Of a stretch of 64,000 bases of DNA, positions 1-64,000 are shown in pieces. The stretch's first letter is position 1; every line of letters begins with the position of its first letter. The stretch lies in assembly GCA_945901065.1 (NCBI GenBank), contig CAMDKI010000002.1, positions 186,001-250,000 of the forward strand, written 5' to 3'. This DNA is from Chitinophaga pinensis (lineage in GTDB: Bacteria > Bacteroidota > Bacteroidia > Chitinophagales > CAIOSU01). A program made the position numbers and the translations under genes. The notes beneath the pieces were generated by a model. That model had not been told where the DNA came from. It made no database searches and saw nothing but the letters and a program-made list of their open reading frames with translations.

Positions 1-3000
1 AGTCAATTCCAACGTTTCGCTATTACACAAGGTCACATCCTCAATAGTTTGTACCGTTGGCAAAGGCCTAACATTTACCCTTACGGTATCTAAAGTGCTA
101 CAGCCAAACTCATTGTATCCTACTACTAAATAAGTAATGCTCTCAGTTGGGGTAGCCGTTGGGTTAGTGCAATCAAGGCACGAAATGTCTTGATTCGGGC
201 CCCAAGCATAATCAATAGCACCCGATACCTGCAAGTTGGCACTTTCGCCCAAGCAAATATCAACGTTAGGCGATACAGTAATAGCTGGCACTGGGTTCAC
301 CTTAAGTACTATACTATCAATGGCAGCGCAGCCATTGGTATCGGTAACCAACACGGTATAGGTTATGTCTTGCGCAGCATAAGCAGTGGTATTCGGCAAA
401 GTTGACGTTGTAAGATAGGCAGTTGGGGTCCAAACATAATCGCTACCACCAGTTGCGGTAAACCTGAGGCTATCGCCAAAGCAAGCAACGGTGTCGCCGG
501 TAATTTCTGGTATCGGCAGTGCATTTACCGTAACCTTAACAGTATCAAAAGCGGTACAACCGTTAAGGAACTCGGTGCGCAAGAAATAATCGGTAGTGGT
601 AGTTGGCTTCACGGTTGGGTTCGCAATACTAGGGTCGCTAATATATTGGTCTCCGCTCCAAACAAATATTTGGCCACCAAAACCTTGCAGTTGTGCTAAT
701 TGCCCGAAACATATCGTGGTATCAGGACCACCAATAGCCACAGGAGATGGCAACATATCCACTACCTGCATGGCAGTATCCATACAACCGTAGCTATCTT
801 GCACAAGCAGTACAATTTCCCTTTGGCCAGGAGTGCTGTAAGTTACCGTAGTGTTTTGGGTGTTGGCCAAACCACCATCATCCAAGTTCCATAACCAAGA
901 AACGATTGGGTTATCGCCGCTACTTTGATCAGTTAGGGTAATATGCTGTGGGGTGCAAGCGCTCGAATCGGATAAGGTAAAAATAGCCTCTAGCTGATGC
1001 ACTACAACATCTATTTCGGCAGTGCTTTGGCAACCGTTCGCATCGGTAACCATTACAGTGTAAGTTACACTGCTATCGGGTGCTGCAACTACCATGTTGC
1101 AAGCATTGCCACAATTAATGCCTTGTGTTGGGGTCCAAACATAATCAACCCCGCCACTTGCTGTTAACTCCACCGTTTGGCTGTGACAAATAGTCGTATC
1201 AGGGCTCGTAATTACAATAGGCAACGGATTAACCGTAATGGTTACTTCCTCTGACCTTGGGCAACCATTCGCACCAGTTGCGGTTAGGGTATAAGTGGTA
1301 GTGCTGTCAGGAGTGGCAATGGTAGTGCTACAAGTATCGCAAGCTAAGCCAGCAGAAGGCTGCCATAAATAAGTAAATGGTTGCATTGAGCCGCCTGAAA
1401 TTTCAACCGCATTGCCAAAGCAAATAGTAGTATCAGGGTTAATGGTAATGCCCGGCAACAACAACCGAGTAATGGTAGTTGATCCGGTATTGATACAACC
1501 ATTGGTATCGGTAACCTGAACGGTATAAGTGTGCACCAAATTAGTTGGGCTAAAAGGATTGGCAATAGGGTTAGGGCATGCAGTGCAGCTCAAACCTGAT
1601 GCTGGAGTCCATAGGTAGCCAACGCCGCCTGTGGCGTTCAATTGCAGTACATCACCATTACATAGCTCTTGGCTTGGAGTGGTAGTTACCACGGGCAATG
1701 GGTTTACATTAACTATAACTTGGCTAGTGCCTTGGCAACCGTTTGCATCTGTTACAGTTAAACCATAGGTGGTGGTATTGGTAGGGAATGCCTGTGGCGA
1801 GGCAACAGTAGCATCGCTCAAACTAACAGCAGGAGACCACTGGTAAACCACGCCGCCAGTACCTTGCAAAGTAGCCGTATCGTTTATACAGATAGTGCGA
1901 TCGGGGCCAGCTGCAACTGCTGGTAATGCGTTGATGGTAATAACCATTCTGGTAGTATCGATACAACCAGTGCTGGTTGTAACTTGCAATTGGGCAGTAT
2001 AAACCCCAGCTACGGTATAGGTATGGCTTGGGTTTTGGGCAAAAGATGTTGCGCCATCGCCAAATATCCAACCCCAAGCAACAATCGTGCTATCGGCCAA
2101 GCTCAAATCGTTAAACTGAATGGTAGTAGGCGCGCAAGCTGTAGTATCGGAGGTGCTAAAACGAGCATCAACGGTATTTAGGTTTACCCTCACCTGGGCA
2201 CTATCCACACAACCAAAAACATTGGTCACCACAGCTGTATAGGTAGTATTCACCGTTGGTGTTGCGATAGGATTTGGGCAGTTCAAGCAGTTCAAGCCTG
2301 CCGCAGGACCCCAGCTATAACCAGCACCACCGGTAGCAAACAACTGCACACGCTCGCCTAGGCAAAGCAAAGTGTCAGGGTGTATGGTTACTATTGGCAG
2401 TGGGTTTACAGTAATGGTAGTGCTACCGGTATTGATACAACCGTTGGCATCGGTTACGGTTACGCTATAAGTGGTAGTAGCTGTTGGGCTGGCAATTGGG
2501 TTAGCAATATTGGCATTGCTCAAGCTGGCACCGTTGCTCCAAGCATAGCTCACGCCGCCTGTCGCAGTTAACTGAGATGATTGTCCGATACAGATTGCCG
2601 CTGGTGGAGAAGTTACCACCACTGGCAGCGGGTTCACGGTTATGGTAGTGCTGCCATAGTTTATACAACCGTTGGCATCAGTCACAGTTACGTTGTAAGT
2701 AGTTGTTACCGTTGGTGTGGCAACCGGGCCAGCAATGTTGGCATTGCTCAATGTTGCGGCTGGCGACCAAAGGTAGGTTACACCACCCGTAGCACTTAAA
2801 GTGCTGCTCTCGCCAATACAAATTGTAGCATTAGGTGAGGTGGTTACTGTTGGCAATGGGTTTACACTCACCACCGCTTGTGCAGTATTTATACAACCAT
2901 TGGCATCGGCTACGGTTACTATATAAGTTGTGGTAGCAGTTGGTGTAGCTTGTGGGTTGCGGATAGCATCGTTGCTAAGCGTTGCTCCGTTGTTCCATGC

Positions 3001-6000
3001 ATAGCTTATACCACCCGATGCGTTCAATTGGGTGCTGCCGTTGATACAAATAGTACCGCCTGTAGCTGTTGGGGTAGGTAGTGGGTTTACAGTTACTGTT
3101 ACGGTATCTCTATCTTGGCAACCATTGGCATCGGTAACTAAAAGCACATAATTGGTAGTAACGGTTGGGCTGGCCACTGGAGTTGCAATGTTGGTAGCAC
3201 TTAGCCCCGTTGCTGGCGACCACTGGTAAGTTACACCGCCTGAGCCACTCAAGGTTTCGCTTTGCCCTATGCAAATTGCCAAATCAAGGCCAGCAGCAGC
3301 TGCTGGCGGAACACTCAACGTAATTGGCATGGCAAAGGTATCTTTACAACCCATTACGGTAGTAATCATCAATTGCACATTGTAAGTGCCGGGGTTAGCG
3401 TAATTGCGGCTTGGGTTTTGCAGCGTGCTGGTTGTACCATCATCAAACACCCAAAGGATGCTTGATATGGTAGTATCGGCAGTACTTTGATTGGTAAAGT
3501 TAATGGTAGCCGGGAAACAAGCATTTTGGGTGTTTACGGTAAACAATGCTGTAGGGTCGTCCATTACCCTAATATAGCCTGGGCGGAAAAGGGTATCAGA
3601 ACAGCCAACTGCGTTGGTGGCTATAAGGGTTACATCATAACTTCCGGTGGCAGCATAATAATGTGATGGATTCTGGGCGTTACTGGTGTCGCCATCACCA
3701 AAGTCCCAGTGCCAAGCTACTATGCCTGGAACACCGCTAGATAAATCGGTGAAATTGGCTACACCCGGACGGCACATATACGTCACATCCGAAACAAAAT
3801 TAGCATTCACTATCGCCGCAAAAATAGGGCTGATGGTAGGCAAGGATATAACACAACCCATATTATCATCCAATATCAATTGTGGGTTGAAAGTACCGGG
3901 AGTAGCATAATAGTGTGTGGTGGTATCATCATCAACCGAAACACTACCGTCGCCAAAATCCCAAATATGGGTTACTGCCGGGTTTGTGCCTTGGGCATAA
4001 AACGCTACTTCAAACGGAGCACAAAAAGTAATCTGGTTGTAAATGAAACTGCCAGTTGGGCCGCCTACCACTATTGAGTCGGGTAAGTTGTAGGTTGCCG
4101 TGCAGCCTATGCTATTGGTAATTGTTAGGGTTGGATAGTAAACCCCTGGTGTGGTATAAATATGCGTTGGGTTTTCTAAAGTACTGGTGCTGCCGTTGCC
4201 AAAATTATACAACCAGCTAGTAACATCGGCACTAGATTGGTTTGCAAAATTTACCAGTAATGGCGGGCAATTGGCCCCCAATGTATCTGTTACAAATTGG
4301 GCGGTTGGCTGCACTACATGAATGTACTGGTTTCGAACCGTTGTGCTATCGCAACCATTAATGTCAAATACTTGCAAGGTAATGGTATAACGGCCAGTAT
4401 CGGCAAACGTGTGGGTTGGGTTTGTGGCCGTTGAGGTAGTTCCATCGCCAAAAGTCCAAGCATACGTCATGCCGCTGCCTACTGAAGTATTGGTAAATTG
4501 CACAGGGCCGCCAAGGCAAACCAAAGTATCATCAGAATAAAAAGCTGGCGTTGGGTAGGTGGGTACAATAAAGTTTACTCGGCTTAGCGTATTGCTGCAT
4601 CCGTTATTGTCGGTTACAGTAAGGCTTATGGTATAATTTCCTGGCACGGTATAACTAGCAGAGGGGTTCTGCTGGGTGCTAGTTTGCCCGGCACCAAGAT
4701 CCCAGTTCCAGGCAACTACGTTGCCCATAAATGAAGTCGATAAATCTTGATATTGCACATTCAAAGGCGTACATCCTGTTAAGGTATCCGCATCGAAATT
4801 GGCGAAGGCACCAAGGGCTGTAATATAATTGGGCCTAATAAATGTATCGGGGCAGTTATGAATATCGCGCACTATCAACCTTACGGTATAAACCCCCGGT
4901 GTTTGGTACAATACACTTGGATTCGGGTCGGTTGAGGTTTGACCATTGCCAAAATCCCACTGATACGAGAATGCATCGGTAGCATTATTGGTAAAGGTTA
5001 CTGGTAGGTTTACGCAGCCAATGGTATCATTAGCCGTGAATGCCGCAATAGGTTCTCTGATTTGAACCAAAGCTTGGCTGCTATCCAAGCAACCGCCAAT
5101 TGTATCCCACACAATTAAGGTAACGGTATAATCTCCACGACTTGGATAAGTATAACTTGCATCACGAGTAATAGCTGTGTCGCCAGTTCCAAATTTCCAT
5201 AACCACACATGGCCACCCAAAGAGGTATTGGTAAAATTCACCGAGTAAGGGTCGCTGCAGCTATAAAGCGTATTGAAACTAGCCCTTGGCGGGAAAATGC
5301 GGATGTAATCAGGTTTTACCAAAGTATCGTAACAACCATTTACGCCCACAATTAAGGTAACCGTAAAAAGACCTGTATCTCCATATTGATACACTGGGTT
5401 TTGGTCGAAAGAGGTACCTCCATCGCCAAACTGCCAAAACCAGAAATCGGCAGGTGTGCTCAAATCAGTAAAACTCACCGGAAAAAACAAACAGGTTTGG
5501 CGCGGGGTAGCCGTAAATTCAACGGTTGGTTGCTCGCCGGCACGTATGTATTGCGGGTAAGTAACGGTGCGGGTGCATCCGCTAGCGGTAGTTATGGTAA
5601 GGGTAACATCAAAACGACCTACTGTGGTGTAAGTATGCGAAGGATTGCGCAAAGTGCTAGTGCTACCATCGCCAAAATCCCAACTCCAACCAACAATGCC
5701 GTTATTGGCACTACTTTGGTCGGTAAACTGCACTGCCAATGGTATACAACCCTCTCTAACATTGGCCGTAAAGGCTACGGTTGGTAGTTGCACCGTAATA
5801 TAATCGGTGCGAGTGCGCGAGTGGGTACAGCCATTTATGCTGGTGGCTACCAACCTAACCGTATAAGTGCCTGGGCTAGTGTAGGTGTGGCTTGGGTTTT
5901 GTGCCGTTGACGTAGTACCGTCGCCAAACTCCCATAAATAGGTATTACCATCTACGGTAGTGTTGTTAAACTGTACGGTAAAAGGCACCTCGCAACCAGC

Positions 6001-7104
6001 CGTTGGAGTAGCAGTAAAATTGGTAACCGGTCGTGGTTTAACATCAATATAGTTGGTGCGGGTAAGGGTGTCATAACAACCATTACTATTTCTCACTATT
6101 AAAGTAACAGTATACAACCCAGGTGCACTGTAACTGCGCACCGGATTCTCAGAAGTAGATGTATTGCCGTCTCCAAAAGTCCATCTCCACCAAACTGCGC
6201 CGGGCGAATTGCTAGTATAAGTTACATTTTGCCCTACACAAGGGTTGGTGCGGTTCACGCTAAAGTTGGCCACAATATTATTAATGCTCACATAGTTGTT
6301 TCTGGTCAACGTGTCACTGCAGCCTGCACTATTGGTTGCAATTAAACGAACCGTAAAGTTGCCCCCTGCATTATAAGTATGGCTAGGGTTTTGTTGGGTG
6401 CTGGTGCTACCATCGCCAAACGACCAAGCGTAAGTGAAGCCACTTCCGCCTGTCGTGGTATTATTAAAGTTCACGGTATGGGGTACGTTGCAGCCATTGG
6501 TGGGAGTACCCGTAAAAGCCACGGTAGGTTTTGGCATAATGGTAATGTACGAAGTACGGGTAAATTCATGTTTACATCCGTTTGCATCACGAGCCAAAAG
6601 GGTTACAGTATAGGTGCCAGGGGTGGTATAGGTGTGTGATGGGTTTTGCTGAGTGCTGGTACTACCATCGCCAAAATCCCAAATCCAAGAAGTTAACGGT
6701 GCATCGCCAGGCACGCTAATGTCGGTAAAGCTAATTGGAGCCGGAATACAGCCAGATGTTCTATTAGCCACAAACTTCGCATCTGGGTTTCTAAAAACGG
6801 TAATCAACTGGGTTTTCACCACTGTATCGATACCGCCAGGACCCGAAGCAATAAGCCTAACGGTATAAGTTCCAGGGTTTAGATATATAGCAGATGGGTT
6901 TTGTTGTATCGAGCCATTGGTGTTACCAAAATCCCAGCGCCAATTGGTTGGGTTTCCGGTGCTTTGGTCGGTAAAAATAACCACCAACGGGCTACAGCCC
7001 GATGTATTGCTGGTACTAAACTGTGCCGCTATTTGTGCGCTCAGCCCTAGGCTAAGTGCCATGAGTACTGCAATACTGGCGATTTTTTGTAGTAAACCTT
7101 TCAT
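1..7104 (-). CDS. Giant PKD/Ig-repeat cell-surface adhesin, C-terminus missing (off the left edge)
   Basis: The minus-strand frame is open from ATG 7104 to base 1: 2368 codons without a stop. Residues 1-24 are a signal peptide (hydrophobic core, ending LGLSAQ). About 15 PKD modules follow (residues ~25-1268). Each has a core like WDFGDGSTSTxQNPSHxY, an F-x-T/A start and a conserved Cys. After that come Ig/SprB-like modules of ~76 residues (core xICIGxSxxLxATGGVxYxW). Two further PKD modules are embedded (~1643-1725 and ~2040-2120). This layout is known from large secreted adhesins of gliding Bacteroidota such as SprB. No sorting domain is visible because the end lies outside the window; a CHU_C or T9SS tail there is expected but is inference. 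The gene is divergent from a PorP/SprF-like gene, which suggests it may be a cargo of that system. Confidence 0.9.
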   Translation of the reverse strand, partial: MKGLLQKIASIAVLMALSLGLSAQIAAQFSTSNTSGCSPLVVIFTDQSTGNPTNWRWDFGNTNGSIQQNPSAIYLNPGTYTVRLIASGPGGIDTVVKTQLITVFRNPDAKFVANRTSGCIPAPISFTDISVPGDAPLTSWIWDFGDGSTSTQQNPSHTYTTPGTYTVTLLARDANGCKHEFTRTSYITIMPKPTVAFTGTPTNGCNVPHTVNFNNTTTGGSGFTYAWSFGDGSTSTQQNPSHTYNAGGNFTVRLIATNSAGCSDTLTRNNYVSINNIVANFSVNRTNPCVGQNVTYTSNSPGAVWWRWTFGDGNTSTSENPVRSYSAPGLYTVTLIVRNSNGCYDTLTRTNYIDVKPRPVTNFTATPTAGCEVPFTVQFNNTTVDGNTYLWEFGDGTTSTAQNPSHTYTSPGTYTVRLVATSINGCTHSRTRTDYITVQLPTVAFTANVREGCIPLAVQFTDQSSANNGIVGWSWDFGDGSTSTLRNPSHTYTTVGRFDVTLTITTASGCTRTVTYPQYIRAGEQPTVEFTATPRQTCLFFPVSFTDLSTPADFWFWQFGDGGTSFDQNPVYQYGDTGLFTVTLIVGVNGCYDTLVKPDYIRIFPPRASFNTLYSCSDPYSVNFTNTSLGGHVWLWKFGTGDTAITRDASYTYPSRGDYTVTLIVWDTIGGCLDSSQALVQIREPIAAFTANDTIGCVNLPVTFTNNATDAFSYQWDFGNGQTSTDPNPSVLYQTPGVYTVRLIVRDIHNCPDTFIRPNYITALGAFANFDADTLTGCTPLNVQYQDLSTSFMGNVVAWNWDLGAGQTSTQQNPSASYTVPGNYTISLTVTDNNGCSNTLSRVNFIVPTYPTPAFYSDDTLVCLGGPVQFTNTSVGSGMTYAWTFGDGTTSTATNPTHTFADTGRYTITLQVFDINGCDSTTVRNQYIHVVQPTAQFVTDTLGANCPPLLVNFANQSSADVTSWLYNFGNGSTSTLENPTHIYTTPGVYYPTLTITNSIGCTATYNLPDSIVVGGPTGSFIYNQITFCAPFEVAFYAQGTNPAVTHIWDFGDGSVSVDDDTTTHYYATPGTFNPQLILDDNMGCVISLPTISPIFAAIVNANFVSDVTYMCRPGVANFTDLSSGVPGIVAWHWDFGDGDTSNAQNPSHYYAATGSYDVTLIATNAVGCSDTLFRPGYIRVMDDPTALFTVNTQNACFPATINFTNQSTADTTISSILWVFDDGTTSTLQNPSRNYANPGTYNVQLMITTVMGCKDTFAMPITLSVPPAAAAGLDLAICIGQSETLSGSGGVTYQWSPATGLSATNIATPVASPTVTTNYVLLVTDANGCQDRDTVTVTVNPLPTPTATGGTICINGSTQLNASGGISYAWNNGATLSNDAIRNPQATPTATTTYIVTVADANGCINTAQAVVSVNPLPTVTTSPNATICIGESSTLSATGGVTYLWSPAATLSNANIAGPVATPTVTTTYNVTVTDANGCINYGSTTITVNPLPVVVTSPPAAICIGQSSQLTATGGVSYAWSNGASLSNANIANPIASPTATTTYSVTVTDANGCINTGSTTITVNPLPIVTIHPDTLLCLGERVQLFATGGAGYSWGPAAGLNCLNCPNPIATPTVNTTYTAVVTNVFGCVDSAQVRVNLNTVDARFSTSDTTACAPTTIQFNDLSLADSTIVAWGWIFGDGATSFAQNPSHTYTVAGVYTAQLQVTTSTGCIDTTRMVITINALPAVAAGPDRTICINDTATLQGTGGVVYQWSPAVSLSDATVASPQAFPTNTTTYGLTVTDANGCQGTSQVIVNVNPLPVVTTTPSQELCNGDVLQLNATGGVGYLWTPASGLSCTACPNPIANPFSPTNLVHTYTVQVTDTNGCINTGSTTITRLLLPGITINPDTTICFGNAVEISGGSMQPFTYLWQPSAGLACDTCSTTIATPDSTTTYTLTATGANGCPRSEEVTITVNPLPIVITSPDTTICHSQTVELTASGGVDYVWTPTQGINCGNACNMVVAAPDSSVTYTVMVTDANGCQSTAEIDVVVHQLEAIFTLSDSSACTPQHITLTDQSSGDNPIVSWLWNLDDGGLANTQNTTVTYSTPGQREIVLLVQDSYGCMDTAMQVVDMLPSPVAIGGPDTTICFGQLAQLQGFGGQIFVWSGDQYISDPSIANPTVKPTTTTDYFLRTEFLNGCTAFDTVKVTVNALPIPEITGDTVACFGDSLRFTATGGSDYVWTPTAYLTTSTLPNTTAYAAQDITYTVLVTDTNGCAAIDSIVLKVNPVPAITVSPNVDICLGESANLQVSGAIDYAWGPNQDISCLDCTNPTATPTESITYLVVGYNEFGCSTLDTVRVNVRPLPTVQTIEDVTLCNSETLELT

Positions 7105-7571
7105 CTTCCTTCGTTTCACGATGGCATAATACCACTGCGTTAATAATCTTGTACGAGTAGATTGATAGCAGGTTTCAGTGTTTTCACGTACTTTACTTCC
7201 GAAAAGTAGGCTGTTTAGTCATTTACGCATTAAATAACCCATCTATACAACTAACACCCTAGTCCAAAACGTAATAAATACGATACTTTCAGAGTAAAAA
7301 TTAGCGCAAGTACAGTTTTTTAGACGCGTATAAAAGGGTAAACAAGTACCAGTCAAATTTATTTTTAAATAATATCATCATAGTGCTGCAAATGGTCTTG
7401 CATTCATGGGTATTGGGCTTTTGCTTGCACTTAACATGCTTTTGCCAGATGCATGCTACCATGCACTATTGGCTAATAGTTTTTCCACATTTTATCGCCC
7501 GCAACACGCTATGGCTTTGTTAATTTTTTATTAACTTTAAATCTATCTTTTTGCACACAAAATAACTGGCC
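7105..7571. other. Divergent intergenic region, 467 bp
   Basis: This AT-rich spacer separates the giant adhesin (minus) from the PorP/SprF-like gene (plus), so it must hold promoters for both. On the plus strand TTG at 7517-7519 and TATCTTTTTG at 7544-7553 loosely resemble a Bacteroidota -33/-7 pair, but the gap is 24 bases instead of about 20. No clear -7 box is seen for the minus gene. No ORF or repeat was recognised. Confidence 0.4.
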
Positions 7572-8585
7572 TTGCGGAACGTTTACCTCCTCTTATTTTC
7601 GCTGTTACTACCCCTGTGTATTGCTGCGCAAGACATTCACTTTTCGCAGTTTTATGCCTCGCCCTTAACCCTTAATCCGGCACTTGGCGGGTTCTCGCAA
7701 GGCGACTATCGGGTAGCGGGTATTTATCGCAATCAATGGGCAACCGTAACCGCTCCATTTGTTACTATAGCTGCATCCTACGATATGCGCTTATTAAAAA
7801 ACAAGCTCAAAAAAGACGTTTTCGGAGCGGGTGTTTTACTAACCAGCGACCGCTCTGCTGGCGGCACCGTAAGCCATTTTTCGGGCATGCTTTCGGCATC
7901 TTACCATAAGCTATTAAGCAAAAAAGGAAACCACTATCTTGGCCTTGGGGTGCAAATGGGTTATATGCAGCGCCAGCTCAAAACAGATGGTCTTACACTG
8001 CCTTCGCAATATAACGGAACCGATTTTGACCCAAATATAGCCAGTGGCGAAAATTTCGGTAAAACCAATTTGGGCTATTTCGACATGAATGCCGGTATTT
8101 TGTGGAGCGCAACCCCGCACAAAAAAATTGGTGTATTTCAAGGAGTAAGTCTTTTTCACCTTACCCAGCCCAAAGAGAGTTTCTTAAACGACGACGTGCG
8201 CCTCAAAATGCGCTTTGCTGTCCATGGTGGCTTACGCATACAGTTGCATAAACGTTGGTACCTTACCCCCAATTACATAATAATGGCGCAAAACAAAGCC
8301 CGTGAAATAAACATAGGCACTGCGGTTGAGTATCATTTAGGAGCCATAAACGCCCCAATAATACTTAGCTTGGGTGGTTGGTGGCGCACCGGCGATGCAG
8401 GCATTATATCGCTGGGTGCCGAAATGAAGGGCATTAAACTAGGCCTTGCATACGATATTACCACTTCAGGACTTAAAGCAGTGCCAAACCCAACTGGCAG
8501 CTTTGAAATTGCCCTGATTTACACTGGCAAAATGGGCGGTTCGTCCGACCCAGGACCTGTACTTGTACCTTGCCCTAGGCTATAA
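7572..8585 (+). CDS. PorP/SprF family type IX secretion membrane protein
   Basis: 337 residues. A signal peptide (ending CIAAQ) is followed at once by DIHFSQFYASPLTLNPAL, the N-terminal hallmark of the PorP/SprF family. The rest has alternating amphipathic strands typical of an outer-membrane beta-barrel. SprF in Flavobacterium is needed to export and attach the adjacent adhesin SprB, and members of the family usually sit beside their cargo. Here the neighbours are a giant PKD adhesin upstream (divergent) and two CHU_C-domain proteins downstream. The start is TTG; no better ATG exists between the upstream AT-rich region and the signal peptide. It lies 21 bases before the OmpA/PorE-like gene, implying co-transcription. 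Confidence 0.88.
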   Translation: MRNVYLLLFSLLLPLCIAAQDIHFSQFYASPLTLNPALGGFSQGDYRVAGIYRNQWATVTAPFVTIAASYDMRLLKNKLKKDVFGAGVLLTSDRSAGGTVSHFSGMLSASYHKLLSKKGNHYLGLGVQMGYMQRQLKTDGLTLPSQYNGTDFDPNIASGENFGKTNLGYFDMNAGILWSATPHKKIGVFQGVSLFHLTQPKESFLNDDVRLKMRFAVHGGLRIQLHKRWYLTPNYIIMAQNKAREINIGTAVEYHLGAINAPIILSLGGWWRTGDAGIISLGAEMKGIKLGLAYDITTSGLKAVPNPTGSFEIALIYTGKMGGSSDPGPVLVPCPRL

Positions 8586-8606
8586 CCATTAAAGCGTAAC
8601 CAAAGC

Positions 8607-10658
8607 GTGTTGAAACAACTAACCACCATACTATTTCTCCTGCTATTTGCAGCAAGTGCCATGCTAGCGCAAGACAGCACGGCTACGCCCAAAAATCCCG
8701 CCAAGTTTAAGTACAAGAAAAGCTTGAAAATTGCCGACAAACGATTGGATGCCGGTAACCTTTATGGTGCCTACGAAATGTATGAAACCATACTGGAGAA
8801 AAAACCAGAATCGTATGCGGTAGCTTGGAAACTGGCCAACGTTTACTACCAAGCCCGAGACTATAAAAAGGCCGAGCAATGGTTTACTTACTTGGTAGAA
8901 AACAAAGCCGACGAATACCCTCAAGCAGAATATTGGCAGGCTATGATGATGAAAATGAACGGTAAGTATTTTGATGCCATGCCCAAGTTTCAGGCCATAA
9001 GCAAAAAATACGGCGGCGAAGATGCTACCACCGTGAAACGCTGGGCCAAAATAGATGCCGAAGGCTGCGAACTGGCCCTAAAAAGCATGGATAACCCTGA
9101 GCACATAAACATTACACACCTTGGCCCGGGCGTAAACTCACCCTACTCCGATATCTCGCCCGTAATGTGGGATGATAATACGCTGCTGTTTGCTACCTTG
9201 CCCACCGATACCGTAATTATTAAAGCTGACGACGGTGCCCATATGATAAAGCTATACCAAGCAAAAGTAACTGGCAATGGCTATGACGAACCGGTACCTT
9301 TTGACAAATTCAATATTGCTGGGGCGCACGTGGCCAACGGTGCTTTTTCGCCCGATAAAAAGCGCTTTTACTTCACCATTTGCAAGGAGGTAACCGTTGC
9401 GGTAATAAACTGTGCTATTTACCTCAGCGAGTTTAAGGATGGCGCTTGGACCGAGCCTATTGACCTCGGCCCAGAAATAAACCTTTCCGGTTATACCAAC
9501 ACCCATCCATCGGTAGGCACGTACAAGGTTGAAGGCGATATACTTTACTTTACCAGCAACCGCCCCAGTGGCCGCGGTGGCAAGGATATTTGGTACTCGG
9601 TTATTAGTAAAAACGGCAAATATAGCGCCCCTAAAAATGCAGGCGGCAAAATAAACACTGACCGCGACGAAGCCACACCATACTACGACCCAAGTACTGG
9701 AACGCTGTACTTTAGTTCAACTGGTCATGCGGGTTTTGGGGGTTACGACATCTTTTCTTCAACTGGCGGTACCAGCCGTTGGGAAGAACCGGTGAACGTG
9801 GGCTACCCTGTAAACTCGCAAACTGACGATATGTACTATCGCTTTTTGCCCAATAGCCGCAAAGGTTACTTTGTGAGCAATCGCCCTGGGGTGATTGCCC
9901 TAAAAAGCGAAACTTGCTGCGACGACATTTTCACTTTTGAACCATACAACGTGCTCAATATTGGGGTAAAAGGATTTGTGCTTGATGAAGCCAACCCTAG
10001 CACGCCATTAAATGGTGCCAAGGTTTCATTGTTCCTATCAGGTTACAAAGGGCTTGACCAAGATATTTTGGTGAGCGAATTTACCTTAACAGACAATAAA
10101 CCTTACTTTTTTACACTAAATGCCGATGCGAACTACAAGCTCGTTGGTAGCATGGACGGGTACTTGAAAGGCTCTACCACAGTAAGCACCATGGGCATTA
10201 CCCAATCGGATACTTTAACCGCCGACATTTTGTTGAAACGCCTAATTAAAGACAAGAGCTACAGCTTGCGCAACATCTACTACGATTACGACAAATCCGA
10301 CATTCGCGAAGAGTCTAAACCCAATTTAGACTCCTTATATCAAATATTGATGGAGAACCCCGGTATCACTATTGAGCTAAGCTCGCACACCGACTCGCGT
10401 GGCTCAGAAACATATAACCAAACCTTGTCTCAAAAACGTGCCGAAAGTTGCGTAAATTACTTGATTAGCAAAGGAATAGCAAAGGATAGAATGGTAGCTA
10501 AAGGCTATGGCGAAAGCAAACCATTGGAAAATTGTACCGGCCTAGATGGATGCAGCAACGAATCGAACAGCGATGATTGCCCATGCCACCAAAAAAACCG
10601 CCGTACCGAGTTTAAAATACTGAGCGATAAGCCTATTGAGGTAAATTACGAAGAATAA
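8607..10658 (+). CDS. PorE-like OmpA family protein (TPR, beta-propeller, CRD, OmpA C-terminal)
   Basis: 683 residues. Order: signal peptide (1-21, ending AMLAQ), TPR-like helices (~30-140), a WD40/PD40-type beta-propeller (~170-450) with blades such as LYFTSNRPSGRGGKDIWYSV, a carboxypeptidase-regulatory-like domain (~455-545), and an OmpA-like peptidoglycan-binding domain (~555-680; SSHTDSRGS and NRRTEF motifs). This exact order is that of PorE, the T9SS protein that ties the PorK/N/P trans-envelope complex to peptidoglycan. Bacteroidota often carry several paralogues paired with PorP/SprF genes, so this may be a cargo-specific copy rather than the core PorE. The start is GTG (TTG at 8610 also fits), and the preceding PorP/SprF-like gene also has a non-ATG start. 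Confidence 0.85.
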   Translation: MLKQLTTILFLLLFAASAMLAQDSTATPKNPAKFKYKKSLKIADKRLDAGNLYGAYEMYETILEKKPESYAVAWKLANVYYQARDYKKAEQWFTYLVENKADEYPQAEYWQAMMMKMNGKYFDAMPKFQAISKKYGGEDATTVKRWAKIDAEGCELALKSMDNPEHINITHLGPGVNSPYSDISPVMWDDNTLLFATLPTDTVIIKADDGAHMIKLYQAKVTGNGYDEPVPFDKFNIAGAHVANGAFSPDKKRFYFTICKEVTVAVINCAIYLSEFKDGAWTEPIDLGPEINLSGYTNTHPSVGTYKVEGDILYFTSNRPSGRGGKDIWYSVISKNGKYSAPKNAGGKINTDRDEATPYYDPSTGTLYFSSTGHAGFGGYDIFSSTGGTSRWEEPVNVGYPVNSQTDDMYYRFLPNSRKGYFVSNRPGVIALKSETCCDDIFTFEPYNVLNIGVKGFVLDEANPSTPLNGAKVSLFLSGYKGLDQDILVSEFTLTDNKPYFFTLNADANYKLVGSMDGYLKGSTTVSTMGITQSDTLTADILLKRLIKDKSYSLRNIYYDYDKSDIREESKPNLDSLYQILMENPGITIELSSHTDSRGSETYNQTLSQKRAESCVNYLISKGIAKDRMVAKGYGESKPLENCTGLDGCSNESNSDDCPCHQKNRRTEFKILSDKPIEVNYEE

Positions 10659-10770
10659 GGCTGGTTGATTGGCTAATAATCAGAAATTACAGATTACAAA
10701 TGCAGTATAATAAATAAATACAGGAGAACAGATAAACAGATAACTGATTAACTGATCAACCGATTAACTG
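10659..10770 (+). other. Spacer between PorE-like and first CHU_C gene
   Basis: 112 bases, AT-rich and filled with short direct repeats. TTACAGATTACAAATG-like words lie near 10687-10702, and a 7/8-base array occupies the end of the spacer. No terminator is visible, so read-through from the upstream pair is likely. Confidence 0.5.
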
Positions 10771-10777
10771 ATGAATC
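10731..10777. repeat. Short tandem array, period 8 (one 7), GATNAACY words
   Basis: Successive words read GATAAACA, GATAACT, GATTAACT, GATCAACC, GATTAACT, GATGAATC. The array runs into the coding region: the ATG at 10771 is inside the last word. It resembles the heptamer arrays elsewhere in the window in scale and intergenic placement but has a different word and mostly 8-base steps. Confidence 0.7.
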
Positions 10778-13700
10778 AAATGCTACATAAACTCCTCCCC
10801 TCACTGCTAGTAGCCCTCTTGCTATCGGCCACTCCCCTATTGGCGCAGCAGCAAATACAATTGTATGTTGAGGACTTTGAAGGCACTACTTCGAGCTTTT
10901 TGCTCAACGATACTAGTGCCATTACCACCAACAGTGGCTCCAATAAATGGATAGTAAACAACCAATACAACGGTGCGCCTACCTACCCCAACACCATCAG
11001 CCAGGATAGCACCAACTTTGGTACTATCTTCAACGCGCCCAACAGCAAATACCTGCATATACACGACTCCATTAACGCTTTGGGTGGTGGTGCCGCCAAT
11101 TGCAACTTTAACCCTACCGCGGCCTCCGATCGGTTTTCGCACTTAGCCAATGGCTTTTGTACACTAGGCATGCAAGATGTGAAGGTGGTGTTCTTTTATA
11201 TAGCTGAAGCCGATAGCATAAACGTACCACCTAATGCTTACGGCGAATTAGTGTATAGCATTGACGGCGGTGCTTGGGTATCAACGGGCACCCAATATTA
11301 CGGCCAGAAACGTTGGACGTATGAGCAAGTAACTAACCCGGCATTTGACAACGTAGCCAACTTGCGTCTTGGTTTCCGTTGGGTAAATAATGGTACTGCT
11401 CAAGCCAATACCTCTTCATTTGGTATTGATGATATTCAAGTGGTAGGTACTTATGATGACGTAAACAACCCTATCACCATTTCGGCAATAGACCTTTTTC
11501 CTGACCCGATTTGCCAATTGAACAATCTATTTATTCAATGGGAGCTTTCGGCGCCATTGTGCAATGGTGTTTATCGTATTCAGTTATCCAATGCCAGTGG
11601 CAACTTCAACAACCCAACCGACTTGGGCGTATTTAACATTGCCCAAGCAACTACTGGCTTTATTGCTGCCACTATACCCGGTAATATTGCCCCAGGCGCG
11701 TGCTATCGCATCCGCATCAGCAGGGTATCGCCTGCACCGGCCATTTCAGGAGTGGTGAGTGCTTGTTTTGTTATTCAAAACTGCCCCAACATTATCAACA
11801 CTTTATCGGCCGCGGTAACCACCGACCCCGATACCGTTTGCTCGCGAAGCGCTATTGACATCAAATTTACCTCAACAGGCGTGTTTGGGGCCAACAACAC
11901 TTATATAGCAGAGCTTTCTGACTCAAATGGCAACTTTACCACCCCGCAATTTTTAGGCTCATTGCCAAGTTCGCAAACCTTCGACCCTACCTTGGGTTCA
12001 CCTCCCGGAAGCGTGTCGGGCTTAATACCAGCCACACCCGCTGGTTGTAATTATTTTATCCGCATACGGTCTACCAACCCAGCTACGCAAGGCACCGTTT
12101 TTGGGCCTTTCTGTATTAAGCAATGCGATATGGAAACCAACGAAACGCTAGACATGGCTTTTTGTATATCGGAGACAGCAGGCGTAGATACCATCATAAC
12201 CGTTGATATAAACTACTGGGATAGCATAGCACAATACGCAAATGGCAACCTATTTCAATTGCAATTGCTGGATATGAACAGCCTTGCCATTGTAAATACA
12301 GGCGCACTTGCCGCTGAATTTGATACCGTAAGCAACACCATGACGCTAACCATACCTGGGCTGAACATACTCACCACCTTTGGAATAGCACCAGGCGCCT
12401 ACTATGCCCGCATTATTTCCGACAGCTCCTCGGTAGTTACCAACCAAAACGGCACTATCATCCGTATTACCATTGGTGCACCAAGCAGTGTGCCGCCGAT
12501 GATTATCGGGCCCGACTCGGTAATATGCGATGCGGGTGTGCAAGCATTTGTGATTGACCCATACAATCCCGATTCGGATTACGAATGGGCATCGAACGGA
12601 TTGAATAACGGCAATGCCTTTATCTGGCCAGGTAATACCTTGTTGGTTGACTGGACGGGAGCACAAATAAACAACTACACCTTTTACGTGCGAGAGATAA
12701 ATTATGGCTGTTATGGCCCGTTCTCTGATGCTTATCAACTGGATGTAATTAGTACCCCAACGGGTAATATATCGGGTCCCGATGTGGTTTGCTTGGGCGA
12801 CACGGCCGTATTTAATGTACCATTCATTAAAGCCACCTTTTACGAATGGGAAGCCAATTTTGGTAGGATAGTAGATACATCGAACAACGAGATTTTAGTG
12901 GTATTCGATTCCGTAGGAACCGCAACACTAAGCAACTTTGCGCTAAACAAATGTGGCGGCAACACCGTAAGCTTTAATGTTGAGGTAGTTTCATTGTTAG
13001 AAGTAGTGTTGGCCGACGATACCACCGTTTGTGCCGGCCAGCCAGTAAGGCTTACTGCCCAAATAGACCCTTCGCCTAGGGAATTGGAAACAACGTTCAA
13101 CGCCACATCAAACACTAAGGGTTTCATGTTTGATGTAACATCGATAACCGAAGTAACCATTGATTCCATATCAGTAGGTGCATCATTAAGTAATACGCCA
13201 TTGGACGTGAGCATATACTTACGCAACGGATCATATCAAGGCCACGAAACCACCGCTGCCGATTGGCTTTTCTGGGGTTCAACCATCGTACAAAACCCAA
13301 CACCTGGCAATTTTGGTACCATCATCCCGATACAGATATTCCAATCGTTGCCAGCTGGCGATACGCTAGGCATATATGTACATGTAAATAATGGCAACAA
13401 CGTGCGTTTTCGTCCAGCTACTGGTTTTGGCAACCCCATTAGTACCGATGGGTTGATAAACCTCCACCCTTGCGCCGTAATGGGTGGCTTGTTTACGGCT
13501 CCATTGCAGCCTAGGGTATGGGCAGGCAGCGTGTTCTACTCTACTACATCGGGCCTGGGCTATAGCTGGAGCAACGGCGACACCACCCAATCTACCGTCT
13601 ATTACCCTACCCAAAGCGAAACCGTGGAGGTAATAGTAAGTAACCCCACAGGCTGCGGCAATACGGGCAAAGTAAATCTTGGAATACTGCCCAGCCCAAC

Positions 13701-14433
13701 TATTGATGCTGGCGATGATGCCGATGTTTGCCTTGGTGAGGTGGTTAATATACAAGCCACTACCAATGGTAGTAACATTACTTGGACCCCAACTACTGGC
13801 CTGAACGACCCCGCTGCACTCACCCAAAGCATTAGGCCTAATGCCAACATCAATTACATTCTGGCATCGGAGAATTTAATTACTGGCTGCAAGGCGCAGG
13901 ACACGCTAGCCATAACCGTGAGCATTGAGCAAACAGAGGAGGATACGGTGTTTATCTGTATCAATAAAGACTTGTTATTGCAACTACCCGATGTAGCCGG
14001 CAGTAGCTATTTGTGGAGCACAGGCGAAACTACCCGCAGTATACAAGTAACCGAAACAGGTATTTACACGGCCCAATATACCCCTGGCGGCCTGGGTTGT
14101 GCTACCTTGTATGTGTTTAATGCAGAGAGCTTCGATTGCGAAAACACGATAAAAATACCTGCAGCCTTTACGCCCAACAATGATGGACTAAACGACCACT
14201 TTACCATATTCGCCCAAAACCTATCCGATTATACCATCAAGATATATAACCGTTGGGGCGAGTTGGTGTACGAAAGCAGCGACCTAACCGAGCTTAACGA
14301 CCTAAGCCGCGGCTGGGATGGTAGCTACAAAGGGGCGTTGCAAAACTTCGGTACGTTTGTATACTTCATCCAAGCCAAGGATGTGAATGGTTTACCTATT
14401 GAAAAACAAGGGCACCTAACCCTGATAAGATAA
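10771..14433 (+). CDS. Large secreted protein with gliding-motility-associated C-terminal (CHU_C) domain
   Basis: 1220 residues. A signal peptide ends LLAQ near residue 25. The next ~200 residues are jelly-roll-like (EDFEGTTSSF start). Two copies follow of a ~90-residue module with the signature QLSNASGNF...PGxCYRIRI. Further Ig-like segments with NDTTVCAGQPV-type strands follow. The last ~90 residues are a CHU_C/type B sorting domain (FTPNNDGLNDHF, YNRWGELVYES, WDGSYKG, ending GHLTLIR). Type B domains direct export by the T9SS with a partner SprF-like protein, and one lies two genes upstream. ATG 10771 lies in a repeat array; ATG 10780 gives an equally good signal peptide. The stop overlaps the next start (TAATG). 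Confidence 0.88.
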   Translation: MNQMLHKLLPSLLVALLLSATPLLAQQQIQLYVEDFEGTTSSFLLNDTSAITTNSGSNKWIVNNQYNGAPTYPNTISQDSTNFGTIFNAPNSKYLHIHDSINALGGGAANCNFNPTAASDRFSHLANGFCTLGMQDVKVVFFYIAEADSINVPPNAYGELVYSIDGGAWVSTGTQYYGQKRWTYEQVTNPAFDNVANLRLGFRWVNNGTAQANTSSFGIDDIQVVGTYDDVNNPITISAIDLFPDPICQLNNLFIQWELSAPLCNGVYRIQLSNASGNFNNPTDLGVFNIAQATTGFIAATIPGNIAPGACYRIRISRVSPAPAISGVVSACFVIQNCPNIINTLSAAVTTDPDTVCSRSAIDIKFTSTGVFGANNTYIAELSDSNGNFTTPQFLGSLPSSQTFDPTLGSPPGSVSGLIPATPAGCNYFIRIRSTNPATQGTVFGPFCIKQCDMETNETLDMAFCISETAGVDTIITVDINYWDSIAQYANGNLFQLQLLDMNSLAIVNTGALAAEFDTVSNTMTLTIPGLNILTTFGIAPGAYYARIISDSSSVVTNQNGTIIRITIGAPSSVPPMIIGPDSVICDAGVQAFVIDPYNPDSDYEWASNGLNNGNAFIWPGNTLLVDWTGAQINNYTFYVREINYGCYGPFSDAYQLDVISTPTGNISGPDVVCLGDTAVFNVPFIKATFYEWEANFGRIVDTSNNEILVVFDSVGTATLSNFALNKCGGNTVSFNVEVVSLLEVVLADDTTVCAGQPVRLTAQIDPSPRELETTFNATSNTKGFMFDVTSITEVTIDSISVGASLSNTPLDVSIYLRNGSYQGHETTAADWLFWGSTIVQNPTPGNFGTIIPIQIFQSLPAGDTLGIYVHVNNGNNVRFRPATGFGNPISTDGLINLHPCAVMGGLFTAPLQPRVWAGSVFYSTTSGLGYSWSNGDTTQSTVYYPTQSETVEVIVSNPTGCGNTGKVNLGILPSPTIDAGDDADVCLGEVVNIQATTNGSNITWTPTTGLNDPAALTQSIRPNANINYILASENLITGCKAQDTLAITVSIEQTEEDTVFICINKDLLLQLPDVAGSSYLWSTGETTRSIQVTETGIYTAQYTPGGLGCATLYVFNAESFDCENTIKIPAAFTPNNDGLNDHFTIFAQNLSDYTIKIYNRWGELVYESSDLTELNDLSRGWDGSYKGALQNFGTFVYFIQAKDVNGLPIEKQGHLTLIR

Positions 14434-17201
14434 TGATGAGGTTATTGATATTTTGCTTGGCGCTAGGCACATTCGCATCGCTGCATGCCCAAAAGGAAAA
14501 CGATGGCTCAACTATGCAGCCAAAGGTGTACAACTTCTACCGTTTTACGCCCGATGTAAAAATGGACATTAGCAAAGAGCCTGCGCTGTTTCCGGATAGC
14601 CTGAGCAACCACCCTGAGTTTGGCATTGTACCCTTTAATGCACAGTGCACCAATTGCTATGAAGAGCTTGGCAAGCGCACGCGCTATACCCGTTTTTTTG
14701 TGGAGCCTGGCACCAAAGGCAAGCACCACTACAGCCAATCATCATACTTTCCGCTGCACTATAAAAATGAAGATGGGTATTGGGTAACGTTGGATTATAG
14801 GATGAAGGATGCTAATAATGCTATTTATACTTGCAACAACGATCCAGTTTTGTACATGTATAATAGCGCATTGAATCGTACTAGCATAAAAACTGGTAAA
14901 GGCCACTTTACCTTTAACACCGCATTAGAAGCGTTCTACCTTTCTAGCGCTGGTGTCAAAACCAATATTGGCAGCTTGAATGAAACTAACAAAAATCTGG
15001 GCAATGATGGCGTTTTGATCAATGATGCTTGGCAGGATATTAATATTCAGCACATTTTTAAGCGTGGTGGCATCAAGACAAACTTTATCATTATGCAAAA
15101 ACCAAACACTCCAAGCAATTCTGAGTATTTGGTTTTTGAGCAATTACTTTCTGTTGATAAGGCAGAGCAATTTATAGATTATAGTAACAGCAATGGTTAT
15201 TTTAATCAAGACGGCTTGTTCGTAGGAGACATAGAGGTAAAAGGTAAGGAAGGGGATTTGCAGTTTGTTATACATGAAGCGACATTTTATGACGGATATG
15301 GCTATGGCACTAAGGGTGGATATAAGCTTTCACGAAAATCGTTTCCTATTCTCGGTGCAGGAAATGGTGCTTCATACTCCCTGAAATTATACGTTCCTGT
15401 TGCTTTCCTCAATGACCCAAACGTAAGATACCCGCTATACATTGACCCTTTGTTTAGTGACTTCGATAGCCTTGGACGGTTCTCACAAGCAGACCCACAG
15501 GGCAACTTAAGCGCTAATATGGCCTTTAGCAATACTCCTGCGACCTGCAATTATCAGCTAACTGTTCAAGTTAGAGGCATGAGCGATATAGTAAATACCA
15601 AGATTGATATCGAATACGAGAATACTTTTTCGGCTACTTGTGGCACACCGCCTTTGCAGCCGCCGTTTTGCCAGTTTCAGGATGTAAGGATGGAAGTACG
15701 CAGCCTTGATTGCCCAAGCACTACTGGCCCGCTCACTTGCGCTCCGGCAGCACCACCATTCATTGGCACCTGCACCACCGACCCTAACCTAGTACCAGGA
15801 GCCAGTGCGCTACAATACCCTAACTTTTTAAATTGCATACCACCACAGTGTCCTGATTATTTCATGGATTTTGAGTTGTTAAACTCAGAGCTACAATGCG
15901 ATGGGGATGTGTGCGGATATAAATGCGCCCGTGGTCATTATTGGGCAGTAACTATTGAAGCGCGCACTATTGAAAACGTGATTACCCTGAGCCGCGATAC
16001 CATTTGCGCGGGCGATACCGTTACACTTACCGCTTTCCCCGAATGGGGCGTGCCGCCGTATACTTATGTTTGGAGCGACGGACAAACCGACTCTATCATT
16101 ACCTTTACCACTGAAACCGATGCCTTTGTAAGTTGCACCGCTTTCGATTTTTGTGGAAACCCTGCCCTACCCCAAGACATATTCTTGGTTGCCAAACCTA
16201 GCCCTGATGCCGACGCTGGAGATACGGCCAAACTATGTGAAGGCGGTAGTGCTACCCTAGGAGGAACCCCCACTACCACAGGCTTTGCCCCTACTTTTGT
16301 ATGGACTGCCGAGCCTGCAAACGCAACTACCTTTCTGAACACGACCAACAGCTCGAACCCTGTGGCAAACATACCTGCAGGCACTATTGATACCTTGTTG
16401 TACATAGTGCGCGTAAACGACCAAGGCTGTTTCCGCAGAGATTCGGTGTATGTATTTTCAGGTGCCAACCCAACGGTTACTATAGCACCCGATACGGCCT
16501 ATATATGCCCAGGTGAAGGGGCTACCTTTAATACTACGGAGCCATTTGTGGTATACAACTGGAGCGACGGCAGCAGTAACCCAGAGCTTACCGTGTTTGA
16601 TTTAGGCAACTTTGATGTTACGGTTACTGATGGTAATGGCTGTACCGCAAGCTCCAATACTGTTACTACCGCCCAGCCAAACTTGCCCACTTTTGACTTA
16701 TTTGCCACACCCGATTCTAGCTTCAATTTCGGGGAGAGTGCCATCCTAGGCGCCACCATTGATTTGAATGTACCGCCTATTGATTCGTTTGGTTGGGGGC
16801 CGCCTGTAAACATTTCGTGCTTAGACTGCCCAGACCCTATTGTTAGCCCCGAAACCGACCAAGTGTACATCTTAGAGGTTTATTCGCAAGGTTGCCTTAT
16901 CAGGGATTCCATCTTCATCGACATTAAATTCCCGAACGCCTATTGGATACCTAAAGCCTTTACGCCTAACCAAGACGGCGTAAACGACCGTTTCTTTATC
17001 ATTAAGGAAAGTGGGGTTACGGTGAGTGCATTCCAGATTTTCAATCGGTGGGGTCAAAAAATTTACGACAATACTTTCCCTTGGGATGGAACATCGAAAG
17101 GTGAACAAATGGATATGGGCGTATACAGCTACATATTTAAACTCGTACTGGCCGATGGAAAAGAGCTAGTAGAGGCCGGGCAGGTAACCTTAATAAGATA
17201 A
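14433..17201 (+). CDS. Second secreted protein with gliding-motility-associated C-terminal (CHU_C) domain
   Basis: 922 residues. A short signal peptide ends SLHAQ (~residue 20). Residues ~25-480 form a region I do not recognise, containing a Cys pair (CTNCYEELGK) and a strand-rich core. From ~520 there are three or four Ig/SprB-like modules (RDTICAGDTVTLTAFPEWG; DTAYICPGEGATF), then a CHU_C domain (FTPNQDGVNDRFFI, FNRWGQKIYDN, ending GQVTLIR). The ATG overlaps the previous stop by one base, so the two cargo proteins are translationally coupled and probably secreted together. The unrecognised N-terminal half is the part most likely to carry a specific function. Confidence 0.85.
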   Translation: MMRLLIFCLALGTFASLHAQKENDGSTMQPKVYNFYRFTPDVKMDISKEPALFPDSLSNHPEFGIVPFNAQCTNCYEELGKRTRYTRFFVEPGTKGKHHYSQSSYFPLHYKNEDGYWVTLDYRMKDANNAIYTCNNDPVLYMYNSALNRTSIKTGKGHFTFNTALEAFYLSSAGVKTNIGSLNETNKNLGNDGVLINDAWQDINIQHIFKRGGIKTNFIIMQKPNTPSNSEYLVFEQLLSVDKAEQFIDYSNSNGYFNQDGLFVGDIEVKGKEGDLQFVIHEATFYDGYGYGTKGGYKLSRKSFPILGAGNGASYSLKLYVPVAFLNDPNVRYPLYIDPLFSDFDSLGRFSQADPQGNLSANMAFSNTPATCNYQLTVQVRGMSDIVNTKIDIEYENTFSATCGTPPLQPPFCQFQDVRMEVRSLDCPSTTGPLTCAPAAPPFIGTCTTDPNLVPGASALQYPNFLNCIPPQCPDYFMDFELLNSELQCDGDVCGYKCARGHYWAVTIEARTIENVITLSRDTICAGDTVTLTAFPEWGVPPYTYVWSDGQTDSIITFTTETDAFVSCTAFDFCGNPALPQDIFLVAKPSPDADAGDTAKLCEGGSATLGGTPTTTGFAPTFVWTAEPANATTFLNTTNSSNPVANIPAGTIDTLLYIVRVNDQGCFRRDSVYVFSGANPTVTIAPDTAYICPGEGATFNTTEPFVVYNWSDGSSNPELTVFDLGNFDVTVTDGNGCTASSNTVTTAQPNLPTFDLFATPDSSFNFGESAILGATIDLNVPPIDSFGWGPPVNISCLDCPDPIVSPETDQVYILEVYSQGCLIRDSIFIDIKFPNAYWIPKAFTPNQDGVNDRFFIIKESGVTVSAFQIFNRWGQKIYDNTFPWDGTSKGEQMDMGVYSYIFKLVLADGKELVEAGQVTLIR

Positions 17202-17256
17202 GAGAAAACGAAACGTTACATAACCAGTTAAATTTAATTCGTTCATTATCAATGCA

Positions 17257-17289
17257 TTGGAAAATTTAGTTTAGCATTTTTACTATTTG
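17257..17289 (+). promoter_or_regulatory. Candidate Bacteroidota promoter for the fasciclin gene
   Basis: TTG at 17257-17259 is followed after 21 bases by TACTATTTG (17281-17289). This is one base longer than the TAnnTTTG consensus. It would place the transcript start about 50 bases before the ATG. Confidence 0.4.
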
Positions 17290-17348
17290 GCTAAACAAAC
17301 CCCAACACATCCTGTTAAAGGTGTATTCTTAACTCATAACCACAAACC

Positions 17349-18308
17349 ATGTTTAACAGAATCCCTCTAGTATTGATGATGTTGTTGGCCACATCGATGG
17401 CATTCGTATCGTGCAGCAAAGACGACGAAGATGACGACAAAAACACCACCACCCCGAACATTGTTGAATTGGCACAAACTGACACTAGCCTTACCTCATT
17501 GGTAGCTGCAGTTGTAAAAGCAGGCCTTGCCGACGAATTGAGTGCTGATGGTAACCTAACTGTATTTGCACCAACCAATGCAGCATTTAGCGCATTTTTG
17601 AGCGCCAATGGTTTTGCAACTCTTGAAGACGTACCGAATGCATTGCTTACACAAGTATTACTTAACCACGTTGTAGCTGGCAAATTGTTGAGCACTGACC
17701 TAACTACCGGTTACCAGAGCACTTTGGCTACTTACGGTACTACTACTAGCAACTTGAAAGTGTATGTGAGCACTGCAAGTGGTGTAGTTTTGAATGGTAC
17801 TTCAACCGTTACTGCAGCAAACCTAAATGCATCTAACGGTGTGGTACATAAAGTAAACACTGTAATCGGTTTGCCAATTTTGCCAACCTTTGCACTAGCT
17901 GACCCTAACTTCAGCACTTTGGTAGCAGCAATAACTCGTCCAGGTTTGACAACTGATTATGTAGCTGCTTTGTCAGGCGCTGGTCCTTTGACAGTATTTG
18001 CCCCAACCAACGATGCATTTGCAGCATTGTTAACTGAATTGGGCCTAACTGCTTTGGATGATGTACCAACAGCAACACTTGAGGCAGTACTTAACTACCA
18101 CGTTGTTAGCGGAAACATATTGGCTGGTAGCCTAACAGATGGTCAAGTGGTAACCCCACTAGGCAGTGGTACTTTCACAATCGGTCTTACTGGTGGTGCA
18201 AAAATCACTGATGGTTCTAACAGGGTAACAAACATCATTGCAACTGACGTACAAGCCAACAATGGCGTGATACATGCAATTGACAGGGTTCTTGTTCCTG
18301 CTCCTTGA
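17349..18308 (+). CDS. Lipoprotein with two fasciclin (FAS1) domains
   Basis: 319 residues. The N-terminus is a lipoprotein signal with a lipobox at FVSC, followed by an acidic linker (KDDEDDDKN), as is usual for exported Bacteroidota lipoproteins. Two FAS1 domains follow (~35-170 and ~180-318). Each has the H1 motif (LTVFAPTNAAFSAF; LTVFAPTNDAFAAL) and a closing NGVVHKVN/NGVIHAID H2 motif. FAS1 domains mediate weak adhesion to proteins or polysaccharides. The gene stands alone: it has its own candidate promoter and is followed by a clear terminator. Codon use is even and the frame is intact. Confidence 0.92.
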   Translation: MFNRIPLVLMMLLATSMAFVSCSKDDEDDDKNTTTPNIVELAQTDTSLTSLVAAVVKAGLADELSADGNLTVFAPTNAAFSAFLSANGFATLEDVPNALLTQVLLNHVVAGKLLSTDLTTGYQSTLATYGTTTSNLKVYVSTASGVVLNGTSTVTAANLNASNGVVHKVNTVIGLPILPTFALADPNFSTLVAAITRPGLTTDYVAALSGAGPLTVFAPTNDAFAALLTELGLTALDDVPTATLEAVLNYHVVSGNILAGSLTDGQVVTPLGSGTFTIGLTGGAKITDGSNRVTNIIATDVQANNGVIHAIDRVLVPAP

Positions 18309-18326
18309 TCGTGCAGTTCTAATATT

Positions 18327-18366
18327 CAAAAGCCGTTATCTGAAAGGATGACGGCTTTTTTTATTT
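18327..18366 (+). terminator. Rho-independent terminator of the fasciclin gene
   Basis: AGCCGTTATC (18331-18340) pairs with GATGACGGCT (18347-18356) with one G-T wobble. The loop is TGAAAG and a T-run follows. The A-run before the stem means it may also work on the minus strand for the gene ending at 18384. Confidence 0.88.
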
Positions 18367-18383
18367 TTAGCTTTTAAAGCGCG

Positions 18384-19346
18384 CTACTCATTCACAAACT
18401 TTACCGTAGCAAAAGGCTTCCCGTCCAACGTCTCTAGCGTACTAAAATAAATGCCCTGGGAAAGGTGGCTGATGTTTATGTTGGCACTGGTGCTTTCAGA
18501 TGATAGGTGGCGCTCAATTAGCAAACGGCCAAAAAGGTCGTATACCCTAAAGTAATATCGCGATTCTTTTACTTGAAAATGCGCTTGCAACGTTTGCCCG
18601 TCTTGATTGAACACATAAAAAGTGGGGGCAGTCGATTCACTGACCAAATCGTACACACCCGTGCTTGTTTCGATGGTGTCATTATCTTCTACCCATACTG
18701 GCTCGTAGCCGCGTATCAAATTAGGCTCAACAGACCAAAGTACGGTGCTGTCTTGCTCAAACATTTCTCGGCTCAGCTCAACGCTATTTGCCACTGTGGT
18801 GTCCGCAACATCCCACTTAAGGATGTAAGCATAGTTGCCTCCCGAGGGCAAGGTACTTGGGTCGTTTACCTGTGTGAGGTTATACGCATCTAATATGCGC
18901 GATAAATGAGCCTGGCGAATGCTATCGTTTTTGAACATAACCATAAGCATGTCATCTGCCACATACCAAAGGCCGGCTTCGGAGGGTGTGTTATCAAACA
19001 TGGTTACCACCGGAAACGAACGGCTAAAAGCGCCATCACGTTCTATATCGTCAATCACCTGCAAGCGCTGCCAATTGCTGCTGTTGCGGCTAAAAAAAAC
19101 CAAGTGCAACTTATCGGGATATCCGCTCCTAAAATCGACCCTATCAACAACGGTAGTATCTAAGATTTGCTTAAACGTATCGTCATCAACGGTGCGGAAA
19201 GCATACATATCATATTGGAATTGCCAGTATAGCTTTTGCCCATTGGCATAATAAAACGGATCGGTGCTCTCTGAGCGGAAAGCAAACGCTGCCGTAACAA
19301 TTATAGCCCCTAAGCCAAATATAGATATGCGTTTCGCTTGCTTCAT
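18384..19346 (-). CDS. T9SS-tailed protein resembling the N-terminal region of the adjacent subtilisin, without a peptidase domain
   Basis: 320 residues: signal peptide or membrane anchor (1-22), a ~200-residue domain, and a Por-type secretion tail (RVYDLFGRLL...GIYFSTLETLDGKPFATVKFVNE region). The middle domain aligns by eye with the propeptide part of the subtilisin encoded just upstream. Both have a Y-W-x(5)-G-x-K start; VYIDDQVMVRFK matches VADDMLMVMFK; KYDLTLQN matches AYNLTQVN; KLFEQEKSLVASAQPN matches EMFEQDSTVLWSVEPN. No Asp/His/Ser peptidase motifs are present. A stand-alone propeptide could inhibit or chaperone the protease; that role is inference. Two heptamer-repeat blocks separate the genes. 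Confidence 0.75.
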   Translation of the reverse strand: MKQAKRISIFGLGAIIVTAAFAFRSESTDPFYYANGQKLYWQFQYDMYAFRTVDDDTFKQILDTTVVDRVDFRSGYPDKLHLVFFSRNSSNWQRLQVIDDIERDGAFSRSFPVVTMFDNTPSEAGLWYVADDMLMVMFKNDSIRQAHLSRILDAYNLTQVNDPSTLPSGGNYAYILKWDVADTTVANSVELSREMFEQDSTVLWSVEPNLIRGYEPVWVEDNDTIETSTGVYDLVSESTAPTFYVFNQDGQTLQAHFQVKESRYYFRVYDLFGRLLIERHLSSESTSANINISHLSQGIYFSTLETLDGKPFATVKFVNE

Positions 19347-19359
19347 ACGTTTTCGGGTT

Positions 19360-19415
19360 CAAATTCAAAATTGAAAATTCAAAATTGAAAATTGTCTTAT
19401 GTCTTGTATCTTGTT
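19360..19415. repeat. Heptamer array: AAAATTS words then TCTTNTN words
   Basis: Eight consecutive 7-base words: CAAATTC, AAAATTG, AAAATTC, AAAATTG, AAAATTG, TCTTATG, TCTTGTA, TCTTGTT. Two word families are joined in phase. The array fills most of the spacer between the subtilisin and its peptidase-less paralogue. Confidence 0.8.
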
Positions 19416-19425
19416 TATTAATGAA

Positions 19426-21402
19426 TTACCACAACTTCACAAATTTTACGGTTTGCACCAGTTCATCTTCGCGATACATAAACCGCGCAAAGTACATACC
19501 CGGGGTCATATCAAACACATCAATAGATACAAACTCCTCATGGCGGCCTAGCAACTGCTGTTTCATTAAGCGGCCATTCATATCATAAATGCCTACTTGC
19601 ATATCCTGCTCAAGCAATGTGCCGGGGTAAAAAATCTCCACTTGGTTGTTTTGCACAGGGTTTACCACTTTAAGGTTAGTTGCCAGCTCATAGGTAGGCT
19701 CATCGCTTACACCCACGGGTACTTCGCCCAAGGCTTTCAAGGCATTCACCCGGCCATAACCCATTTCGCGGCTGTGCCCGGTCTTTGAGGCATCGTGGCT
19801 ATAGTTATACTCGCCGCTATGCACTTTATCGGCGCTGTTCAGTAAGGTGGTGCGCACCTCTTCCCAAGTCATGCTATTGTTTTTGCTCAATAGCAAGGCT
19901 GCAATGCCTGCAACTATCGGGGCCGCAGCCGATGTTTTTTGCAACCCACCAAAATCGGTACTGGAATATCCGGCCGAGCCTGCAATATCAGTTGTATATA
20001 TGCACACGCCCGGTGCGGCCAAATCAACCAAATCGCCGTAGTTGGTAGCCCATGTGCTACCCACGTTCCAAGGGTCTGAGTTGGTTTTAAACCTATCATC
20101 GGGTGTAGAGGCGCCCACGCTCAATACCTCATCGTAAGCAGCAGGCCATTGCGGGCTAATGGCATCATCGGCGCCATTGTTGCCGTGGCTAGCAATAATT
20201 ATGGTGCCCAACGGAGTACCATATTTTTTACGACCCAAGTTTACCAAGTTTTGTACTTGCTGTTTCACGGCTTCGCTATAACCAATGGCAAAGCTCATGT
20301 TTACGATGTCTAAGTTCAATTCAAGCGCTTTCTGCAGCGCCAATACTATGGAAGCTTCGGAGCCACTGATAAGCAATGGGGCAACCCTAGCGCCCGGTGC
20401 TACACCAGTAGCACCATTGCCGCTACTGGCTACAATTATACCTGTAACCCCCATTCCGTGGCCTTGGTTGGCATCGGAGAAGAAAAAGTTGCTGCTATTG
20501 TAGCTTCGGTTGTTAATACAATCCCAACCATCCATTAATTGCCCTTGCAAACCAGGGTGGTTGTAGTCAAATCCGCCAATATCAATAACCCCAACGGTAA
20601 TGCCTTGACCAGTGTAGCCTAGGTTCCAGGTGTCCTTTACTTTCACATCGGCATCGTTGGTACCCGATTTGGAGCTGCAAAACAATTGTTGCCCGTTGTT
20701 ATCTAGGTGCCAAGATTTATAAAACGCTGGGTTACTTGATGGGTCAACCATTTCGCCATCAACCTGCACCAAATTCAGTCTATTGGGTTGTGCCGATGCC
20801 ACTAGCGACTTTTCCTGCTCAAACAACTTAGCCGCTAAGTGACCCGCTGTATAATTCAAAGTATTATTGTTCATTCGAAAAATGAACACTTGCTTTCCGC
20901 TTTGGGCCAAGCTCCATACGTCTTGGTTCTGCAAGGTAAGGTCGTATTTCTGCATAAAGGCAGATACCTCGGCAATACTCACCGATTGGCTTTTGAAACG
21001 CACCATAACTTGGTCGTCGATATACACTGGTGCATAAGTACCTTTAGCGTAAAGCACCGGCAATACCTCGTCGGTATGGTAAGTGCTCAATATCTCGTCT
21101 ATATGGTTTTGCTTGCTGCTTGCAGGCATAACGGCCGTAAACTCAAACTCAAAAAATTTCTCGGTGGCTGAGGTAACGGGTGCCTTTTTGCTTAAAAACG
21201 AGGTAGTAAGCGGTTTGCTTTCCGCATCGGCAGAAACTTGAACGGCAAACTTATCGGGCATCCAATCCCAAGTTTGCTTATGGCCGTCAACATACCAATA
21301 AAGTTCGCTTGTATTTCCTTGTGCCGAGGCAACTTGCCCCAATGACACCCAGAATAAAACTGTGAGGGCAGGCTTAAGCCTTATATTGTTCCAAAACCGC
21401 AT
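19426..21402 (-). CDS. Secreted subtilisin-like serine protease (S8) with T9SS sorting tail
   Basis: 658 residues from the ATG at 21402; an upstream TTG would add two residues. Order: signal peptide (~1-28, ending VASAQ), propeptide region (~30-215), S8 catalytic domain (~225-560), and a Por-type secretion tail (~575-658, GIYDMNGRLM, ending VKFVKLW). Catalytic residues are visible: Asp274 (GVIDIGGFDYNHP), His315 (QGHGMGVTGI) and Ser491 (GLQKTSAAAP), plus oxyanion Asn in ASHGNNG. The Ser motif reads TSAAAP rather than the usual TSMAAP. The protein is expected to leave the cell through the T9SS. Its N-terminal region is shared with the gene immediately downstream. Confidence 0.92.
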   Translation of the reverse strand: MRFWNNIRLKPALTVLFWVSLGQVASAQGNTSELYWYVDGHKQTWDWMPDKFAVQVSADAESKPLTTSFLSKKAPVTSATEKFFEFEFTAVMPASSKQNHIDEILSTYHTDEVLPVLYAKGTYAPVYIDDQVMVRFKSQSVSIAEVSAFMQKYDLTLQNQDVWSLAQSGKQVFIFRMNNNTLNYTAGHLAAKLFEQEKSLVASAQPNRLNLVQVDGEMVDPSSNPAFYKSWHLDNNGQQLFCSSKSGTNDADVKVKDTWNLGYTGQGITVGVIDIGGFDYNHPGLQGQLMDGWDCINNRSYNSSNFFFSDANQGHGMGVTGIIVASSGNGATGVAPGARVAPLLISGSEASIVLALQKALELNLDIVNMSFAIGYSEAVKQQVQNLVNLGRKKYGTPLGTIIIASHGNNGADDAISPQWPAAYDEVLSVGASTPDDRFKTNSDPWNVGSTWATNYGDLVDLAAPGVCIYTTDIAGSAGYSSTDFGGLQKTSAAAPIVAGIAALLLSKNNSMTWEEVRTTLLNSADKVHSGEYNYSHDASKTGHSREMGYGRVNALKALGEVPVGVSDEPTYELATNLKVVNPVQNNQVEIFYPGTLLEQDMQVGIYDMNGRLMKQQLLGRHEEFVSIDVFDMTPGMYFARFMYREDELVQTVKFVKLW

Positions 21403-21627
21403 AAACAACTCTTTTCATCACAAAATCAATCAGCACCATTGCTATACGCTATAGCCCCTTGGGAGCTCGTATCCATATGTTTTTACGGCTGCGATTGAAA
21501 AAAGTTTTGGAAAAGGTTCTGGATAATAGTATCTATTTAGGCAGTAAATCGGTGTAAAACATAGATACAGCAATGCTTTGCCTTTAATCAAAGGTATAGC
21601 AACGGTTGGTAATATTAAAAATTTAGG
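21403..21627. other. Spacer between beta-barrel and subtilisin genes
   Basis: About 225 bases between two minus-strand genes. It contains small direct and inverted words (ATAGTATCTAT, ATAGATACAG) but nothing that I can assign. No ORF or terminator is seen. Confidence 0.4.
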
Positions 21628-23307
21628 CTAGAAATAATTGCCGCGCCATGCCATATTGAGGCGCACACCAACCCCAACATACGCCTGCGAGCCATTATAC
21701 CGGGCAAGCGCACTTTTACTGGCCCGATACATAATATTGAGATCGACAAAGAGGTTGTGAAACGCTTGGTAACTAATCAACAAATCGAGCAAAGCTACTT
21801 TCTGCTTGATGCCTTGGGCTATGGTATTGCCAAATTCTTGCTGCACCGTCAATTGCCTATTATCATCAACATTGGATACGAAAATATTGCCACCCCAGTT
21901 TTGCCCAGTACTATCTAGGCCCTTCTGGTAATACACAAATGTCATTTGGGCGGTAAGTTCTGGGAGCAGTTGGTAACGGGCAATACCTACCAACTCCCAA
22001 AAATTGGCCCCTAGCGGATGCGCCAGTGGCTGGTTGTAATGTGTGTAGCTACTAGCGGTGGTGTTGTGCGCATATGTGAAGGGCCTAACAATGTTTGCTT
22101 CGCCCTGCAAATCAAAATTGGCAATACCGAAAGCATCAATGTACTTTAAGCCCGTTTGTATGGCAAACTTATTGGCCCACCATCCATTTAGCTTCACAAT
22201 TTGACCGAAGTTAAACTCATCCAACAAAAACTGGCCGTACAACTGAAAACTACGGGCAATATTTGCCTTAAAATCGATACCAAGCATTGAGTTGTCGGGG
22301 CTGCCTAAGCTTTGCTCAACCGACCGATAGAAAATTATTGGATTGAGGTATTGAAACTCAAAACCATTTTCGCGCTCAAAAACCACGCTCTCAAACAAGC
22401 CAATATCCAACCAATGCGCAATATGGAAATTGAGGTGATGAAAAGCAGCATATTTTTTAGGCAACAATCTATCGCCACCCCTATCGTAGGTAGCAGTCAT
22501 TTCGGTAAACAAGTTGGTATAACTTATGCGCCAAATAGTAGTTTGCACTTTCAAGAAAAACATGTTATTGCCATAGTCGCTCAAAAACAAAGAGCGGTAG
22601 CCATTGCCCCAGAAGTTTTTATCGTGCCCAAATTGTATATCAACGTGGTCGAGCAGATTAAAATTGATATAGCCCCTAGCCGAAAAATGGTCGATACCAG
22701 TTACGCGAAATGTTTTCCAATATCCCTCGCCGGGCACGGCCTCTTCATCTTGTATATGCCTGCGCACATACTGCATGCCTCGTGATTGATTGTCGGTAAT
22801 GAACGTATAAAAACTCAAACGTTTTTTTATACTTCCCCTTAGCTCAACGCCCCTGGTATTTTTAAAAATCAAGGCATTTGGTTCGGCACCAAACTCTTTG
22901 CCCAACTCAAACTGCAGCACAGGGTTTACTTTTACTACAAAACCCTTGCTATCAACACCTAAAAAAGTAGCTGGGTCTTGATAGAAAAATTTAAGAATGG
23001 GGTTTCGGCTTTTTATTACCGAATCTTCCACCCACTCATTGCTATCCCACAACATGTTGCGCACGTTGTACTGCTCGCGTTTGTTTAATGTTATGCCATT
23101 ATCACCTAGCGTATCGGGCAGGTTGGCAACCGTTACTCGCTTGTAAGGCTTAATTACGGTATGCACAATAGGCAATATTTTGCCGTATTTAATATTGAGC
23201 CTATCTACGTTGTGGTAGCTAAAGTGATTTAATGGCACGTACTGCGATTGCGCTTGGCTAGCAACCGTACAACACAAGCATAGCAGCAACAAAGCAAGAA
23301 AACGCAT
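21628..23307 (-). CDS. Outer-membrane beta-barrel protein, RemB/Wzi-like
   Basis: 559 residues. A signal peptide (ending ASQAQ, ~residue 20) precedes a long strand-rich protein with many aromatic residues at strand ends and repeated HxDIQFGHDKNFWGNGYRS-type sequence. Mature segments such as FEFQYLNPIIFYRSVEQSLG and SFQLYGQFLLDEFNFGQI resemble the Wzi-type capsule-assembly barrel family, which includes RemB-like gliding proteins. This assignment rests on general resemblance, not a diagnostic motif. It is probably an outer-membrane protein handling surface polysaccharide. It is monocistronic here, with a heptamer array just upstream. Confidence 0.6.
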   Translation of the reverse strand: MRFLALLLLCLCCTVASQAQSQYVPLNHFSYHNVDRLNIKYGKILPIVHTVIKPYKRVTVANLPDTLGDNGITLNKREQYNVRNMLWDSNEWVEDSVIKSRNPILKFFYQDPATFLGVDSKGFVVKVNPVLQFELGKEFGAEPNALIFKNTRGVELRGSIKKRLSFYTFITDNQSRGMQYVRRHIQDEEAVPGEGYWKTFRVTGIDHFSARGYINFNLLDHVDIQFGHDKNFWGNGYRSLFLSDYGNNMFFLKVQTTIWRISYTNLFTEMTATYDRGGDRLLPKKYAAFHHLNFHIAHWLDIGLFESVVFERENGFEFQYLNPIIFYRSVEQSLGSPDNSMLGIDFKANIARSFQLYGQFLLDEFNFGQIVKLNGWWANKFAIQTGLKYIDAFGIANFDLQGEANIVRPFTYAHNTTASSYTHYNQPLAHPLGANFWELVGIARYQLLPELTAQMTFVYYQKGLDSTGQNWGGNIFVSNVDDNRQLTVQQEFGNTIAQGIKQKVALLDLLISYQAFHNLFVDLNIMYRASKSALARYNGSQAYVGVGVRLNMAWRGNYF

Positions 23308-23349
23308 ATCTACAGGCAGTTAGTTGCCGTAAAAATAGGAATAAGCGTG

Positions 23350-23384
23350 TAGTATGTGGTAACTAGTGGCTGGTAATTAGTAAA
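23350..23384. repeat. Heptamer array, TRGTNNN words
   Basis: Five words in phase: TAGTATG, TGGTAAC, TAGTGGC, TGGTAAT, TAGTAAA. It lies between the beta-barrel gene and the CDGSH gene, both on the minus strand. Confidence 0.65.
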
Positions 23385-23448
23385 AAGCCCATTTTGAGGC
23401 TATTATTTATTTAGCACTGGCAAAGCCGAAATTGATTTACCCCAAACC

Positions 23449-23874
23449 TTAACCCTCGAAACCGATTTTTTTGTGGGTGCCATCGCAAAATGGCTTGTTG
23501 CTGGATGCGCCGCAGCGGCATAGGGCTGTCATTTTGTTTTTGTGCTCTTCCCTCCCATCGCTGTGCTTAATGTGCACATTGCCAAACACCAACACAGGGC
23601 CATTGGGCACTATCTCAACCACCGATTCGCTCTCAATCTGGGGCGCCTCAGTTTCGGTATTGTTCATATAATAGGTTAATGCTCCCGAAGGGCATTTGCT
23701 CACTTGAGCTTTTATTTCGTCGGTAGTGGCTCCTTGGGCATTTATCCAAGGGCGGGCCTTGTTGTTAAACACGCCAGGTAAGCCATTTACGCAGAATGCC
23801 GAATGTATGCACACTTCTGGCTTCCATACTATGGTTACCTCGCCATTGCTATATTCTTTTGTAGTATCGGCCAT
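23449..23874 (-). CDS. CDGSH-type iron-sulfur protein with N-terminal Fer4_19 domain
   Basis: 141 residues, no signal peptide. Residues ~8-68 form a Fer4_19/YjdI-like mono-cluster domain (VCIHSAFCVNGLPGVF, then KCPSGALTYY). Residues ~100-141 are a CDGSH domain (LCRCGASSNKPFCDGTHKKIGF) with the three Cys and one His that bind a [2Fe-2S] cluster. The pairing of these domains is known in bacteria; the role is probably redox or iron-sulfur sensing. It ends a minus-strand run with OsmC and nitroreductase genes, which fits a thiol/redox stress group. Confidence 0.9.
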   Translation of the reverse strand: MADTTKEYSNGEVTIVWKPEVCIHSAFCVNGLPGVFNNKARPWINAQGATTDEIKAQVSKCPSGALTYYMNNTETEAPQIESESVVEIVPNGPVLVFGNVHIKHSDGREEHKNKMTALCRCGASSNKPFCDGTHKKIGFEG

Positions 23875-23919
23875 TGGGTGACGTTGAGTAGTTTACGTCA
23901 AATTATTAAAAATATACCA

Positions 23920-24312
23920 TTATACCAACTGAGTAACAATGTCGTTTTGTTGGTTGAGGATTTTGTGAACCGGGCATCGGTTGGCTATTGCCAAAAGTCT
24001 TTCTCGTTGTGCCTCGTCGAGCATACCGGTAAGCTTTATATTGCGAGTGAGCAACAATTTACCAGTGCCTGCCTCTTGCTCACCTGATACAGATACCTCC
24101 ACTTCGTTTAATGGCCAATCTTTGAGGCGCGCGTACATTTGCACCGTCATGTTGGTGCAAGCAACCAAAGCCGCAAGCAATGTTTCGGTAGGTTTAGGAG
24201 CCAAATCGGTACCCTGTATATCGGTTGGCTCGTCGAATGCCAGTTCATGCTGGCCCATACTTACCTTCATAAAATACCCAGTGGTGCCCTTTAGGCTGCC
24301 TTTAGCTTCCAT
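23920..24312 (-). CDS. OsmC family peroxide-resistance protein
   Basis: 130 residues. It has the OsmC layout: a short beta-strand N-terminus, then the helix with the first catalytic Cys (LVACTNMTVQMYA) and a C-terminal second Cys (ANRCPVHKIL). OsmC/Ohr proteins reduce organic hydroperoxides with paired cysteines in the cytoplasm. The sequence is closer to the OsmC/YhfA branch than to Ohr. It starts five bases after the nitroreductase gene ends, implying one transcript. Confidence 0.9.
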   Translation of the reverse strand: MEAKGSLKGTTGYFMKVSMGQHELAFDEPTDIQGTDLAPKPTETLLAALVACTNMTVQMYARLKDWPLNEVEVSVSGEQEAGTGKLLLTRNIKLTGMLDEAQRERLLAIANRCPVHKILNQQNDIVTQLV

Positions 24313-24317
24313 AGTGG

Positions 24318-24926
24318 TTACAATAACTTGTCTTGAAAAACGAAAGTGCTTAATGGGTTTCGGTTGCGCGGTGTAAGCTCCCTGCTGCGGAAAGGTTCCT
24401 CTAGCTCATCGGCGGAAGCCAAGTGGCCTAATGCTATAAAACACACCAGCTCCATATCTTCTGGAAGTTGAATTAACTGTTCGGCCTCTGACCTGCGAAA
24501 ACCACCCATAACATGCCCCAAAATGCCCATTGAAGCTGCTTGCAACAGTAGGTTTTGATTTGCCGAGCCTACATCGTACCAATTATATTTATTGGCGGCC
24601 CCTGTATTCATATGGTTTTTACGCGAAAGGCTTGCTATCAATACCGCCGCATTTTGTGCCCAAGGCTGGTTGCCTGCCATAAGGGTATTCCACATTGCAT
24701 CAAATACAGGTGAGCCTTTGGCAGCGTATACATACATCCAAGGCTGCTCGTTCATGCTGCTGGGTGCCCAACTAGCTGCCTCAAAAATAGTATCCAACTC
24801 TTGTTGGGTGATTGGTTGGTTACTAAACGACCTAGCGCTCCATCGCTCACGAATAACTTGATGCACTGGGTTTTCAGTAGTTGCTATCTTCACTTGTTGC
24901 GCTTCGCTTATGGTTGTCTCTTTCAT
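24318..24926 (-). CDS. Nitroreductase family FMN oxidoreductase
   Basis: 202 residues. The family N-terminal motif RWSARSFSNQPI is followed by AASWAPSSMNEQPWMYVYA (FMN binding) and, near the C-terminus, CFIALGHLA, both typical of small NAD(P)H-dependent nitroreductases. It is probably a cytoplasmic flavoenzyme; the substrate cannot be read from sequence. It lies immediately upstream of osmC and downstream of an SDR gene across a 93-base gap that ends in a heptamer array. Confidence 0.9.
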   Translation of the reverse strand: MKETTISEAQQVKIATTENPVHQVIRERWSARSFSNQPITQQELDTIFEAASWAPSSMNEQPWMYVYAAKGSPVFDAMWNTLMAGNQPWAQNAAVLIASLSRKNHMNTGAANKYNWYDVGSANQNLLLQAASMGILGHVMGGFRRSEAEQLIQLPEDMELVCFIALGHLASADELEEPFRSRELTPRNRNPLSTFVFQDKLL

Positions 24927-25001
24927 AATACTACTCCAAACACGAAGATGCTAGAAAAAGTTTTATTGTTTCGTTCGTTGCCAGTAAATGATGATTCGTC
25001 G

Positions 25002-25022
25002 CTAGTTACTAATAACTAATTA
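25002..25022. repeat. Short heptamer array abutting the SDR stop codon
   Basis: Three words CTAGTTA, CTAATAA, CTAATTA. The last word includes the stop codon of the minus-strand SDR gene, the same placement relative to a stop as the array near 58278. Confidence 0.5.
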
Positions 25023-25865
25023 CGCCAGTGCAGTGAGTTTTTCGCTTACCTGCCATAGCTTGAGCGCTATAGTTGCATCCAAAGCTTCTTTACTAGCCAT
25101 TTTTGCCTTGCTCTTATCAAAATACTTGCCTGTTACACCTTCCACTTCGGGGCTAGAAGCCAGATAAATACTGGTGGCAGCACCTTGCTCGGTAGTAATC
25201 ATAAATGGCTTTAACAGGGTCCAACCCAATCGGTAAATTCCCTTCGATTCTTTACGGGCAATGTCGGTAGCTACTACTCCTGGGTGCAGGCTATTTGCGG
25301 TTACGCCTGTTCCTGCCAATCGGCGGGCAAGCTCGTTGGTAAACAATACATTGCCTAGCTTAGATTGGCCATAGGCCAGCCTAAAACCATCGTAATTGTT
25401 TTTAAAATAGAGGTTGTCGAAATAAATATGGCCACGGTAGTGCGCCCTCGAAGCTACATTAACGATTCGTGCCGGCGCTGAAGCTGTAAGTGTATCAAGC
25501 AACAAATTGGTCAATAAAAATGGCCCTAAGTGGTTTATAGCAAACTGACGTTCAATTCCATCTTCAGTTTCCCCATACTCCGAAAAAAATGCCCCCGCAT
25601 TATTTACCAGCACATCCAATCTATCATACTTGCTCTTGAAATCGATAACCAATTGGCGTATCTGCTTCTGGCTGCCTAGGTCGCATTTCATAAAGCTTAC
25701 CTTGTTGTTGCCCGTGGTTTGCTTCACGTCAGCTACTGCTTCTTGGCCCTTGGCTGCATCGCGGGCAACAATAACCACGGTGGCACCTTGCTTGGCTAGG
25801 GCACGGGCGGTTTCAAGGCCAATTCCGGCATTGCCGCCAGTAATGAGTACGGTTTTGTTTTGCAT
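25020..25865 (-). CDS. Short-chain dehydrogenase/reductase, retinol-dehydrogenase-like
   Basis: 281 residues. A classical SDR Rossmann fold: cofactor motif TGGNAGIGLETA near the N-terminus, VNNAGAFF in strand 4, and the catalytic YGQSK (Tyr-x-x-x-Lys). The length and the segment LHPGVVATDIARKE resemble the retinol-dehydrogenase/WWOX-like subgroup that uses NADP. The substrate is unknown. It lies 16 bases after a DUF2905 gene and accD on the same strand. Confidence 0.9.
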   Translation of the reverse strand: MQNKTVLITGGNAGIGLETARALAKQGATVVIVARDAAKGQEAVADVKQTTGNNKVSFMKCDLGSQKQIRQLVIDFKSKYDRLDVLVNNAGAFFSEYGETEDGIERQFAINHLGPFLLTNLLLDTLTASAPARIVNVASRAHYRGHIYFDNLYFKNNYDGFRLAYGQSKLGNVLFTNELARRLAGTGVTANSLHPGVVATDIARKESKGIYRLGWTLLKPFMITTEQGAATSIYLASSPEVEGVTGKYFDKSKAKMASKEALDATIALKLWQVSEKLTALA

Positions 25866-25881
25866 GATGGTGGTGGTTGCT

Positions 25882-26106
25882 TTAAAGTAACCGACGAATG
25901 AGGTTAACGATTATTGTTAGGCCTAAGCTAAACAATATCATAGTGGAAATGGGGAAATAGAATCGTGAATTTTCGCCCTCGATGCGAATATCGCCAGGCA
26001 AACGCCCCACCCAACTAAACTTATCATAGAAAAAATAGACCAAAATACCCAACACTATTATGGCTATGCCGGCAACTATGAGGTACTTACCCGTTTGAGC
26101 ATTCAT
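25882..26106 (-). CDS. DUF2905 family small membrane protein
   Basis: 74 residues with two transmembrane helices (~8-26 and ~52-72). Between them is the family hallmark GRLPGDIRIEGENSRFYFPI. The function of DUF2905 is unknown. It sits eight bases after accD and 16 before the SDR gene, so it is probably co-transcribed with fatty-acid synthesis. Confidence 0.9.
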   Translation of the reverse strand: MNAQTGKYLIVAGIAIIVLGILVYFFYDKFSWVGRLPGDIRIEGENSRFYFPISTMILFSLGLTIIVNLIRRLL

Positions 26107-26114
26107 ACGCTTAC

Positions 26115-26966
26115 CTATGCCTTCATCAATCCCAGCAAATCGCTAATAGTTTGTTTTAGGTTCTTGCGATCAACTATCAAATCCAAGAAACCGTGCTCCA
26201 ACAAAAACTCGCTCGATTGAAAGCCTACTGGTATTTCTTTCTTAATGGTTTCTTTAATTACCCTCGGGCCCGCAAAACCAATTAAGGCACCCGGCTCGGC
26301 AATCAATACATCGCCAAGCATACTAAAACTGGCCGTAACGCCACCTGTAGTTGGGTCGGTAAGCAAGGATATAAAAGGCAATTTAGCTTCTGATAGTTGG
26401 GTAAGTTTAGCAGCGGTTTTGGCCATCTGCATCAGCGAAAATGCAGCCTCCATCATGCGCGCACCGCCCGACTTAGAGATGATAACCAAGGGTAGTTTGT
26501 TGGCAATGCAATAATCAATGCTTCGGGCTATTTTTTCGCCTACTACCGAGCCCATTGAGCCGCCAATGTATGCAAAATCCATAGCTGCAATTACCACACG
26601 CTGCTCGTTCATAGGGCCAACGGCCACTTGCATGGCATCTTTCAAACCGGTCTTTTCGGTTGCTTCCACCATCCGCTCGGCGTATGGCTTTAAGTCCGTA
26701 AAAGTGAGCATATCTTTAGGCAACAAGTTGTCGAAAAGGATTTGCACCTCATCTTCTTTCTCGTCAAAAAGAAACTCGAAATATTCGATAGAGCCAATGC
26801 GATGATGAAAATTGCAATGGTTGCATACATGCAAATTGCTCTTTAACTCAATTTGCGTTAAAGTGGCTTTGCAACCTGGGCATTTTACCCACATGCCATC
26901 AGGAGCTTCTTTCTTCTCCCGAGTGCTTGTAGTTATACCTTCCTTAATTCGCGTGAACCATCCCAT
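26115..26966 (-). CDS. accD: Acetyl-CoA carboxylase carboxyltransferase subunit beta
   Basis: 283 residues, the normal length. Near the N-terminus is the AccD zinc ribbon: Cys29, Cys32, Cys48, Cys51 (CPGC...CNHC). The crotonase-like core follows, with SKSGGARMMEA and GPRVIKETI motifs. With AccA it transfers carboxyl from carboxybiotin to acetyl-CoA, giving malonyl-CoA for fatty acid synthesis. ATG 26966 gives the conserved MGWF start. Confidence 0.96.
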   Translation of the reverse strand: MGWFTRIKEGITTSTREKKEAPDGMWVKCPGCKATLTQIELKSNLHVCNHCNFHHRIGSIEYFEFLFDEKEDEVQILFDNLLPKDMLTFTDLKPYAERMVEATEKTGLKDAMQVAVGPMNEQRVVIAAMDFAYIGGSMGSVVGEKIARSIDYCIANKLPLVIISKSGGARMMEAAFSLMQMAKTAAKLTQLSEAKLPFISLLTDPTTGGVTASFSMLGDVLIAEPGALIGFAGPRVIKETIKKEIPVGFQSSEFLLEHGFLDLIVDRKNLKQTISDLLGLMKA

Positions 26967-27092
26967 ACATTCTCCTCTTGGGGCTAATATTATTGCTCGG
27001 TAAAGTTAGGACAATTGTTTTCATCCTACCTAAAGATACGGAATGAAATAAGAAAGGTAGCGATGTAAAAGTAGAAGAGCAGGATGATTTGA

Positions 27093-27548
27093 TTAATTCT
27101 TTTCCCAGCGAGCTACCAATACTTTAAGTACGTTGCCCCAAGCATTATCAAAATATTTGTAGGTTTTATCCCACTCTTCCCCTTCGGGCCAACCAGTATG
27201 TACTAAGCGCAGGTAGGTGCCTGCAGCAGTTTCACTAAAAAAGAGCGTTACCCAAGTTTTGTACTCATGGTTGCGCACATAAGGTATGGTAGGTGGGGCG
27301 TTCCAAGTAAAGCTTAGCATTTCGTTTGGCACATAGCTAATAATGGTGCAACCTTCAGAGCCTCTTGAGCCTGAAGCCCCATTGGCATCAAAATAAAGCT
27401 CAAAAGGTCCGCCGCGTTCTAGCTTTACGTTTGCAGGCACGCCCATAAAGGCAGTAATGCCTTCCGAACTGGTCCAACTATGCCAAACTTCATTCAGTGG
27501 TGCATTAATGGTGGCGGTTTTAATAATTTGCTTGGCTGTTATGTTCAT
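27093..27548 (-). CDS. SRPBCC/AHSA1-type START-domain protein
   Basis: 151 residues. The N-terminal KTATINAPLNEVWHSWTSSE and C-terminal WPEGEEWDKTYKYFDNAW are typical of the activator-of-Hsp90-homologue (AHSA1)/SRPBCC fold, a hydrophobic-ligand cavity. No catalytic residues can be assigned, and the ligand is unknown. It lies upstream of accD with a 126-base gap. Confidence 0.88.
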   Translation of the reverse strand: MNITAKQIIKTATINAPLNEVWHSWTSSEGITAFMGVPANVKLERGGPFELYFDANGASGSRGSEGCTIISYVPNEMLSFTWNAPPTIPYVRNHEYKTWVTLFFSETAAGTYLRLVHTGWPEGEEWDKTYKYFDNAWGNVLKVLVARWEKN

Positions 27549-27573
27549 CTACCTTTCTTTTTCTCATCTGTTC

Positions 27574-28125
27574 TCACCTTTTGCCCATAAAGCCAAACAT
27601 GCTTCCGCAAAGTCCACCAATAATGTGTGCGAATTGTGAAATATTGTCGGCTTGAAAGCTGTTGTATATCTCTTTACCTACAAACAATAACAGTATTAAG
27701 ATAAAGGTGATTGGTATTTTGCCTGCTTGCACATTTACAAAACTGATGAGCATAACCAGCATAAACACAATACCGCTAGCACCCCACAACCCATCGTGAA
27801 ATATGAGGGCATTAAGCAAACCCGTAATAAGCGCAGTAAGCAATATCATTATCAATAGTTGGCGCCAACCATACTTCTCCTCTAACACCGGACCTAACAA
27901 TAAAATAAAAGTAAGATTGCCTAATAGATGCTCAACATTGGCATGCCCAAGGCAATGCGTAAACAGGGTAAGATAATCAACCCAATTGCTTAAATTGAAC
28001 TTGCCACCCAAGCTAACCATAGGCGTTAGGGCTCCTCCTGCTGCAATGTTTGCAGCAAACACCACTACACACAACAAACTAAAAGTGAGTATTACGGGGG
28101 CGTTGTAATGCAGGCGAATGTTCAT
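27574..28125 (-). CDS. Rhomboid family intramembrane serine protease
   Basis: 183 residues from ATG 28125, with about six transmembrane helices. The catalytic Ser is in the GASG motif (Ser117, WGASGIVFM) and the His in FAHIIGG (His167). The conserved H-x-x-x-x-H-L-L-G-N segment (HANVEHLLGN) precedes them. Rhomboids cut membrane proteins inside the bilayer. A longer frame begins at 28182, but that ATG lies in the loop of the terminator of the preceding gene, so MNIRLHYNAP is preferred as the start. Confidence 0.88.
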   Translation of the reverse strand: MNIRLHYNAPVILTFSLLCVVVFAANIAAGGALTPMVSLGGKFNLSNWVDYLTLFTHCLGHANVEHLLGNLTFILLLGPVLEEKYGWRQLLIMILLTALITGLLNALIFHDGLWGASGIVFMLVMLISFVNVQAGKIPITFILILLLFVGKEIYNSFQADNISQFAHIIGGLCGSMFGFMGKR

Positions 28126-28161
28126 ATTACTGCGCAGTTGGGAGGTAGCATACCACCCAAA

Positions 28162-28197
28162 AATAAAAAAAGGCAACCACATAAAGTGATTGCCTCC
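28162..28197 (-). terminator. Rho-independent terminator of the 28226-28798 gene
   Basis: Read on the minus strand, GGCAATCAC pairs with GTGGTTGCC (one wobble) around the loop TTTAT, followed by TTTTTTTATTTTT. It lies about 30 bases past the stop codon at 28226. Confidence 0.88.
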
Positions 28198-28225
28198 CTA
28201 TATTACTAGGTAATGTATTTTAGTA

Positions 28226-28798
28226 TTAGTTTCTTGGTGTATTTACAACAGTAGTTACCGGGCCGTAGTATTTGTAAGATTCAACCAACCCTTTAAAGGC
28301 AGGCATATACTTATCAAACTCTGCTTGGCTAGAAGCACTGAATACGAAGAACGGCACTACGTCGCCCTCGTCGATATATGCTACTGCCTCATAAGTGTTG
28401 GCTTTAGCGTTAATCATGTGCATTACTGTAGCATTGCCTTTGCCGCGATTTACAGTAATACCACCCCCATCATTTATCTGTATACCCGGAGATGAAATTT
28501 TGTACATATCAATGTCGTAGCTCATTAGGTCGTAAATATTGTCACCGCTTCCTACTAGGCTGGTGGTATTTACAAAAATGAAAGCGCCGGTGGTTTCCCA
28601 TACTGTGCCCTCTAAATGGAATGCGGCGCCCAGACCCATTTCACCGGCAACATCTTTATTGGCGAGCCAACCATCGGGTGCGGTTACAGCATAGGCACTG
28701 CCTTGCTGGTTAACTAAAATGCTTCTCTCTTCTTGTGCCTGTGCGTTGGCAAATAGCATACAGCTAGCCATCACGCTTAAAATCATCGTCCTCATCAT
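28226..28798 (-). CDS. Exported protein of unknown function, PsbP/DcrB-like size and pattern
   Basis: 190 residues. A signal peptide (ending ANAQAQ) is followed by a compact soluble domain. It opens with a YAVTAPDGW strand and closes with the helix AEFDKYMPAFKGLVESYKYY, a pattern seen in PsbP/DUF1795-type domains. I cannot assign a family with confidence. It is monocistronic with its own terminator and probably periplasmic. Two ATGs (28798 and 28795) start the signal peptide equally well. Confidence 0.7.
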   Translation of the reverse strand: MMRTMILSVMASCMLFANAQAQEERSILVNQQGSAYAVTAPDGWLANKDVAGEMGLGAAFHLEGTVWETTGAFIFVNTTSLVGSGDNIYDLMSYDIDMYKISSPGIQINDGGGITVNRGKGNATVMHMINAKANTYEAVAYIDEGDVVPFFVFSASSQAEFDKYMPAFKGLVESYKYYGPVTTVVNTPRN

Positions 28799-29093
28799 CT
28801 CTCTTCTCTTTAATCCGTGATTAATATCTAATCGTACGTTGAATCCGAAAAAAAGTTACAAGGATAACTAAGTGTTTTGCGGTAGACGGGAAAATGAAAT
28901 GGTAATAACTGAACAACACCAAGAACCTTGGTAATGGAAATTGTTGCTCTTGATTTATGATAAAAGCTTTACAGTAAATGACCATTCAATACTTACCAAT
29001 AAAAGCACTGATATAGTCAATACGAGATTTGATAAACAATAGCAGTAATTATTCTCCTAAAGCAGATAAGGAGCTTGCTTGTTTTGTTTTTAA
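28799..29093. other. Intergenic region, 295 bp
   Basis: AT-rich spacer between two minus-strand genes. It must contain the promoter of the 28226-28798 gene, but no clear TAnnTTTG box was found. No ORF, repeat or RNA was recognised. Confidence 0.4.
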
Positions 29094-30113
29094 CTAATCA
29101 TTCAAAAACCGATCCTCGACATAGGCCACACAAAGATCGATGGTGGCTTGTATGCCTTGTTTGTGGGTGCGCTCAACACCGTGGCTGGCGCTTACGCCCG
29201 GGCCGATAAGGCCAACACGTAGGTTTTTGCCCGCACGCAACGCGGCAGAGCCGTCAGAACCATAGTAGGGGTAAACATCCAAGGCATAAGGTATTTCGTT
29301 GGCCTCGGCTAGTTGCACTAGTTTTTTGCGGAAAGCATAATCATAAGGGCCGCTAGAGTCTTTGGCACAAATGGAGCAGTGGGTTTCTTTACCTGCGCAG
29401 CCATCGCCTACCACGCCCATATCAATTACCAGCATTTCGTCGGCAACTTCAGAATAACCGCCTGTACCGCCATGGCCAACTTCCTCGTAGTTGCTGAAGT
29501 ATAGCTCAACTGGCACATCCCAGCCTTTTTCTTTGGCAATACGAGCCAACTCAAACAATACCAAACAACCAGCCTTATTATCCATGAATTTGGATTTGAT
29601 AAAGCCGCTTTTGTACTCGGTATAGTGCGTCTCGAAACAAACAAAATCGCCAATACGAATGCCCAATTGCTTGGTTTCCGATTCGTTGGTAACTACCTCG
29701 TCTAACCTAACGTGCATCGTTTCTAGTTCGCGCTTGGTCGTGCTCAGGTCTTTATTTACATGCGATGCTGGGTTGTTCAAAAGCAGCGTGCCGTGGTAGG
29801 TATGGTTATCCAAGGTACGAACACGCAAGTAACTGCCTTCGTAAGCGTTCAACGATACACCTCCAATAGTGGATATGCGCAAAGTGCCATCGGCTTTAAT
29901 GCCCGTAACTATACCGCCAAGCGTATCTACGTGGGCAGCTATAACCAGTTGGGGTGCTTCGCCCAGAGCGCAGCGCACTGCTCCTTTGTTCGTAAACTCC
30001 GGATTCCAGCCATAGCTTTTCAATAGGTCGTAAATATATACGCTGGCTTCTTCAGTGTAGCCACTTGGCGAATCAATGTTCACCAGTTCTTCGAGGGTTT
30101 TACAATCTAGCAT
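29094..30113 (-). CDS. M42-family metallo-aminopeptidase
   Basis: 339 residues from ATG 30113; the frame opens at 30140, but the extra nine residues are not family-like. Metal-binding and catalytic motifs of the M42 (glutamyl/FrvX-type) family are present: HVDTLGG, KFMDNKAG, SNYEEVGHGG, and a late SHGVERTH. These enzymes are cytoplasmic dinuclear-metal aminopeptidases forming large tetrahedral dodecamers that trim peptides. It stands alone on the minus strand. Confidence 0.92.
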   Translation of the reverse strand: MLDCKTLEELVNIDSPSGYTEEASVYIYDLLKSYGWNPEFTNKGAVRCALGEAPQLVIAAHVDTLGGIVTGIKADGTLRISTIGGVSLNAYEGSYLRVRTLDNHTYHGTLLLNNPASHVNKDLSTTKRELETMHVRLDEVVTNESETKQLGIRIGDFVCFETHYTEYKSGFIKSKFMDNKAGCLVLFELARIAKEKGWDVPVELYFSNYEEVGHGGTGGYSEVADEMLVIDMGVVGDGCAGKETHCSICAKDSSGPYDYAFRKKLVQLAEANEIPYALDVYPYYGSDGSAALRAGKNLRVGLIGPGVSASHGVERTHKQGIQATIDLCVAYVEDRFLND

Positions 30114-30283
30114 GGTACAAATGTAATTAGAATGTACCAATGTGCTGATTACCGATTAATCAGTTAGTTATAAAAATTAATACAACCTCTAAAACGGCAA
30201 CATAGCCAGAAGTCTACAAGCTGGAAGGGGAAATAAGAATTGTATGCGCTTACCTAAATTAAAGGGTGCGGCTCAAAAAAACA

Positions 30284-30871
30284 CTACTCTTTTAGTACCA
30301 TATCAATGCACATTACGGCTGCCATAATCAATAGGCGCAAGTCGTTGTTGGCAGGTACTTTCTCTTCTATGCCCAGCACGTAGTTGTCGGCAGTGGTAAA
30401 AAACTCTTTGCCAAAGCCGGCCCATTTTTTGGTTACGTAGGCAAACTCCACATTGTCGCGAACGAATTTAAAATCCCAACCACTCCATTTACCTTTAAGG
30501 GTACAAAGCACTTGGTCGTTGGTATCATAAATATCAAACTTACCGCCCAACGAGAAGAATTTTTGCTTAAAACGGCCCACTACCCTGCCCGTTTCATCCA
30601 TTACCTCTACGGAAGATAAAAAAAAGGTAACGCCACGCTTCACTTTCAAAACCAAATCGCCACTGGTGGTGCGAATTTCGATATGGAACGGAGTCATACG
30701 CTTATAGTCGGTAAAGCGGAACATTTTGGTAAAAACACCTAGGTTGGGCTCCCTGCAAGTAAGCACCTGCTGTTGGGTTTCGCCATCATAAATATCGAAG
30801 TTGTTCGAGGCCTTGAACATGCCTACTTGCTCTTTTACGAAAAAAAGGTTTTTATTGAGAATTGGATGCAT
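30284..30871 (-). CDS. LURP-one/tubby-like (scramblase-related) protein
   Basis: 195 residues. It begins NLFFVKEQVGMFKASNNFDI, with later GGKFDIYDTNDQVLCTLKGKW. These are repeating strand pairs of the LURP-one-related/phospholipid-scramblase superfamily barrel, which wraps a central C-terminal helix; here LRLLIMAAVMCIDMVL could be that helix. Function in bacteria is unknown. There is no signal peptide. It is probably its own transcription unit. Confidence 0.82.
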   Translation of the reverse strand: MHPILNKNLFFVKEQVGMFKASNNFDIYDGETQQQVLTCREPNLGVFTKMFRFTDYKRMTPFHIEIRTTSGDLVLKVKRGVTFFLSSVEVMDETGRVVGRFKQKFFSLGGKFDIYDTNDQVLCTLKGKWSGWDFKFVRDNVEFAYVTKKWAGFGKEFFTTADNYVLGIEEKVPANNDLRLLIMAAVMCIDMVLKE

Positions 30872-31016
30872 TAGCTAGTATTTACTTGTGTTACCAAAGT
30901 TAATAAAACTATCTATACGTTTTCTTGCTTTAGCTGCCTGTATACCCAAAATGCAGCAGCAATAGGCACAATGGCAATGAGAGCAACATAAAATTTGCAT
31001 TCGGTAATGCAATAGG

Positions 31017-31814
31017 CTACTTAGCAATCTTTTTGTGCGAGGCCAGTATGCCCTTTACCAAAGCCGAACTGAAGCCGTTGTGCTCCATCTCGTTCAAGCC
31101 AACTATGGTGCAGCCTTGTGGGGTAGTTACTTTATCAATCTCGCGTTCGGGGTGTTGACCATTCTCCAGCAGCAAAGCTGCAGCGCCTTTAGCCGTTTGT
31201 GAGGCTATCAGCAAGGCCGTATTGCTATCAAAACCAATCTCGATGCCGCCTTGCGTTGCAGCACGAATAAAGCGCAATGCATACGCTATGCCACAGGCGC
31301 CTAACACTGTTGAGGCTTCCATCAGCTCCTCATCTATCACCACAGCCTTACCAAGCTGATTGAACAGATTGAGTATTTCATCTTGTTGGGCAGGTGTGGC
31401 ACCTTTAGCCGATATACAAGTCATGGATTGACGAATGGCGATAGCGGTGTTGGGCATAGCCCGCATAACCGTTACACCAGCACCCACTAGTGCTTGTATT
31501 TCGGCAACCGTAACACCTGTAACCACCGACACGATGGTTTGGCCCGACTGCCACAGCTCTTTTAGCGGCATTAGCACATCGGTTACTTGCTTGGGCTTTA
31601 CGGCCAATATTACTATCCGGGCATTGTTTACCGCATCTGCATTATCGGCTGAGGTAATGGCACCTTGCAATTTCAGCGCATCTAAAAGCGACACCTTGCG
31701 GCGGGTAACTATCAAGTTGGAAGGCGAAATATATTGGGCAGCCAAAAGGCCCTCGGCTATGGATATGCCAAGGTTTCCGCCGCCAATAATGGCCAATCTA
31801 TCTGCTTTGCTCAT
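31017..31814 (-). CDS. proC: Pyrroline-5-carboxylate reductase
   Basis: 265 residues from ATG 31814 (the frame opens at 31874, but the extra 20 residues are hydrophobic and atypical). It has the N-terminal Rossmann motif AIIGGGNLGISIAEGL, VMRAMPNTAIAIRQSMT in the middle, and the C-terminal dimer helix with VTTPQGCTIVGLNEME, all typical of ProC. It reduces pyrroline-5-carboxylate to proline with NAD(P)H, the last step of proline synthesis. Confidence 0.93.
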   Translation of the reverse strand: MSKADRLAIIGGGNLGISIAEGLLAAQYISPSNLIVTRRKVSLLDALKLQGAITSADNADAVNNARIVILAVKPKQVTDVLMPLKELWQSGQTIVSVVTGVTVAEIQALVGAGVTVMRAMPNTAIAIRQSMTCISAKGATPAQQDEILNLFNQLGKAVVIDEELMEASTVLGACGIAYALRFIRAATQGGIEIGFDSNTALLIASQTAKGAAALLLENGQHPEREIDKVTTPQGCTIVGLNEMEHNGFSSALVKGILASHKKIAK

Positions 31815-31901
31815 GGGGTATGTTATGTTTTGTATTGAATGCCCACCTAAAAGTAACCTAATTACAAAAAACAAAGGTAAGGTTGGTAAGCTCTTTAATA
31901 G

Positions 31902-32675
31902 TTATACTTCGGCACCCGGGTCATGCTCTTTCTGCCAGTTTTGGCCATAGGTTATGGCATCCAAGGCGGCTTTAGAGAGTTTGTTCTCCAGCTTACCAAA
32001 TTTTTTGTTGTAATCCTTAATGCTTGCCTGTATTACCTCATAAGCCTCTTCGCGGCCGTAGGTGTGCGTTATCTCGCAGCGGGCCGGCTGGCCGGGCATG
32101 TTTTTATAGGTAAGAAAGTAGTGTTTCAAGCGTTGTACGATACTCTCCGGTACATCGGCAATATCTTTCCACTGGCTGTATACCTCATCGCCTTTCATTA
32201 TGGCAATAATCTTATCGTCGGCCTCTCCCCCATCAATCATCCTAAAACCACCTATAGGTATAGCAGGCATCAGCACATCGCCGTGGCGGATGTCGTGCTC
32301 TGTTAGCACACAAATATCCAATGGATCGCCATCACCTACTATGCCAGCACGGCCAGTTTTCTGCATGCAATATTCGCCTACTTTGGTATCGCAAAAAGTT
32401 TGTGGTATAAAACCGTAAAGAGCCGGTACCACGTTCGAGAACTTCTGTGGGCGATCGACTTTCAGGTAACCCGATACTTTGTCAATTTCATATTTCACGG
32501 TATCGCTAGGCACAATTTCGATAAAGCTCGTAACCAGCTCGGGTGCATGTTCGCCGATATCTACGCCATGCCAAGGGTGCGATTTGTAGCGCAACCCTAT
32601 CATTTTCCAAATCTTCTTAATGCCGTCTTCACCCTCCGCCTTGTTCGGAACCTTGCCTGTTTCTTCGATAGCCAT
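31902..32675 (-). CDS. ppa: Inorganic pyrophosphatase, family I
   Basis: 257 residues. The family I signature D-x-D-P-x-D is present as GDGDPLDICVL, with YGFIPQTFCD before it and YFLTYKNMPG after it. The enzyme hydrolyses pyrophosphate and so drives biosynthetic reactions. It is longer than the bacterial ~175-residue form because of N- and C-terminal extensions, as seen in other Bacteroidota and in eukaryotic-type members. It lies 87 bases upstream of proC on the same strand. Confidence 0.92.
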   Translation of the reverse strand: MAIEETGKVPNKAEGEDGIKKIWKMIGLRYKSHPWHGVDIGEHAPELVTSFIEIVPSDTVKYEIDKVSGYLKVDRPQKFSNVVPALYGFIPQTFCDTKVGEYCMQKTGRAGIVGDGDPLDICVLTEHDIRHGDVLMPAIPIGGFRMIDGGEADDKIIAIMKGDEVYSQWKDIADVPESIVQRLKHYFLTYKNMPGQPARCEITHTYGREEAYEVIQASIKDYNKKFGKLENKLSKAALDAITYGQNWQKEHDPGAEV

Positions 32676-32871
32676 AATGCATTAATTGAACTGCAAAGAT
32701 ACCCAGAAAGGCGCTTAAATACTACCTTTAGGAGGTTTCTTTATTCAGCCATTTTTCAGATGGAATGTAGGCGAATAGTTCCTGCGAACGGTCGCTGTGC
32801 TTTGGCCTGTTTGGTCCACCCGATAGTTTGAATTTTAGGGGCGTAACCATCTGCCCCAAAACGGGCAGTTG

Positions 32872-33303
32872 TTATAGAATATAAGACAAAGGTTTTGTAT
32901 ACTCCACCCTAACTGCTTGCCCATTATGATAGCCTGGGGTCCACTTGCGCATCTTCGATACTCGTTTCAGAGCAGCGGCATCCAAATAGGTATTTCCGCT
33001 TGATTTTGCCAATGAAATTTCAACTACTTTCCCCACTTCATTAACAACGAATCGAATATAGGCAGTGCCTTCTTTTTGATATACTGCGGCCTTCAAGGGA
33101 TATGGAAGGTTGTTTAGATAGCGATATAGTCTGTCCTCCCCACTTCGATATACAGGCATTTTTTCAACCTTCTTGTAAGTAGGTCCTTTGCCGTCTTGCC
33201 CCGGTATAGCAACAATAGCACTATCGGCTATTGAGATATCAGTTTGAGCCGCAGCCGCCAAGTATATCATGGTTGCTATGGCAATAAGCATTACTCTGCC
33301 CAT
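32872..33303 (-). CDS. Secreted single TonB-C domain protein
   Basis: 143 residues: a signal peptide (~1-19, ending AAAAQ), a short linker, then one TonB C-terminal domain (~50-143). The domain has AYIRFVVNEVGKVVEISLAK and a closing MRKWTPGYHNGQAVRVEYTKP. It lacks the inner-membrane helix and Pro-rich spacer of a true energy transducer, so it is probably a periplasmic TonB-C-like protein of unknown partner. It follows a tandem-domain paralogue (33335-34177) across 31 bases, likely one operon. Confidence 0.85.
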   Translation of the reverse strand: MGRVMLIAIATMIYLAAAAQTDISIADSAIVAIPGQDGKGPTYKKVEKMPVYRSGEDRLYRYLNNLPYPLKAAVYQKEGTAYIRFVVNEVGKVVEISLAKSSGNTYLDAAALKRVSKMRKWTPGYHNGQAVRVEYTKPLSYIL

Positions 33304-33334
33304 TTTCGGATTTTAGAATTCAAAATAACAGATT

Positions 33335-34177
33335 CTAGTGAAAATTACACTTTACTGGCACCACATATTCCACCCGAACTGGCCTACCATCTCGATAGCC
33401 GGGCTTCCATTGGGGCATGGCTTTAACGTGCTCCAAAGCTGCAAGGTCATCTTCTACATGGCCAGAAGTGCGAATAACCATTACCTCACTTACGCTCCCA
33501 TCTTTCTCAATTACGAACTGAATATAAGCTGTTCCCTCCACATCATTTTCGTAAGTAATAGGCACATAAGGTACTTTCTTCAAGTATTCAATCAATGAGT
33601 CATCCCCGCCAGGAAACTCGGGCATTTCCTCCACTATGCTAAAAACATAATCATCAGGGTAATTTATGGGAGTATCATCCACTATTATAGTTTCATCAAA
33701 AGGTAGCAATGGCGGAGGGGGCGGTGGCGGTGGGGGATCATAATAGTAGAACTGCACTGCCACTTGCTTTTTCACCTTTACGGGCTTGCCGTTTTGTTTG
33801 CCAGGTTTCCAATTAGGCATAGCTTGCACATGCTGCAACGCAACCGTATCCAAAGGTCCATAGCCCGTTGAGCCGCTAATGGCGGCATTACTCACGGTGC
33901 CATCTTTGTTGATAACGAACTCTATGTAAACCGTTCCTTGCCAGTCGCCTTCCTCGGCCAGAACAAGATACTCTATAAAAAAAAGAGGAAACGCTACTTC
34001 ATCTAAATACTCCAATAGCGCTTCGTCCCCACCAGGGTATGCGGGCATTGCATCTGGTGCATGATATATGGTATCGGCATCGCCATAAACCGTAAATCGG
34101 GGCTTATTGTTTTGTGTAAATCCATCTATGCTAATAGCTATAATGCTGATGATCAACAACAGTAATTTACCCTGCAT
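33335..34177 (-). CDS. Secreted protein with two TonB-C domains joined by polyproline
   Basis: 280 residues: signal peptide (~1-22, ending DGFTQ), TonB-C domain 1 (~40-148), a run of about nine prolines, then TonB-C domain 2 (~180-280). Each domain has a MPxxPGGDxxLxEYL opening and an MPxWKPGxxxGxPVxV ending. There is no inner-membrane anchor. The polyproline tract is coded by a G-rich stretch (plus strand 33714-33737) that could be prone to length change. The role is unknown; the family suggests binding of TonB boxes or peptidoglycan. Confidence 0.85.
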   Translation of the reverse strand: MQGKLLLLIISIIAISIDGFTQNNKPRFTVYGDADTIYHAPDAMPAYPGGDEALLEYLDEVAFPLFFIEYLVLAEEGDWQGTVYIEFVINKDGTVSNAAISGSTGYGPLDTVALQHVQAMPNWKPGKQNGKPVKVKKQVAVQFYYYDPPPPPPPPPLLPFDETIIVDDTPINYPDDYVFSIVEEMPEFPGGDDSLIEYLKKVPYVPITYENDVEGTAYIQFVIEKDGSVSEVMVIRTSGHVEDDLAALEHVKAMPQWKPGYRDGRPVRVEYVVPVKCNFH

Positions 34178-34326
34178 TCTCTTATTGTTAAAGCTTCGTT
34201 GTTAAAGATAATGATTAATTGCAATAAACCGAAGATGCTGCTTTGGGCAAAAGCTATTCGCCCAACAGCATTTGTTAACACAAACTGCATAAAGTGTTAA
34301 TTGTAAAGTATCTAGCAATAAAAAAC

Positions 34327-34357
34327 TTGGGTTTCTTAGCATAACACCGTACTTTTG
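34327..34357 (+). promoter_or_regulatory. Bacteroidota-type promoter of malate synthase
   Basis: TTG (34327-34329), a 20-base gap, then TACTTTTG (34350-34357), an exact TAnnTTTG box. The predicted transcript start is near 34363, giving a ~36-base leader to the ATG at 34399. It is the best promoter match in the window. Confidence 0.75.
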
Positions 34358-34398
34358 CACTTTATTTTAATAGTGCGTACCCAAAAACAACGAAACTG

Positions 34399-36003
34399 AT
34401 GTCTGTAAACGAGCAACAACTAGTGAAAGGAGTAGTGATAAAGGCCGAGATAACCCCGGAGTTTGAAAGCATCTTAACCCCCGAAGCTTTAGAGTTTGTT
34501 GCGAAGTTGCACCGCAGTTTCAATGGTCGCCGCAAAGAGTTGCTAGCAGCCCGCCAAGGCCGTCAGGCACGCTTGGATGCTGGCGCAATGCCCGACTTTT
34601 TGCCAGAAACCAAACACATCCGCGAAAGCGATTGGACCGTGGCCCCGTTGCCTGCCGATTTGCTTGACCGCCGTGTAGAGATTACTGGCCCAGTTGACCG
34701 TAAAATGATTATCAATGCCTTGAACTCAGGCGCCAAAATGTTTATGGCCGACTTTGAGGATAGCAACTCGCCCAACTGGAGCAACAACATTAGTGGCCAA
34801 ATCAACCTGCGTGATGCCATCCGCCGTACCATTTCTTTCGAGAACCCAGAGAACGGCAAAAGCTATAAACTAAACGATAAAGTTGCCACCCTATTGGTGC
34901 GCCCTCGTGGATGGCACTTGCTTGAGAAGCATGTAGAAATTGATGGAGAGGTTGTATCGGGCGGCTTGTTCGATTTTGGTCTATACTTCTTCCACAACGC
35001 TAAGGAGTTAATTAGCCGTGGCAGTGGTCCTTACTTCTACCTTCCAAAAATGGAGAGCCACCTAGAGGCCCGCTTATGGAACGATGCCTTTGTATTGGCA
35101 CAAAATGAATTGAACATACCACAGGGCACTATTAAGGCTACTGTATTGGTAGAAACTATATTGGCAACTTTTGAATTGCACGAAATACTTTGGGAACTGA
35201 AAGAACACTCTTGCGGCCTTAACTGTGGCCGTTGGGATTACATCTTTAGTTACATCAAACGTTTCAGAAACAAGCCAGAGTGCATCTTGCCAAACCGCGA
35301 CCAAGTAACGATGGCCGTGCCGTTTATGAGCGCTTACTCGCAGTTGGTGATACAAACTTGCCACAAGCGCAACGTACACGCCATGGGCGGTATGGCGGCT
35401 CAAATCCCGATTAAAGGCGATGATGCGGCCAACACTGTTGCCATAAACAAAGTAAAAGCCGACAAAGAGCGCGAAGCCAAAAACGGCCACGACGGTACTT
35501 GGGTAGCTCACCCGGGCTTGGTGCAGTTGGCTATGGACGTATTCAATGAATATATGCCAACCCCGAACCAATTACACGTAAAGCGCGAAGACGTGCATGT
35601 AACCGCTGCCGATTTGGTAACCCCACCAGCGGGCACTATTACCGAAGAAGGGTTGCGTAAGAACGTAAATGTGGGTATCTTATACCTAGAGAGCTGGTTG
35701 CGTGGCAACGGCGCTGCTGCCATCTATAACCTGATGGAAGATGCTGCTACCGCCGAGATAAGCCGCACACAAGTTTGGCAATGGATAAAGCACAAGAGCA
35801 AACTGGATGATGGCCGGGAGGTAACCTTGGAGCTATACCGCTCATTGGTGCCAAGCGAGCTGGAAAAGATTAAAGGTTATGTTGGTGCAGAAGCTTACGA
35901 GAACGGCAAGTTTGAAAAAGCTATCGAGATATTCGACGAACTAATTGACAATGATGAGTTTGTGGAGTTTTTGACGCTTCCAGCATATGATCTTATTGAT
36001 TGA
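34399..36003 (+). CDS. aceB: Malate synthase A
   Basis: 534 residues, the normal length of the A isoform. Recognisable motifs are [15 protein letters not shown] and [14 protein letters not shown] (substrate loop), [20 protein letters not shown], and [17 protein letters not shown], the malate synthase signature with the acetyl-CoA site. It condenses glyoxylate with acetyl-CoA to give malate. Isocitrate lyase follows at 36545, so together they make the glyoxylate shunt. The pair is separated by a four-helix-bundle gene between inverted repeats. Confidence 0.96.
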
Positions 36004-36011
36004 GTGGTTAA

Positions 36012-36044
36012 TTAAGTACGATTTACGAGGTACGAAGTACGATT
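36012..36044 (+). repeat. Left heptamer array (NNTACGA words), inverted partner of 36461-36493
   Basis: Four words ending in TACGA, preceded by AG, TT, GG and AG in that order. The reverse complement of the right array carries the same four words in the order AG, GG, AG, TT. Both arms are 33 bases with the same ends (TTAAGTACGA and ending GATT). Confidence 0.85.
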
Positions 36045-36070
36045 GTAAATTGAAGTAAAAGAGTTCTTTG

Positions 36071-36442
36071 ATGGAAAAGAATAAAAATCAACTCATCACT
36101 AGGTATAAAAGATTTACCATTGATGTTGTTCGATTTTGCAATACACTGCCAAAAGAGACTGCCTTTTTTGTTTTTGCAAAGCAGGTAATTAGGTGTTCAA
36201 GTTCAATGGGCGCCAATTATCGAGCAGCTTGCAGAGCCAAATCTACCGCAGACTTTATCAATAAACTTAAAATAGTTGAGGAAGAATCGGATGAATCTGT
36301 TTACTTTCTCGAACTGATTGAAGAGCTTTTAACCACTGACAAAACCGAGTGCCAGCGATTGGTAAAGGAAGGAGATGAACTTTTAAGAATCGTAGTTGCA
36401 TCATTAAAAACAGCAAGATTTAACAATTCACAAAACAATTAG
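36071..36442 (+). CDS. Four-helix-bundle protein (S23/23S rRNA intervening-sequence family)
   Basis: 123 residues from ATG 36071; a TTG at 36068 would add one. The predicted structure is all-helical, with family motifs RFTIDVVRFCNTLP, FAKQVIRCSSSMGANYRAA and EEESDESVYFLELIEELL. The family was first found inside insertions in 23S rRNA genes and is widely scattered in Bacteroidota between unrelated genes; its function is unknown. Here it splits aceB from aceA and is bracketed by inverted heptamer arrays, which marks it as an insertion. Confidence 0.9.
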   Translation: MEKNKNQLITRYKRFTIDVVRFCNTLPKETAFFVFAKQVIRCSSSMGANYRAACRAKSTADFINKLKIVEEESDESVYFLELIEELLTTDKTECQRLVKEGDELLRIVVASLKTARFNNSQNN

Positions 36443-36460
36443 GCATTATACATTTCACAC

Positions 36461-36493
36461 AATCGTAAATCGTACTTCGTACCTCGTACTTAA
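36461..36493 (-). repeat. Right heptamer array, inverted partner of 36012-36044
   Basis: In reverse complement it reads as four NNTACGA words with prefixes AG, GG, AG, TT, flanked by the same TTA start and TT end as the left arm. It lies 50 bases upstream of the isocitrate lyase ATG. Confidence 0.85.
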
Positions 36494-36544
36494 TAAAGAC
36501 TTAAAAAATTTACTTTCTTTCCTCCCTAAACTCTTACATAAACA

Positions 36545-37822
36545 ATGAGCAAGCAAGCACGTATTGATGCATTGAAAAACGATTGGGCTACTAACCCCCG
36601 TTGGAAAGGGATCGAGCGCCCTTACACCGCCGAAGATGTACTGAAACTACGCGGATCAGTAGAAATTGAATACACCTTGGCCAAATTGGGTGCCGAGCGT
36701 CTTTGGCACAAGCTAACCACTCAGCCTTTTATTGCTGGTTTGGGCGCCCTTACCGGTAACCAGGCTATACAAGAAGTGCAAGCTGGTTTGGAGGCTATTT
36801 ATTTAAGCGGATGGCAAGTAGCTGCTGATGCTAACTTGGCTGGCGAAATGTACCCTGACCAGAGTTTGTACCCTGCAAACAGTGTACCGGCTGTAGTAAA
36901 GCGTATTAACAATGCTTTGTTGCGTGCAGATCAAATACAGAGCGTAAACGGCGAAGGCGACATCTACTGGAACGTGCCTATTATTGCCGATGCTGAAGCT
37001 GGCTTTGGTGGTAACTTGAATGCTTTTGAATTGATGAAGAGCCTTATTGAAGCAGGTGCAGCTGGTGCCCACTATGAGGATCAACTTTCTTCTGCTAAAA
37101 AATGCGGTCACTTAGGTGGTAAAGTATTGGTACCAACCCAAGAAGGTATCAACAAACTGATTGCTGCCCGTTTGGCTGCCGACGTTATGGGTGTATCTAC
37201 TTTGGTTATTGCCCGTACCGATGCTGAAGCTGCTAACTTGATTACTAGCGACATCGACCCACGCGACCATAAATTTATCACTGGCGAGCGCACCAACGAA
37301 GGCTTCTACTATGTGAAGAATGGCTTAGAGCAAGGCATTGATCGTGGTTTGGCTTACGCACCGTATGCTGACTTGGTATGGATGGAAACCGGCAACCCTG
37401 ATTTGGCTTACGCTAAGGCTTTTGCTGATGCTATCCACGCCAAATTCCCAGGCAAAATGTTGGCTTACAACTGTTCTCCTTCATTCAACTGGGCTAAGCA
37501 CTTGAGCGTGGAGACTATGTTGACCTTCCGTGAAGAGTTGGCTTCTTATGGCTACAAATTCCAGTTCATTACTTTGGCTGGTTTCCATGCCTTGAACACT
37601 AGCATGTTCGAGTTGAGCAAAGCTTACAAAGAGCGTGGCATGGCTGGTTACAGCGAGTTGCAAGAGCGCGAGTTTGCATTGCAAAGCAGCGGTTTCAAAG
37701 CTATCAAGCACCAATCTTTTGTGGGTACTGGTTACTTTGATGCAGTTCAAAATGCTGTTCAACAAGGTCAATCATCTACCACTGCTATGGCCGGTTCTAC
37801 CGAAACTGAGCAGTTCCACTAA
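36545..37822 (+). CDS. aceA: Isocitrate lyase
   Basis: 425 residues, normal for the bacterial enzyme. The catalytic [14 protein letters not shown] loop is intact, as are [15 protein letters not shown] and [11 protein letters not shown]. It splits isocitrate into succinate and glyoxylate, the first step of the glyoxylate shunt, and works with aceB upstream. The transcript is probably shared with or separated from aceB by the inserted four-helix-bundle gene. A strong terminator follows at 37882. Confidence 0.97.
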
Positions 37823-37824
37823 TC

Positions 37825-37867
37825 GATTTTAGATTTTTGAATTGACGATTGACGATTTGCGTTGATT
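37825..37867. repeat. Heptamer array, GATTNNN words
   Basis: Words GATTTTA, GATTTTT, GAATTGAC (8), GATTGAC, GATTTGC, GTTGATT follow each other immediately after the isocitrate lyase stop codon and end before its terminator. Confidence 0.65.
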
Positions 37868-37881
37868 GCCAATTAACGATA

Positions 37882-37916
37882 AAAGCCCCGTCTCGTTTTA
37901 AACGAGACGGGGCTTT
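37882..37916. terminator. Strong palindromic terminator after isocitrate lyase
   Basis: A 17-base arm (AAAGCCCCGTCTCGTTT) and its perfect reverse complement are separated by one base, followed by TGTGTTTTTG. The A- and T-rich ends suit termination in both directions. Confidence 0.9.
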
Positions 37917-37930
37917 GTGTTTTTGTGTAC

Positions 37931-37992
37931 GTGTTATGTGGCGAGCTGAAAGCTCGCAGTCAGTAAATCCTCGCGGGAAGCGAGGACTAGAC
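37931..37992 (+). repeat. REP unit 1 (two hairpins)
   Basis: Starts GTGTTATGTG. Hairpin A is GCGAGCT-GAA-AGCTCGC (37941-37957); hairpin B is CCTCGC-GGGAA-GCGAGG (37969-37985); ends ACTAGAC. It is about 90% like unit 2. Confidence 0.9.
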
Positions 37993-38000
37993 AAGAGCAG

Positions 38001-38062
38001 GTGTTATGTGGCGAGCTGGAAGCTCGAAGTTAGTAAATCCTCGCTGGAAGCGAGGACTAGGC
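38001..38062 (+). repeat. REP unit 2 (two hairpins)
   Basis: Same 62-base layout, direct orientation. Hairpin A has one stem mismatch at its outer end (GCGAGCT-GGA-AGCTCGA); hairpin B is CCTCGC-TGGAA-GCGAGG. A ragged partial copy (GACGAGAACTAGACAGG) follows at 38068-38083. Confidence 0.9.
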
Positions 38063-38131
38063 GTAAGACGAGAACTAGACAGGTAAACGTGAATATTTAT
38101 AAAATACATTCTATTTTTGCGAAGCAAAAAA

Positions 38132-38191
38132 CTTGTCCTCGCTTTCAGCGAGGATACCATAACGTTGAGCTTTCAGCTCAACACATAACAC
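38132..38191 (-). repeat. REP unit 3, inverted, just upstream of the transposase gene
   Basis: Inverted copy ending in CACATAACAC. Stem A is GTTGAGCT-TTC-AGCTCAAC: both arms changed together relative to GCGAGCT/AGCTCGC, a compensatory change. Stem B is CCTCGCT-TTC-AGCGAGG. It ends 13 bases before the ATG. Confidence 0.9.
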
Positions 38192-38204
38192 AAGCAAACT
38201 AACA

Positions 38205-38759
38205 ATGTCGGGCGACAGATATGTAATTAGGGCACAAAATGAATTGCACTTTGTAACTTTTACGGTTATCGATTGGATTGATGTATTTACCCGCAAAGAG
38301 CATAAATTCATCATTGTGGATGCTTTGAACTACTGCATAGAACATAAAGGGTTAGAGGTGTTCGGCTGGTGCTTAATGAGCAACCATCTTCATTTAATCA
38401 TTAGAGCAAAGGATGGCATCAACCTTTCAGACCTGATAAGGGATTTCAAAAGACACACTGCTAAAGCCATAATCAAGCAAATAGAAATGGGCGTTGAAAG
38501 CAGAAAAGAATGGATACTAAATCGAATGCAATATCGGGGGAGTTATTTAAAACGCATTGAAAAGTATAAATTCTGGGAAGATAGCAACCATGCAATTTTT
38601 CTTGACCCCATAAAGCCTGATATTATCAAACAGAAACTTAACTATATCCATGAAAACCCTGTAAGGGCTGTAATTGTAGATTCGCCAGAGGAATACATAT
38701 TTAGTTCGGCGCGTGATTATACAGGTTCAAACGGTCTAGCCAAGGTGATACTTATTTAA
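38205..38759 (+). CDS. REP-associated tyrosine transposase (RAYT, Y1/IS200-like HUH enzyme)
   Basis: 184 residues. The HUH metal-binding motif is in SNHLHLIIRA (His-Leu-His). The single catalytic Tyr is probably in LNYIHENPVRAVIV, and the typical C-terminal EEYIFSSARDYTG follows. RAYTs are single-strand DNA nucleases related to IS200/IS605 transposases; they cut and join at palindromic REP sequences and usually exist as one intact copy flanked by REPs. That layout is seen here: two units upstream in direct orientation, one inverted next to the start, and one and a half downstream. The frame is intact, so activity is possible. Confidence 0.93.
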   Translation: MSGDRYVIRAQNELHFVTFTVIDWIDVFTRKEHKFIIVDALNYCIEHKGLEVFGWCLMSNHLHLIIRAKDGINLSDLIRDFKRHTAKAIIKQIEMGVESRKEWILNRMQYRGSYLKRIEKYKFWEDSNHAIFLDPIKPDIIKQKLNYIHENPVRAVIVDSPEEYIFSSARDYTGSNGLAKVILI

Positions 38760-38763
38760 GCAG

Positions 38764-38825
38764 GTGTTATGTGGCGAGCTGAAAGCTCGCAGTTATAAAA
38801 TCCTCGCTGGAAGCGAGGACTAGAC
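38764..38825 (+). repeat. REP unit 4, downstream of the transposase
   Basis: Direct copy starting GTGTTATGTG five bases after the transposase stop. It has hairpins GCGAGCT-GAA-AGCTCGC and CCTCGC-TGGAA-GCGAGG. Confidence 0.9.
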
Positions 38826-38830
38826 AAAAA

Positions 38831-38853
38831 AATCCTAGCTGAAAGCGAGGACT
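38831..38853 (+). repeat. REP half-unit (hairpin B only, decayed)
   Basis: AATCCTAGCTGAAAGCGAGG keeps hairpin B with mismatches (CCTAGCT against AGCGAGG). It lies between unit 4 and the ribH stop codon. Confidence 0.7.
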
Positions 38854-38868
38854 GGGCAAAACAATTAT

Positions 38869-39360
38869 CTAACTCAGCTGCCTTGCCAAATCGGCCATTT
38901 TGATGGCGGCAACGGCTACTTCAACGCCTTTGTTGCCATGCTTGCCCCCTGCCCTATCCAAGGCCTGCTGCTCAGTGTTAGGGGTCAATAAACCAAAAAG
39001 AAAAGGGCGCTTACGCTGAATAGACATAGTGGTAAGCGCTTGAGCTACCGATGTATTTATGTAAATGTCGTGGTCTGTTTCGCCTTTAATAACGCAACCT
39101 AGGCACAGGATAGCGTCAAAGGTATCGCTATCTTCAAGCAATTGGGCGCCACTGGGCAGCTCATAGGCACCAGGTACATACACTACCTTAATATTGTCGG
39201 CATCGCAACCATGCTTCAACAAGGTTTCAACGGCACCTTCCAACAATGGAAAGGTAATATGCTTATTATATTCTGACACCACTATACCGAACGAAAAGTG
39301 CCCGGCGTCGGGCACTTTCTCGGTATCGTAAGTTGATAGGCTTTTTAAATGAGTAGCCAT
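38869..39360 (-). CDS. ribH: 6,7-dimethyl-8-ribityllumazine synthase
   Basis: 163 residues from ATG 39360 (the frame opens further upstream inside the TPR gene). The family motifs SEYNKHIT, VPGAYELP and the catalytic-loop GCVIKGETDHDIYI are present; the last contains the essential His. It joins a pyrimidine and a C4 sugar phosphate to make lumazine, the penultimate step of riboflavin synthesis. It follows the TPR gene by seven bases. Confidence 0.96.
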   Translation of the reverse strand: MATHLKSLSTYDTEKVPDAGHFSFGIVVSEYNKHITFPLLEGAVETLLKHGCDADNIKVVYVPGAYELPSGAQLLEDSDTFDAILCLGCVIKGETDHDIYINTSVAQALTTMSIQRKRPFLFGLLTPNTEQQALDRAGGKHGNKGVEVAVAAIKMADLARQLS

Positions 39361-39367
39361 ACTAAGT

Positions 39368-40039
39368 TTATTGTTTTTGCTCCAAACGGGCCAAGTGCGT
39401 TTCAACGTCCATTGACGGGGCATTGAAATTCGGGTAGTTTTTGTCCAACTTGGTCAACTGTTCAAAAGCCTCTTTGTTATTGCCTTTTGATTCCAAAGCC
39501 AAAGCCGACTTCAACAAAAATGCTGGAGTAGAAAGTTCGTTTTCGCTATGGTTGGCAGCGTCCTTGTAGTATTGGATAGCCTTTTCCATGTCACCTTTCT
39601 CAGCATAAGCATCACCTAATGCACCTAAGGCATATGCACCAATAAGTAAATCGTCGCCATCAAACTGCTGCAGTTGGGCAATTGCGTTGTCAAAATCGCC
39701 AAGGTTTAGGTAGCTCAAACCAGCGTAATAGTGCGCCAATTTACCAGTTTGGGTGCTGCCGTAGTCATTCGCTACCGCAAGAAAACCCACATAATTTGGC
39801 ACTTCGCCGTTCAAAGCTTCATTAAATTTGCCAGCCTTAAAAGCCTCTTGTGCACCAAAAATAGCGTCTTGGGCCTCCAAATTTTGGGTAGGCAAATAAT
39901 ACTGTTGGTAGCCAACAAATGCAATTACCAAAACAAGCACGGCAGCCAAAGCGCCCAATATTACATTTTGATTCTTAGCGAAATCGAATTTCTTTTCATT
40001 TTTTTCCCCTGAAGTTGCTGGGGTTTGTTCAGTTGCCAT
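39368..40039 (-). CDS. Membrane-anchored tetratricopeptide-repeat protein
   Basis: 223 residues. A charged N-terminus is followed by one transmembrane helix (~30-48) and then helical TPR pairs (~60-215; e.g. LAHYYAGLSYLNLGDFDNAI and GAYALGALGDAYAEKGDMEK). The layout matches YfgM-like periplasmic TPR proteins: single N-terminal helix, repeats outside the membrane. It is probably a scaffold or chaperone. It sits between pdhA and ribH on the minus strand. Confidence 0.87.
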   Translation of the reverse strand: MATEQTPATSGEKNEKKFDFAKNQNVILGALAAVLVLVIAFVGYQQYYLPTQNLEAQDAIFGAQEAFKAGKFNEALNGEVPNYVGFLAVANDYGSTQTGKLAHYYAGLSYLNLGDFDNAIAQLQQFDGDDLLIGAYALGALGDAYAEKGDMEKAIQYYKDAANHSENELSTPAFLLKSALALESKGNNKEAFEQLTKLDKNYPNFNAPSMDVETHLARLEQKQ

Positions 40040-40071
40040 GTTGCTTATTGCGTTAAAAAAGTAAAATTGGG

Positions 40072-41067
40072 TTAGTCCTTCAAAAATGGATAATCTTCTT
40101 GCTGATAGATGTGGGTATATAGTTCAGCCGCATCAGGGTAAGGCGATTCCTCCGCAAAATTAACGGCTTCATCAACAATATCCTTAATTTTTTCATCTAT
40201 TTGTTCCAATTGTTTTTCGTTAGCGTATTTTTTGGCTAAGATAGTGGCTTTCACCACTTCAATGGGGTCTTGTTTTTTGTATTCCTCCACTTCCTCTTTG
40301 CTCCTATACTTGGCTGGGTCGCTCATAGAGTGACCTTTGTAGCGGTAGCTGCGTATTTCAAGGAAGGTTGGGCCATCGCCTTTACGGGCCCGTTGCACGG
40401 CTTCGTCAATTGATTCGTGCACATCTTCACACTTCATACCGTTTACCTGCTTGCTCGGCATGTCGTATGCTAGGCCAAGTTTATAAATATCGGTAACGTT
40501 TGATGACCGCGATACCGCAGTACCCATCGCGTAAAAGTTGTTTTCGCAGATAAACACTACGGGCAATTTCCAAAGCATGGCCATGTTAAAGGTTTCGTGC
40601 AAACCGCCTTGGCGCACGGCACCATCGCCCATAAAACACACGCACACGTTATCAGTGCCTTTATATTGCTCGGCAAACGCTATACCTGCACCCAGCGCTA
40701 TTTGGCCACCCACTATACCATGCCCACCAAAAAAGAAATGCTCTTTGCTAAAAAAGTGCATGGAGCCACCTTTGCCTTGGCTGCAACCGGTAGCCTTGCC
40801 ATACAACTCGGCCATAGCCGCCTTAGCTTCGATACCTTTAGCCAATGCTAAGCCGTGGTCGCGGTAGGCGGTAATCACCGGGTCTTGCTTTTTTGTGGCG
40901 CTTATGAGGCCAGCGGCAATCGCTTCCTGCCCAATATACAAGTGGCAAAAGCCCCTTATTTTCTGCTGCCCATACAGCATTCCCGCGCGCTCCTCAAACT
41001 TACGCAACAACACCATCAGCTCATACCACTGCAAGTAGGTGTCTTTTGTTATTTTTGCCTTTGCCAT
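40072..41067 (-). CDS. pdhA: Pyruvate dehydrogenase E1 component, alpha subunit
   Basis: 331 residues from ATG 41067; an upstream in-frame ATG at 41097 lies above the promoter box and is not used. The thiamine diphosphate motif is complete: GDGAVRQGG, then NN in CENNFYAMGT. The phosphorylation-loop YRYKGHSMSDPAKYRSKEE is also present. With PdhB it decarboxylates pyruvate in the pyruvate dehydrogenase complex. No beta-subunit gene adjoins it here, so pdhB lies elsewhere. Confidence 0.95.
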   Translation of the reverse strand: MAKAKITKDTYLQWYELMVLLRKFEERAGMLYGQQKIRGFCHLYIGQEAIAAGLISATKKQDPVITAYRDHGLALAKGIEAKAAMAELYGKATGCSQGKGGSMHFFSKEHFFFGGHGIVGGQIALGAGIAFAEQYKGTDNVCVCFMGDGAVRQGGLHETFNMAMLWKLPVVFICENNFYAMGTAVSRSSNVTDIYKLGLAYDMPSKQVNGMKCEDVHESIDEAVQRARKGDGPTFLEIRSYRYKGHSMSDPAKYRSKEEVEEYKKQDPIEVVKATILAKKYANEKQLEQIDEKIKDIVDEAVNFAEESPYPDAAELYTHIYQQEDYPFLKD

Positions 41068-41085
41068 CCACGGTTCATTTGTCGG

Positions 41086-41093
41086 CAAAATTA
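41086..41093 (-). promoter_or_regulatory. Candidate -7 box for pdhA
   Basis: On the minus strand TAATTTTG fits TAnnTTTG and would start transcription about 13 bases before the chosen ATG at 41067. No clear -33 TTG lies at the expected distance. Confidence 0.45.
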
Positions 41094-41141
41094 CCAAAAT
41101 TCGGCCACTGAAAAAAATATGGTAGCTGGTAAGTACAAATT

Positions 41142-41176
41142 GGTTGCGAGTTACGGGTTACGAGTTGCGAGTTTAC
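41142..41176 (+). repeat. Left heptamer array (RGTTRCG words), inverted partner of 41273-41307
   Basis: Words GGTTGCG, AGTTACG, GGTTACG, AGTTGCG, AGTTTAC. The reverse complement of the right array has the same word family. Confidence 0.85.
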
Positions 41177-41252
41177 TTTGTTGTTTACCATTTATATTGA
41201 TGCTGTAAGTTGACAATACTTAGTAAAACTCATTTTTTAAGGTTTACAATGG

Positions 41253-41260
41253 TACATTTG
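41253..41260 (+). promoter_or_regulatory. Candidate -7 box for recF, between two inverted heptamer arrays
   Basis: TACATTTG fits TAnnTTTG exactly. The predicted start near 41266 puts the right heptamer array in the recF leader. No -33 TTG at 20 bases is seen, only a T-run (41233-41238). Confidence 0.5.
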
Positions 41261-41272
41261 TAATACTGCAAT

Positions 41273-41307
41273 TACAACTAGCAACCCGTAACTCGCAACC
41301 CGCAACT
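41273..41307 (-). repeat. Right heptamer array, ending just before recF
   Basis: In reverse complement the words are AGTTGCG, GGTTGCG, AGTTACG, GGTTGCT, AGTTGTA. It ends seven bases before the recF ATG at 41314. Spacer to the left array: 96 bases, no ORF. Confidence 0.85.
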
Positions 41308-41313
41308 AAACCA

Positions 41314-42411
41314 ATGCACCTTAACTCGCTTGCCATATTGCAGTTTAAAAACTACGGAAAGCTAAAATTGGCTTTTGGCAAGCAAGTGGTGTGCTTTACG
41401 GGTCACAACGGCGCGGGCAAAACCAATTTGCTGGATGCCATTTACTATTGCTGCATGGGCAAAAGCTATTTTCATAGCACCGACCAGCACAACATACAGC
41501 ATGGGCTCGATTTTTTTAGGTTGGATGCCAATATTAAGTTGGACGATGAAGAATTGAAACTGAAATGCGTGTACCAAACAGGCAAACGCAAAGAACTGGA
41601 ACTGAACGAACTGGCCTACGATAGGCTTAGCGACCATGTAGGCCGTTTTCCGGTAGTGATAGTAACACCCGATGATAACATATTAATTAATGGCTCCAGC
41701 GATGAACGCCGCCGCTTTTTGGATATGACTGCTTCGCAAATAGACCAAAGCTATTTGAATGCCCTACAAGCCTATACCCGCATACTTACCCAACGGAATG
41801 CCCTGTTGAAAAAAGCATTGGAAACGGGCAGGCTCGACAAATCGATGCTAACGGTGTACGACGATGAGCTGGCAGTGCACGCCCAATTGATACATCAAAA
41901 ACGCCAGGCATTTATTACCGAACTTACCCCTGATTTTAATAGTGTTTACGCTGCAATTAGTGGCGACCGCGAACAAGTGGGACTGGAATATAGCTCGCCT
42001 TTGAACGAAAAAACGCTGCCCGAAATACTTAAGCAAAACTTTGAGCGCGACCGCGCTATGGGCCGCACCAGCAGCGGCACCCACCGCGACGACTTAGAGC
42101 TGATGATGGATGGCCACACGGTGCGCCGCTTTGGCTCGCAGGGTCAACAGAAGTCATTTCTGATAGCGCTTAAGCTAGCACAATACCAATTGCTTTTCCG
42201 CCACAAGGGCATCAAGCCGTTTTTGTTGTTGGATGATATTTTCGATAAACTGGATGCTGGTCGCAGCGCACGACTGCTGCACCACATCAGCGATAGCTCT
42301 TTTGGGCAAATATTCATTACCGATACCCAGCGCGCCCGCATTGAGGCCATCTTTACCGGCCACCCCAGCCCACCCGAAATATTTGAAGTGGAAGGTGGGG
42401 TGTTGGTGTGA
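41314..42411 (+). CDS. recF: DNA replication and repair protein RecF
   Basis: 365 residues. Walker A is GHNGAGKT (residues 30-37), the ABC signature region GSQGQQKSFLIALKLAQ lies near residue 275, and Walker B LLLDDIFDKLD follows near 310. RecF loads RecA with RecO and RecR at gapped DNA. The protein has the expected length. It is divergent from pdhA; the 246-base gap holds paired heptamer arrays. Confidence 0.94.
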   Translation: MHLNSLAILQFKNYGKLKLAFGKQVVCFTGHNGAGKTNLLDAIYYCCMGKSYFHSTDQHNIQHGLDFFRLDANIKLDDEELKLKCVYQTGKRKELELNELAYDRLSDHVGRFPVVIVTPDDNILINGSSDERRRFLDMTASQIDQSYLNALQAYTRILTQRNALLKKALETGRLDKSMLTVYDDELAVHAQLIHQKRQAFITELTPDFNSVYAAISGDREQVGLEYSSPLNEKTLPEILKQNFERDRAMGRTSSGTHRDDLELMMDGHTVRRFGSQGQQKSFLIALKLAQYQLLFRHKGIKPFLLLDDIFDKLDAGRSARLLHHISDSSFGQIFITDTQRARIEAIFTGHPSPPEIFEVEGGVLV

Positions 42412-42444
42412 GTAACGCAAATCAATAATTAATATCCCTTTTCC

Positions 42445-42452
42445 TATATTTG
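42445..42452 (+). promoter_or_regulatory. Candidate -7 box for the TIGR03032 gene
   Basis: TATATTTG is an exact TAnnTTTG box 25 bases before ATG 42477. It overlaps an upstream TTG start of the same frame, which supports the later ATG. Confidence 0.55.
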
Positions 42453-42476
42453 GGCAACACCCAGTTTTGCAACACC

Positions 42477-43547
42477 ATGAACCAACCACCTGCCCCGTTT
42501 TCGTGCACCTACAACCCGCAGTTGCCCGAGCTGTTGTTTAACCTGAAATGCACCATTGCCATCAGTACTTACCAAGCTGGCAAAGTGGTTTTCATTAGTG
42601 CCGCCGATGACCAGCGACTGGTGCAACTGCCCCGCAACTTCATAGGGGCCATGGGCATAGCCCTTAGCAACGACAAAATGGCCATTGCCACCAAAAACGA
42701 GGTAGTGGTGCTCAAAAACGTGCCAGCCTTGGCACCTACCTACCCTAAAAAACCTGATACTTACGATGCCCTGTTTATGCCGCGGGCTACTTACTATACG
42801 GGACAAGTAGATGTGCACGACCTGCACTATGGCGATAGGGGTCTGTATGCCGTGAACACCTCGTTTTCGTGCCTGAGCTTGATTAATGATGATTATAGCT
42901 TTGAGCCTATCTGGAAACCGGGATTTATTACCGAATACGCCTCAGAAGACCGCTGCCACCTGAATGGGCTGGCCATGGATGGCAACAAACCCAAGTACAT
43001 ATCGGGCCTAGGGTGCAGCAACACACCCCAAGGTTGGCGCGAGAACATTACCAATGGCGGCATTTTGATGGATATTGAGACGGGCGACCTTGTGCTGGAT
43101 AGGGTGCCCATGCCGCATTCGCCGAGGATATATGATGGCAAACTGTATATGCTGCTAAGCGCCACTGGCGAGTTGGTAGAAGCAGATGTAAATACAGGAA
43201 AATATACTTTAATACACAAACTCAAAGGCTTTGCCCGCGGTATGGCCAAGCATGGCGACTACCTGTTTATCGGTTTATCGAAACTAAGGCAAAACTCAAG
43301 CACCTTTAGGCACTTGCCCATAGCGCTGGATGCTAAAGAGGCGGGCATTGTGGTTATACACCTTCCCACGGGCGGCATAGTAGGCCAAATAACCTACCAA
43401 GCATCAGTTGACGAGATATACGACGTGCAGATTATACCCGATAGCATCAGACCCGGCATCATCAACACCGAAGGCATAGAACATAAACTGGGCCTATCTA
43501 TACCCGATGCTACCTACTGGGCGGTGCAACCACCTCCTAAGGAATAA
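42477..43547 (+). CDS. TIGR03032-family (DUF4915-type) beta-propeller-like protein
   Basis: 356 residues from ATG 42477. It begins FSCTYNPQLPELLFNLKCTIAI and contains HDLHYGDRGLYAVNTSFSCL, RCHLNGLAMDGNKPKYISGL and MPHSPRIYDGKLYML, which I recognise as the TIGR03032 family. Repeating short strands suggest a propeller. There is no signal peptide. Function is not known. It follows recF by 65 bases but appears to have its own promoter. Confidence 0.85.
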   Translation: MNQPPAPFSCTYNPQLPELLFNLKCTIAISTYQAGKVVFISAADDQRLVQLPRNFIGAMGIALSNDKMAIATKNEVVVLKNVPALAPTYPKKPDTYDALFMPRATYYTGQVDVHDLHYGDRGLYAVNTSFSCLSLINDDYSFEPIWKPGFITEYASEDRCHLNGLAMDGNKPKYISGLGCSNTPQGWRENITNGGILMDIETGDLVLDRVPMPHSPRIYDGKLYMLLSATGELVEADVNTGKYTLIHKLKGFARGMAKHGDYLFIGLSKLRQNSSTFRHLPIALDAKEAGIVVIHLPTGGIVGQITYQASVDEIYDVQIIPDSIRPGIINTEGIEHKLGLSIPDATYWAVQPPPKE

Positions 43548-43630
43548 TTTTTCATCATATTACCTTGTTATTTACCTATTTGTACTTATATTGTTACCAA
43601 TAATCCTACTTAAACTTTACTTGCTTCACT

Positions 43631-46459
43631 ATGAGAAACAACCAACTCACTTTTAGGGATTTACTATCCCGTTATCAAAGATACACGCGCAAGCTTGCCC
43701 GTGTCTGGAACAACAAAGAGCGCCGGGAATTTTTCCTCAAAAAAATTGACCAGCTTAAGTTTAAGCTAAGCGATATGAGGAACGCTACCCGAACCGCCAT
43801 TGCCGGTGGCGCTATTGCGGTAGGCTTGCTAGGTGCTACTGATGCCAAGGCCCAACAGTTTGCAACTCAAGGTGTGAATCCATTTGGTTTAACATCGGTG
43901 AACTACCAAAACGCTCCGGAATTTGCCGACTTAGATGGAGATGGTGACTTTGATGTATTGACCACGGACGGTTACGGTGCACCTCTTTTTTTTCAAAATA
44001 CCGGCACTGTTACTAGCCCTGCATTTGCTGCACCAGTAAGTAATCCATTCGGTTTGTCAGGCTATCTAGGCAATAATCCTAAGTTGGCTTTGGTTGATAT
44101 TGACGATGACGGCGATTTAGATTTGTTTATAGGCGAGTACAATGGCACCATAAGCTTTTATCAAAATACTGGCACTGCGGCAGCACCAGTATTTACCTCA
44201 GGCGGTAATTTTCCTTTCGGCCTTCAAGGCACAGGTACCTATTATAGCTATGGTGTGTCGCCAGAGTTTGCCGATTTGGATGATGACGGAGACTTTGACT
44301 TATTGCTAACCCAAAATTATTCTATTGTAGCATTCTATTATCAGAATACTGGCGACTCAGCCACAGCAGTGTTTGCCGCGCCTATAACTGGCGCTAGTTT
44401 CGGTCTATATACCAACTATAACGAAAACCCATCGGTGGCTGATATTGATGCTGACGGGGACTTAGATTTGTTCCTTTTTGGTAGTAACAGCCTGCAATTG
44501 AATGAAAATATCGGTACCGTAAGCGTACCTGTATTTGCTGTGCCAGTTGCCAGCCCATTTGGGTTAGATTTTAATGGATTAGGAAATACCGTTGGTGGCT
44601 TTGTTGACCTCAATAATGATGGTAGATTAGATGCTGTGCTTGGGGACAATTCAGGTGCTTTTTATGTTTACTATAGTCATGGCATCACTAGCAGTGTGCC
44701 AGGCAGCATTAGCAGAGTATGCGAAGGCAGCACTGGAACCATTAGCGTTACAGCCGATGAAGAAGATGGAGCAGCTTTAACCATTACCGCGGTTTCGTCC
44801 AATCAATCGGTAGTAGCCGATGCGCAGATTGTAGTTACCGGCACCCAGCCCAATTATCAAGTAAGCGTTACGCCTGTAACTGGCTCTAGCGGTCTTACGG
44901 CAACCATTACCCTTAATATTTCTGATGGTAGTGTAACCATACAGAACTCTTTCAAGGTTGCTATAGAGTCGCCTGCGAATTTCAACATCACTGCATCCGT
45001 TTGCACTGGAGATAGCGCAGTGCTTGGTGCACCTGTCGAGGTGGTTTGGTACGATGCCCCTTCGGGCGGCAACTTACTTGCGGCAACCGATAGCTTTAGC
45101 ACGGGTGCACTTACCCAAGATACCACTTTCTATATCGCTACCATTGATAGCGTATTGCAAATTGATAGCTTGGATTTTAGTATCAGCGCCTTTGCCGATT
45201 ACTCCAACGAAGGAGGCGACAACCGCGCGGGTGTTACCGTTACAAACAACTACGTATACCTCAATGGCGATGATAGTTTGGTGCGTTACTCATTGAACAT
45301 GGCAAACTTTATTGTTTTGCCTCAGCAAGATGGCTTGTTTAGCGACCTTGCTACTGGCCAATTGTATTCGCTTTGGAATGCAACTGACAACCTAGCACCT
45401 GAGGGTACCGATATTGATAGTTTTTGGGTTGACGAGCTAGCTTTGCTGAATGATGTGCTCGATACGGTTTCATTTATTACCCTGAGCACCCCGGTAAAAG
45501 TAGGCGGTGGCTATGCCGATGATGACCAAGGTGGCATTTATGCTGGCGAAGGCTTTGTAGCGCTATACTCTGGCTCTGTTGATAGCAGCGTGTATATCAT
45601 TGAACTACCTTCGGGCCAAGTGACCAACCTTGGGCGTTTAGATTTCTTTGATCGTTCTGAGGCTGAAAACTGGGCTAACTGGGGCTTTGCGAGCCGCTCT
45701 GATAATGGGCAGGTTTCTTTGTATAGCTTCAATCGCAATGCCGATGAAGTATACCGTATTGGTGTGCAAACTGGTATTACCGAAACCGTTTATGCTTTTG
45801 GTGAAGAGCTTACCGATGGTTGCCTTGCATACTCTCCTTGGTTGAACAGGGTTTATTTGGACTGGGAATACGACGTTACCTTCTTTACTGGCGACGAAAA
45901 TGCTGGATATGTTGACGTCATTGGCGGATTAAAAGGTATAGAAAGTGCTTGCCGTGAAGAAGTAACTGTAACGGTAAGTGAAGTATCGTTTACTGATTTA
46001 GTGGTAAACGAAACTGATGGCGATAGCACTGGTTCAGTGATTGTAGATAACGTTTCTGGAGGTACAGCCCCATACACTTACACTTGGAGCAATGGCGAAA
46101 GTACCGCCAGTATTACCGACCTAAACGAAGGAACCTACACTGTAACGGTTACCGATGCCAATGGCTGTAGCAAGTCAGCCACATTTGAAGTTGACAATGT
46201 GGTAGGTATTACTGCCATCAATACATTGGCAGCTAGGTTGTACCCTAACCCAACCACTGGCCAGTTTGTTGTAGAAGTAGACCAAGCCGGCCCAACCCAA
46301 ACAAAAGTAATGGACCTTGCCGGGCGTTTGGTAGTTGCCACCCAAAGCAATGATGGCAAAACCATCAGTCTTGACTTGGGCAACGCTTCGGCTGGTGTAT
46401 ATTTTGTGCACATACAGCAAGACAATGCCAATACCATTAAAAAACTGATTGTTGAGTAA
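43631..46459 (+). CDS. Secreted FG-GAP/VCBS repeat protein with SprB repeat and T9SS tail
   Basis: 942 residues. Order: a basic 48-residue N-terminal extension, a conventional signal peptide (~49-75, ending DAKAQ), FG-GAP/VCBS repeats (~90-350) with calcium-type D-x-D-x-D-x-D loops (ADLDGDGDFDVL, VDIDDDGDLDLF), Ig-like strands, a ~200-residue middle region, one SprB repeat (~790-850, GGTAPYTYTWSNGES), and a T9SS type A tail (RLYPNPTTGQFVVEV, ending KKLIVE). It is probably a calcium-stabilised surface or extracellular protein. The extension (LLSRYQRYTRKLARVWNNKE) is unusual; an alternative ATG at 43775 would remove it. Confidence 0.85.
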   Translation: MRNNQLTFRDLLSRYQRYTRKLARVWNNKERREFFLKKIDQLKFKLSDMRNATRTAIAGGAIAVGLLGATDAKAQQFATQGVNPFGLTSVNYQNAPEFADLDGDGDFDVLTTDGYGAPLFFQNTGTVTSPAFAAPVSNPFGLSGYLGNNPKLALVDIDDDGDLDLFIGEYNGTISFYQNTGTAAAPVFTSGGNFPFGLQGTGTYYSYGVSPEFADLDDDGDFDLLLTQNYSIVAFYYQNTGDSATAVFAAPITGASFGLYTNYNENPSVADIDADGDLDLFLFGSNSLQLNENIGTVSVPVFAVPVASPFGLDFNGLGNTVGGFVDLNNDGRLDAVLGDNSGAFYVYYSHGITSSVPGSISRVCEGSTGTISVTADEEDGAALTITAVSSNQSVVADAQIVVTGTQPNYQVSVTPVTGSSGLTATITLNISDGSVTIQNSFKVAIESPANFNITASVCTGDSAVLGAPVEVVWYDAPSGGNLLAATDSFSTGALTQDTTFYIATIDSVLQIDSLDFSISAFADYSNEGGDNRAGVTVTNNYVYLNGDDSLVRYSLNMANFIVLPQQDGLFSDLATGQLYSLWNATDNLAPEGTDIDSFWVDELALLNDVLDTVSFITLSTPVKVGGGYADDDQGGIYAGEGFVALYSGSVDSSVYIIELPSGQVTNLGRLDFFDRSEAENWANWGFASRSDNGQVSLYSFNRNADEVYRIGVQTGITETVYAFGEELTDGCLAYSPWLNRVYLDWEYDVTFFTGDENAGYVDVIGGLKGIESACREEVTVTVSEVSFTDLVVNETDGDSTGSVIVDNVSGGTAPYTYTWSNGESTASITDLNEGTYTVTVTDANGCSKSATFEVDNVVGITAINTLAARLYPNPTTGQFVVEVDQAGPTQTKVMDLAGRLVVATQSNDGKTISLDLGNASAGVYFVHIQQDNANTIKKLIVE

Positions 46460-46483
46460 TCCTCGATAATAGTTTAGCGCATA

Positions 46484-46517
46484 AAAAGCGGCGGTTCCTA
46501 ACGGAGCCGCCGCTTTT
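46484..46517. terminator. Bidirectional terminator between convergent T9SS cargo genes
   Basis: AAAAGCGGCGGTTCC pairs with GGAGCCGCCGCTTTT across the loop TAAC (one wobble). A- and T-runs on the outer sides let it serve both the plus gene ending at 46459 and the minus gene ending at 46547. Confidence 0.92.
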
Positions 46518-46546
46518 ATTTTTTGTACGCAACTATTAGGTTAAGG

Positions 46547-49306
46547 CTATTTGCCCACCACCACTTTATCTTGGTACCATGCTCCGCCGCTTTGGATGCG
46601 TACGATATACATTCCGTTACTTAGGTCGCTGGCATTAAAATCGGCTTGTAACACGTTGTTAAAACTATTGCTCAGCACTTTACGGCCCATCATGTCGTAT
46701 AGCTCAACAGCACTTATGGGCAGTCCGCCAACATTAACCGACAATAGGCCAGTAGTTGGGTTCGGAAAAACATTCACTGGCACTGTTACGCGCTCTGCAA
46801 TGCCCACGGTGCGCTGTGTAGCAACCGTATTGGTATAAATAGGTGGGTTAAAATCGAAATAAATGGCCGCTTGGTTGGTTACTTCTTCCAATTGCGTCTT
46901 GTCCAGTACTTCAATATCAAACTCCACAAAGCCGTGGCTCAATGGCTCGTTAACGTTGCTATCAGGCAATAGGATGTTGTTGAACACGAAATGCACGATG
47001 CGCTCTTCGTAAAACTCAATCTCCACGTTGTGGCTGGCGGCAATAAACCGGAACGAAGAGATGTTCAAATCGCTATCGAGCGTATCGCGCACCACAATGT
47101 TGAAGGCAGTATCGGTGCCCGTATTCTGAAAGCGGATTAAATAACGCAACAACGTATCTTCAACCATTGCTGGCCCATCAATGCTCTCGTTGCTGGCATT
47201 AAACACTTGTTTGTCGTTCGGGTCATAAGAGCCCACAATTACTGTGTTGCAGCTAGCGGTGTTGTTGGTCAGGTCTTGGTCGGTAGCGTTTAGCAGATTG
47301 ATGCTACCTGTGTGCGTAAGCACTTGGCCCAAACTTACGGTAGGTATTAATGGCAAGGTTACGTATACACCAAAGTTGAGGGTTTGCTGCGACAGCAAAC
47401 CATTTACGCTGTAATATATCGTAGTAGGGCCATACGTAACACTATCTATAGTAACGCCCACCGGAAGGGTGAAAGTAGGTACAGCAGTAACAGCGCTACT
47501 AAGCACTACGCTACCCGAAACATTAGCAGCATATACGCCATAATTAGAGATAGTAACACTATTGTATTGCACAAAGCCTGGCCTTGCTACACCACAATAA
47601 ACCGTTATGCCCACATTGTTAGGCGTAACGCTGGTTTTCGGAAAATCCAAGCCAGTTATGGTGTTGGTGTCTATCACGTTTACCAATAAGGTATCAATGC
47701 CACAAGTATCAATTAAAGTAGCGCCTGTGCTATATTGTGATACCACTGCATTGTAACTACCCAAAGGCACAAAAGCGCTCCAAACACCACTAGCATTGGT
47801 GTAGGCATAATAGCCCGGTTGTATAGAAACCATATAGCCCGAAAGGCCTAAATCGCTGCTAGTGTAGCTGCAGTCGCCATCCAAATCAACATAAACCCTG
47901 CCGCCAATGTGGGTGTAACAGCCTTGATCAACGGTAACAAAACGGTGCACCACTGCCGAGCAACCATTGGCATCGGTAACGGTTACGGTATGCCCACCTA
48001 CTGGCAAGCCGGTAGCGGTATCGGTAGTGCTGCCATTGCTCCAAAGGTAGGTAAATGGCGCATCCCCATTTTGGGGGGTTGCTACCAAAGTGCCGCCACT
48101 GCCAATGCAATTTGCAGCGCTGGTTTGGTCTACGTTCACTTGCAAGCTATTGTTATTTACTACCGTAGTTTGCACCAATATACAACCTGAGTTGTCGGTA
48201 ACCGTAACGATGTAAACACCAGCCGACAAGCCCGTAATAGTGTTAGAAGTATCGCCATTGCTCCATTGGTAACTAAAAGGAGGGTTGCTTCCGCTCACGG
48301 TAATTTGGCTAGAGCCATTGCCGGCACCTATGCAGGTTTCGGGGGTGGCCAGCAACGATAGTATGGTAAAACTGCCGCTAGCTACTGTTGCGGTTTCGGT
48401 AGCAATACAGCCGTTAGCATCCGTTACGGTTACAGTGTAGTTGCCAGCAGGTAAGTTACCCACTTGCGGGGTTGTACTGCCGTTGCTCCATAAATAAGTA
48501 TATGGCCCTGCGCCACCGCTTACTGAAAGTACCGCCGTGCCATCGTTGCCGCAACTAGCCGGGGTAGTTGAAGTTAACAAAAGAAGGGTTGGCTGGTTAG
48601 TTACGGTGATGGTTTGGGTGGCCGAGCAGCCAAAGTTGTCGGTAGCGGTTAAGGAGTGCGTACCATCGATAAGACCGCAATTGGTAGGACCTGAGAAACT
48701 ATTGCTCCAAACATAGTTTGCACTAGTGCCCGCAGCGGTAGCCACCGCACAGGCAGTGCCCGCGCAACTGTCATAAACCAGAGCCACGCTTATGTTAAGC
48801 GTTCCTTGGCCTATAAAAACGGTATCGCTCGCGGCACATCCGTTGGCATCTATTACACTCACCGCGTACACTCCTGGTGCTAAGCCAGATACTTGGGGTG
48901 CATTACTTCCTGTGCTCCAAAAATAAGTATACGGAAACGTGCCACCAGTGGCACTCACCCACGCAGAACCAAAAGTAGTTATACATGAGCTACCACTGCC
49001 CGATGCAAAAGCAGTTAATATGGGTGGCTCAGTAATGGTAGCTGTGCCAGTAACTGTTGCACCTGAGTTATCAGTTACGACAACGGTGTATGTACCAGCA
49101 GGCACATTTACTTGGTTTACCGTTGTACTTCCATCGCTCCAAATATAGATAAAAGGGGCAATACCGCCAGTTACATTAGCACTAATGCTACCATCGTTGC
49201 CACCTGCACAACTAACATTGGTGGTAGTAAAGGTAACGGTAGGCTGGGCAAAAGCTAGGGCAAATACGCATAGCAGACCCGTAAGAGTGAGGAACAGTTT
49301 TTTCAT
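46547..49306 (-). CDS. Large SprB-repeat surface protein with T9SS type A tail
   Basis: 919 residues from ATG 49306 (the frame opens at 49378 but the first 24 residues are not part of the signal peptide). Order: signal peptide (ending ALAFAQ), about seven SprB repeats (~22-470; core GGTxPYTYxWSxGSTT...GLPAGxYTVTVTDANGC), an SdrD-B-like domain (~475-545, RVYVDLDGDCSYTSSDLGL), a DUF7619/DUF11-like region (YDPNDKQVF and LRYLIRFQNTGTDTAFN), and a Por tail (NVFPNPTTGLLSVNV). SprB repeats occur in gliding adhesins. It is convergent with another T9SS cargo gene. Confidence 0.88.
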   Translation of the reverse strand: MKKLFLTLTGLLCVFALAFAQPTVTFTTTNVSCAGGNDGSISANVTGGIAPFIYIWSDGSTTVNQVNVPAGTYTVVVTDNSGATVTGTATITEPPILTAFASGSGSSCITTFGSAWVSATGGTFPYTYFWSTGSNAPQVSGLAPGVYAVSVIDANGCAASDTVFIGQGTLNISVALVYDSCAGTACAVATAAGTSANYVWSNSFSGPTNCGLIDGTHSLTATDNFGCSATQTITVTNQPTLLLLTSTTPASCGNDGTAVLSVSGGAGPYTYLWSNGSTTPQVGNLPAGNYTVTVTDANGCIATETATVASGSFTILSLLATPETCIGAGNGSSQITVSGSNPPFSYQWSNGDTSNTITGLSAGVYIVTVTDNSGCILVQTTVVNNNSLQVNVDQTSAANCIGSGGTLVATPQNGDAPFTYLWSNGSTTDTATGLPVGGHTVTVTDANGCSAVVHRFVTVDQGCYTHIGGRVYVDLDGDCSYTSSDLGLSGYMVSIQPGYYAYTNASGVWSAFVPLGSYNAVVSQYSTGATLIDTCGIDTLLVNVIDTNTITGLDFPKTSVTPNNVGITVYCGVARPGFVQYNSVTISNYGVYAANVSGSVVLSSAVTAVPTFTLPVGVTIDSVTYGPTTIYYSVNGLLSQQTLNFGVYVTLPLIPTVSLGQVLTHTGSINLLNATDQDLTNNTASCNTVIVGSYDPNDKQVFNASNESIDGPAMVEDTLLRYLIRFQNTGTDTAFNIVVRDTLDSDLNISSFRFIAASHNVEIEFYEERIVHFVFNNILLPDSNVNEPLSHGFVEFDIEVLDKTQLEEVTNQAAIYFDFNPPIYTNTVATQRTVGIAERVTVPVNVFPNPTTGLLSVNVGGLPISAVELYDMMGRKVLSNSFNNVLQADFNASDLSNGMYIVRIQSGGAWYQDKVVVGK

Positions 49307-49565
49307 TAGTGTGGTTTTAAAGGTTAAATGCGGTACTACAACCAACCAGCAAGTATACTTGCTGAAAATAGCGCTCACTTAGAAAAAACCACACGGGCAG
49401 CGGCTGGCACTATATTGATATGAACATAAACATAGGATTATTTATGATAACTCACAAGAACTCTTATGAAATAATTTGCTATCTGTAGTTTTACAGAAAT
49501 AAATAGGCCGAGACAGGAGTGCCTCGGCCTATTTTATATTATTAGTGGTTGTTCTCAACCGGATA
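49307..49565. other. Intergenic region, 259 bp
   Basis: Contains the promoter region of the SprB-repeat gene (no clear -7 box found) and the terminator of the redox operon at 49501-49534. Nothing else was seen. Confidence 0.45.
49501..49534 (-). terminator. Terminator of the exported thiol-redox operon
   Basis: AAATAGGCCGAG pairs perfectly with CTCGGCCTATTT around a ten-base loop. Read on the minus strand it is followed by TATTTCTG, and it lies about 30 bases past the last gene of the operon. Confidence 0.85.
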
Positions 49566-50165
49566 TTATTGTTTCCACTTAATGGTGCAACCAATGGCTT
49601 TAGTACTGGCTGGGTCCGGTTTTTTGCCACTGTTTATAGCCGTTACGGCATTTTCAATATACTTGGTTTTGTCGGGGTTGGTGTTCTCGGTATCGTTATC
49701 GATGGCGCCAATATAGGCAACCGAAAACTTGCCACTATTGCCACGGGTAAGCAAAAAGGCATGCGGCGTGCGGGTGGCACCGTATGCTTTGGCAATAGCT
49801 TGGCTCTCGTCGTGCAAGTAAGGGAAATTGAACCCCTTGTCTTTAGCACGCTTTACCATGCCTTCAAAGTTGTCGTCCGGGTATTTGCTGGCATCGTTAG
49901 AGTTGATGGCTACAACCGGAAAACCAAGGCCTTTCAATTTGCTGTTTAAAGCCACGATACGGTCTTCATAAAGCACGGCATAAGGGCAATGGTTGCAAGT
50001 GAAAATCACAACTACTCCTTTCACATCCTTATAATCGGATAGGGATACCATTTTGCCGTCAATGTTCTTTAACTTGAAATCGGGAGCGAAATCGCCAACT
50101 TCAATGCCAGCAAAAGCTAACATGCCAAAGGCCATGAAAGCCAATATTGAGCATACTTTTTTCAT
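49566..50165 (-). CDS. Exported redoxin/thioredoxin-fold protein (AhpC/TSA type)
   Basis: 199 residues. A signal peptide (~1-19) is followed by a redoxin fold with the vicinal motif FTCNHCPYAVLYEDR (Cys-Asn-His-Cys). VVAINSNDASKYPDDNFEGM and RTPHAFLL (cis-Pro loop) follow. It is likely a periplasmic thiol oxidoreductase of the peroxiredoxin-like DUF899/AhpC-TSA group. It is the last gene of a three-gene redox operon, four bases after the TlpA-like gene. Confidence 0.87.
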   Translation of the reverse strand: MKKVCSILAFMAFGMLAFAGIEVGDFAPDFKLKNIDGKMVSLSDYKDVKGVVVIFTCNHCPYAVLYEDRIVALNSKLKGLGFPVVAINSNDASKYPDDNFEGMVKRAKDKGFNFPYLHDESQAIAKAYGATRTPHAFLLTRGNSGKFSVAYIGAIDNDTENTNPDKTKYIENAVTAINSGKKPDPASTKAIGCTIKWKQ

Positions 50166-50169
50166 GTGT

Positions 50170-50652
50170 TTATTTTAAGAGTGGTTTTATAAAGTTTACT
50201 AATTCTTCGTACGTAAAAGAGCCTTCGTGAAACTTACTTACCTTGCCCGTCCTCTTCACTACCAATGTGGCGGGTATGGCGCCGCTCCACTCAGTGCTTA
50301 CTTTATCAATCCAGGCATTGTAGTCGGGTGCGTTCAATAATACCACTTCGCTTTTCAACTGCTTTTGGCCCACAAACTCCACTACCTTGGCATGCTTGCT
50401 CTTAAAATCGATACTCACAAATACCACCGCTACCCCTTTTTCCCGATAGTCCAATGCCAACTTCTCGAAAGCTGGCATTTCTTCTACACAAGGCTTGCAC
50501 CAGGTGGCCCAAAAATTATAAAGAACTACCTCCTGCTTTTGATTGGCTATACGAACTTGCAATTGCTCAAAGGTTAGTATCTCTACATTTTGGGCTAAAA
50601 GTGCTTGGCCAAAGCCAAACCACAAAACCATGCCCAAAATCCACTTTGGCAT
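50170..50652 (-). CDS. TlpA-like exported thiol:disulfide oxidoreductase
   Basis: 160 residues. Signal peptide ends LLAQ (~21). The active site WCKPC is at Cys52/Cys55 in NFWATWCKPCVEEMPAFE, and the cis-Pro is in AIPATLVV. TlpA/ResA proteins keep periplasmic cysteines reduced, often for cytochrome c assembly. Its ATG overlaps the stop of the upstream glutathione peroxidase gene by one base (TAATG), so the two are translationally coupled. Confidence 0.92.
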   Translation of the reverse strand: MPKWILGMVLWFGFGQALLAQNVEILTFEQLQVRIANQKQEVVLYNFWATWCKPCVEEMPAFEKLALDYREKGVAVVFVSIDFKSKHAKVVEFVGQKQLKSEVVLLNAPDYNAWIDKVSTEWSGAIPATLVVKRTGKVSKFHEGSFTYEELVNFIKPLLK

Positions 50653-51203
50653 TATTCTTTTATCAGTTTTTGAACCAACGCTACTACTTCGGCATCATAA
50701 ACCGATGTTTTAGGACTGAATGTGGCTACTACTTCGCCTTTTTTGTTGATGACGAATTTCTGGAAATTCCAGCTTACATCACCCTCTACGTTTCCGTTTT
50801 TGGCTTTGTGCGTCAAAAAGTCGTATAGTGGGTTGATATCTTTGCCCTTCACTTCAATCTTCTCGAACATATCAAAAGTTACGCCATAATTCTTCTCGCA
50901 AAAGCTTTTGATGTCTTCGCTAGTGCCGGGCTCTTGGTGCATAAAGTTGTTGGCCGGGAAACCTAAAAGCGCAACGCCCTTGCTGTTATATTCTTTATAA
51001 AACTTCTCCAAATCAGCATACTGTGGCGTAAAGCCGCATTTGCTGGCGGTGTTCACTATTATCATTACCTTGCCTTCATATTTTTTCAAAGACACCGGCT
51101 TACCTTCAATACTAGTCATGGTAAACTGGTAAATGTTGGGGCTGGTAACGTTTGGCGACAAATAGGCCATTATGCTCAGACAAACAATTGCAATAATTTT
51201 CAT
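50652..51203 (-). CDS. Glutathione/thioredoxin-type peroxidase, exported
   Basis: 183 residues. A signal peptide (~1-18) is unusual for the family and places the enzyme in the periplasm. The peroxidatic Cys56 is in NTASKCGFTPQY (Cys instead of selenocysteine), with LLGFPANNF and WNFQKFVI supplying the catalytic Gln-equivalent and Trp/Asn. It is the first gene of a coupled redox operon; the partner thiol reductase is probably the TlpA-like protein downstream. Confidence 0.92.
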   Translation of the reverse strand: MKIIAIVCLSIMAYLSPNVTSPNIYQFTMTSIEGKPVSLKKYEGKVMIIVNTASKCGFTPQYADLEKFYKEYNSKGVALLGFPANNFMHQEPGTSEDIKSFCEKNYGVTFDMFEKIEVKGKDINPLYDFLTHKAKNGNVEGDVSWNFQKFVINKKGEVVATFSPKTSVYDAEVVALVQKLIKE

Positions 51204-51276
51204 GGTGTGTTTTGGTTTAGTATCAACCTATAACAAACAAAGATGGAAAAAGATGTCATTAACCTGTTAGAAATAA

Positions 51277-51654
51277 TCAGCCAATAAATGTTAAATCGGC
51301 TTCGGAGTAGTTGGGGCCTTTCAAAACCTTGCCATCGGCGCGATACACGGGCTTGCCATCCGCGCCCAATTTGCTCATGTTGCTGCGGTGCACTTCGTCC
51401 ATTACTTGGTCCATAATATGTTGCAAGCCAAACTCTAGGGCAGCGCCATGCAGCACAATCATCAAATCGGTCATTTCTTTGGCTATATGTTGCAGGTTGC
51501 CGCTTTCCATAGCCTCTATTACCTCTTGGCTTTCCTCGGCTACCAATCGTGCGCGAAGTTTCACGCGGTCTTGGTTGGGCAATTGGGGGCCATCTAAAAT
51601 GGGAATATCAAATGCCTTGTGAAACTCGGCAACTTGTTGGGCGTGGTGGTTCAT
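51277..51654 (-). CDS. MazG-like/PRA-PH nucleotide pyrophosphohydrolase
   Basis: 125 residues, all-alpha. The metal-binding pattern is EESQEVIEAME followed ~20 residues later by EMTDLMIVLHG, matching the EExxE...ExxD layout of the MazG/phosphoribosyl-ATP pyrophosphatase superfamily. Members remove pyrophosphate from NTPs or related nucleotides. The substrate is not clear. It stands between the redox operon and a degraded toxin-antitoxin locus. Confidence 0.85.
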   Translation of the reverse strand: MNHHAQQVAEFHKAFDIPILDGPQLPNQDRVKLRARLVAEESQEVIEAMESGNLQHIAKEMTDLMIVLHGAALEFGLQHIMDQVMDEVHRSNMSKLGADGKPVYRADGKVLKGPNYSEADLTFIG

Positions 51655-51665
51655 TGAACAGGGAA

Positions 51666-51761
51666 TTAATATGGGGTTTTATCAGGGTCTTGGCGCGAAT
51701 CGAAAACGGATAAGACGACAATGTTAATTTCGGTATCCGACCATACTATTTGCCACGCCAT
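51666..51761 (-). pseudogene. Remnant of a RelE/ParE-type toxin (C-terminal 31 codons)
   Basis: On the minus strand an ATG at 51761, inside the end of the antitoxin-like gene, opens 31 codons (MAWQIVWSDTEINIVVLSVF, then DSRQDPDKTPY). These match the last two strands and the closing D-x-R-Q-x-P motif of RelE/ParE toxins, which normally need about 60 more residues upstream. The usual order, antitoxin then overlapping toxin, is kept, so the toxin appears to have lost its N-terminal two-thirds by deletion. It could still be translated as a peptide. Confidence 0.6.
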
Positions 51762-51982
51762 CCTCGCACTTCCTTTTTGAGATCATCGTCCGTATAATAG
51801 TCGCCTCTCTTATAATCTTCCCATCCTTCTTGAACTGACAAAGCCTCCGCCTTAGTCAGTTCATACGGCTCTTCCAAGCCTGTATTGATATCGAGCCAAA
51901 CGATTACCTTCTTCAATAGCTCTTCACTATCAACTTCATCAATTCTGCGATGCAAAAACTCTTTTAGTTCTTCTCTGCTCAT
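51746..51982 (-). CDS. Antitoxin-like small protein of a degraded toxin-antitoxin locus
   Basis: 78 residues: helical N-terminus (MSREELKEFLHRRIDEVDSE), LLKKVIVWLD, then an acidic, flexible C-terminus (EGWEDYKRGDYYTDDDLKKE). Size, charge pattern and position before a toxin remnant fit RelB/ParD-like addiction-module antitoxins. The C-terminus (VRGWRGK) may have been altered by the deletion that truncated the toxin. No intact toxin partner is present, so it may be an orphan. Confidence 0.65.
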   Translation of the reverse strand: MSREELKEFLHRRIDEVDSEELLKKVIVWLDINTGLEEPYELTKAEALSVQEGWEDYKRGDYYTDDDLKKEVRGWRGK

Positions 51983-52077
51983 AAGCTTGTAACAAATATA
52001 GCCCTATTTATTGTTCCAAAACTTTTGGATTTTGGTTATAGCTGAAAGTTAAAGTCGCCCCTAATAAAACACTTAGC

Positions 52078-53319
52078 TTACAAAGCTGAGGTGAGTTTTT
52101 CATTATCAAACTTTACTGCTGGAACTGGCTCAAGTTTACAATCGTGTTCGGCCAACTCAGTGCTATGTGTAGCCATGTTAAAGAAGGTAGCATTGGTATT
52201 ATTCTGGATGCAGATAAGCAATTCGGCAGGTATCTTCCCATCCACTTTTAAAGCTGGATTTTGAAAACCATCATAAAAAATAATTGGCAATTCAGTACCA
52301 AAAGCTTCAAACAACAACTTACCAAACAAACGGGTCGTATCCGGAACTGACTGCTTGCGCTCATAATAGTTATCGTGTAGGTATATTGCTGCAGGGTACT
52401 TGTCATACAGCGTATCGGTTGTGGTGCGGTTCATTTGGTCAAGGTTGAAAATTGCGGTTCCAACCGAGTTGTTGTCAATCACTTTATTACCATAGGCATC
52501 AATATGTTGGCTGGCCATAAACAGCAAACCAACACCAGCAGGCACCATACTTACACTAATACCCATTGATGAAAAATTGGGGTGATTGTTACCAATCACT
52601 TCATTATCATATACTTTTATGTACTTACCGTTTTTCTTCGGTAAACCTGGTAGGTCAAATATCAATATGCCAGCAGTATTGTTTGTTACTTTATTACCGT
52701 AGCACTCTGCCCCAATAGTGTTCTCAATCTCTATGCCAGCTACATTTTCGTAAACCAAGTTATTGCGCACTATAGCATTCACACTCTGCCCTACATAAAT
52801 ACCCGCATCGCTTGCACCTATGGCTATACATTCCTCCATCAAAATATTGCGGCTACTAACTGGGTAAAGCCCATAAGCACCATTAGTGCTATCGTTTCTG
52901 CTGGTCCATTCTACGCGCAATCTGCGAAAAATTACCCCGTCAGCATCTTGTACTTTTATACCATCGCCTTTGGCATCTTCAATGGCCATGTCTTCAATTG
53001 TAAAATTGTTGGCCGTTACCTTCATGCCCTCTGCACCTTCCGTTTGGTTCTTAAAACTCAAGATGGTGCTATCCATGCCTTTACCTTTCAAAGTAACATT
53101 ATCAATGGCATCAAGGCTTAGTGTGTTATTCAAATTAAAAGTACCTGCACCAAAATAAATGGTATCGCCAGGTTTGGCATTGAGCAAAGCTGTTTGAAGG
53201 GTCTTAGTGTCATCATTGCTTGGCAAAATCCAATTGTGCCCATCGCCCTTAGGATTGGTACCGCAAGAAAACAACAATAAAAACAACGAGGCAATAAGTA
53301 GTAGTTGCAATAATTTCAT
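52078..53319 (-). CDS. Right-handed parallel beta-helix lipoprotein
   Basis: 413 residues. The lipobox LFSC near residue 19 marks a lipoprotein. From ~30 to ~330 there are repeating short strands with asparagine ladders (MDSTILSFKNQT, NFTIEDMAIEDAKGDGI, VYENVAGIEIENT, YGNKVTNNTAGIL), typical of parallel beta-helix (pectate-lyase/NosD-like) proteins. The match to the parallel beta-helix repeat family TIGR03805 is by pattern. The last ~80 residues differ and could be a separate domain. Substrate is unknown; polysaccharide binding or cleavage is possible. Confidence 0.87.
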   Translation of the reverse strand: MKLLQLLLIASLFLLLFSCGTNPKGDGHNWILPSNDDTKTLQTALLNAKPGDTIYFGAGTFNLNNTLSLDAIDNVTLKGKGMDSTILSFKNQTEGAEGMKVTANNFTIEDMAIEDAKGDGIKVQDADGVIFRRLRVEWTSRNDSTNGAYGLYPVSSRNILMEECIAIGASDAGIYVGQSVNAIVRNNLVYENVAGIEIENTIGAECYGNKVTNNTAGILIFDLPGLPKKNGKYIKVYDNEVIGNNHPNFSSMGISVSMVPAGVGLLFMASQHIDAYGNKVIDNNSVGTAIFNLDQMNRTTTDTLYDKYPAAIYLHDNYYERKQSVPDTTRLFGKLLFEAFGTELPIIFYDGFQNPALKVDGKIPAELLICIQNNTNATFFNMATHSTELAEHDCKLEPVPAVKFDNEKLTSAL

Positions 53320-53439
53320 AGCAGGCGTTTTAGCAAGTTTGTTACAACAAATATAGCAATCAATTGATTTTAAGCAAGATACTTTATACCTTGATTAATA
53401 AGAACTGGTAAATTGCTATTTTAGTAAAAAATAGTGCTC

Positions 53440-53787
53440 ATGTCTTCAAAGTTGGAATTTAATAGCATTAAAGAGTTTTATCCCTATTACCTTACCCAAC
53501 ACCGCGAAAGGGTATGCAGAAGTTTGCATTTTATAGGAACCGGTTTAGTTATTGTGCTATTCTTAACCATGCTTATTACCCAAATCTGGTGGCTATTTTT
53601 GGTCATACCGCTAGTTGGTTACGGGTTTGCATGGATAGGTCATTTTTTCTTTGAAAAGAACAAACCTGCTGCATTCAAAAATCCACTTTGGAGCCTTGCT
53701 TGCGATTTTATCATGTTTGCGGATATACTGACTGGCCAGATTGGCAAAAAAGCAGAACAGGCGAATAAACTATTCCCTCAAGACTAA
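53440..53787 (+). CDS. DUF962/Mpo1-like membrane protein
   Basis: 115 residues from ATG 53440 (GTG 53434 would add two). The family opening FYPYYLTQHRERVCRSLHFIG precedes two or three transmembrane helices, and GFAWIGHFFFEKNKPAAFKN is the conserved His-containing centre. The yeast relative Mpo1 is a dioxygenase acting on 2-hydroxy fatty acids; bacterial roles are not proven. It abuts the next gene by one base. Confidence 0.9.
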   Translation: MSSKLEFNSIKEFYPYYLTQHRERVCRSLHFIGTGLVIVLFLTMLITQIWWLFLVIPLVGYGFAWIGHFFFEKNKPAAFKNPLWSLACDFIMFADILTGQIGKKAEQANKLFPQD

Positions 53788-53788
53788 A

Positions 53789-54421
53789 ATGCGCAACAGC
53801 ATCCTGCATTTCACCAAGCCCGTTACCTTTATCCAGGCGTTCCATCATCATTACGATTACCTAAAAGACCAACGGCGCTTTGAGGAAAGGAAGGACATAG
53901 CTGCCTGGCAGAAAACGTTTCAATCAACCAACGGGTATGTTGAAGGTGGAGTGTTGTTTTTACCTGAAAGCATTTTGAATGTTGAAAGCTTGAAACTAGC
54001 CACGCATATTACATTGGAAGATATCCAACACCCTAGCCATTACCATTTCAAGCAGTCGCAGCCCAACCATTGCCTGAACCTACAAACAGGTTTAGTGGAA
54101 TATGATAGTTTTAAAATAAAGGACTTAGGGACCGAAAAAGTAGAGATTCAACTCCATTGGTCATTTATAGGCTACTTTGAACCTGAGCAATACAAAATAG
54201 CCGAATTGCAACCCGGCATGGTGCTTGAAATACGCCGAAACCGTGTAGTAAACCATAGCCTTACTGGCCGCAGAGAACGCACCTATACCGAGGCCTTTAC
54301 TATATTGCAAATACTAGGCACTTTTACCCAAGCTACCTTGCTGAGTGCACCAACACCCATCATGGTTAAGGCCTTACCCCAACCCACCAAAGTGGTTGAT
54401 TTGATGAAGCATTTGTATTGA
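53789..54421 (+). CDS. Protein of unknown function
   Basis: 210 residues from ATG 53789, one base after the DUF962 stop. There is no signal peptide or transmembrane helix. It is rich in His and aromatic residues (FIQAFHHHYDYLKDQ) with a strand-rich second half (KVEIQLHWSFIGYF, MVLEIRRNRVVNHS). I do not recognise a family. Tight coupling to the DUF962 gene suggests a shared role, perhaps in lipid modification, but this is only context. Confidence 0.7.
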   Translation: MRNSILHFTKPVTFIQAFHHHYDYLKDQRRFEERKDIAAWQKTFQSTNGYVEGGVLFLPESILNVESLKLATHITLEDIQHPSHYHFKQSQPNHCLNLQTGLVEYDSFKIKDLGTEKVEIQLHWSFIGYFEPEQYKIAELQPGMVLEIRRNRVVNHSLTGRRERTYTEAFTILQILGTFTQATLLSAPTPIMVKALPQPTKVVDLMKHLY

Positions 54422-54498
54422 CCTGATACAATTTCACGTTCAATGGAAATGTAAAAAAGTAGCGGTACATTTTATCGCCCTTTTCTTATCTTTCGGAT

Positions 54499-55500
54499 AT
54501 GATTACTGCACATGCTTATCCTCGCGCCGCACTTATTGGTAACCCCTCTGATGGGTACAACGGCAAAACCATTGCTTTTGTGTTTTCAAATTTTAAGGCC
54601 AGCGTTTGGCTGCAAGAAGCTAAACACATTGAGATAGTGCCCCATGAGCGCGACCTGAAAAAATTCGACAGCCTAGAAGACCTGCACCGAGATATGAGCC
54701 AATATGGCTACTACGGAGGGTTACGGATAATTAAAGCTGCCCTTAAACGATGTTACGAGCACATGCAAAAGCATGGGGCTACCCAGCGTGCCGAGAACTT
54801 TAAACTAAGCTACGATAGCGATATACCGCACCGCCTTGGGCTGGCTGGCAGTAGTGCCATTATTACGGCTACCATGCGAGCCCTGATGCAATTTTATGAG
54901 GTGTTTATTCCGCCAGCCGAACTCGCAAACTTGGTGTTATCGGTTGAGTTAGACGAACTGGGCATAGGTGCTGGCCTGCAAGACCGAGTGGCGCAAGCTT
55001 ACGAACAGCCCGTGTATATGGATTTTAGCCAAGAGCATTTTGATAAGCAAGGTTATGGCAATTATATACCGTTTAGTAAAAACTTGCTTCCAAATTTGTT
55101 TATTGCATACCGCACCAACATGTCGGAAGGCTCTGAAGTGGTACACAACACCCTCAGGGAGCGCTACCGGCTGGGCGACCCGCAGGTGCTAGAGGCCATA
55201 GGCCAATGGGCACAATATACCGATGACTTTTTTGAGGGGCTTGCCACCCAAAACCTGCCCTTGCTGAACCAGCTGATAAACAATAATTTCGATTTGCGGC
55301 GCAAGGTTATGGGGGTGCACGCTGCAAACCTGGAGATGGTTGAAACAGCCCGAAATTGCGGCGCCAGTGCCAAATTCACCGGTTCGGGCGGAGCTATTAT
55401 TGGCATTTACGAAAATGAAACCATGTACATGCTGCTTAAAGAGCAATTATCAAGCATCGGGGTCGAAATTATTAAACCACAAGTGGTTGGAAGTTATTAA
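54499..55500 (+). CDS. GHMP kinase, glucuronokinase-like
   Basis: 333 residues. The N-terminal AALIGNPSDGYNGKTIAFVF is the opening of plant-type glucuronokinases. The ATP-binding motif is IPHRLGLAGSSAIITA, and the C-terminal GHMP motif KFTGSGGAIIG is intact. The family transfers phosphate from ATP to a sugar or mevalonate-like hydroxyl. A glucuronate-1-kinase would feed UDP-glucuronate synthesis for surface polysaccharide, but that substrate is inferred only from N-terminal resemblance. It starts 78 bases after the previous gene and is followed by a thioesterase gene 18 bases on. Confidence 0.8.
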   Translation: MITAHAYPRAALIGNPSDGYNGKTIAFVFSNFKASVWLQEAKHIEIVPHERDLKKFDSLEDLHRDMSQYGYYGGLRIIKAALKRCYEHMQKHGATQRAENFKLSYDSDIPHRLGLAGSSAIITATMRALMQFYEVFIPPAELANLVLSVELDELGIGAGLQDRVAQAYEQPVYMDFSQEHFDKQGYGNYIPFSKNLLPNLFIAYRTNMSEGSEVVHNTLRERYRLGDPQVLEAIGQWAQYTDDFFEGLATQNLPLLNQLINNNFDLRRKVMGVHAANLEMVETARNCGASAKFTGSGGAIIGIYENETMYMLLKEQLSSIGVEIIKPQVVGSY

Positions 55501-55518
55501 TAGCCGTAAATTTGAGCC

Positions 55519-55947
55519 ATGAGTATTTGGAAAATTAAAGCCACCCCCGAGCAGATAAACCAAGGCGCCCCTGGCAACATGATGGAGCACTTGGGTATGT
55601 TAATAACCGAAGTAGGCGAAGACTATTTGGTAGGTACTATGCCCGTAGACCACCGCACCATACAACCCATGGGCCTGCTGCACGGCGGCGCATCGGTGGT
55701 ACTGGCCGAAACACTGGGCAGCATAGCCGGTAGCCTAAGCTGCAATGCACCCGACGAATACGTGGTGGGCTTGGAGATAAACGCTAACCATATCAAATCG
55801 GCACGCAGCGGCTTGGTAACAGGCACCGCGCGGCCAGTGCATGTTGGTGGTCGCACCCAAGTTTGGGAAATACGCATAACCAACGAGGCCCAAGAATTGG
55901 TGTGCATTAGCCGCATTACCCTTGCGGTGATTCAAAAAAAGAAATGA
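55519..55947 (+). CDS. Hotdog-fold acyl-CoA thioesterase (PaaI/YdiI type)
   Basis: 142 residues. MEHLGMLITEVGEDYLVGTM and the active-site stretch HGGASVVLAETLGSIAG are typical of the PaaI/YdiI (MenI) hotdog thioesterases; the acidic residue in AETLGS is the likely catalytic one. It is cytoplasmic and hydrolyses acyl-CoA thioesters, perhaps DHNA-CoA in menaquinone synthesis. Its stop overlaps the next start by four bases (ATGA). Confidence 0.9.
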   Translation: MSIWKIKATPEQINQGAPGNMMEHLGMLITEVGEDYLVGTMPVDHRTIQPMGLLHGGASVVLAETLGSIAGSLSCNAPDEYVVGLEINANHIKSARSGLVTGTARPVHVGGRTQVWEIRITNEAQELVCISRITLAVIQKKK

Positions 55948-57185
55948 GCGAAAGCAAGCAACAACCAACCAAAAAACGGATAAGACTGCTTGTAAAGGCC
56001 GTGTTGCTATTTCTTTTTGGCGGGTTTTGCTACGACTATGTGCCTGTGTTGCTCAAGTCCAGCTCTTTTGCAGCAACGGTATTTATCTACTTTTTAATAG
56101 CATTGATATTCATTGCCCTTACCTTCGTGCTAAAGCGCTTGGGGGTAAAAAAGTACCGCGAAATACTCTTCAGTTCGCTAATACTTGCTAGCTTGCTCTT
56201 AGGCACCGAAACCATTTTACGGTTTGTAGTAAAAACACACCTCGACTATTGCGAAACCAGCGGCAACCCCTACCGAGCGCGCCTATTTGAGCAAAATATA
56301 TACACCAAAGAGGTGCCCTACGACCCGTTTGATACCGTTTGGACATCCAAAACCGAATTCTCTTACTTCCGAATACCAAACGAACAAGGCATTTTTGAAA
56401 AACGCATTGGCGCCAAAAGAGCCGGCGAAAAACGATTTCTCTGCCTCGGCGATTCGTTTACCGAAGGGGTAGGCACCACGTATGACTCTACTTGGGTAAA
56501 AAATGTTGAGCGGCTAATGCAAGCTGCCCGGCCACTGAGCGACATAACCTTTATAAACGCCGGACAAAGCGGTAACGACCCATTTGCTGAATACACCTTA
56601 CTGAAAACCAAATTAATGGGCTACCAGCCCGATTGGGTTATCATGATGGTAAACAACTCCGATATAAACGAATTTATAGAGCGGGGCGGATTGGAGCGGT
56701 ATAAAAGCGATGGAACTATTGACTACCGAAAAGGTCCTTGGTGGTACCAAGCATATAGATATAGCTACATTGTTAGGCATATTGCCCACGACATCTTCCA
56801 TCTTAAAGACTATCTGATATCGGCCGAAGAGCATGACAAACTAGTAGGTGAAGCTTACACAGCTATTAGCTCCATTTGCAAAAAGATGGAAAAATTAGGT
56901 GACGAAAATGGATTCAAATTTGTGCTGGTGGTGCAGCCCATGCACTACGAAATAGCAGTTAACAAATATGCATTTCCCAATTTTTCTTCGATAAACAACG
57001 CAAGTAAATACAGTGTCGATTTAATGCCATACCTAGTAAACCATGTAAAAAACTTAAAGCCTAATACCAAATACTACTGGCCTTTAGACGTGCACTATAA
57101 TACCCTTGGATACCAAATAGTAGCCGATGGCATATACCATTATTTAGACAGTATTTTACCGCCCAATTTTCAAGCTCCCCAATAA
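55944..57185 (+). CDS. Membrane-anchored SGNH/GDSL-family hydrolase
   Basis: 413 residues. Two or three N-terminal transmembrane helices (~14-95) are followed by an SGNH domain: block I FLCLGDSFTEGVGT (Ser), block II INAGQSGNDP (Gly), block III MVNNSDINEF (Asn), and block V LDVHYNTLGY (Asp-x-x-His). These enzymes remove acyl groups from sugars or lipids outside the membrane. It is coupled to the thioesterase by a four-base overlap. A role in surface polysaccharide O-acylation is possible. Confidence 0.87.
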   Translation: MSESKQQPTKKRIRLLVKAVLLFLFGGFCYDYVPVLLKSSSFAATVFIYFLIALIFIALTFVLKRLGVKKYREILFSSLILASLLLGTETILRFVVKTHLDYCETSGNPYRARLFEQNIYTKEVPYDPFDTVWTSKTEFSYFRIPNEQGIFEKRIGAKRAGEKRFLCLGDSFTEGVGTTYDSTWVKNVERLMQAARPLSDITFINAGQSGNDPFAEYTLLKTKLMGYQPDWVIMMVNNSDINEFIERGGLERYKSDGTIDYRKGPWWYQAYRYSYIVRHIAHDIFHLKDYLISAEEHDKLVGEAYTAISSICKKMEKLGDENGFKFVLVVQPMHYEIAVNKYAFPNFSSINNASKYSVDLMPYLVNHVKNLKPNTKYYWPLDVHYNTLGYQIVADGIYHYLDSILPPNFQAPQ

Positions 57186-57196
57186 AGAAAATTGCT

Positions 57197-57709
57197 ATGC
57201 CCCGCCCAACACCAACCGATTATGCCCCGTTTTACCAACCCTACATCAGCAAAGTAGATGGCGATAGTTTGCATGCTGCTTTGAACCAATACAGCCGTGC
57301 AAGCCTATCGTTTTGGCAAAACATACCCGAAGATAAGGGCAACTATGCCTATGCCCATGGTAAATGGACGATAAAGCAAGTACTAAATCACCTTTGCGAT
57401 GCAGAGCGCATTTTTGCCTACCGAGCCCTGCGCATAGCTCGTGGCGATGAAACCCCTTTGCCTGGTTTTGATGAAAACGACTATGCCGAAGCCGCCCAAA
57501 CAGACCACCGAACGCTCAAAGAATTGGTACACGAGTTCCAATCCGTCCGAAGCGCAACGCTTTCGTTGTTCAATAGTTTCGGCGAAACGGAGCTATCTCG
57601 GTTTGGAAACGCTAATGGCGCCAAGGTTAGCGTAAACGCTATTGGGTTTATGATTATAGGTCATACCCTGCACCACGAAACGGTGGTGAAAGAACGGTAT
57701 GCAGTTTAA
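57197..57709 (+). CDS. DinB family protein
   Basis: 170 residues, four-helix bundle. The DinB metal site is supplied by QVLNHLCDAER (His) and GHTLHHETVVKERY (His, His). DinB/YfiT-like proteins are putative thiol transferases or metal-dependent hydrolases. It starts 11 bases after the SGNH gene, closing a four-gene plus-strand run (54499-57709). Confidence 0.9.
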   Translation: MPRPTPTDYAPFYQPYISKVDGDSLHAALNQYSRASLSFWQNIPEDKGNYAYAHGKWTIKQVLNHLCDAERIFAYRALRIARGDETPLPGFDENDYAEAAQTDHRTLKELVHEFQSVRSATLSLFNSFGETELSRFGNANGAKVSVNAIGFMIIGHTLHHETVVKERYAV

Positions 57710-57921
57710 AACCAATTAACACCAATACAGCATACACGGCCTGAAAATGCCAATGTCACGCATAGTTTGTTTGTTTGCAACCCCATAAACAACCACTAGG
57801 CTGCATCTGTATTTGAATTCCCACCAATACAAATACAGGAGCTGCCTACTGACTATCAATTGAGTAACAACCCTAAGTTATAAACCGATTTTATATTTTA
57901 CAAACTTTAAGATGCAAAATA

Positions 57922-58124
57922 GGGTTTTGTCGTGCGCAACATATTCATTATCAGGGAATTAAAATTTTAAAAATATGGCCTCGCGCTATACCCTTCAATA
58001 GAGGAACCAGACAAACGGCAATGAAATGGCAATTGACCTTTGGAACCATAAAATAGCCATTAACTATTGGCTGCAAAACACCCAAAACCCCACCAATACT
58101 ATATAAAAGTACACGACAAAACTC
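57922..58124. mobile_element. Possible MITE: about 200 bp bounded by GxGTTTTGTCGTG inverted repeats
   Basis: GGGTTTTGTCGTG (57922-57934) and its near reverse complement CACGACAAAACTC (58112-58124) face each other across 177 bases without a supported gene. The ends match at 12 of 13 positions. No clear target-site duplication is visible, so it is a candidate only. Confidence 0.4.
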
Positions 58125-58161
58125 TGTATTAGACTTTGAGACGCAAGAAATGTCATCATGA

Positions 58162-58207
58162 GTCTCGCCCAAGGCGAGAAAGGACACAATCTGCCTGCCG
58201 GCAAGGA
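58162..58207. repeat. Two small palindromes with GGACACAA direct repeats
   Basis: TCTCGCCCAAGGCGAGA (58162-58178) is a near-perfect stem of six. It is followed by CCTGCCGGCAAGG (58193-58205), which lies between two GGACACAA copies. This is REP-like but unrelated to the RAYT units. Confidence 0.5.
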
Positions 58208-58236
58208 CACAAGACTTGCTTCAAATTAACTAGTCA

Positions 58237-58278
58237 ACCAATAACCAGTAACCAGTAACCAATAACCAATCAACTACC
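58237..58278. repeat. Heptamer array, ACCARTA words, abutting the M1 peptidase stop
   Basis: Words ACCAATA, ACCAGTA, ACCAGTA, ACCAATA, ACCAATC, AACTACC. The array ends at the base before the stop codon of the minus-strand aminopeptidase gene. Confidence 0.85.
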
Positions 58279-60690
58279 TTAAAGGCCCTTGAGCGCTTCT
58301 CGCTGCCAGCTGTTCCAGGTTTGGCTATTGTAGTAATCCTTAATCAGGGCTTGGTAGGCCGTTTGCCCGTTAAAGTGTTTAAGCAGTCCAAACGCAGGGT
58401 TTGCTAGGCGGGTATTGGGGTTCAGACTGGCATCAAATAGGTTAGCCACGAGGGTCTTATCCAGGTAGTTGAGGCGCTTGAGGACATCCATGGCATTGCC
58501 GCGCGTGCGAAACTCGTAACTATTACTAGTAAGCGCCACCAATTGCGGCAGGTACTTGTCGCGCTCGGTGGCAATGGCAATCTCTAGCCAAGCAATGCGG
58601 ATGCTCTGGCCCATGCCCACTTCGCCTTTGGTGGCCTCCAAGTAACGCTTCGTGTTGGCCGGGAAATTGGTGGTCAACTTCACCAAGGCCGTTTCTAGCA
58701 CCTTGTACGATGAATCGGTGAGCAACTGCTCATAGGCCGCCAAATATTTGGGGTGTATGGTGGCCACATTTTCAATAGCTTTTAGGCGAACCTTGGCATC
58801 CTTGTCGGCAAGTAAGGTCACATATACCTCATTATCCAGTTCCATATCGTTTATAAGCTGCTCTACCACCTCGGCGCGCACGGCCCAGAAAGGCTCTTTA
58901 GCATACAACTCCACCAGTTTATCGCGCTTTTGAGCTAGCGGCACCTTGCGCAATGCCACTAGGGCATCGTAGCGGTCTATCATGTTTTTGGCACCCAGGG
59001 CTTGGGCTAGCAGCATTGGGGTCTCCTTAGAAAATTCGACGCTCTTCACTATCTCCGAGTTCGGGTCGAAGAGCACATAGGCTATTTTCTTGCTGCCTTC
59101 ATTGGTAATGGTTACCGTGTGGCTGTGGTTCTCAATCCACTCCGTAACCGAGGCATAAGTGCCGTCGGTGTAGTGCACTTCAAACACTATCGGCATACGG
59201 AAAAGGCCCACCACATCGTCCATGGCATGCACCTGCTTTACGGTGAATACCGTAGCGCCAGCACTTGCTGGGCCAAAAGGTACTTCCAAGTAGCTCACTT
59301 CATATTTCGGCTCCCCGCCCTTATGTATCCACTGGTCGAAAAACCAATCGAGATTAATACCCAACTTGTCGTTAAAGGCCGCCCATAGGTCAAAGGTGCT
59401 TACATTGCTATAGCCGTGCTTTTGCAGATAGTATTGCAGGGCCACATTAAACTGCTCCTTGCCCACAATGTAACGCATCATATCAATCACTAGCGAGCCT
59501 TTAGGGTAGTGGCGTGCACTGCCGGGGTTGCTATGGCCTACCGGTAAGTTGTTGCTTTTAGCCGCGCTTAGGGTGCTCCAAAGTTCGGTGCGACAGTTCC
59601 AGCGGTAGTGGTCCTCACCGAAAATGGAGCGTTCAAAGTGTTTCTGATATTGGGTTGCAAAGCTCTCGTGCAACCAGTGGTTCTCTGGCGAGCGGGTGGT
59701 AATGTAGTCGCCAAACCATTGGTGGGTAAGCTCGTGCGCATTAGTACCGATGTAGTACCTATCCAAAAACGCACGCTTATCCACGTTATAAAAGTCGCCA
59801 AAAATGGTGGCAGAAGTATTCTCCATGGCGCCGTACATAAAGTCTTGCACCATTACTTGGCTATACTGCTGCCAAGGGTATTTCACACCAAACTCTTGTT
59901 CATAAAAGTCCATCATTTCGGCGGTGTAGCGGTAGGTAGGCTCGGCACGGTCTGCATCTTCAGGGTAGTACCAGTTGTTTATCACCACCCCACCCTTGCT
60001 CTTAACAGTTTGCACGGCATACTTGCCAATAGCTATCATTACCAAGTAAGCGCTGTGCGGCTTATCCATGGCATAGTGCCAAGTTTTGGTATTGTCCTTG
60101 TTCAACTTCTCCGCTACTAGGTTGCCGTTGCTCAGTACTTGGTAGTCTTTGTCAAAGGTCACTTTTACATCGGTCAGCATCTTGTCACCCATATCATCAA
60201 ACGTAGGGAACCAGTGGCGGTTGTCGATGCCTTGACCTTGGGTCCAAATCTGTTTACGGCTTAGATTGTTCGGGTCGTTCCAGCCAATGAAATATAGGCC
60301 CTTGCGCGGGGTAGCTTTGTACTTGATCGTGAGGGAATGCGCTATACCCCAAGTAAGCGGCTTATCGAAACGTATAGTGATGCCCTTGCTATCAACGGTA
60401 TACTTTACCTTGTTTTTATCGAGCGTAAGCTCTAGCACCTCAATGCCAGGTGCATCCAAAAAGAGGGTATCTACCACTTTTCGTAAAGGGGTAAAGGCAT
60501 GCACCACGGTGCCGTTCACAACGCCTTTGGTTGGTTCGAAACTCACATCAATACTCGTTTTGGTTATATCCACTACCCTTTCGCGGGCATGTGCGCCTTC
60601 GTCATGAATGTAGCAGGTGTGGTCTTGGGCAAGTAACGGAGTTCCAATAGCCAACATAACAACTAAGAACAAATAGAAAATGCTTCTCAT
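58279..60690 (-). CDS. M1 family metallo-aminopeptidase, exported
   Basis: 803 residues from ATG 60690; the frame opens at 60744, but that start overlaps the candidate promoter. Signal peptide ends PLLAQ (~22). Catalytic zinc motif HELTH (319-323) with Glu342 (WLHESFA) completes HExxH-18-E; the exopeptidase GAMEN motif is at 287-291. The C-terminal half is helical (HEAT/ARM-like). It removes N-terminal residues from peptides in the periplasm. No T9SS tail is present. A heptamer array immediately follows the stop. Confidence 0.94.
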   Translation of the reverse strand: MRSIFYLFLVVMLAIGTPLLAQDHTCYIHDEGAHARERVVDITKTSIDVSFEPTKGVVNGTVVHAFTPLRKVVDTLFLDAPGIEVLELTLDKNKVKYTVDSKGITIRFDKPLTWGIAHSLTIKYKATPRKGLYFIGWNDPNNLSRKQIWTQGQGIDNRHWFPTFDDMGDKMLTDVKVTFDKDYQVLSNGNLVAEKLNKDNTKTWHYAMDKPHSAYLVMIAIGKYAVQTVKSKGGVVINNWYYPEDADRAEPTYRYTAEMMDFYEQEFGVKYPWQQYSQVMVQDFMYGAMENTSATIFGDFYNVDKRAFLDRYYIGTNAHELTHQWFGDYITTRSPENHWLHESFATQYQKHFERSIFGEDHYRWNCRTELWSTLSAAKSNNLPVGHSNPGSARHYPKGSLVIDMMRYIVGKEQFNVALQYYLQKHGYSNVSTFDLWAAFNDKLGINLDWFFDQWIHKGGEPKYEVSYLEVPFGPASAGATVFTVKQVHAMDDVVGLFRMPIVFEVHYTDGTYASVTEWIENHSHTVTITNEGSKKIAYVLFDPNSEIVKSVEFSKETPMLLAQALGAKNMIDRYDALVALRKVPLAQKRDKLVELYAKEPFWAVRAEVVEQLINDMELDNEVYVTLLADKDAKVRLKAIENVATIHPKYLAAYEQLLTDSSYKVLETALVKLTTNFPANTKRYLEATKGEVGMGQSIRIAWLEIAIATERDKYLPQLVALTSNSYEFRTRGNAMDVLKRLNYLDKTLVANLFDASLNPNTRLANPAFGLLKHFNGQTAYQALIKDYYNSQTWNSWQREALKGL

Positions 60691-60743
60691 AAAGCTTTGT
60701 AAAAAATGAGGTAAAACACTAGTTATTTGGTAACAATTGACCA

Positions 60744-60751
60744 CAAATGTA
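60744..60751 (-). promoter_or_regulatory. Candidate -7 box for the M1 aminopeptidase
   Basis: On the minus strand TACATTTG, an exact TAnnTTTG box, gives a leader of about 45 bases to ATG 60690. A matching -33 TTG is not seen. Confidence 0.5.
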
Positions 60752-60816
60752 GCATATTTCCGAGACTGAATTTGCCGAGCAGATTAGGGGGAACAAAATA
60801 TTAGAATTAAAATTTC

Positions 60817-60824
60817 TAGTTTTG
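60817..60824 (+). promoter_or_regulatory. Candidate -7 box for the right-edge PKD gene
   Basis: TAGTTTTG, an exact TAnnTTTG box, 31 bases before the ATG at 60855. No -33 TTG is seen. Confidence 0.5.
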
Positions 60825-60854
60825 GGGCTGCACAACAGACAAACCAACCCTTGT

Positions 60855-63800
60855 ATGAAAAGTAAACTTCGATTATTTTTCCTAACCGCGCTTTTGTTTT
60901 TTGGTTGTCGTTTATCGGCACAAAACGTTTTGTACTACAACGATTTCAACTTGGGCACCGACCAAATGTCCATTGCGCTTGCCAATCTGGGCTACACGGT
61001 TACTCTGGTTACCACAAATGCTGCTTTTCAGACCCAGATAGCCATACCTGGCGCTTACGATATGGCCATTTATCTTGGTCAAAATGCTCCAGCAGATGCA
61101 ACTTCTGCAGCGGCATTGGCTGCTTTTATGAACAGTGGTGGCTTTACCATTTATACTGATTATTTTATTAACTCGCCTTTATCGGCGCCACTTGGGGCAA
61201 CTTTTACGGGAAACGTAAACCAAACCATAGTAACCGCCACCGACCCTACCATTGCAGCGGGTTTGCCATCCAATCCATTTACAATAGTTAATCCTGGAAC
61301 GGGTTGGGCTACATTTTCAATGGGTTTAAGCCCGATTGGTGGTAGCACTGTATTGGCCACCTTTGGCAACGGCGAGGCGGCATTGGTGCGCAACAACAAC
61401 GGCCGTAGCTTGGTGTTGGGTTTCCTGAGTGACGTGGTTGCCACGCCTAGTTTCTTTGAAACGGCTATAACCAGCAGTTTTGCCTTTCAGGAGATTAACG
61501 TTACTTCTATTAGCGCGTTGTCGTTTTGCCCTGGGGCTTCGGTGCAAGTTGGTTTCAATAGCACGGGAAGCGTGGGTTCAGGTAATGTTTACACCTTGCA
61601 ATTGAGTGATGCCTCTGGTAATTTTACCTCGCCAACTGCCATAGGCACCTTAGCTAGTACTGATAGCTTTGGCATCATTACTGGCACCTTCCCTGTCTCA
61701 ACTCCAGCAGGTAGTGCTTATCGTTTGCGTGTAAACTCCAGTAGCCCCTTGATCATTGGCAACAACAATGGAAGCAATATTGCGGTAAATCCTCTGCCAA
61801 CTGCAGCTTTTAGCGTTTCGTTGGCATGTGAAGACAATCCAACGTTTTTCACAGATCAATCCACCGTTCCTACCGGCAGCATTACGGGCTATCAGTACCA
61901 GTTTGGAGACGGAAGCACATCCTTGCTCAAAGATCCTAGTTATGTTTATGCCAGTACTGGTGTATACAATGTGACCTTAACCGTTACTAGTAACCAAGGC
62001 TGTACAGCTACGACCTCACAATCGGTTACAGCACAAAACAAGCCAACCGCAGCCTTTACTGCACCGGCGTTTTGCGCTGGCACCAGCAGTACATTTACCA
62101 ACAACGCTACTGGCGCCACCGCTTATGCTTGGAGTTTTGGCAATGGCAATACTTCCACGGCAAATGCCCCTGCAAACACCTATGCCTTAGGTGGCAGCTA
62201 TACAGTTACGCTGATAGCTACAAATGCTGCCGGCTGTGCCGATACCGCTACGCAAACCGTGCTAGTGAACGCTAACCCTGTACCCAACTTCAGCGTAAGT
62301 GGCGACACCTTGGCATGTACCAACCTCAACGAGATATACACTACCAGCATCGGCGGTGGCAATACCATCACTTGGGCACTATCAGGTGGCGGCACTATTA
62401 CTAGTGGACAAGGTACCAACAACATTAACGTTGATTGGGACACTGCCGGAACGTACTTTGTAAAAGTAACAGCAACTGGCACAGCAGGTTGCACCACCAG
62501 CGACTCATTAGAAGTGGTGGTTAACAATGTGATTAATGTAGCCATACCCACCAACACCAATGCTTGTGCAGGTGAAATAACGCAGTTTACCGCAAACACT
62601 CCAGCCACTGGCGGTCCTTACACGTTCCTTTGGAACTTTGGCGATGGCGCCATTAGCACCGACGAGAATCCAACCCACATATTTAACCCTGCGGGCACAT
62701 ACTCAGTTACGTTGGCGATAACCAGCCCTAGCAACTGCATTGGCACTAGCACCAACAATGTGGTTGTGCCTGCTAAACCAGTAGCTAGTTTTGTAGCTAC
62801 TCCGGCTTGCCCAGGTGGCAATGTAACCTTTACCAACACCTCTACTAACGCAACTAGCTACGAATGGAGCTTTGGCGATGGTACTACCAGCATTTTGGCC
62901 AACCCAACACACGCCTACATCGTAGCGGGTACTTATACGGTTACCCTTCGCGCCATTTCTACTGCCAATTGCGATGCCGTTATTACCCAAAGCGTAACCG
63001 TGAGCCCGCGCCCGGTGGTTGAGTTTACTGCTACCAATGCTTGCCCCGATAGCTTGGTAACCTTTACCAACCTTAGCACAGTGGCTAGTGGCACTATCAC
63101 TACTTATAGCTGGAACTTTGGCGATGGAAGCACCAGTGCAGCTGCCAACCCAACCCATGCTTACACCGCGCCCGGTACTTACCAGGTAACATTGGTTGCC
63201 ACCAGCAACATTGGCTGCCAAGACAGTATAAAGCACAGCGTGACCATTTATAACAGGCCTTTTGCCGGATTCAATGCAAACAATGTTTGCGATGGCGAAA
63301 CCGTAGTTTTTACTAACATTAGCAGCATAGGCACTGGCACTTTGAGCTTTGTTTGGGGCTTTGGCGATGGAAGCACCAGCACCAACATTAACCCAACACA
63401 CTTATACCTAGCCGCTGGCACGTATAACGTAACGCTTACCGCTACCAGCGATAATGGCTGTTCTCGCACTATTACCAAGCCGGTGATTGTTAATGCCACA
63501 CCAACTGCTAGCTTTACAGCTTCTGCTACCACTATTTGCTTTGGCGATACCATTACCTTTACCAATACTTCGACCACAGGTACCAATGTGGTTTATAACT
63601 GGGACTTTGGCGATGGCAACTTTAGCAACTTTGTAACCGATACCCAATACGTATATGCAGCGGCAGGTAACTATACCGTTACGCTTGAGGCAATTGATAC
63701 CATAACCTTCTGTGCAACGGTTACTACTTTGAATATCACAGTGCACGAAGAACCCGTTGCAGGATTTACTCTTGCCAATGTATGTGATGGCACCTCAGTA

Positions 63801-64000
63801 ACCTTTACCAATACCAGCACCATACCAACTGGTACTTTGAGCTACTTATGGAACTTTGGTGATGGCGCAACCAGCACAAACATAAACCCTACCCATTTGT
63901 ATAGCGGCCCAGGTACTTACAGTGTATTGCTTACAGCCACTAGCAACAATGGCTGCGTTGATACTCTTACGCAACAGGTAACCGTTCACCCAGAGCCAGT
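60855..64000 (+). CDS. Large secreted PKD-repeat protein, C-terminus missing (off the right edge)
   Basis: 1048 complete codons to the window edge with no stop. The signal peptide (~1-23) ends LSAQ after an internal Cys. Residues 24-210 look like a flavodoxin/glutamine-amidotransferase-like alpha/beta domain (NVLYYNDFNLGTDQMSIAL, YDMAIYLGQNAPAD). Residues ~223-310 are the ~90-residue module QLSDASGNF...PAGSAYRLRV also found in the gene at 10771. PKD modules follow from ~314, with cores such as WNFGDGSTSAAANPTHAY. It is probably a T9SS-exported adhesin; the sorting domain would lie outside the window. It is divergent from the M1 peptidase. Confidence 0.88.
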   Translation, partial: MKSKLRLFFLTALLFFGCRLSAQNVLYYNDFNLGTDQMSIALANLGYTVTLVTTNAAFQTQIAIPGAYDMAIYLGQNAPADATSAAALAAFMNSGGFTIYTDYFINSPLSAPLGATFTGNVNQTIVTATDPTIAAGLPSNPFTIVNPGTGWATFSMGLSPIGGSTVLATFGNGEAALVRNNNGRSLVLGFLSDVVATPSFFETAITSSFAFQEINVTSISALSFCPGASVQVGFNSTGSVGSGNVYTLQLSDASGNFTSPTAIGTLASTDSFGIITGTFPVSTPAGSAYRLRVNSSSPLIIGNNNGSNIAVNPLPTAAFSVSLACEDNPTFFTDQSTVPTGSITGYQYQFGDGSTSLLKDPSYVYASTGVYNVTLTVTSNQGCTATTSQSVTAQNKPTAAFTAPAFCAGTSSTFTNNATGATAYAWSFGNGNTSTANAPANTYALGGSYTVTLIATNAAGCADTATQTVLVNANPVPNFSVSGDTLACTNLNEIYTTSIGGGNTITWALSGGGTITSGQGTNNINVDWDTAGTYFVKVTATGTAGCTTSDSLEVVVNNVINVAIPTNTNACAGEITQFTANTPATGGPYTFLWNFGDGAISTDENPTHIFNPAGTYSVTLAITSPSNCIGTSTNNVVVPAKPVASFVATPACPGGNVTFTNTSTNATSYEWSFGDGTTSILANPTHAYIVAGTYTVTLRAISTANCDAVITQSVTVSPRPVVEFTATNACPDSLVTFTNLSTVASGTITTYSWNFGDGSTSAAANPTHAYTAPGTYQVTLVATSNIGCQDSIKHSVTIYNRPFAGFNANNVCDGETVVFTNISSIGTGTLSFVWGFGDGSTSTNINPTHLYLAAGTYNVTLTATSDNGCSRTITKPVIVNATPTASFTASATTICFGDTITFTNTSTTGTNVVYNWDFGDGNFSNFVTDTQYVYAAAGNYTVTLEAIDTITFCATVTTLNITVHEEPVAGFTLANVCDGTSVTFTNTSTIPTGTLSYLWNFGDGATSTNINPTHLYSGPGTYSVLLTATSNNGCVDTLTQQVTVHPEP

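Follow-up and report, generated by a model that had tools for sequence, protein, structure and literature searches.

S23 genes and their flanking heptamer words, as in the aceB–aceA gap of a Chitinophaga genome, appear to be a little-studied mobile system akin to 23S rRNA intervening sequences

The origin of the intervening sequences (IVSs) of 23S rRNA has been unclear for more than 25 years (PMC4990558). In Coxiella burnetii the S23 ORF of the IVS comes with a terminal inverted repeat of 28 bp and with GACAGAT heptamers in tandem, in numbers that vary between strains, and its transposition or mobility was put forward by the authors as untested ideas (PMC4990558). Dispersed heptamers have also been described, namely GGGAATC in Xanthomonas and GGGGA(C/T)T in Nostoc (PMC4692102), and TAACTGA in Beggiatoaceae and Bacteroidota (PMC4679880). 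In Xanthomonas and Nostoc the repeats adjoin gene ends, with the G-rich strand sense after stop codons and antisense before start codons, and 70 convergent inverted pairs are found in X. campestris (PMC4692102). X. campestris also encodes the S23 protein XCC0516 (PDB 2gsc), which is cited as a pentameric ring (Lin et al. 2006, as cited in PMC4990558). A term search of the two heptamer papers (PMC4692102, PMC4679880) returned no link to S23, and in the open-access literature, which does not cover most subscription journals, we found no published link between S23 and heptamers outside rRNA. Dispersed heptamers have so far been reported without explanation, and TIGR02436, the S23 family, is a common bacterial family without known function.

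The DNA analysed here, referred to as the window, is a stretch of 64,000 nucleotides from Chitinophaga pinensis (genome G000). An earlier note on it had placed an S23-family gene between aceB and aceA, within inverted arms that carry their words in different order, and we find both the gene and the two orders as described:

34399–36003, plus strand: aceB, malate synthase A, the upstream host gene of the slot (profile matches)
36015–36042, plus strand: 5′ arm of four 7-bp words, AG-TT-GG-AG, each followed by TACGA
36071–36442, plus strand: S23 (four-helix-bundle) gene, 123 aa (PF05635, TIGR02436)
36463–36490, minus strand: 3′ arm, an inverted array AG-GG-AG-TT, each followed by TACGA, read on the minus strand from 36490
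36545–37822, plus strand: aceA, isocitrate lyase, the downstream host gene of the slot (profile matches)
41143–41308, no strand: gene-less inverted pair of GTTRCGR-word arrays (41143–41173 and 41276–41307)

The S23 gene and both of its neighbours lie on the same (plus) strand. The description of the gene as splitting the glyoxylate shunt is right in that it sits between aceB and aceA, but it is overstated, as both genes are intact and in operon order. Translation of S23 probably starts at the ATG at 36071 rather than the TTG at 36068. The 5′ arm, 11 bp 3′ of the aceB stop codon, is G-rich and C-poor on its sense strand. The motif TACGANNTACGA has six matches in the window, all six of them inside the two arms, where dinucleotide shuffles gave an expectation of 0.02; chance origin and ordinary intergenic repeats are ruled out by the shuffle and control-gene comparisons. 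The dinucleotide that opens each word is not random either, since in 780 kb of this genome 62 of 63 junctions are GG, TT, AG, TG, GT or AT. A REP-associated tyrosine transposase (RAYT, NF047646) is found at 38205–38759 of the window, flanked by 32-bp REP-like repeats (38797–38865).

The ORF matches PF05635 (5e-15, 56.1 bits, cut-off 33.8) and TIGR02436 (5e-22, 78.3 bits, cut-off 24). Its predicted structure has four helices (pLDDT 93.6), and the best PDB matches are 2rld (TM-score 0.79) and 2gsc, solved S23 relatives that both have five chains per entry. Profile searches recognised no nuclease or transposase domain in S23, and Y1_Tnp (HuH/Y1 tyrosine transposase) gave no match to the window protein. 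PF05635 is present in 52 of 61 relatives. Carriage of S23 by phages was considered and dropped, as the S23 of locus L050 has no relative in the phage collection.

Inspection by eye shows inverted word arrays on both sides of each of the four S23 genes that this genome has, and the words differ from gene to gene: GTTRCGR (L001), AATTTGAAA-type (L002), AATTTGGAAA-type (L003) and NNTACGA in the window. Thus, the window cassette is one example of a rule. We measured this by aligning the 350 bp upstream of a gene to the reverse complement of the 350 bp downstream, with the 99% quantile of mismatched locus pairs as threshold. Inverted arms exceeded the threshold at 54 of 91 order-level S23 loci, compared with 12 of 91 in direct orientation. 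An independent named set, which was found by protein alone and represents one S23 subfamily because a narrow query alignment was used, gave 42 of 77 inverted and 9 direct at the same threshold; here 5.9% of mismatched pairs also passed, which we attribute to related proteins with common words. The architecture is general across phyla, with 13 of 18 plasmid S23 loci above threshold in Cyanobacteria, Chloroflexota and Gemmatimonadota. Control genes passed in 2 of 100 cases, and within 780 kb of this genome 5 of 555 did so, the RAYT at 38205 among them. The expectation that other S23 genes would also be bracketed by inverted heptamer arrays is thereby confirmed, and neither a repeat-free conserved aceB–S23–aceA order nor S23 genes without arms, which would have spoken against the earlier note, turned out to be the rule. 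About 40% of S23 loci fall below the threshold, and words are still visible by eye in many of these. In G000 a phospholipid-methyltransferase-like gene (L181, C1:22392–23001) also lies within strong inverted repeats (score 31.5), possibly an array pair around cargo.

The arms are periodic, with an autocorrelation of 0.53–0.58 at lag 7 and 0.49–0.57 at lag 14 over a background of about 0.28, the highest values (0.58 and 0.57) being those of the independent set, and a minority of the order-level set has an 8-bp period. Word order differing between the arms, as in the window, is the norm for these elements. The polarity of the words is fixed as well: in gene sense the 5′ arm is G-rich and C-poor at 51 of 57 loci (51:6) and 40 of 41 (40:1), so the words point inward. 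In L286 (Muribaculaceae) the word of the arms, AGTTGTTGA, seems to be 9 bp long, and this would add one more length to the two above.

The word co-varies with the S23 protein in statistics that disregard host kinship: over 61 loci, with pairs above 70% identity excluded, word similarity correlates with protein similarity (r 0.285, Mantel 0/999), while the reversed word orientation gives an r of only 0.08 with protein identity. Word length follows the protein as well. On the protein tree one clade (support 99) has 8-bp words at 11 of its 12 tips, and the 8-bp label requires 6 changes versus 13.4 when shuffled, or 6 versus 10.1 after removal of near-copies, none of 500 shuffles being as low in either case. 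L002 and L105, from genomes of two families and with proteins 55% identical, have nearly identical word arrays (AATTTGAAAATGTGACAATTTG-type). The nearest plasmid relative of the window protein, with 54% identity, comes from Planktothrix in another phylum, and the GATTTAC words of its arrays are the TTTACGA words of the window.

The words are furthermore dispersed in the genome. In the 780 kb, scanned in stretches, an ab initio search found 43 strong period-7 arrays, 26 at lag 14 and 0–3 at the other lags from 4 to 18; shuffled sequence gave no period-7 array. At a lower threshold there are 83 arrays, of which 37 are paired with an inverted array no more than 700 bp away (null 4%), and many of these pairs are gene-less with spacers of 18–130 bp, among which we saw no obvious relation in those examined. 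With the S23 loci masked, the genome's own four S23 words occur at 18–22 other places (reversed control 0–3), those of congeners at a mean of 8.1 (reversed 1.6) and those of G052 at none. The gene-less pair at 41143–41308 in the window belongs to the word family of L001, an S23 cassette located on contig C8 of G000. That S23 is tied to repeats, as had been surmised from the window, is borne out by the co-variation of word and protein and by the dispersal of its own words. Cognate S23 genes for the word families AACCAAT, ACAAGAC and TTGATAC were not found in this 91%-complete assembly. Further arrays of period 7 or 8 in the window lie at 10727–10772, 19361–19394 and 58227–58270, with the words AACTGATT, AAATTGA and AACCAAT, and none of the four S23 genes is located there. 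The complete genome G052 (L220–L239) has 14 S23 matches and, unlike G000, hardly disperses their words, which weighs against the reading that we prefer below.

The cassettes turn over among close relatives. The one in the aceB–aceA gap is common to G000, G003 and G002; G001, with an aceA that is 98% identical, has a RAYT/REP-like insertion (L067) and no cassette; G004 has unrelated genes upstream of aceA; and five relatives have an empty spacer of 40–72 bp. The comparison of spacers proposed in the earlier note thus agrees with an inserted cassette that comes and goes. At two further sites G001 has no S23. In one of them, that of L002, the S23 of G003 is 56% identical and its two arms consist of ATGTACC words; in the other, that of L001, a different S23, with ATTTAAAATTGAA words, is found in both G002 and G003. 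The cassette L098 of G003 is missing from G000, G002 and G001. In a gene-less slot upstream of a gene beginning ATGAAACCGAGAG, G000 has GTTRCGR words and G001 an ACAAGAC pair; G002 and G003 each have a single NNTACGA arm there. Turnover thus affects one gene-less slot and four S23 sites, and it includes the exchange, at one and the same site, of S23 along with its two arms; at other arrays the number of units differs between congeners. We obtained neither a precise insertion border nor a clean empty site with a target duplication, the close-congener slots that we examined being filled with other material. As the swapped S23s belong to the same subclades, it is possible that the swapped sites reflect fast co-divergence in place or gene conversion instead of re-insertion.

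Where its two neighbours point the same way, S23 shares their direction in 143 of 146 cases (143:3, two sets), compared with 234 of 309 (234:75) for other genes of this genome (Fisher p=7e-11). The sense rule is strong and not absolute, as two copies on cyanobacterial plasmids run against neighbours that are co-directional with each other. On a Nostoc plasmid (L346, 1189–1557) S23 lies antisense between the genes for both ribonucleotide reductase subunits, with about five TAGGGAG words per side. Read-through selection on a promoterless gene would give the same sense bias as a requirement at the RNA level. In a predicted RNA fold the cassette arms pair with each other (z −6.3), but their mismatches show no G–U bias over A–C (57:56 and 31:30 in the two sets), and thus no sign of selection for arm pairing in the transcript; selection for RNA pairing of the arms was rejected on these grounds. 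We therefore favor word recognition by S23, with mobility like that of REPIN/RAYT over selection for an RNA stem. By analogy with the 23S IVS, RNase III could cut the transcript stem, a real possibility, though somewhat less likely than not. Six plasmid cassettes from Cyanobacteria and Chloroflexota (L336, L338, L339, L341, L348, L349) lie inside defence-type operons, with contexts such as drmD|S23|mmeI (DISARM), DUF1156|S23|Swt1, csx2|S23|cas1, cas10|S23|cmr3 and cas6|S23|cas4.

We suggest that the feature is, on balance, an IVS-type selfish cassette, in which S23 recognises its own array and also serves dispersed arrays in trans. Such a cassette would comprise one S23 gene between inverted arrays of 7-bp words (8 bp in one protein clade) and would occupy the gap between two genes of an operon in sense orientation. 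Recognition and movement are what we infer from the comparisons above. That S23 recognises its own words we consider very probable. The protein, a homopentamer if it resembles its solved relatives, would read its own word array, perhaps as a single strand and with about one word per subunit; this arrangement is rather doubtful, and we raise it because the solved S23 proteins have five chains and the arms are about four to six words long. Bound to paired inverted arrays, S23 could have the cassette and the gene-less pairs carried into new intergenic slots, by a route analogous to that thought to operate for RAYT with REPINs; some S23-dependent mobility of cassettes and arrays is, in our judgement, reasonably likely. 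More tentatively, S23 and heptamer arrays might form one widespread class of protein–repeat mobile elements, in which a non-catalytic pentameric ring reads clade-specific single-stranded words of 7 or 8 nt, about one per subunit, and spreads cassettes and gene-less pairs via transcribed intergenic slots. Its members would be the heptamers described in Xanthomonas and Nostoc, many of those found between genes in Bacteroidota, and the IVS of 23S rRNA.

Alternatively, S23 could be a word-binding regulator or RNA-binding protein with autoregulatory arms, the dispersed arrays being its regulon or structural sites that slippage and ordinary recombination would have spread. Binding without movement would fit both the joint change of word and protein and the dispersal of the words, the arrays adjoin gene ends, and S23 is without a known nuclease domain. 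Synonymous differences also outnumber nonsynonymous ones in the in-frame S23 ortholog pairs compared (12 versus 3 for the window gene between G000 and G002). We nevertheless find this explanation unlikely, as it accounts neither for presence and absence and the swapping of whole cassettes, nor for plasmid S23 genes inside defence operons, nor for inverted pairing around unrelated spacers.

Two further explanations are in our opinion very improbable. Pre-existing heptamer hairpins could be insertion hot spots with the S23 genes as passengers, which would suit arrays being far more numerous than S23 genes and different elements reusing intergenic slots. Hot spots would, on the other hand, not make the word track the protein across genera or make word length the property of a protein clade, and inverted arrays around genes other than S23 are very rare (5/555). 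The cassette could also use a reverse transcriptase in trans, in the manner of the structurally similar Avd of diversity-generating retroelements: the predicted S23 structure matches, more weakly than its best hits, Avd and its complex with the reverse transcriptase of such a retroelement (4dwl, 8ub7), and RNA-templated insertion would suit sense-only placement. PF00078 was, however, not found in the S23-bearing genomes G000, G001, G002, G004 and G005, in assemblies that are 78–98% complete. Least credible is the proposal of the earlier note that the cassette ends consist of recombining 7-bp words, which would amount to a site-specific shuffling system, because the differing word order of the arms here and at many loci can arise if single words are gained, lost or converted (the left arm of G002 has one extra TTTACGA and its right arm is unchanged), G000 and G003 have cassettes with identical arms, and no recombinase gene lies within the window cassette.

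We retain the selfish cassette as the preferred reading: an S23 gene and its word that appear to make up a mobile system, little studied so far and related to the 23S rRNA intervening sequences. What a common protein family does and where a common class of repeats comes from become testable together: each S23 tied to its own word offers a direct binding test and a likely origin for the repeats, and the link of word length to a protein clade would help to find out how S23 measures its repeat. The 23S rRNA IVS could then be understood as a general element that has landed at one particular site.

In comparison with known systems, the cassette shares with the S23p-encoding IVSs of Leptospira and Coxiella (PMC4990558) an S23 ORF within terminal inverted repeats able to form a stem, heptamers beside the ORF in variable number (among strains there, as the extra TTTACGA of G002 here), sense orientation in the host transcript and sporadic presence. 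It differs in its host, a protein-coding operon gap (aceB–aceA) and not helix 9, 25 or 45 of 23S rRNA, and in that its words are also dispersed without the gene. With the dispersed heptamers of Xanthomonas, Nostoc, Beggiatoaceae and Bacteroidota it has the 7-bp unit and the intergenic position in common, and those of Xanthomonas and Nostoc also obey the same orientation rule relative to gene ends. The Avd accessory protein of diversity-generating retroelements has the same fold as S23, but unlike those elements this genome (G000) gave no reverse transcriptase match (PF00078), and unlike a classical TIR transposon the cassette is without a transposase domain. As in the REPIN/RAYT system (REPtron; PMC3116915, PMC8266576), single-copy, mutually divergent protein genes are flanked by a repeat, the cognate repeat is dispersed in the same genome as inverted pairs, and repeat and protein co-vary. 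RAYT is, however, a HuH/Y1 transposase and S23 a four-helix bundle without known catalytic activity, and the REPIN is a palindromic hairpin whereas the S23 repeat is an array of 7–8-bp words. The window cassette is thus best read as functionally analogous to REPIN/RAYT, with an unrelated protein at its base, rather than as a member of that system.
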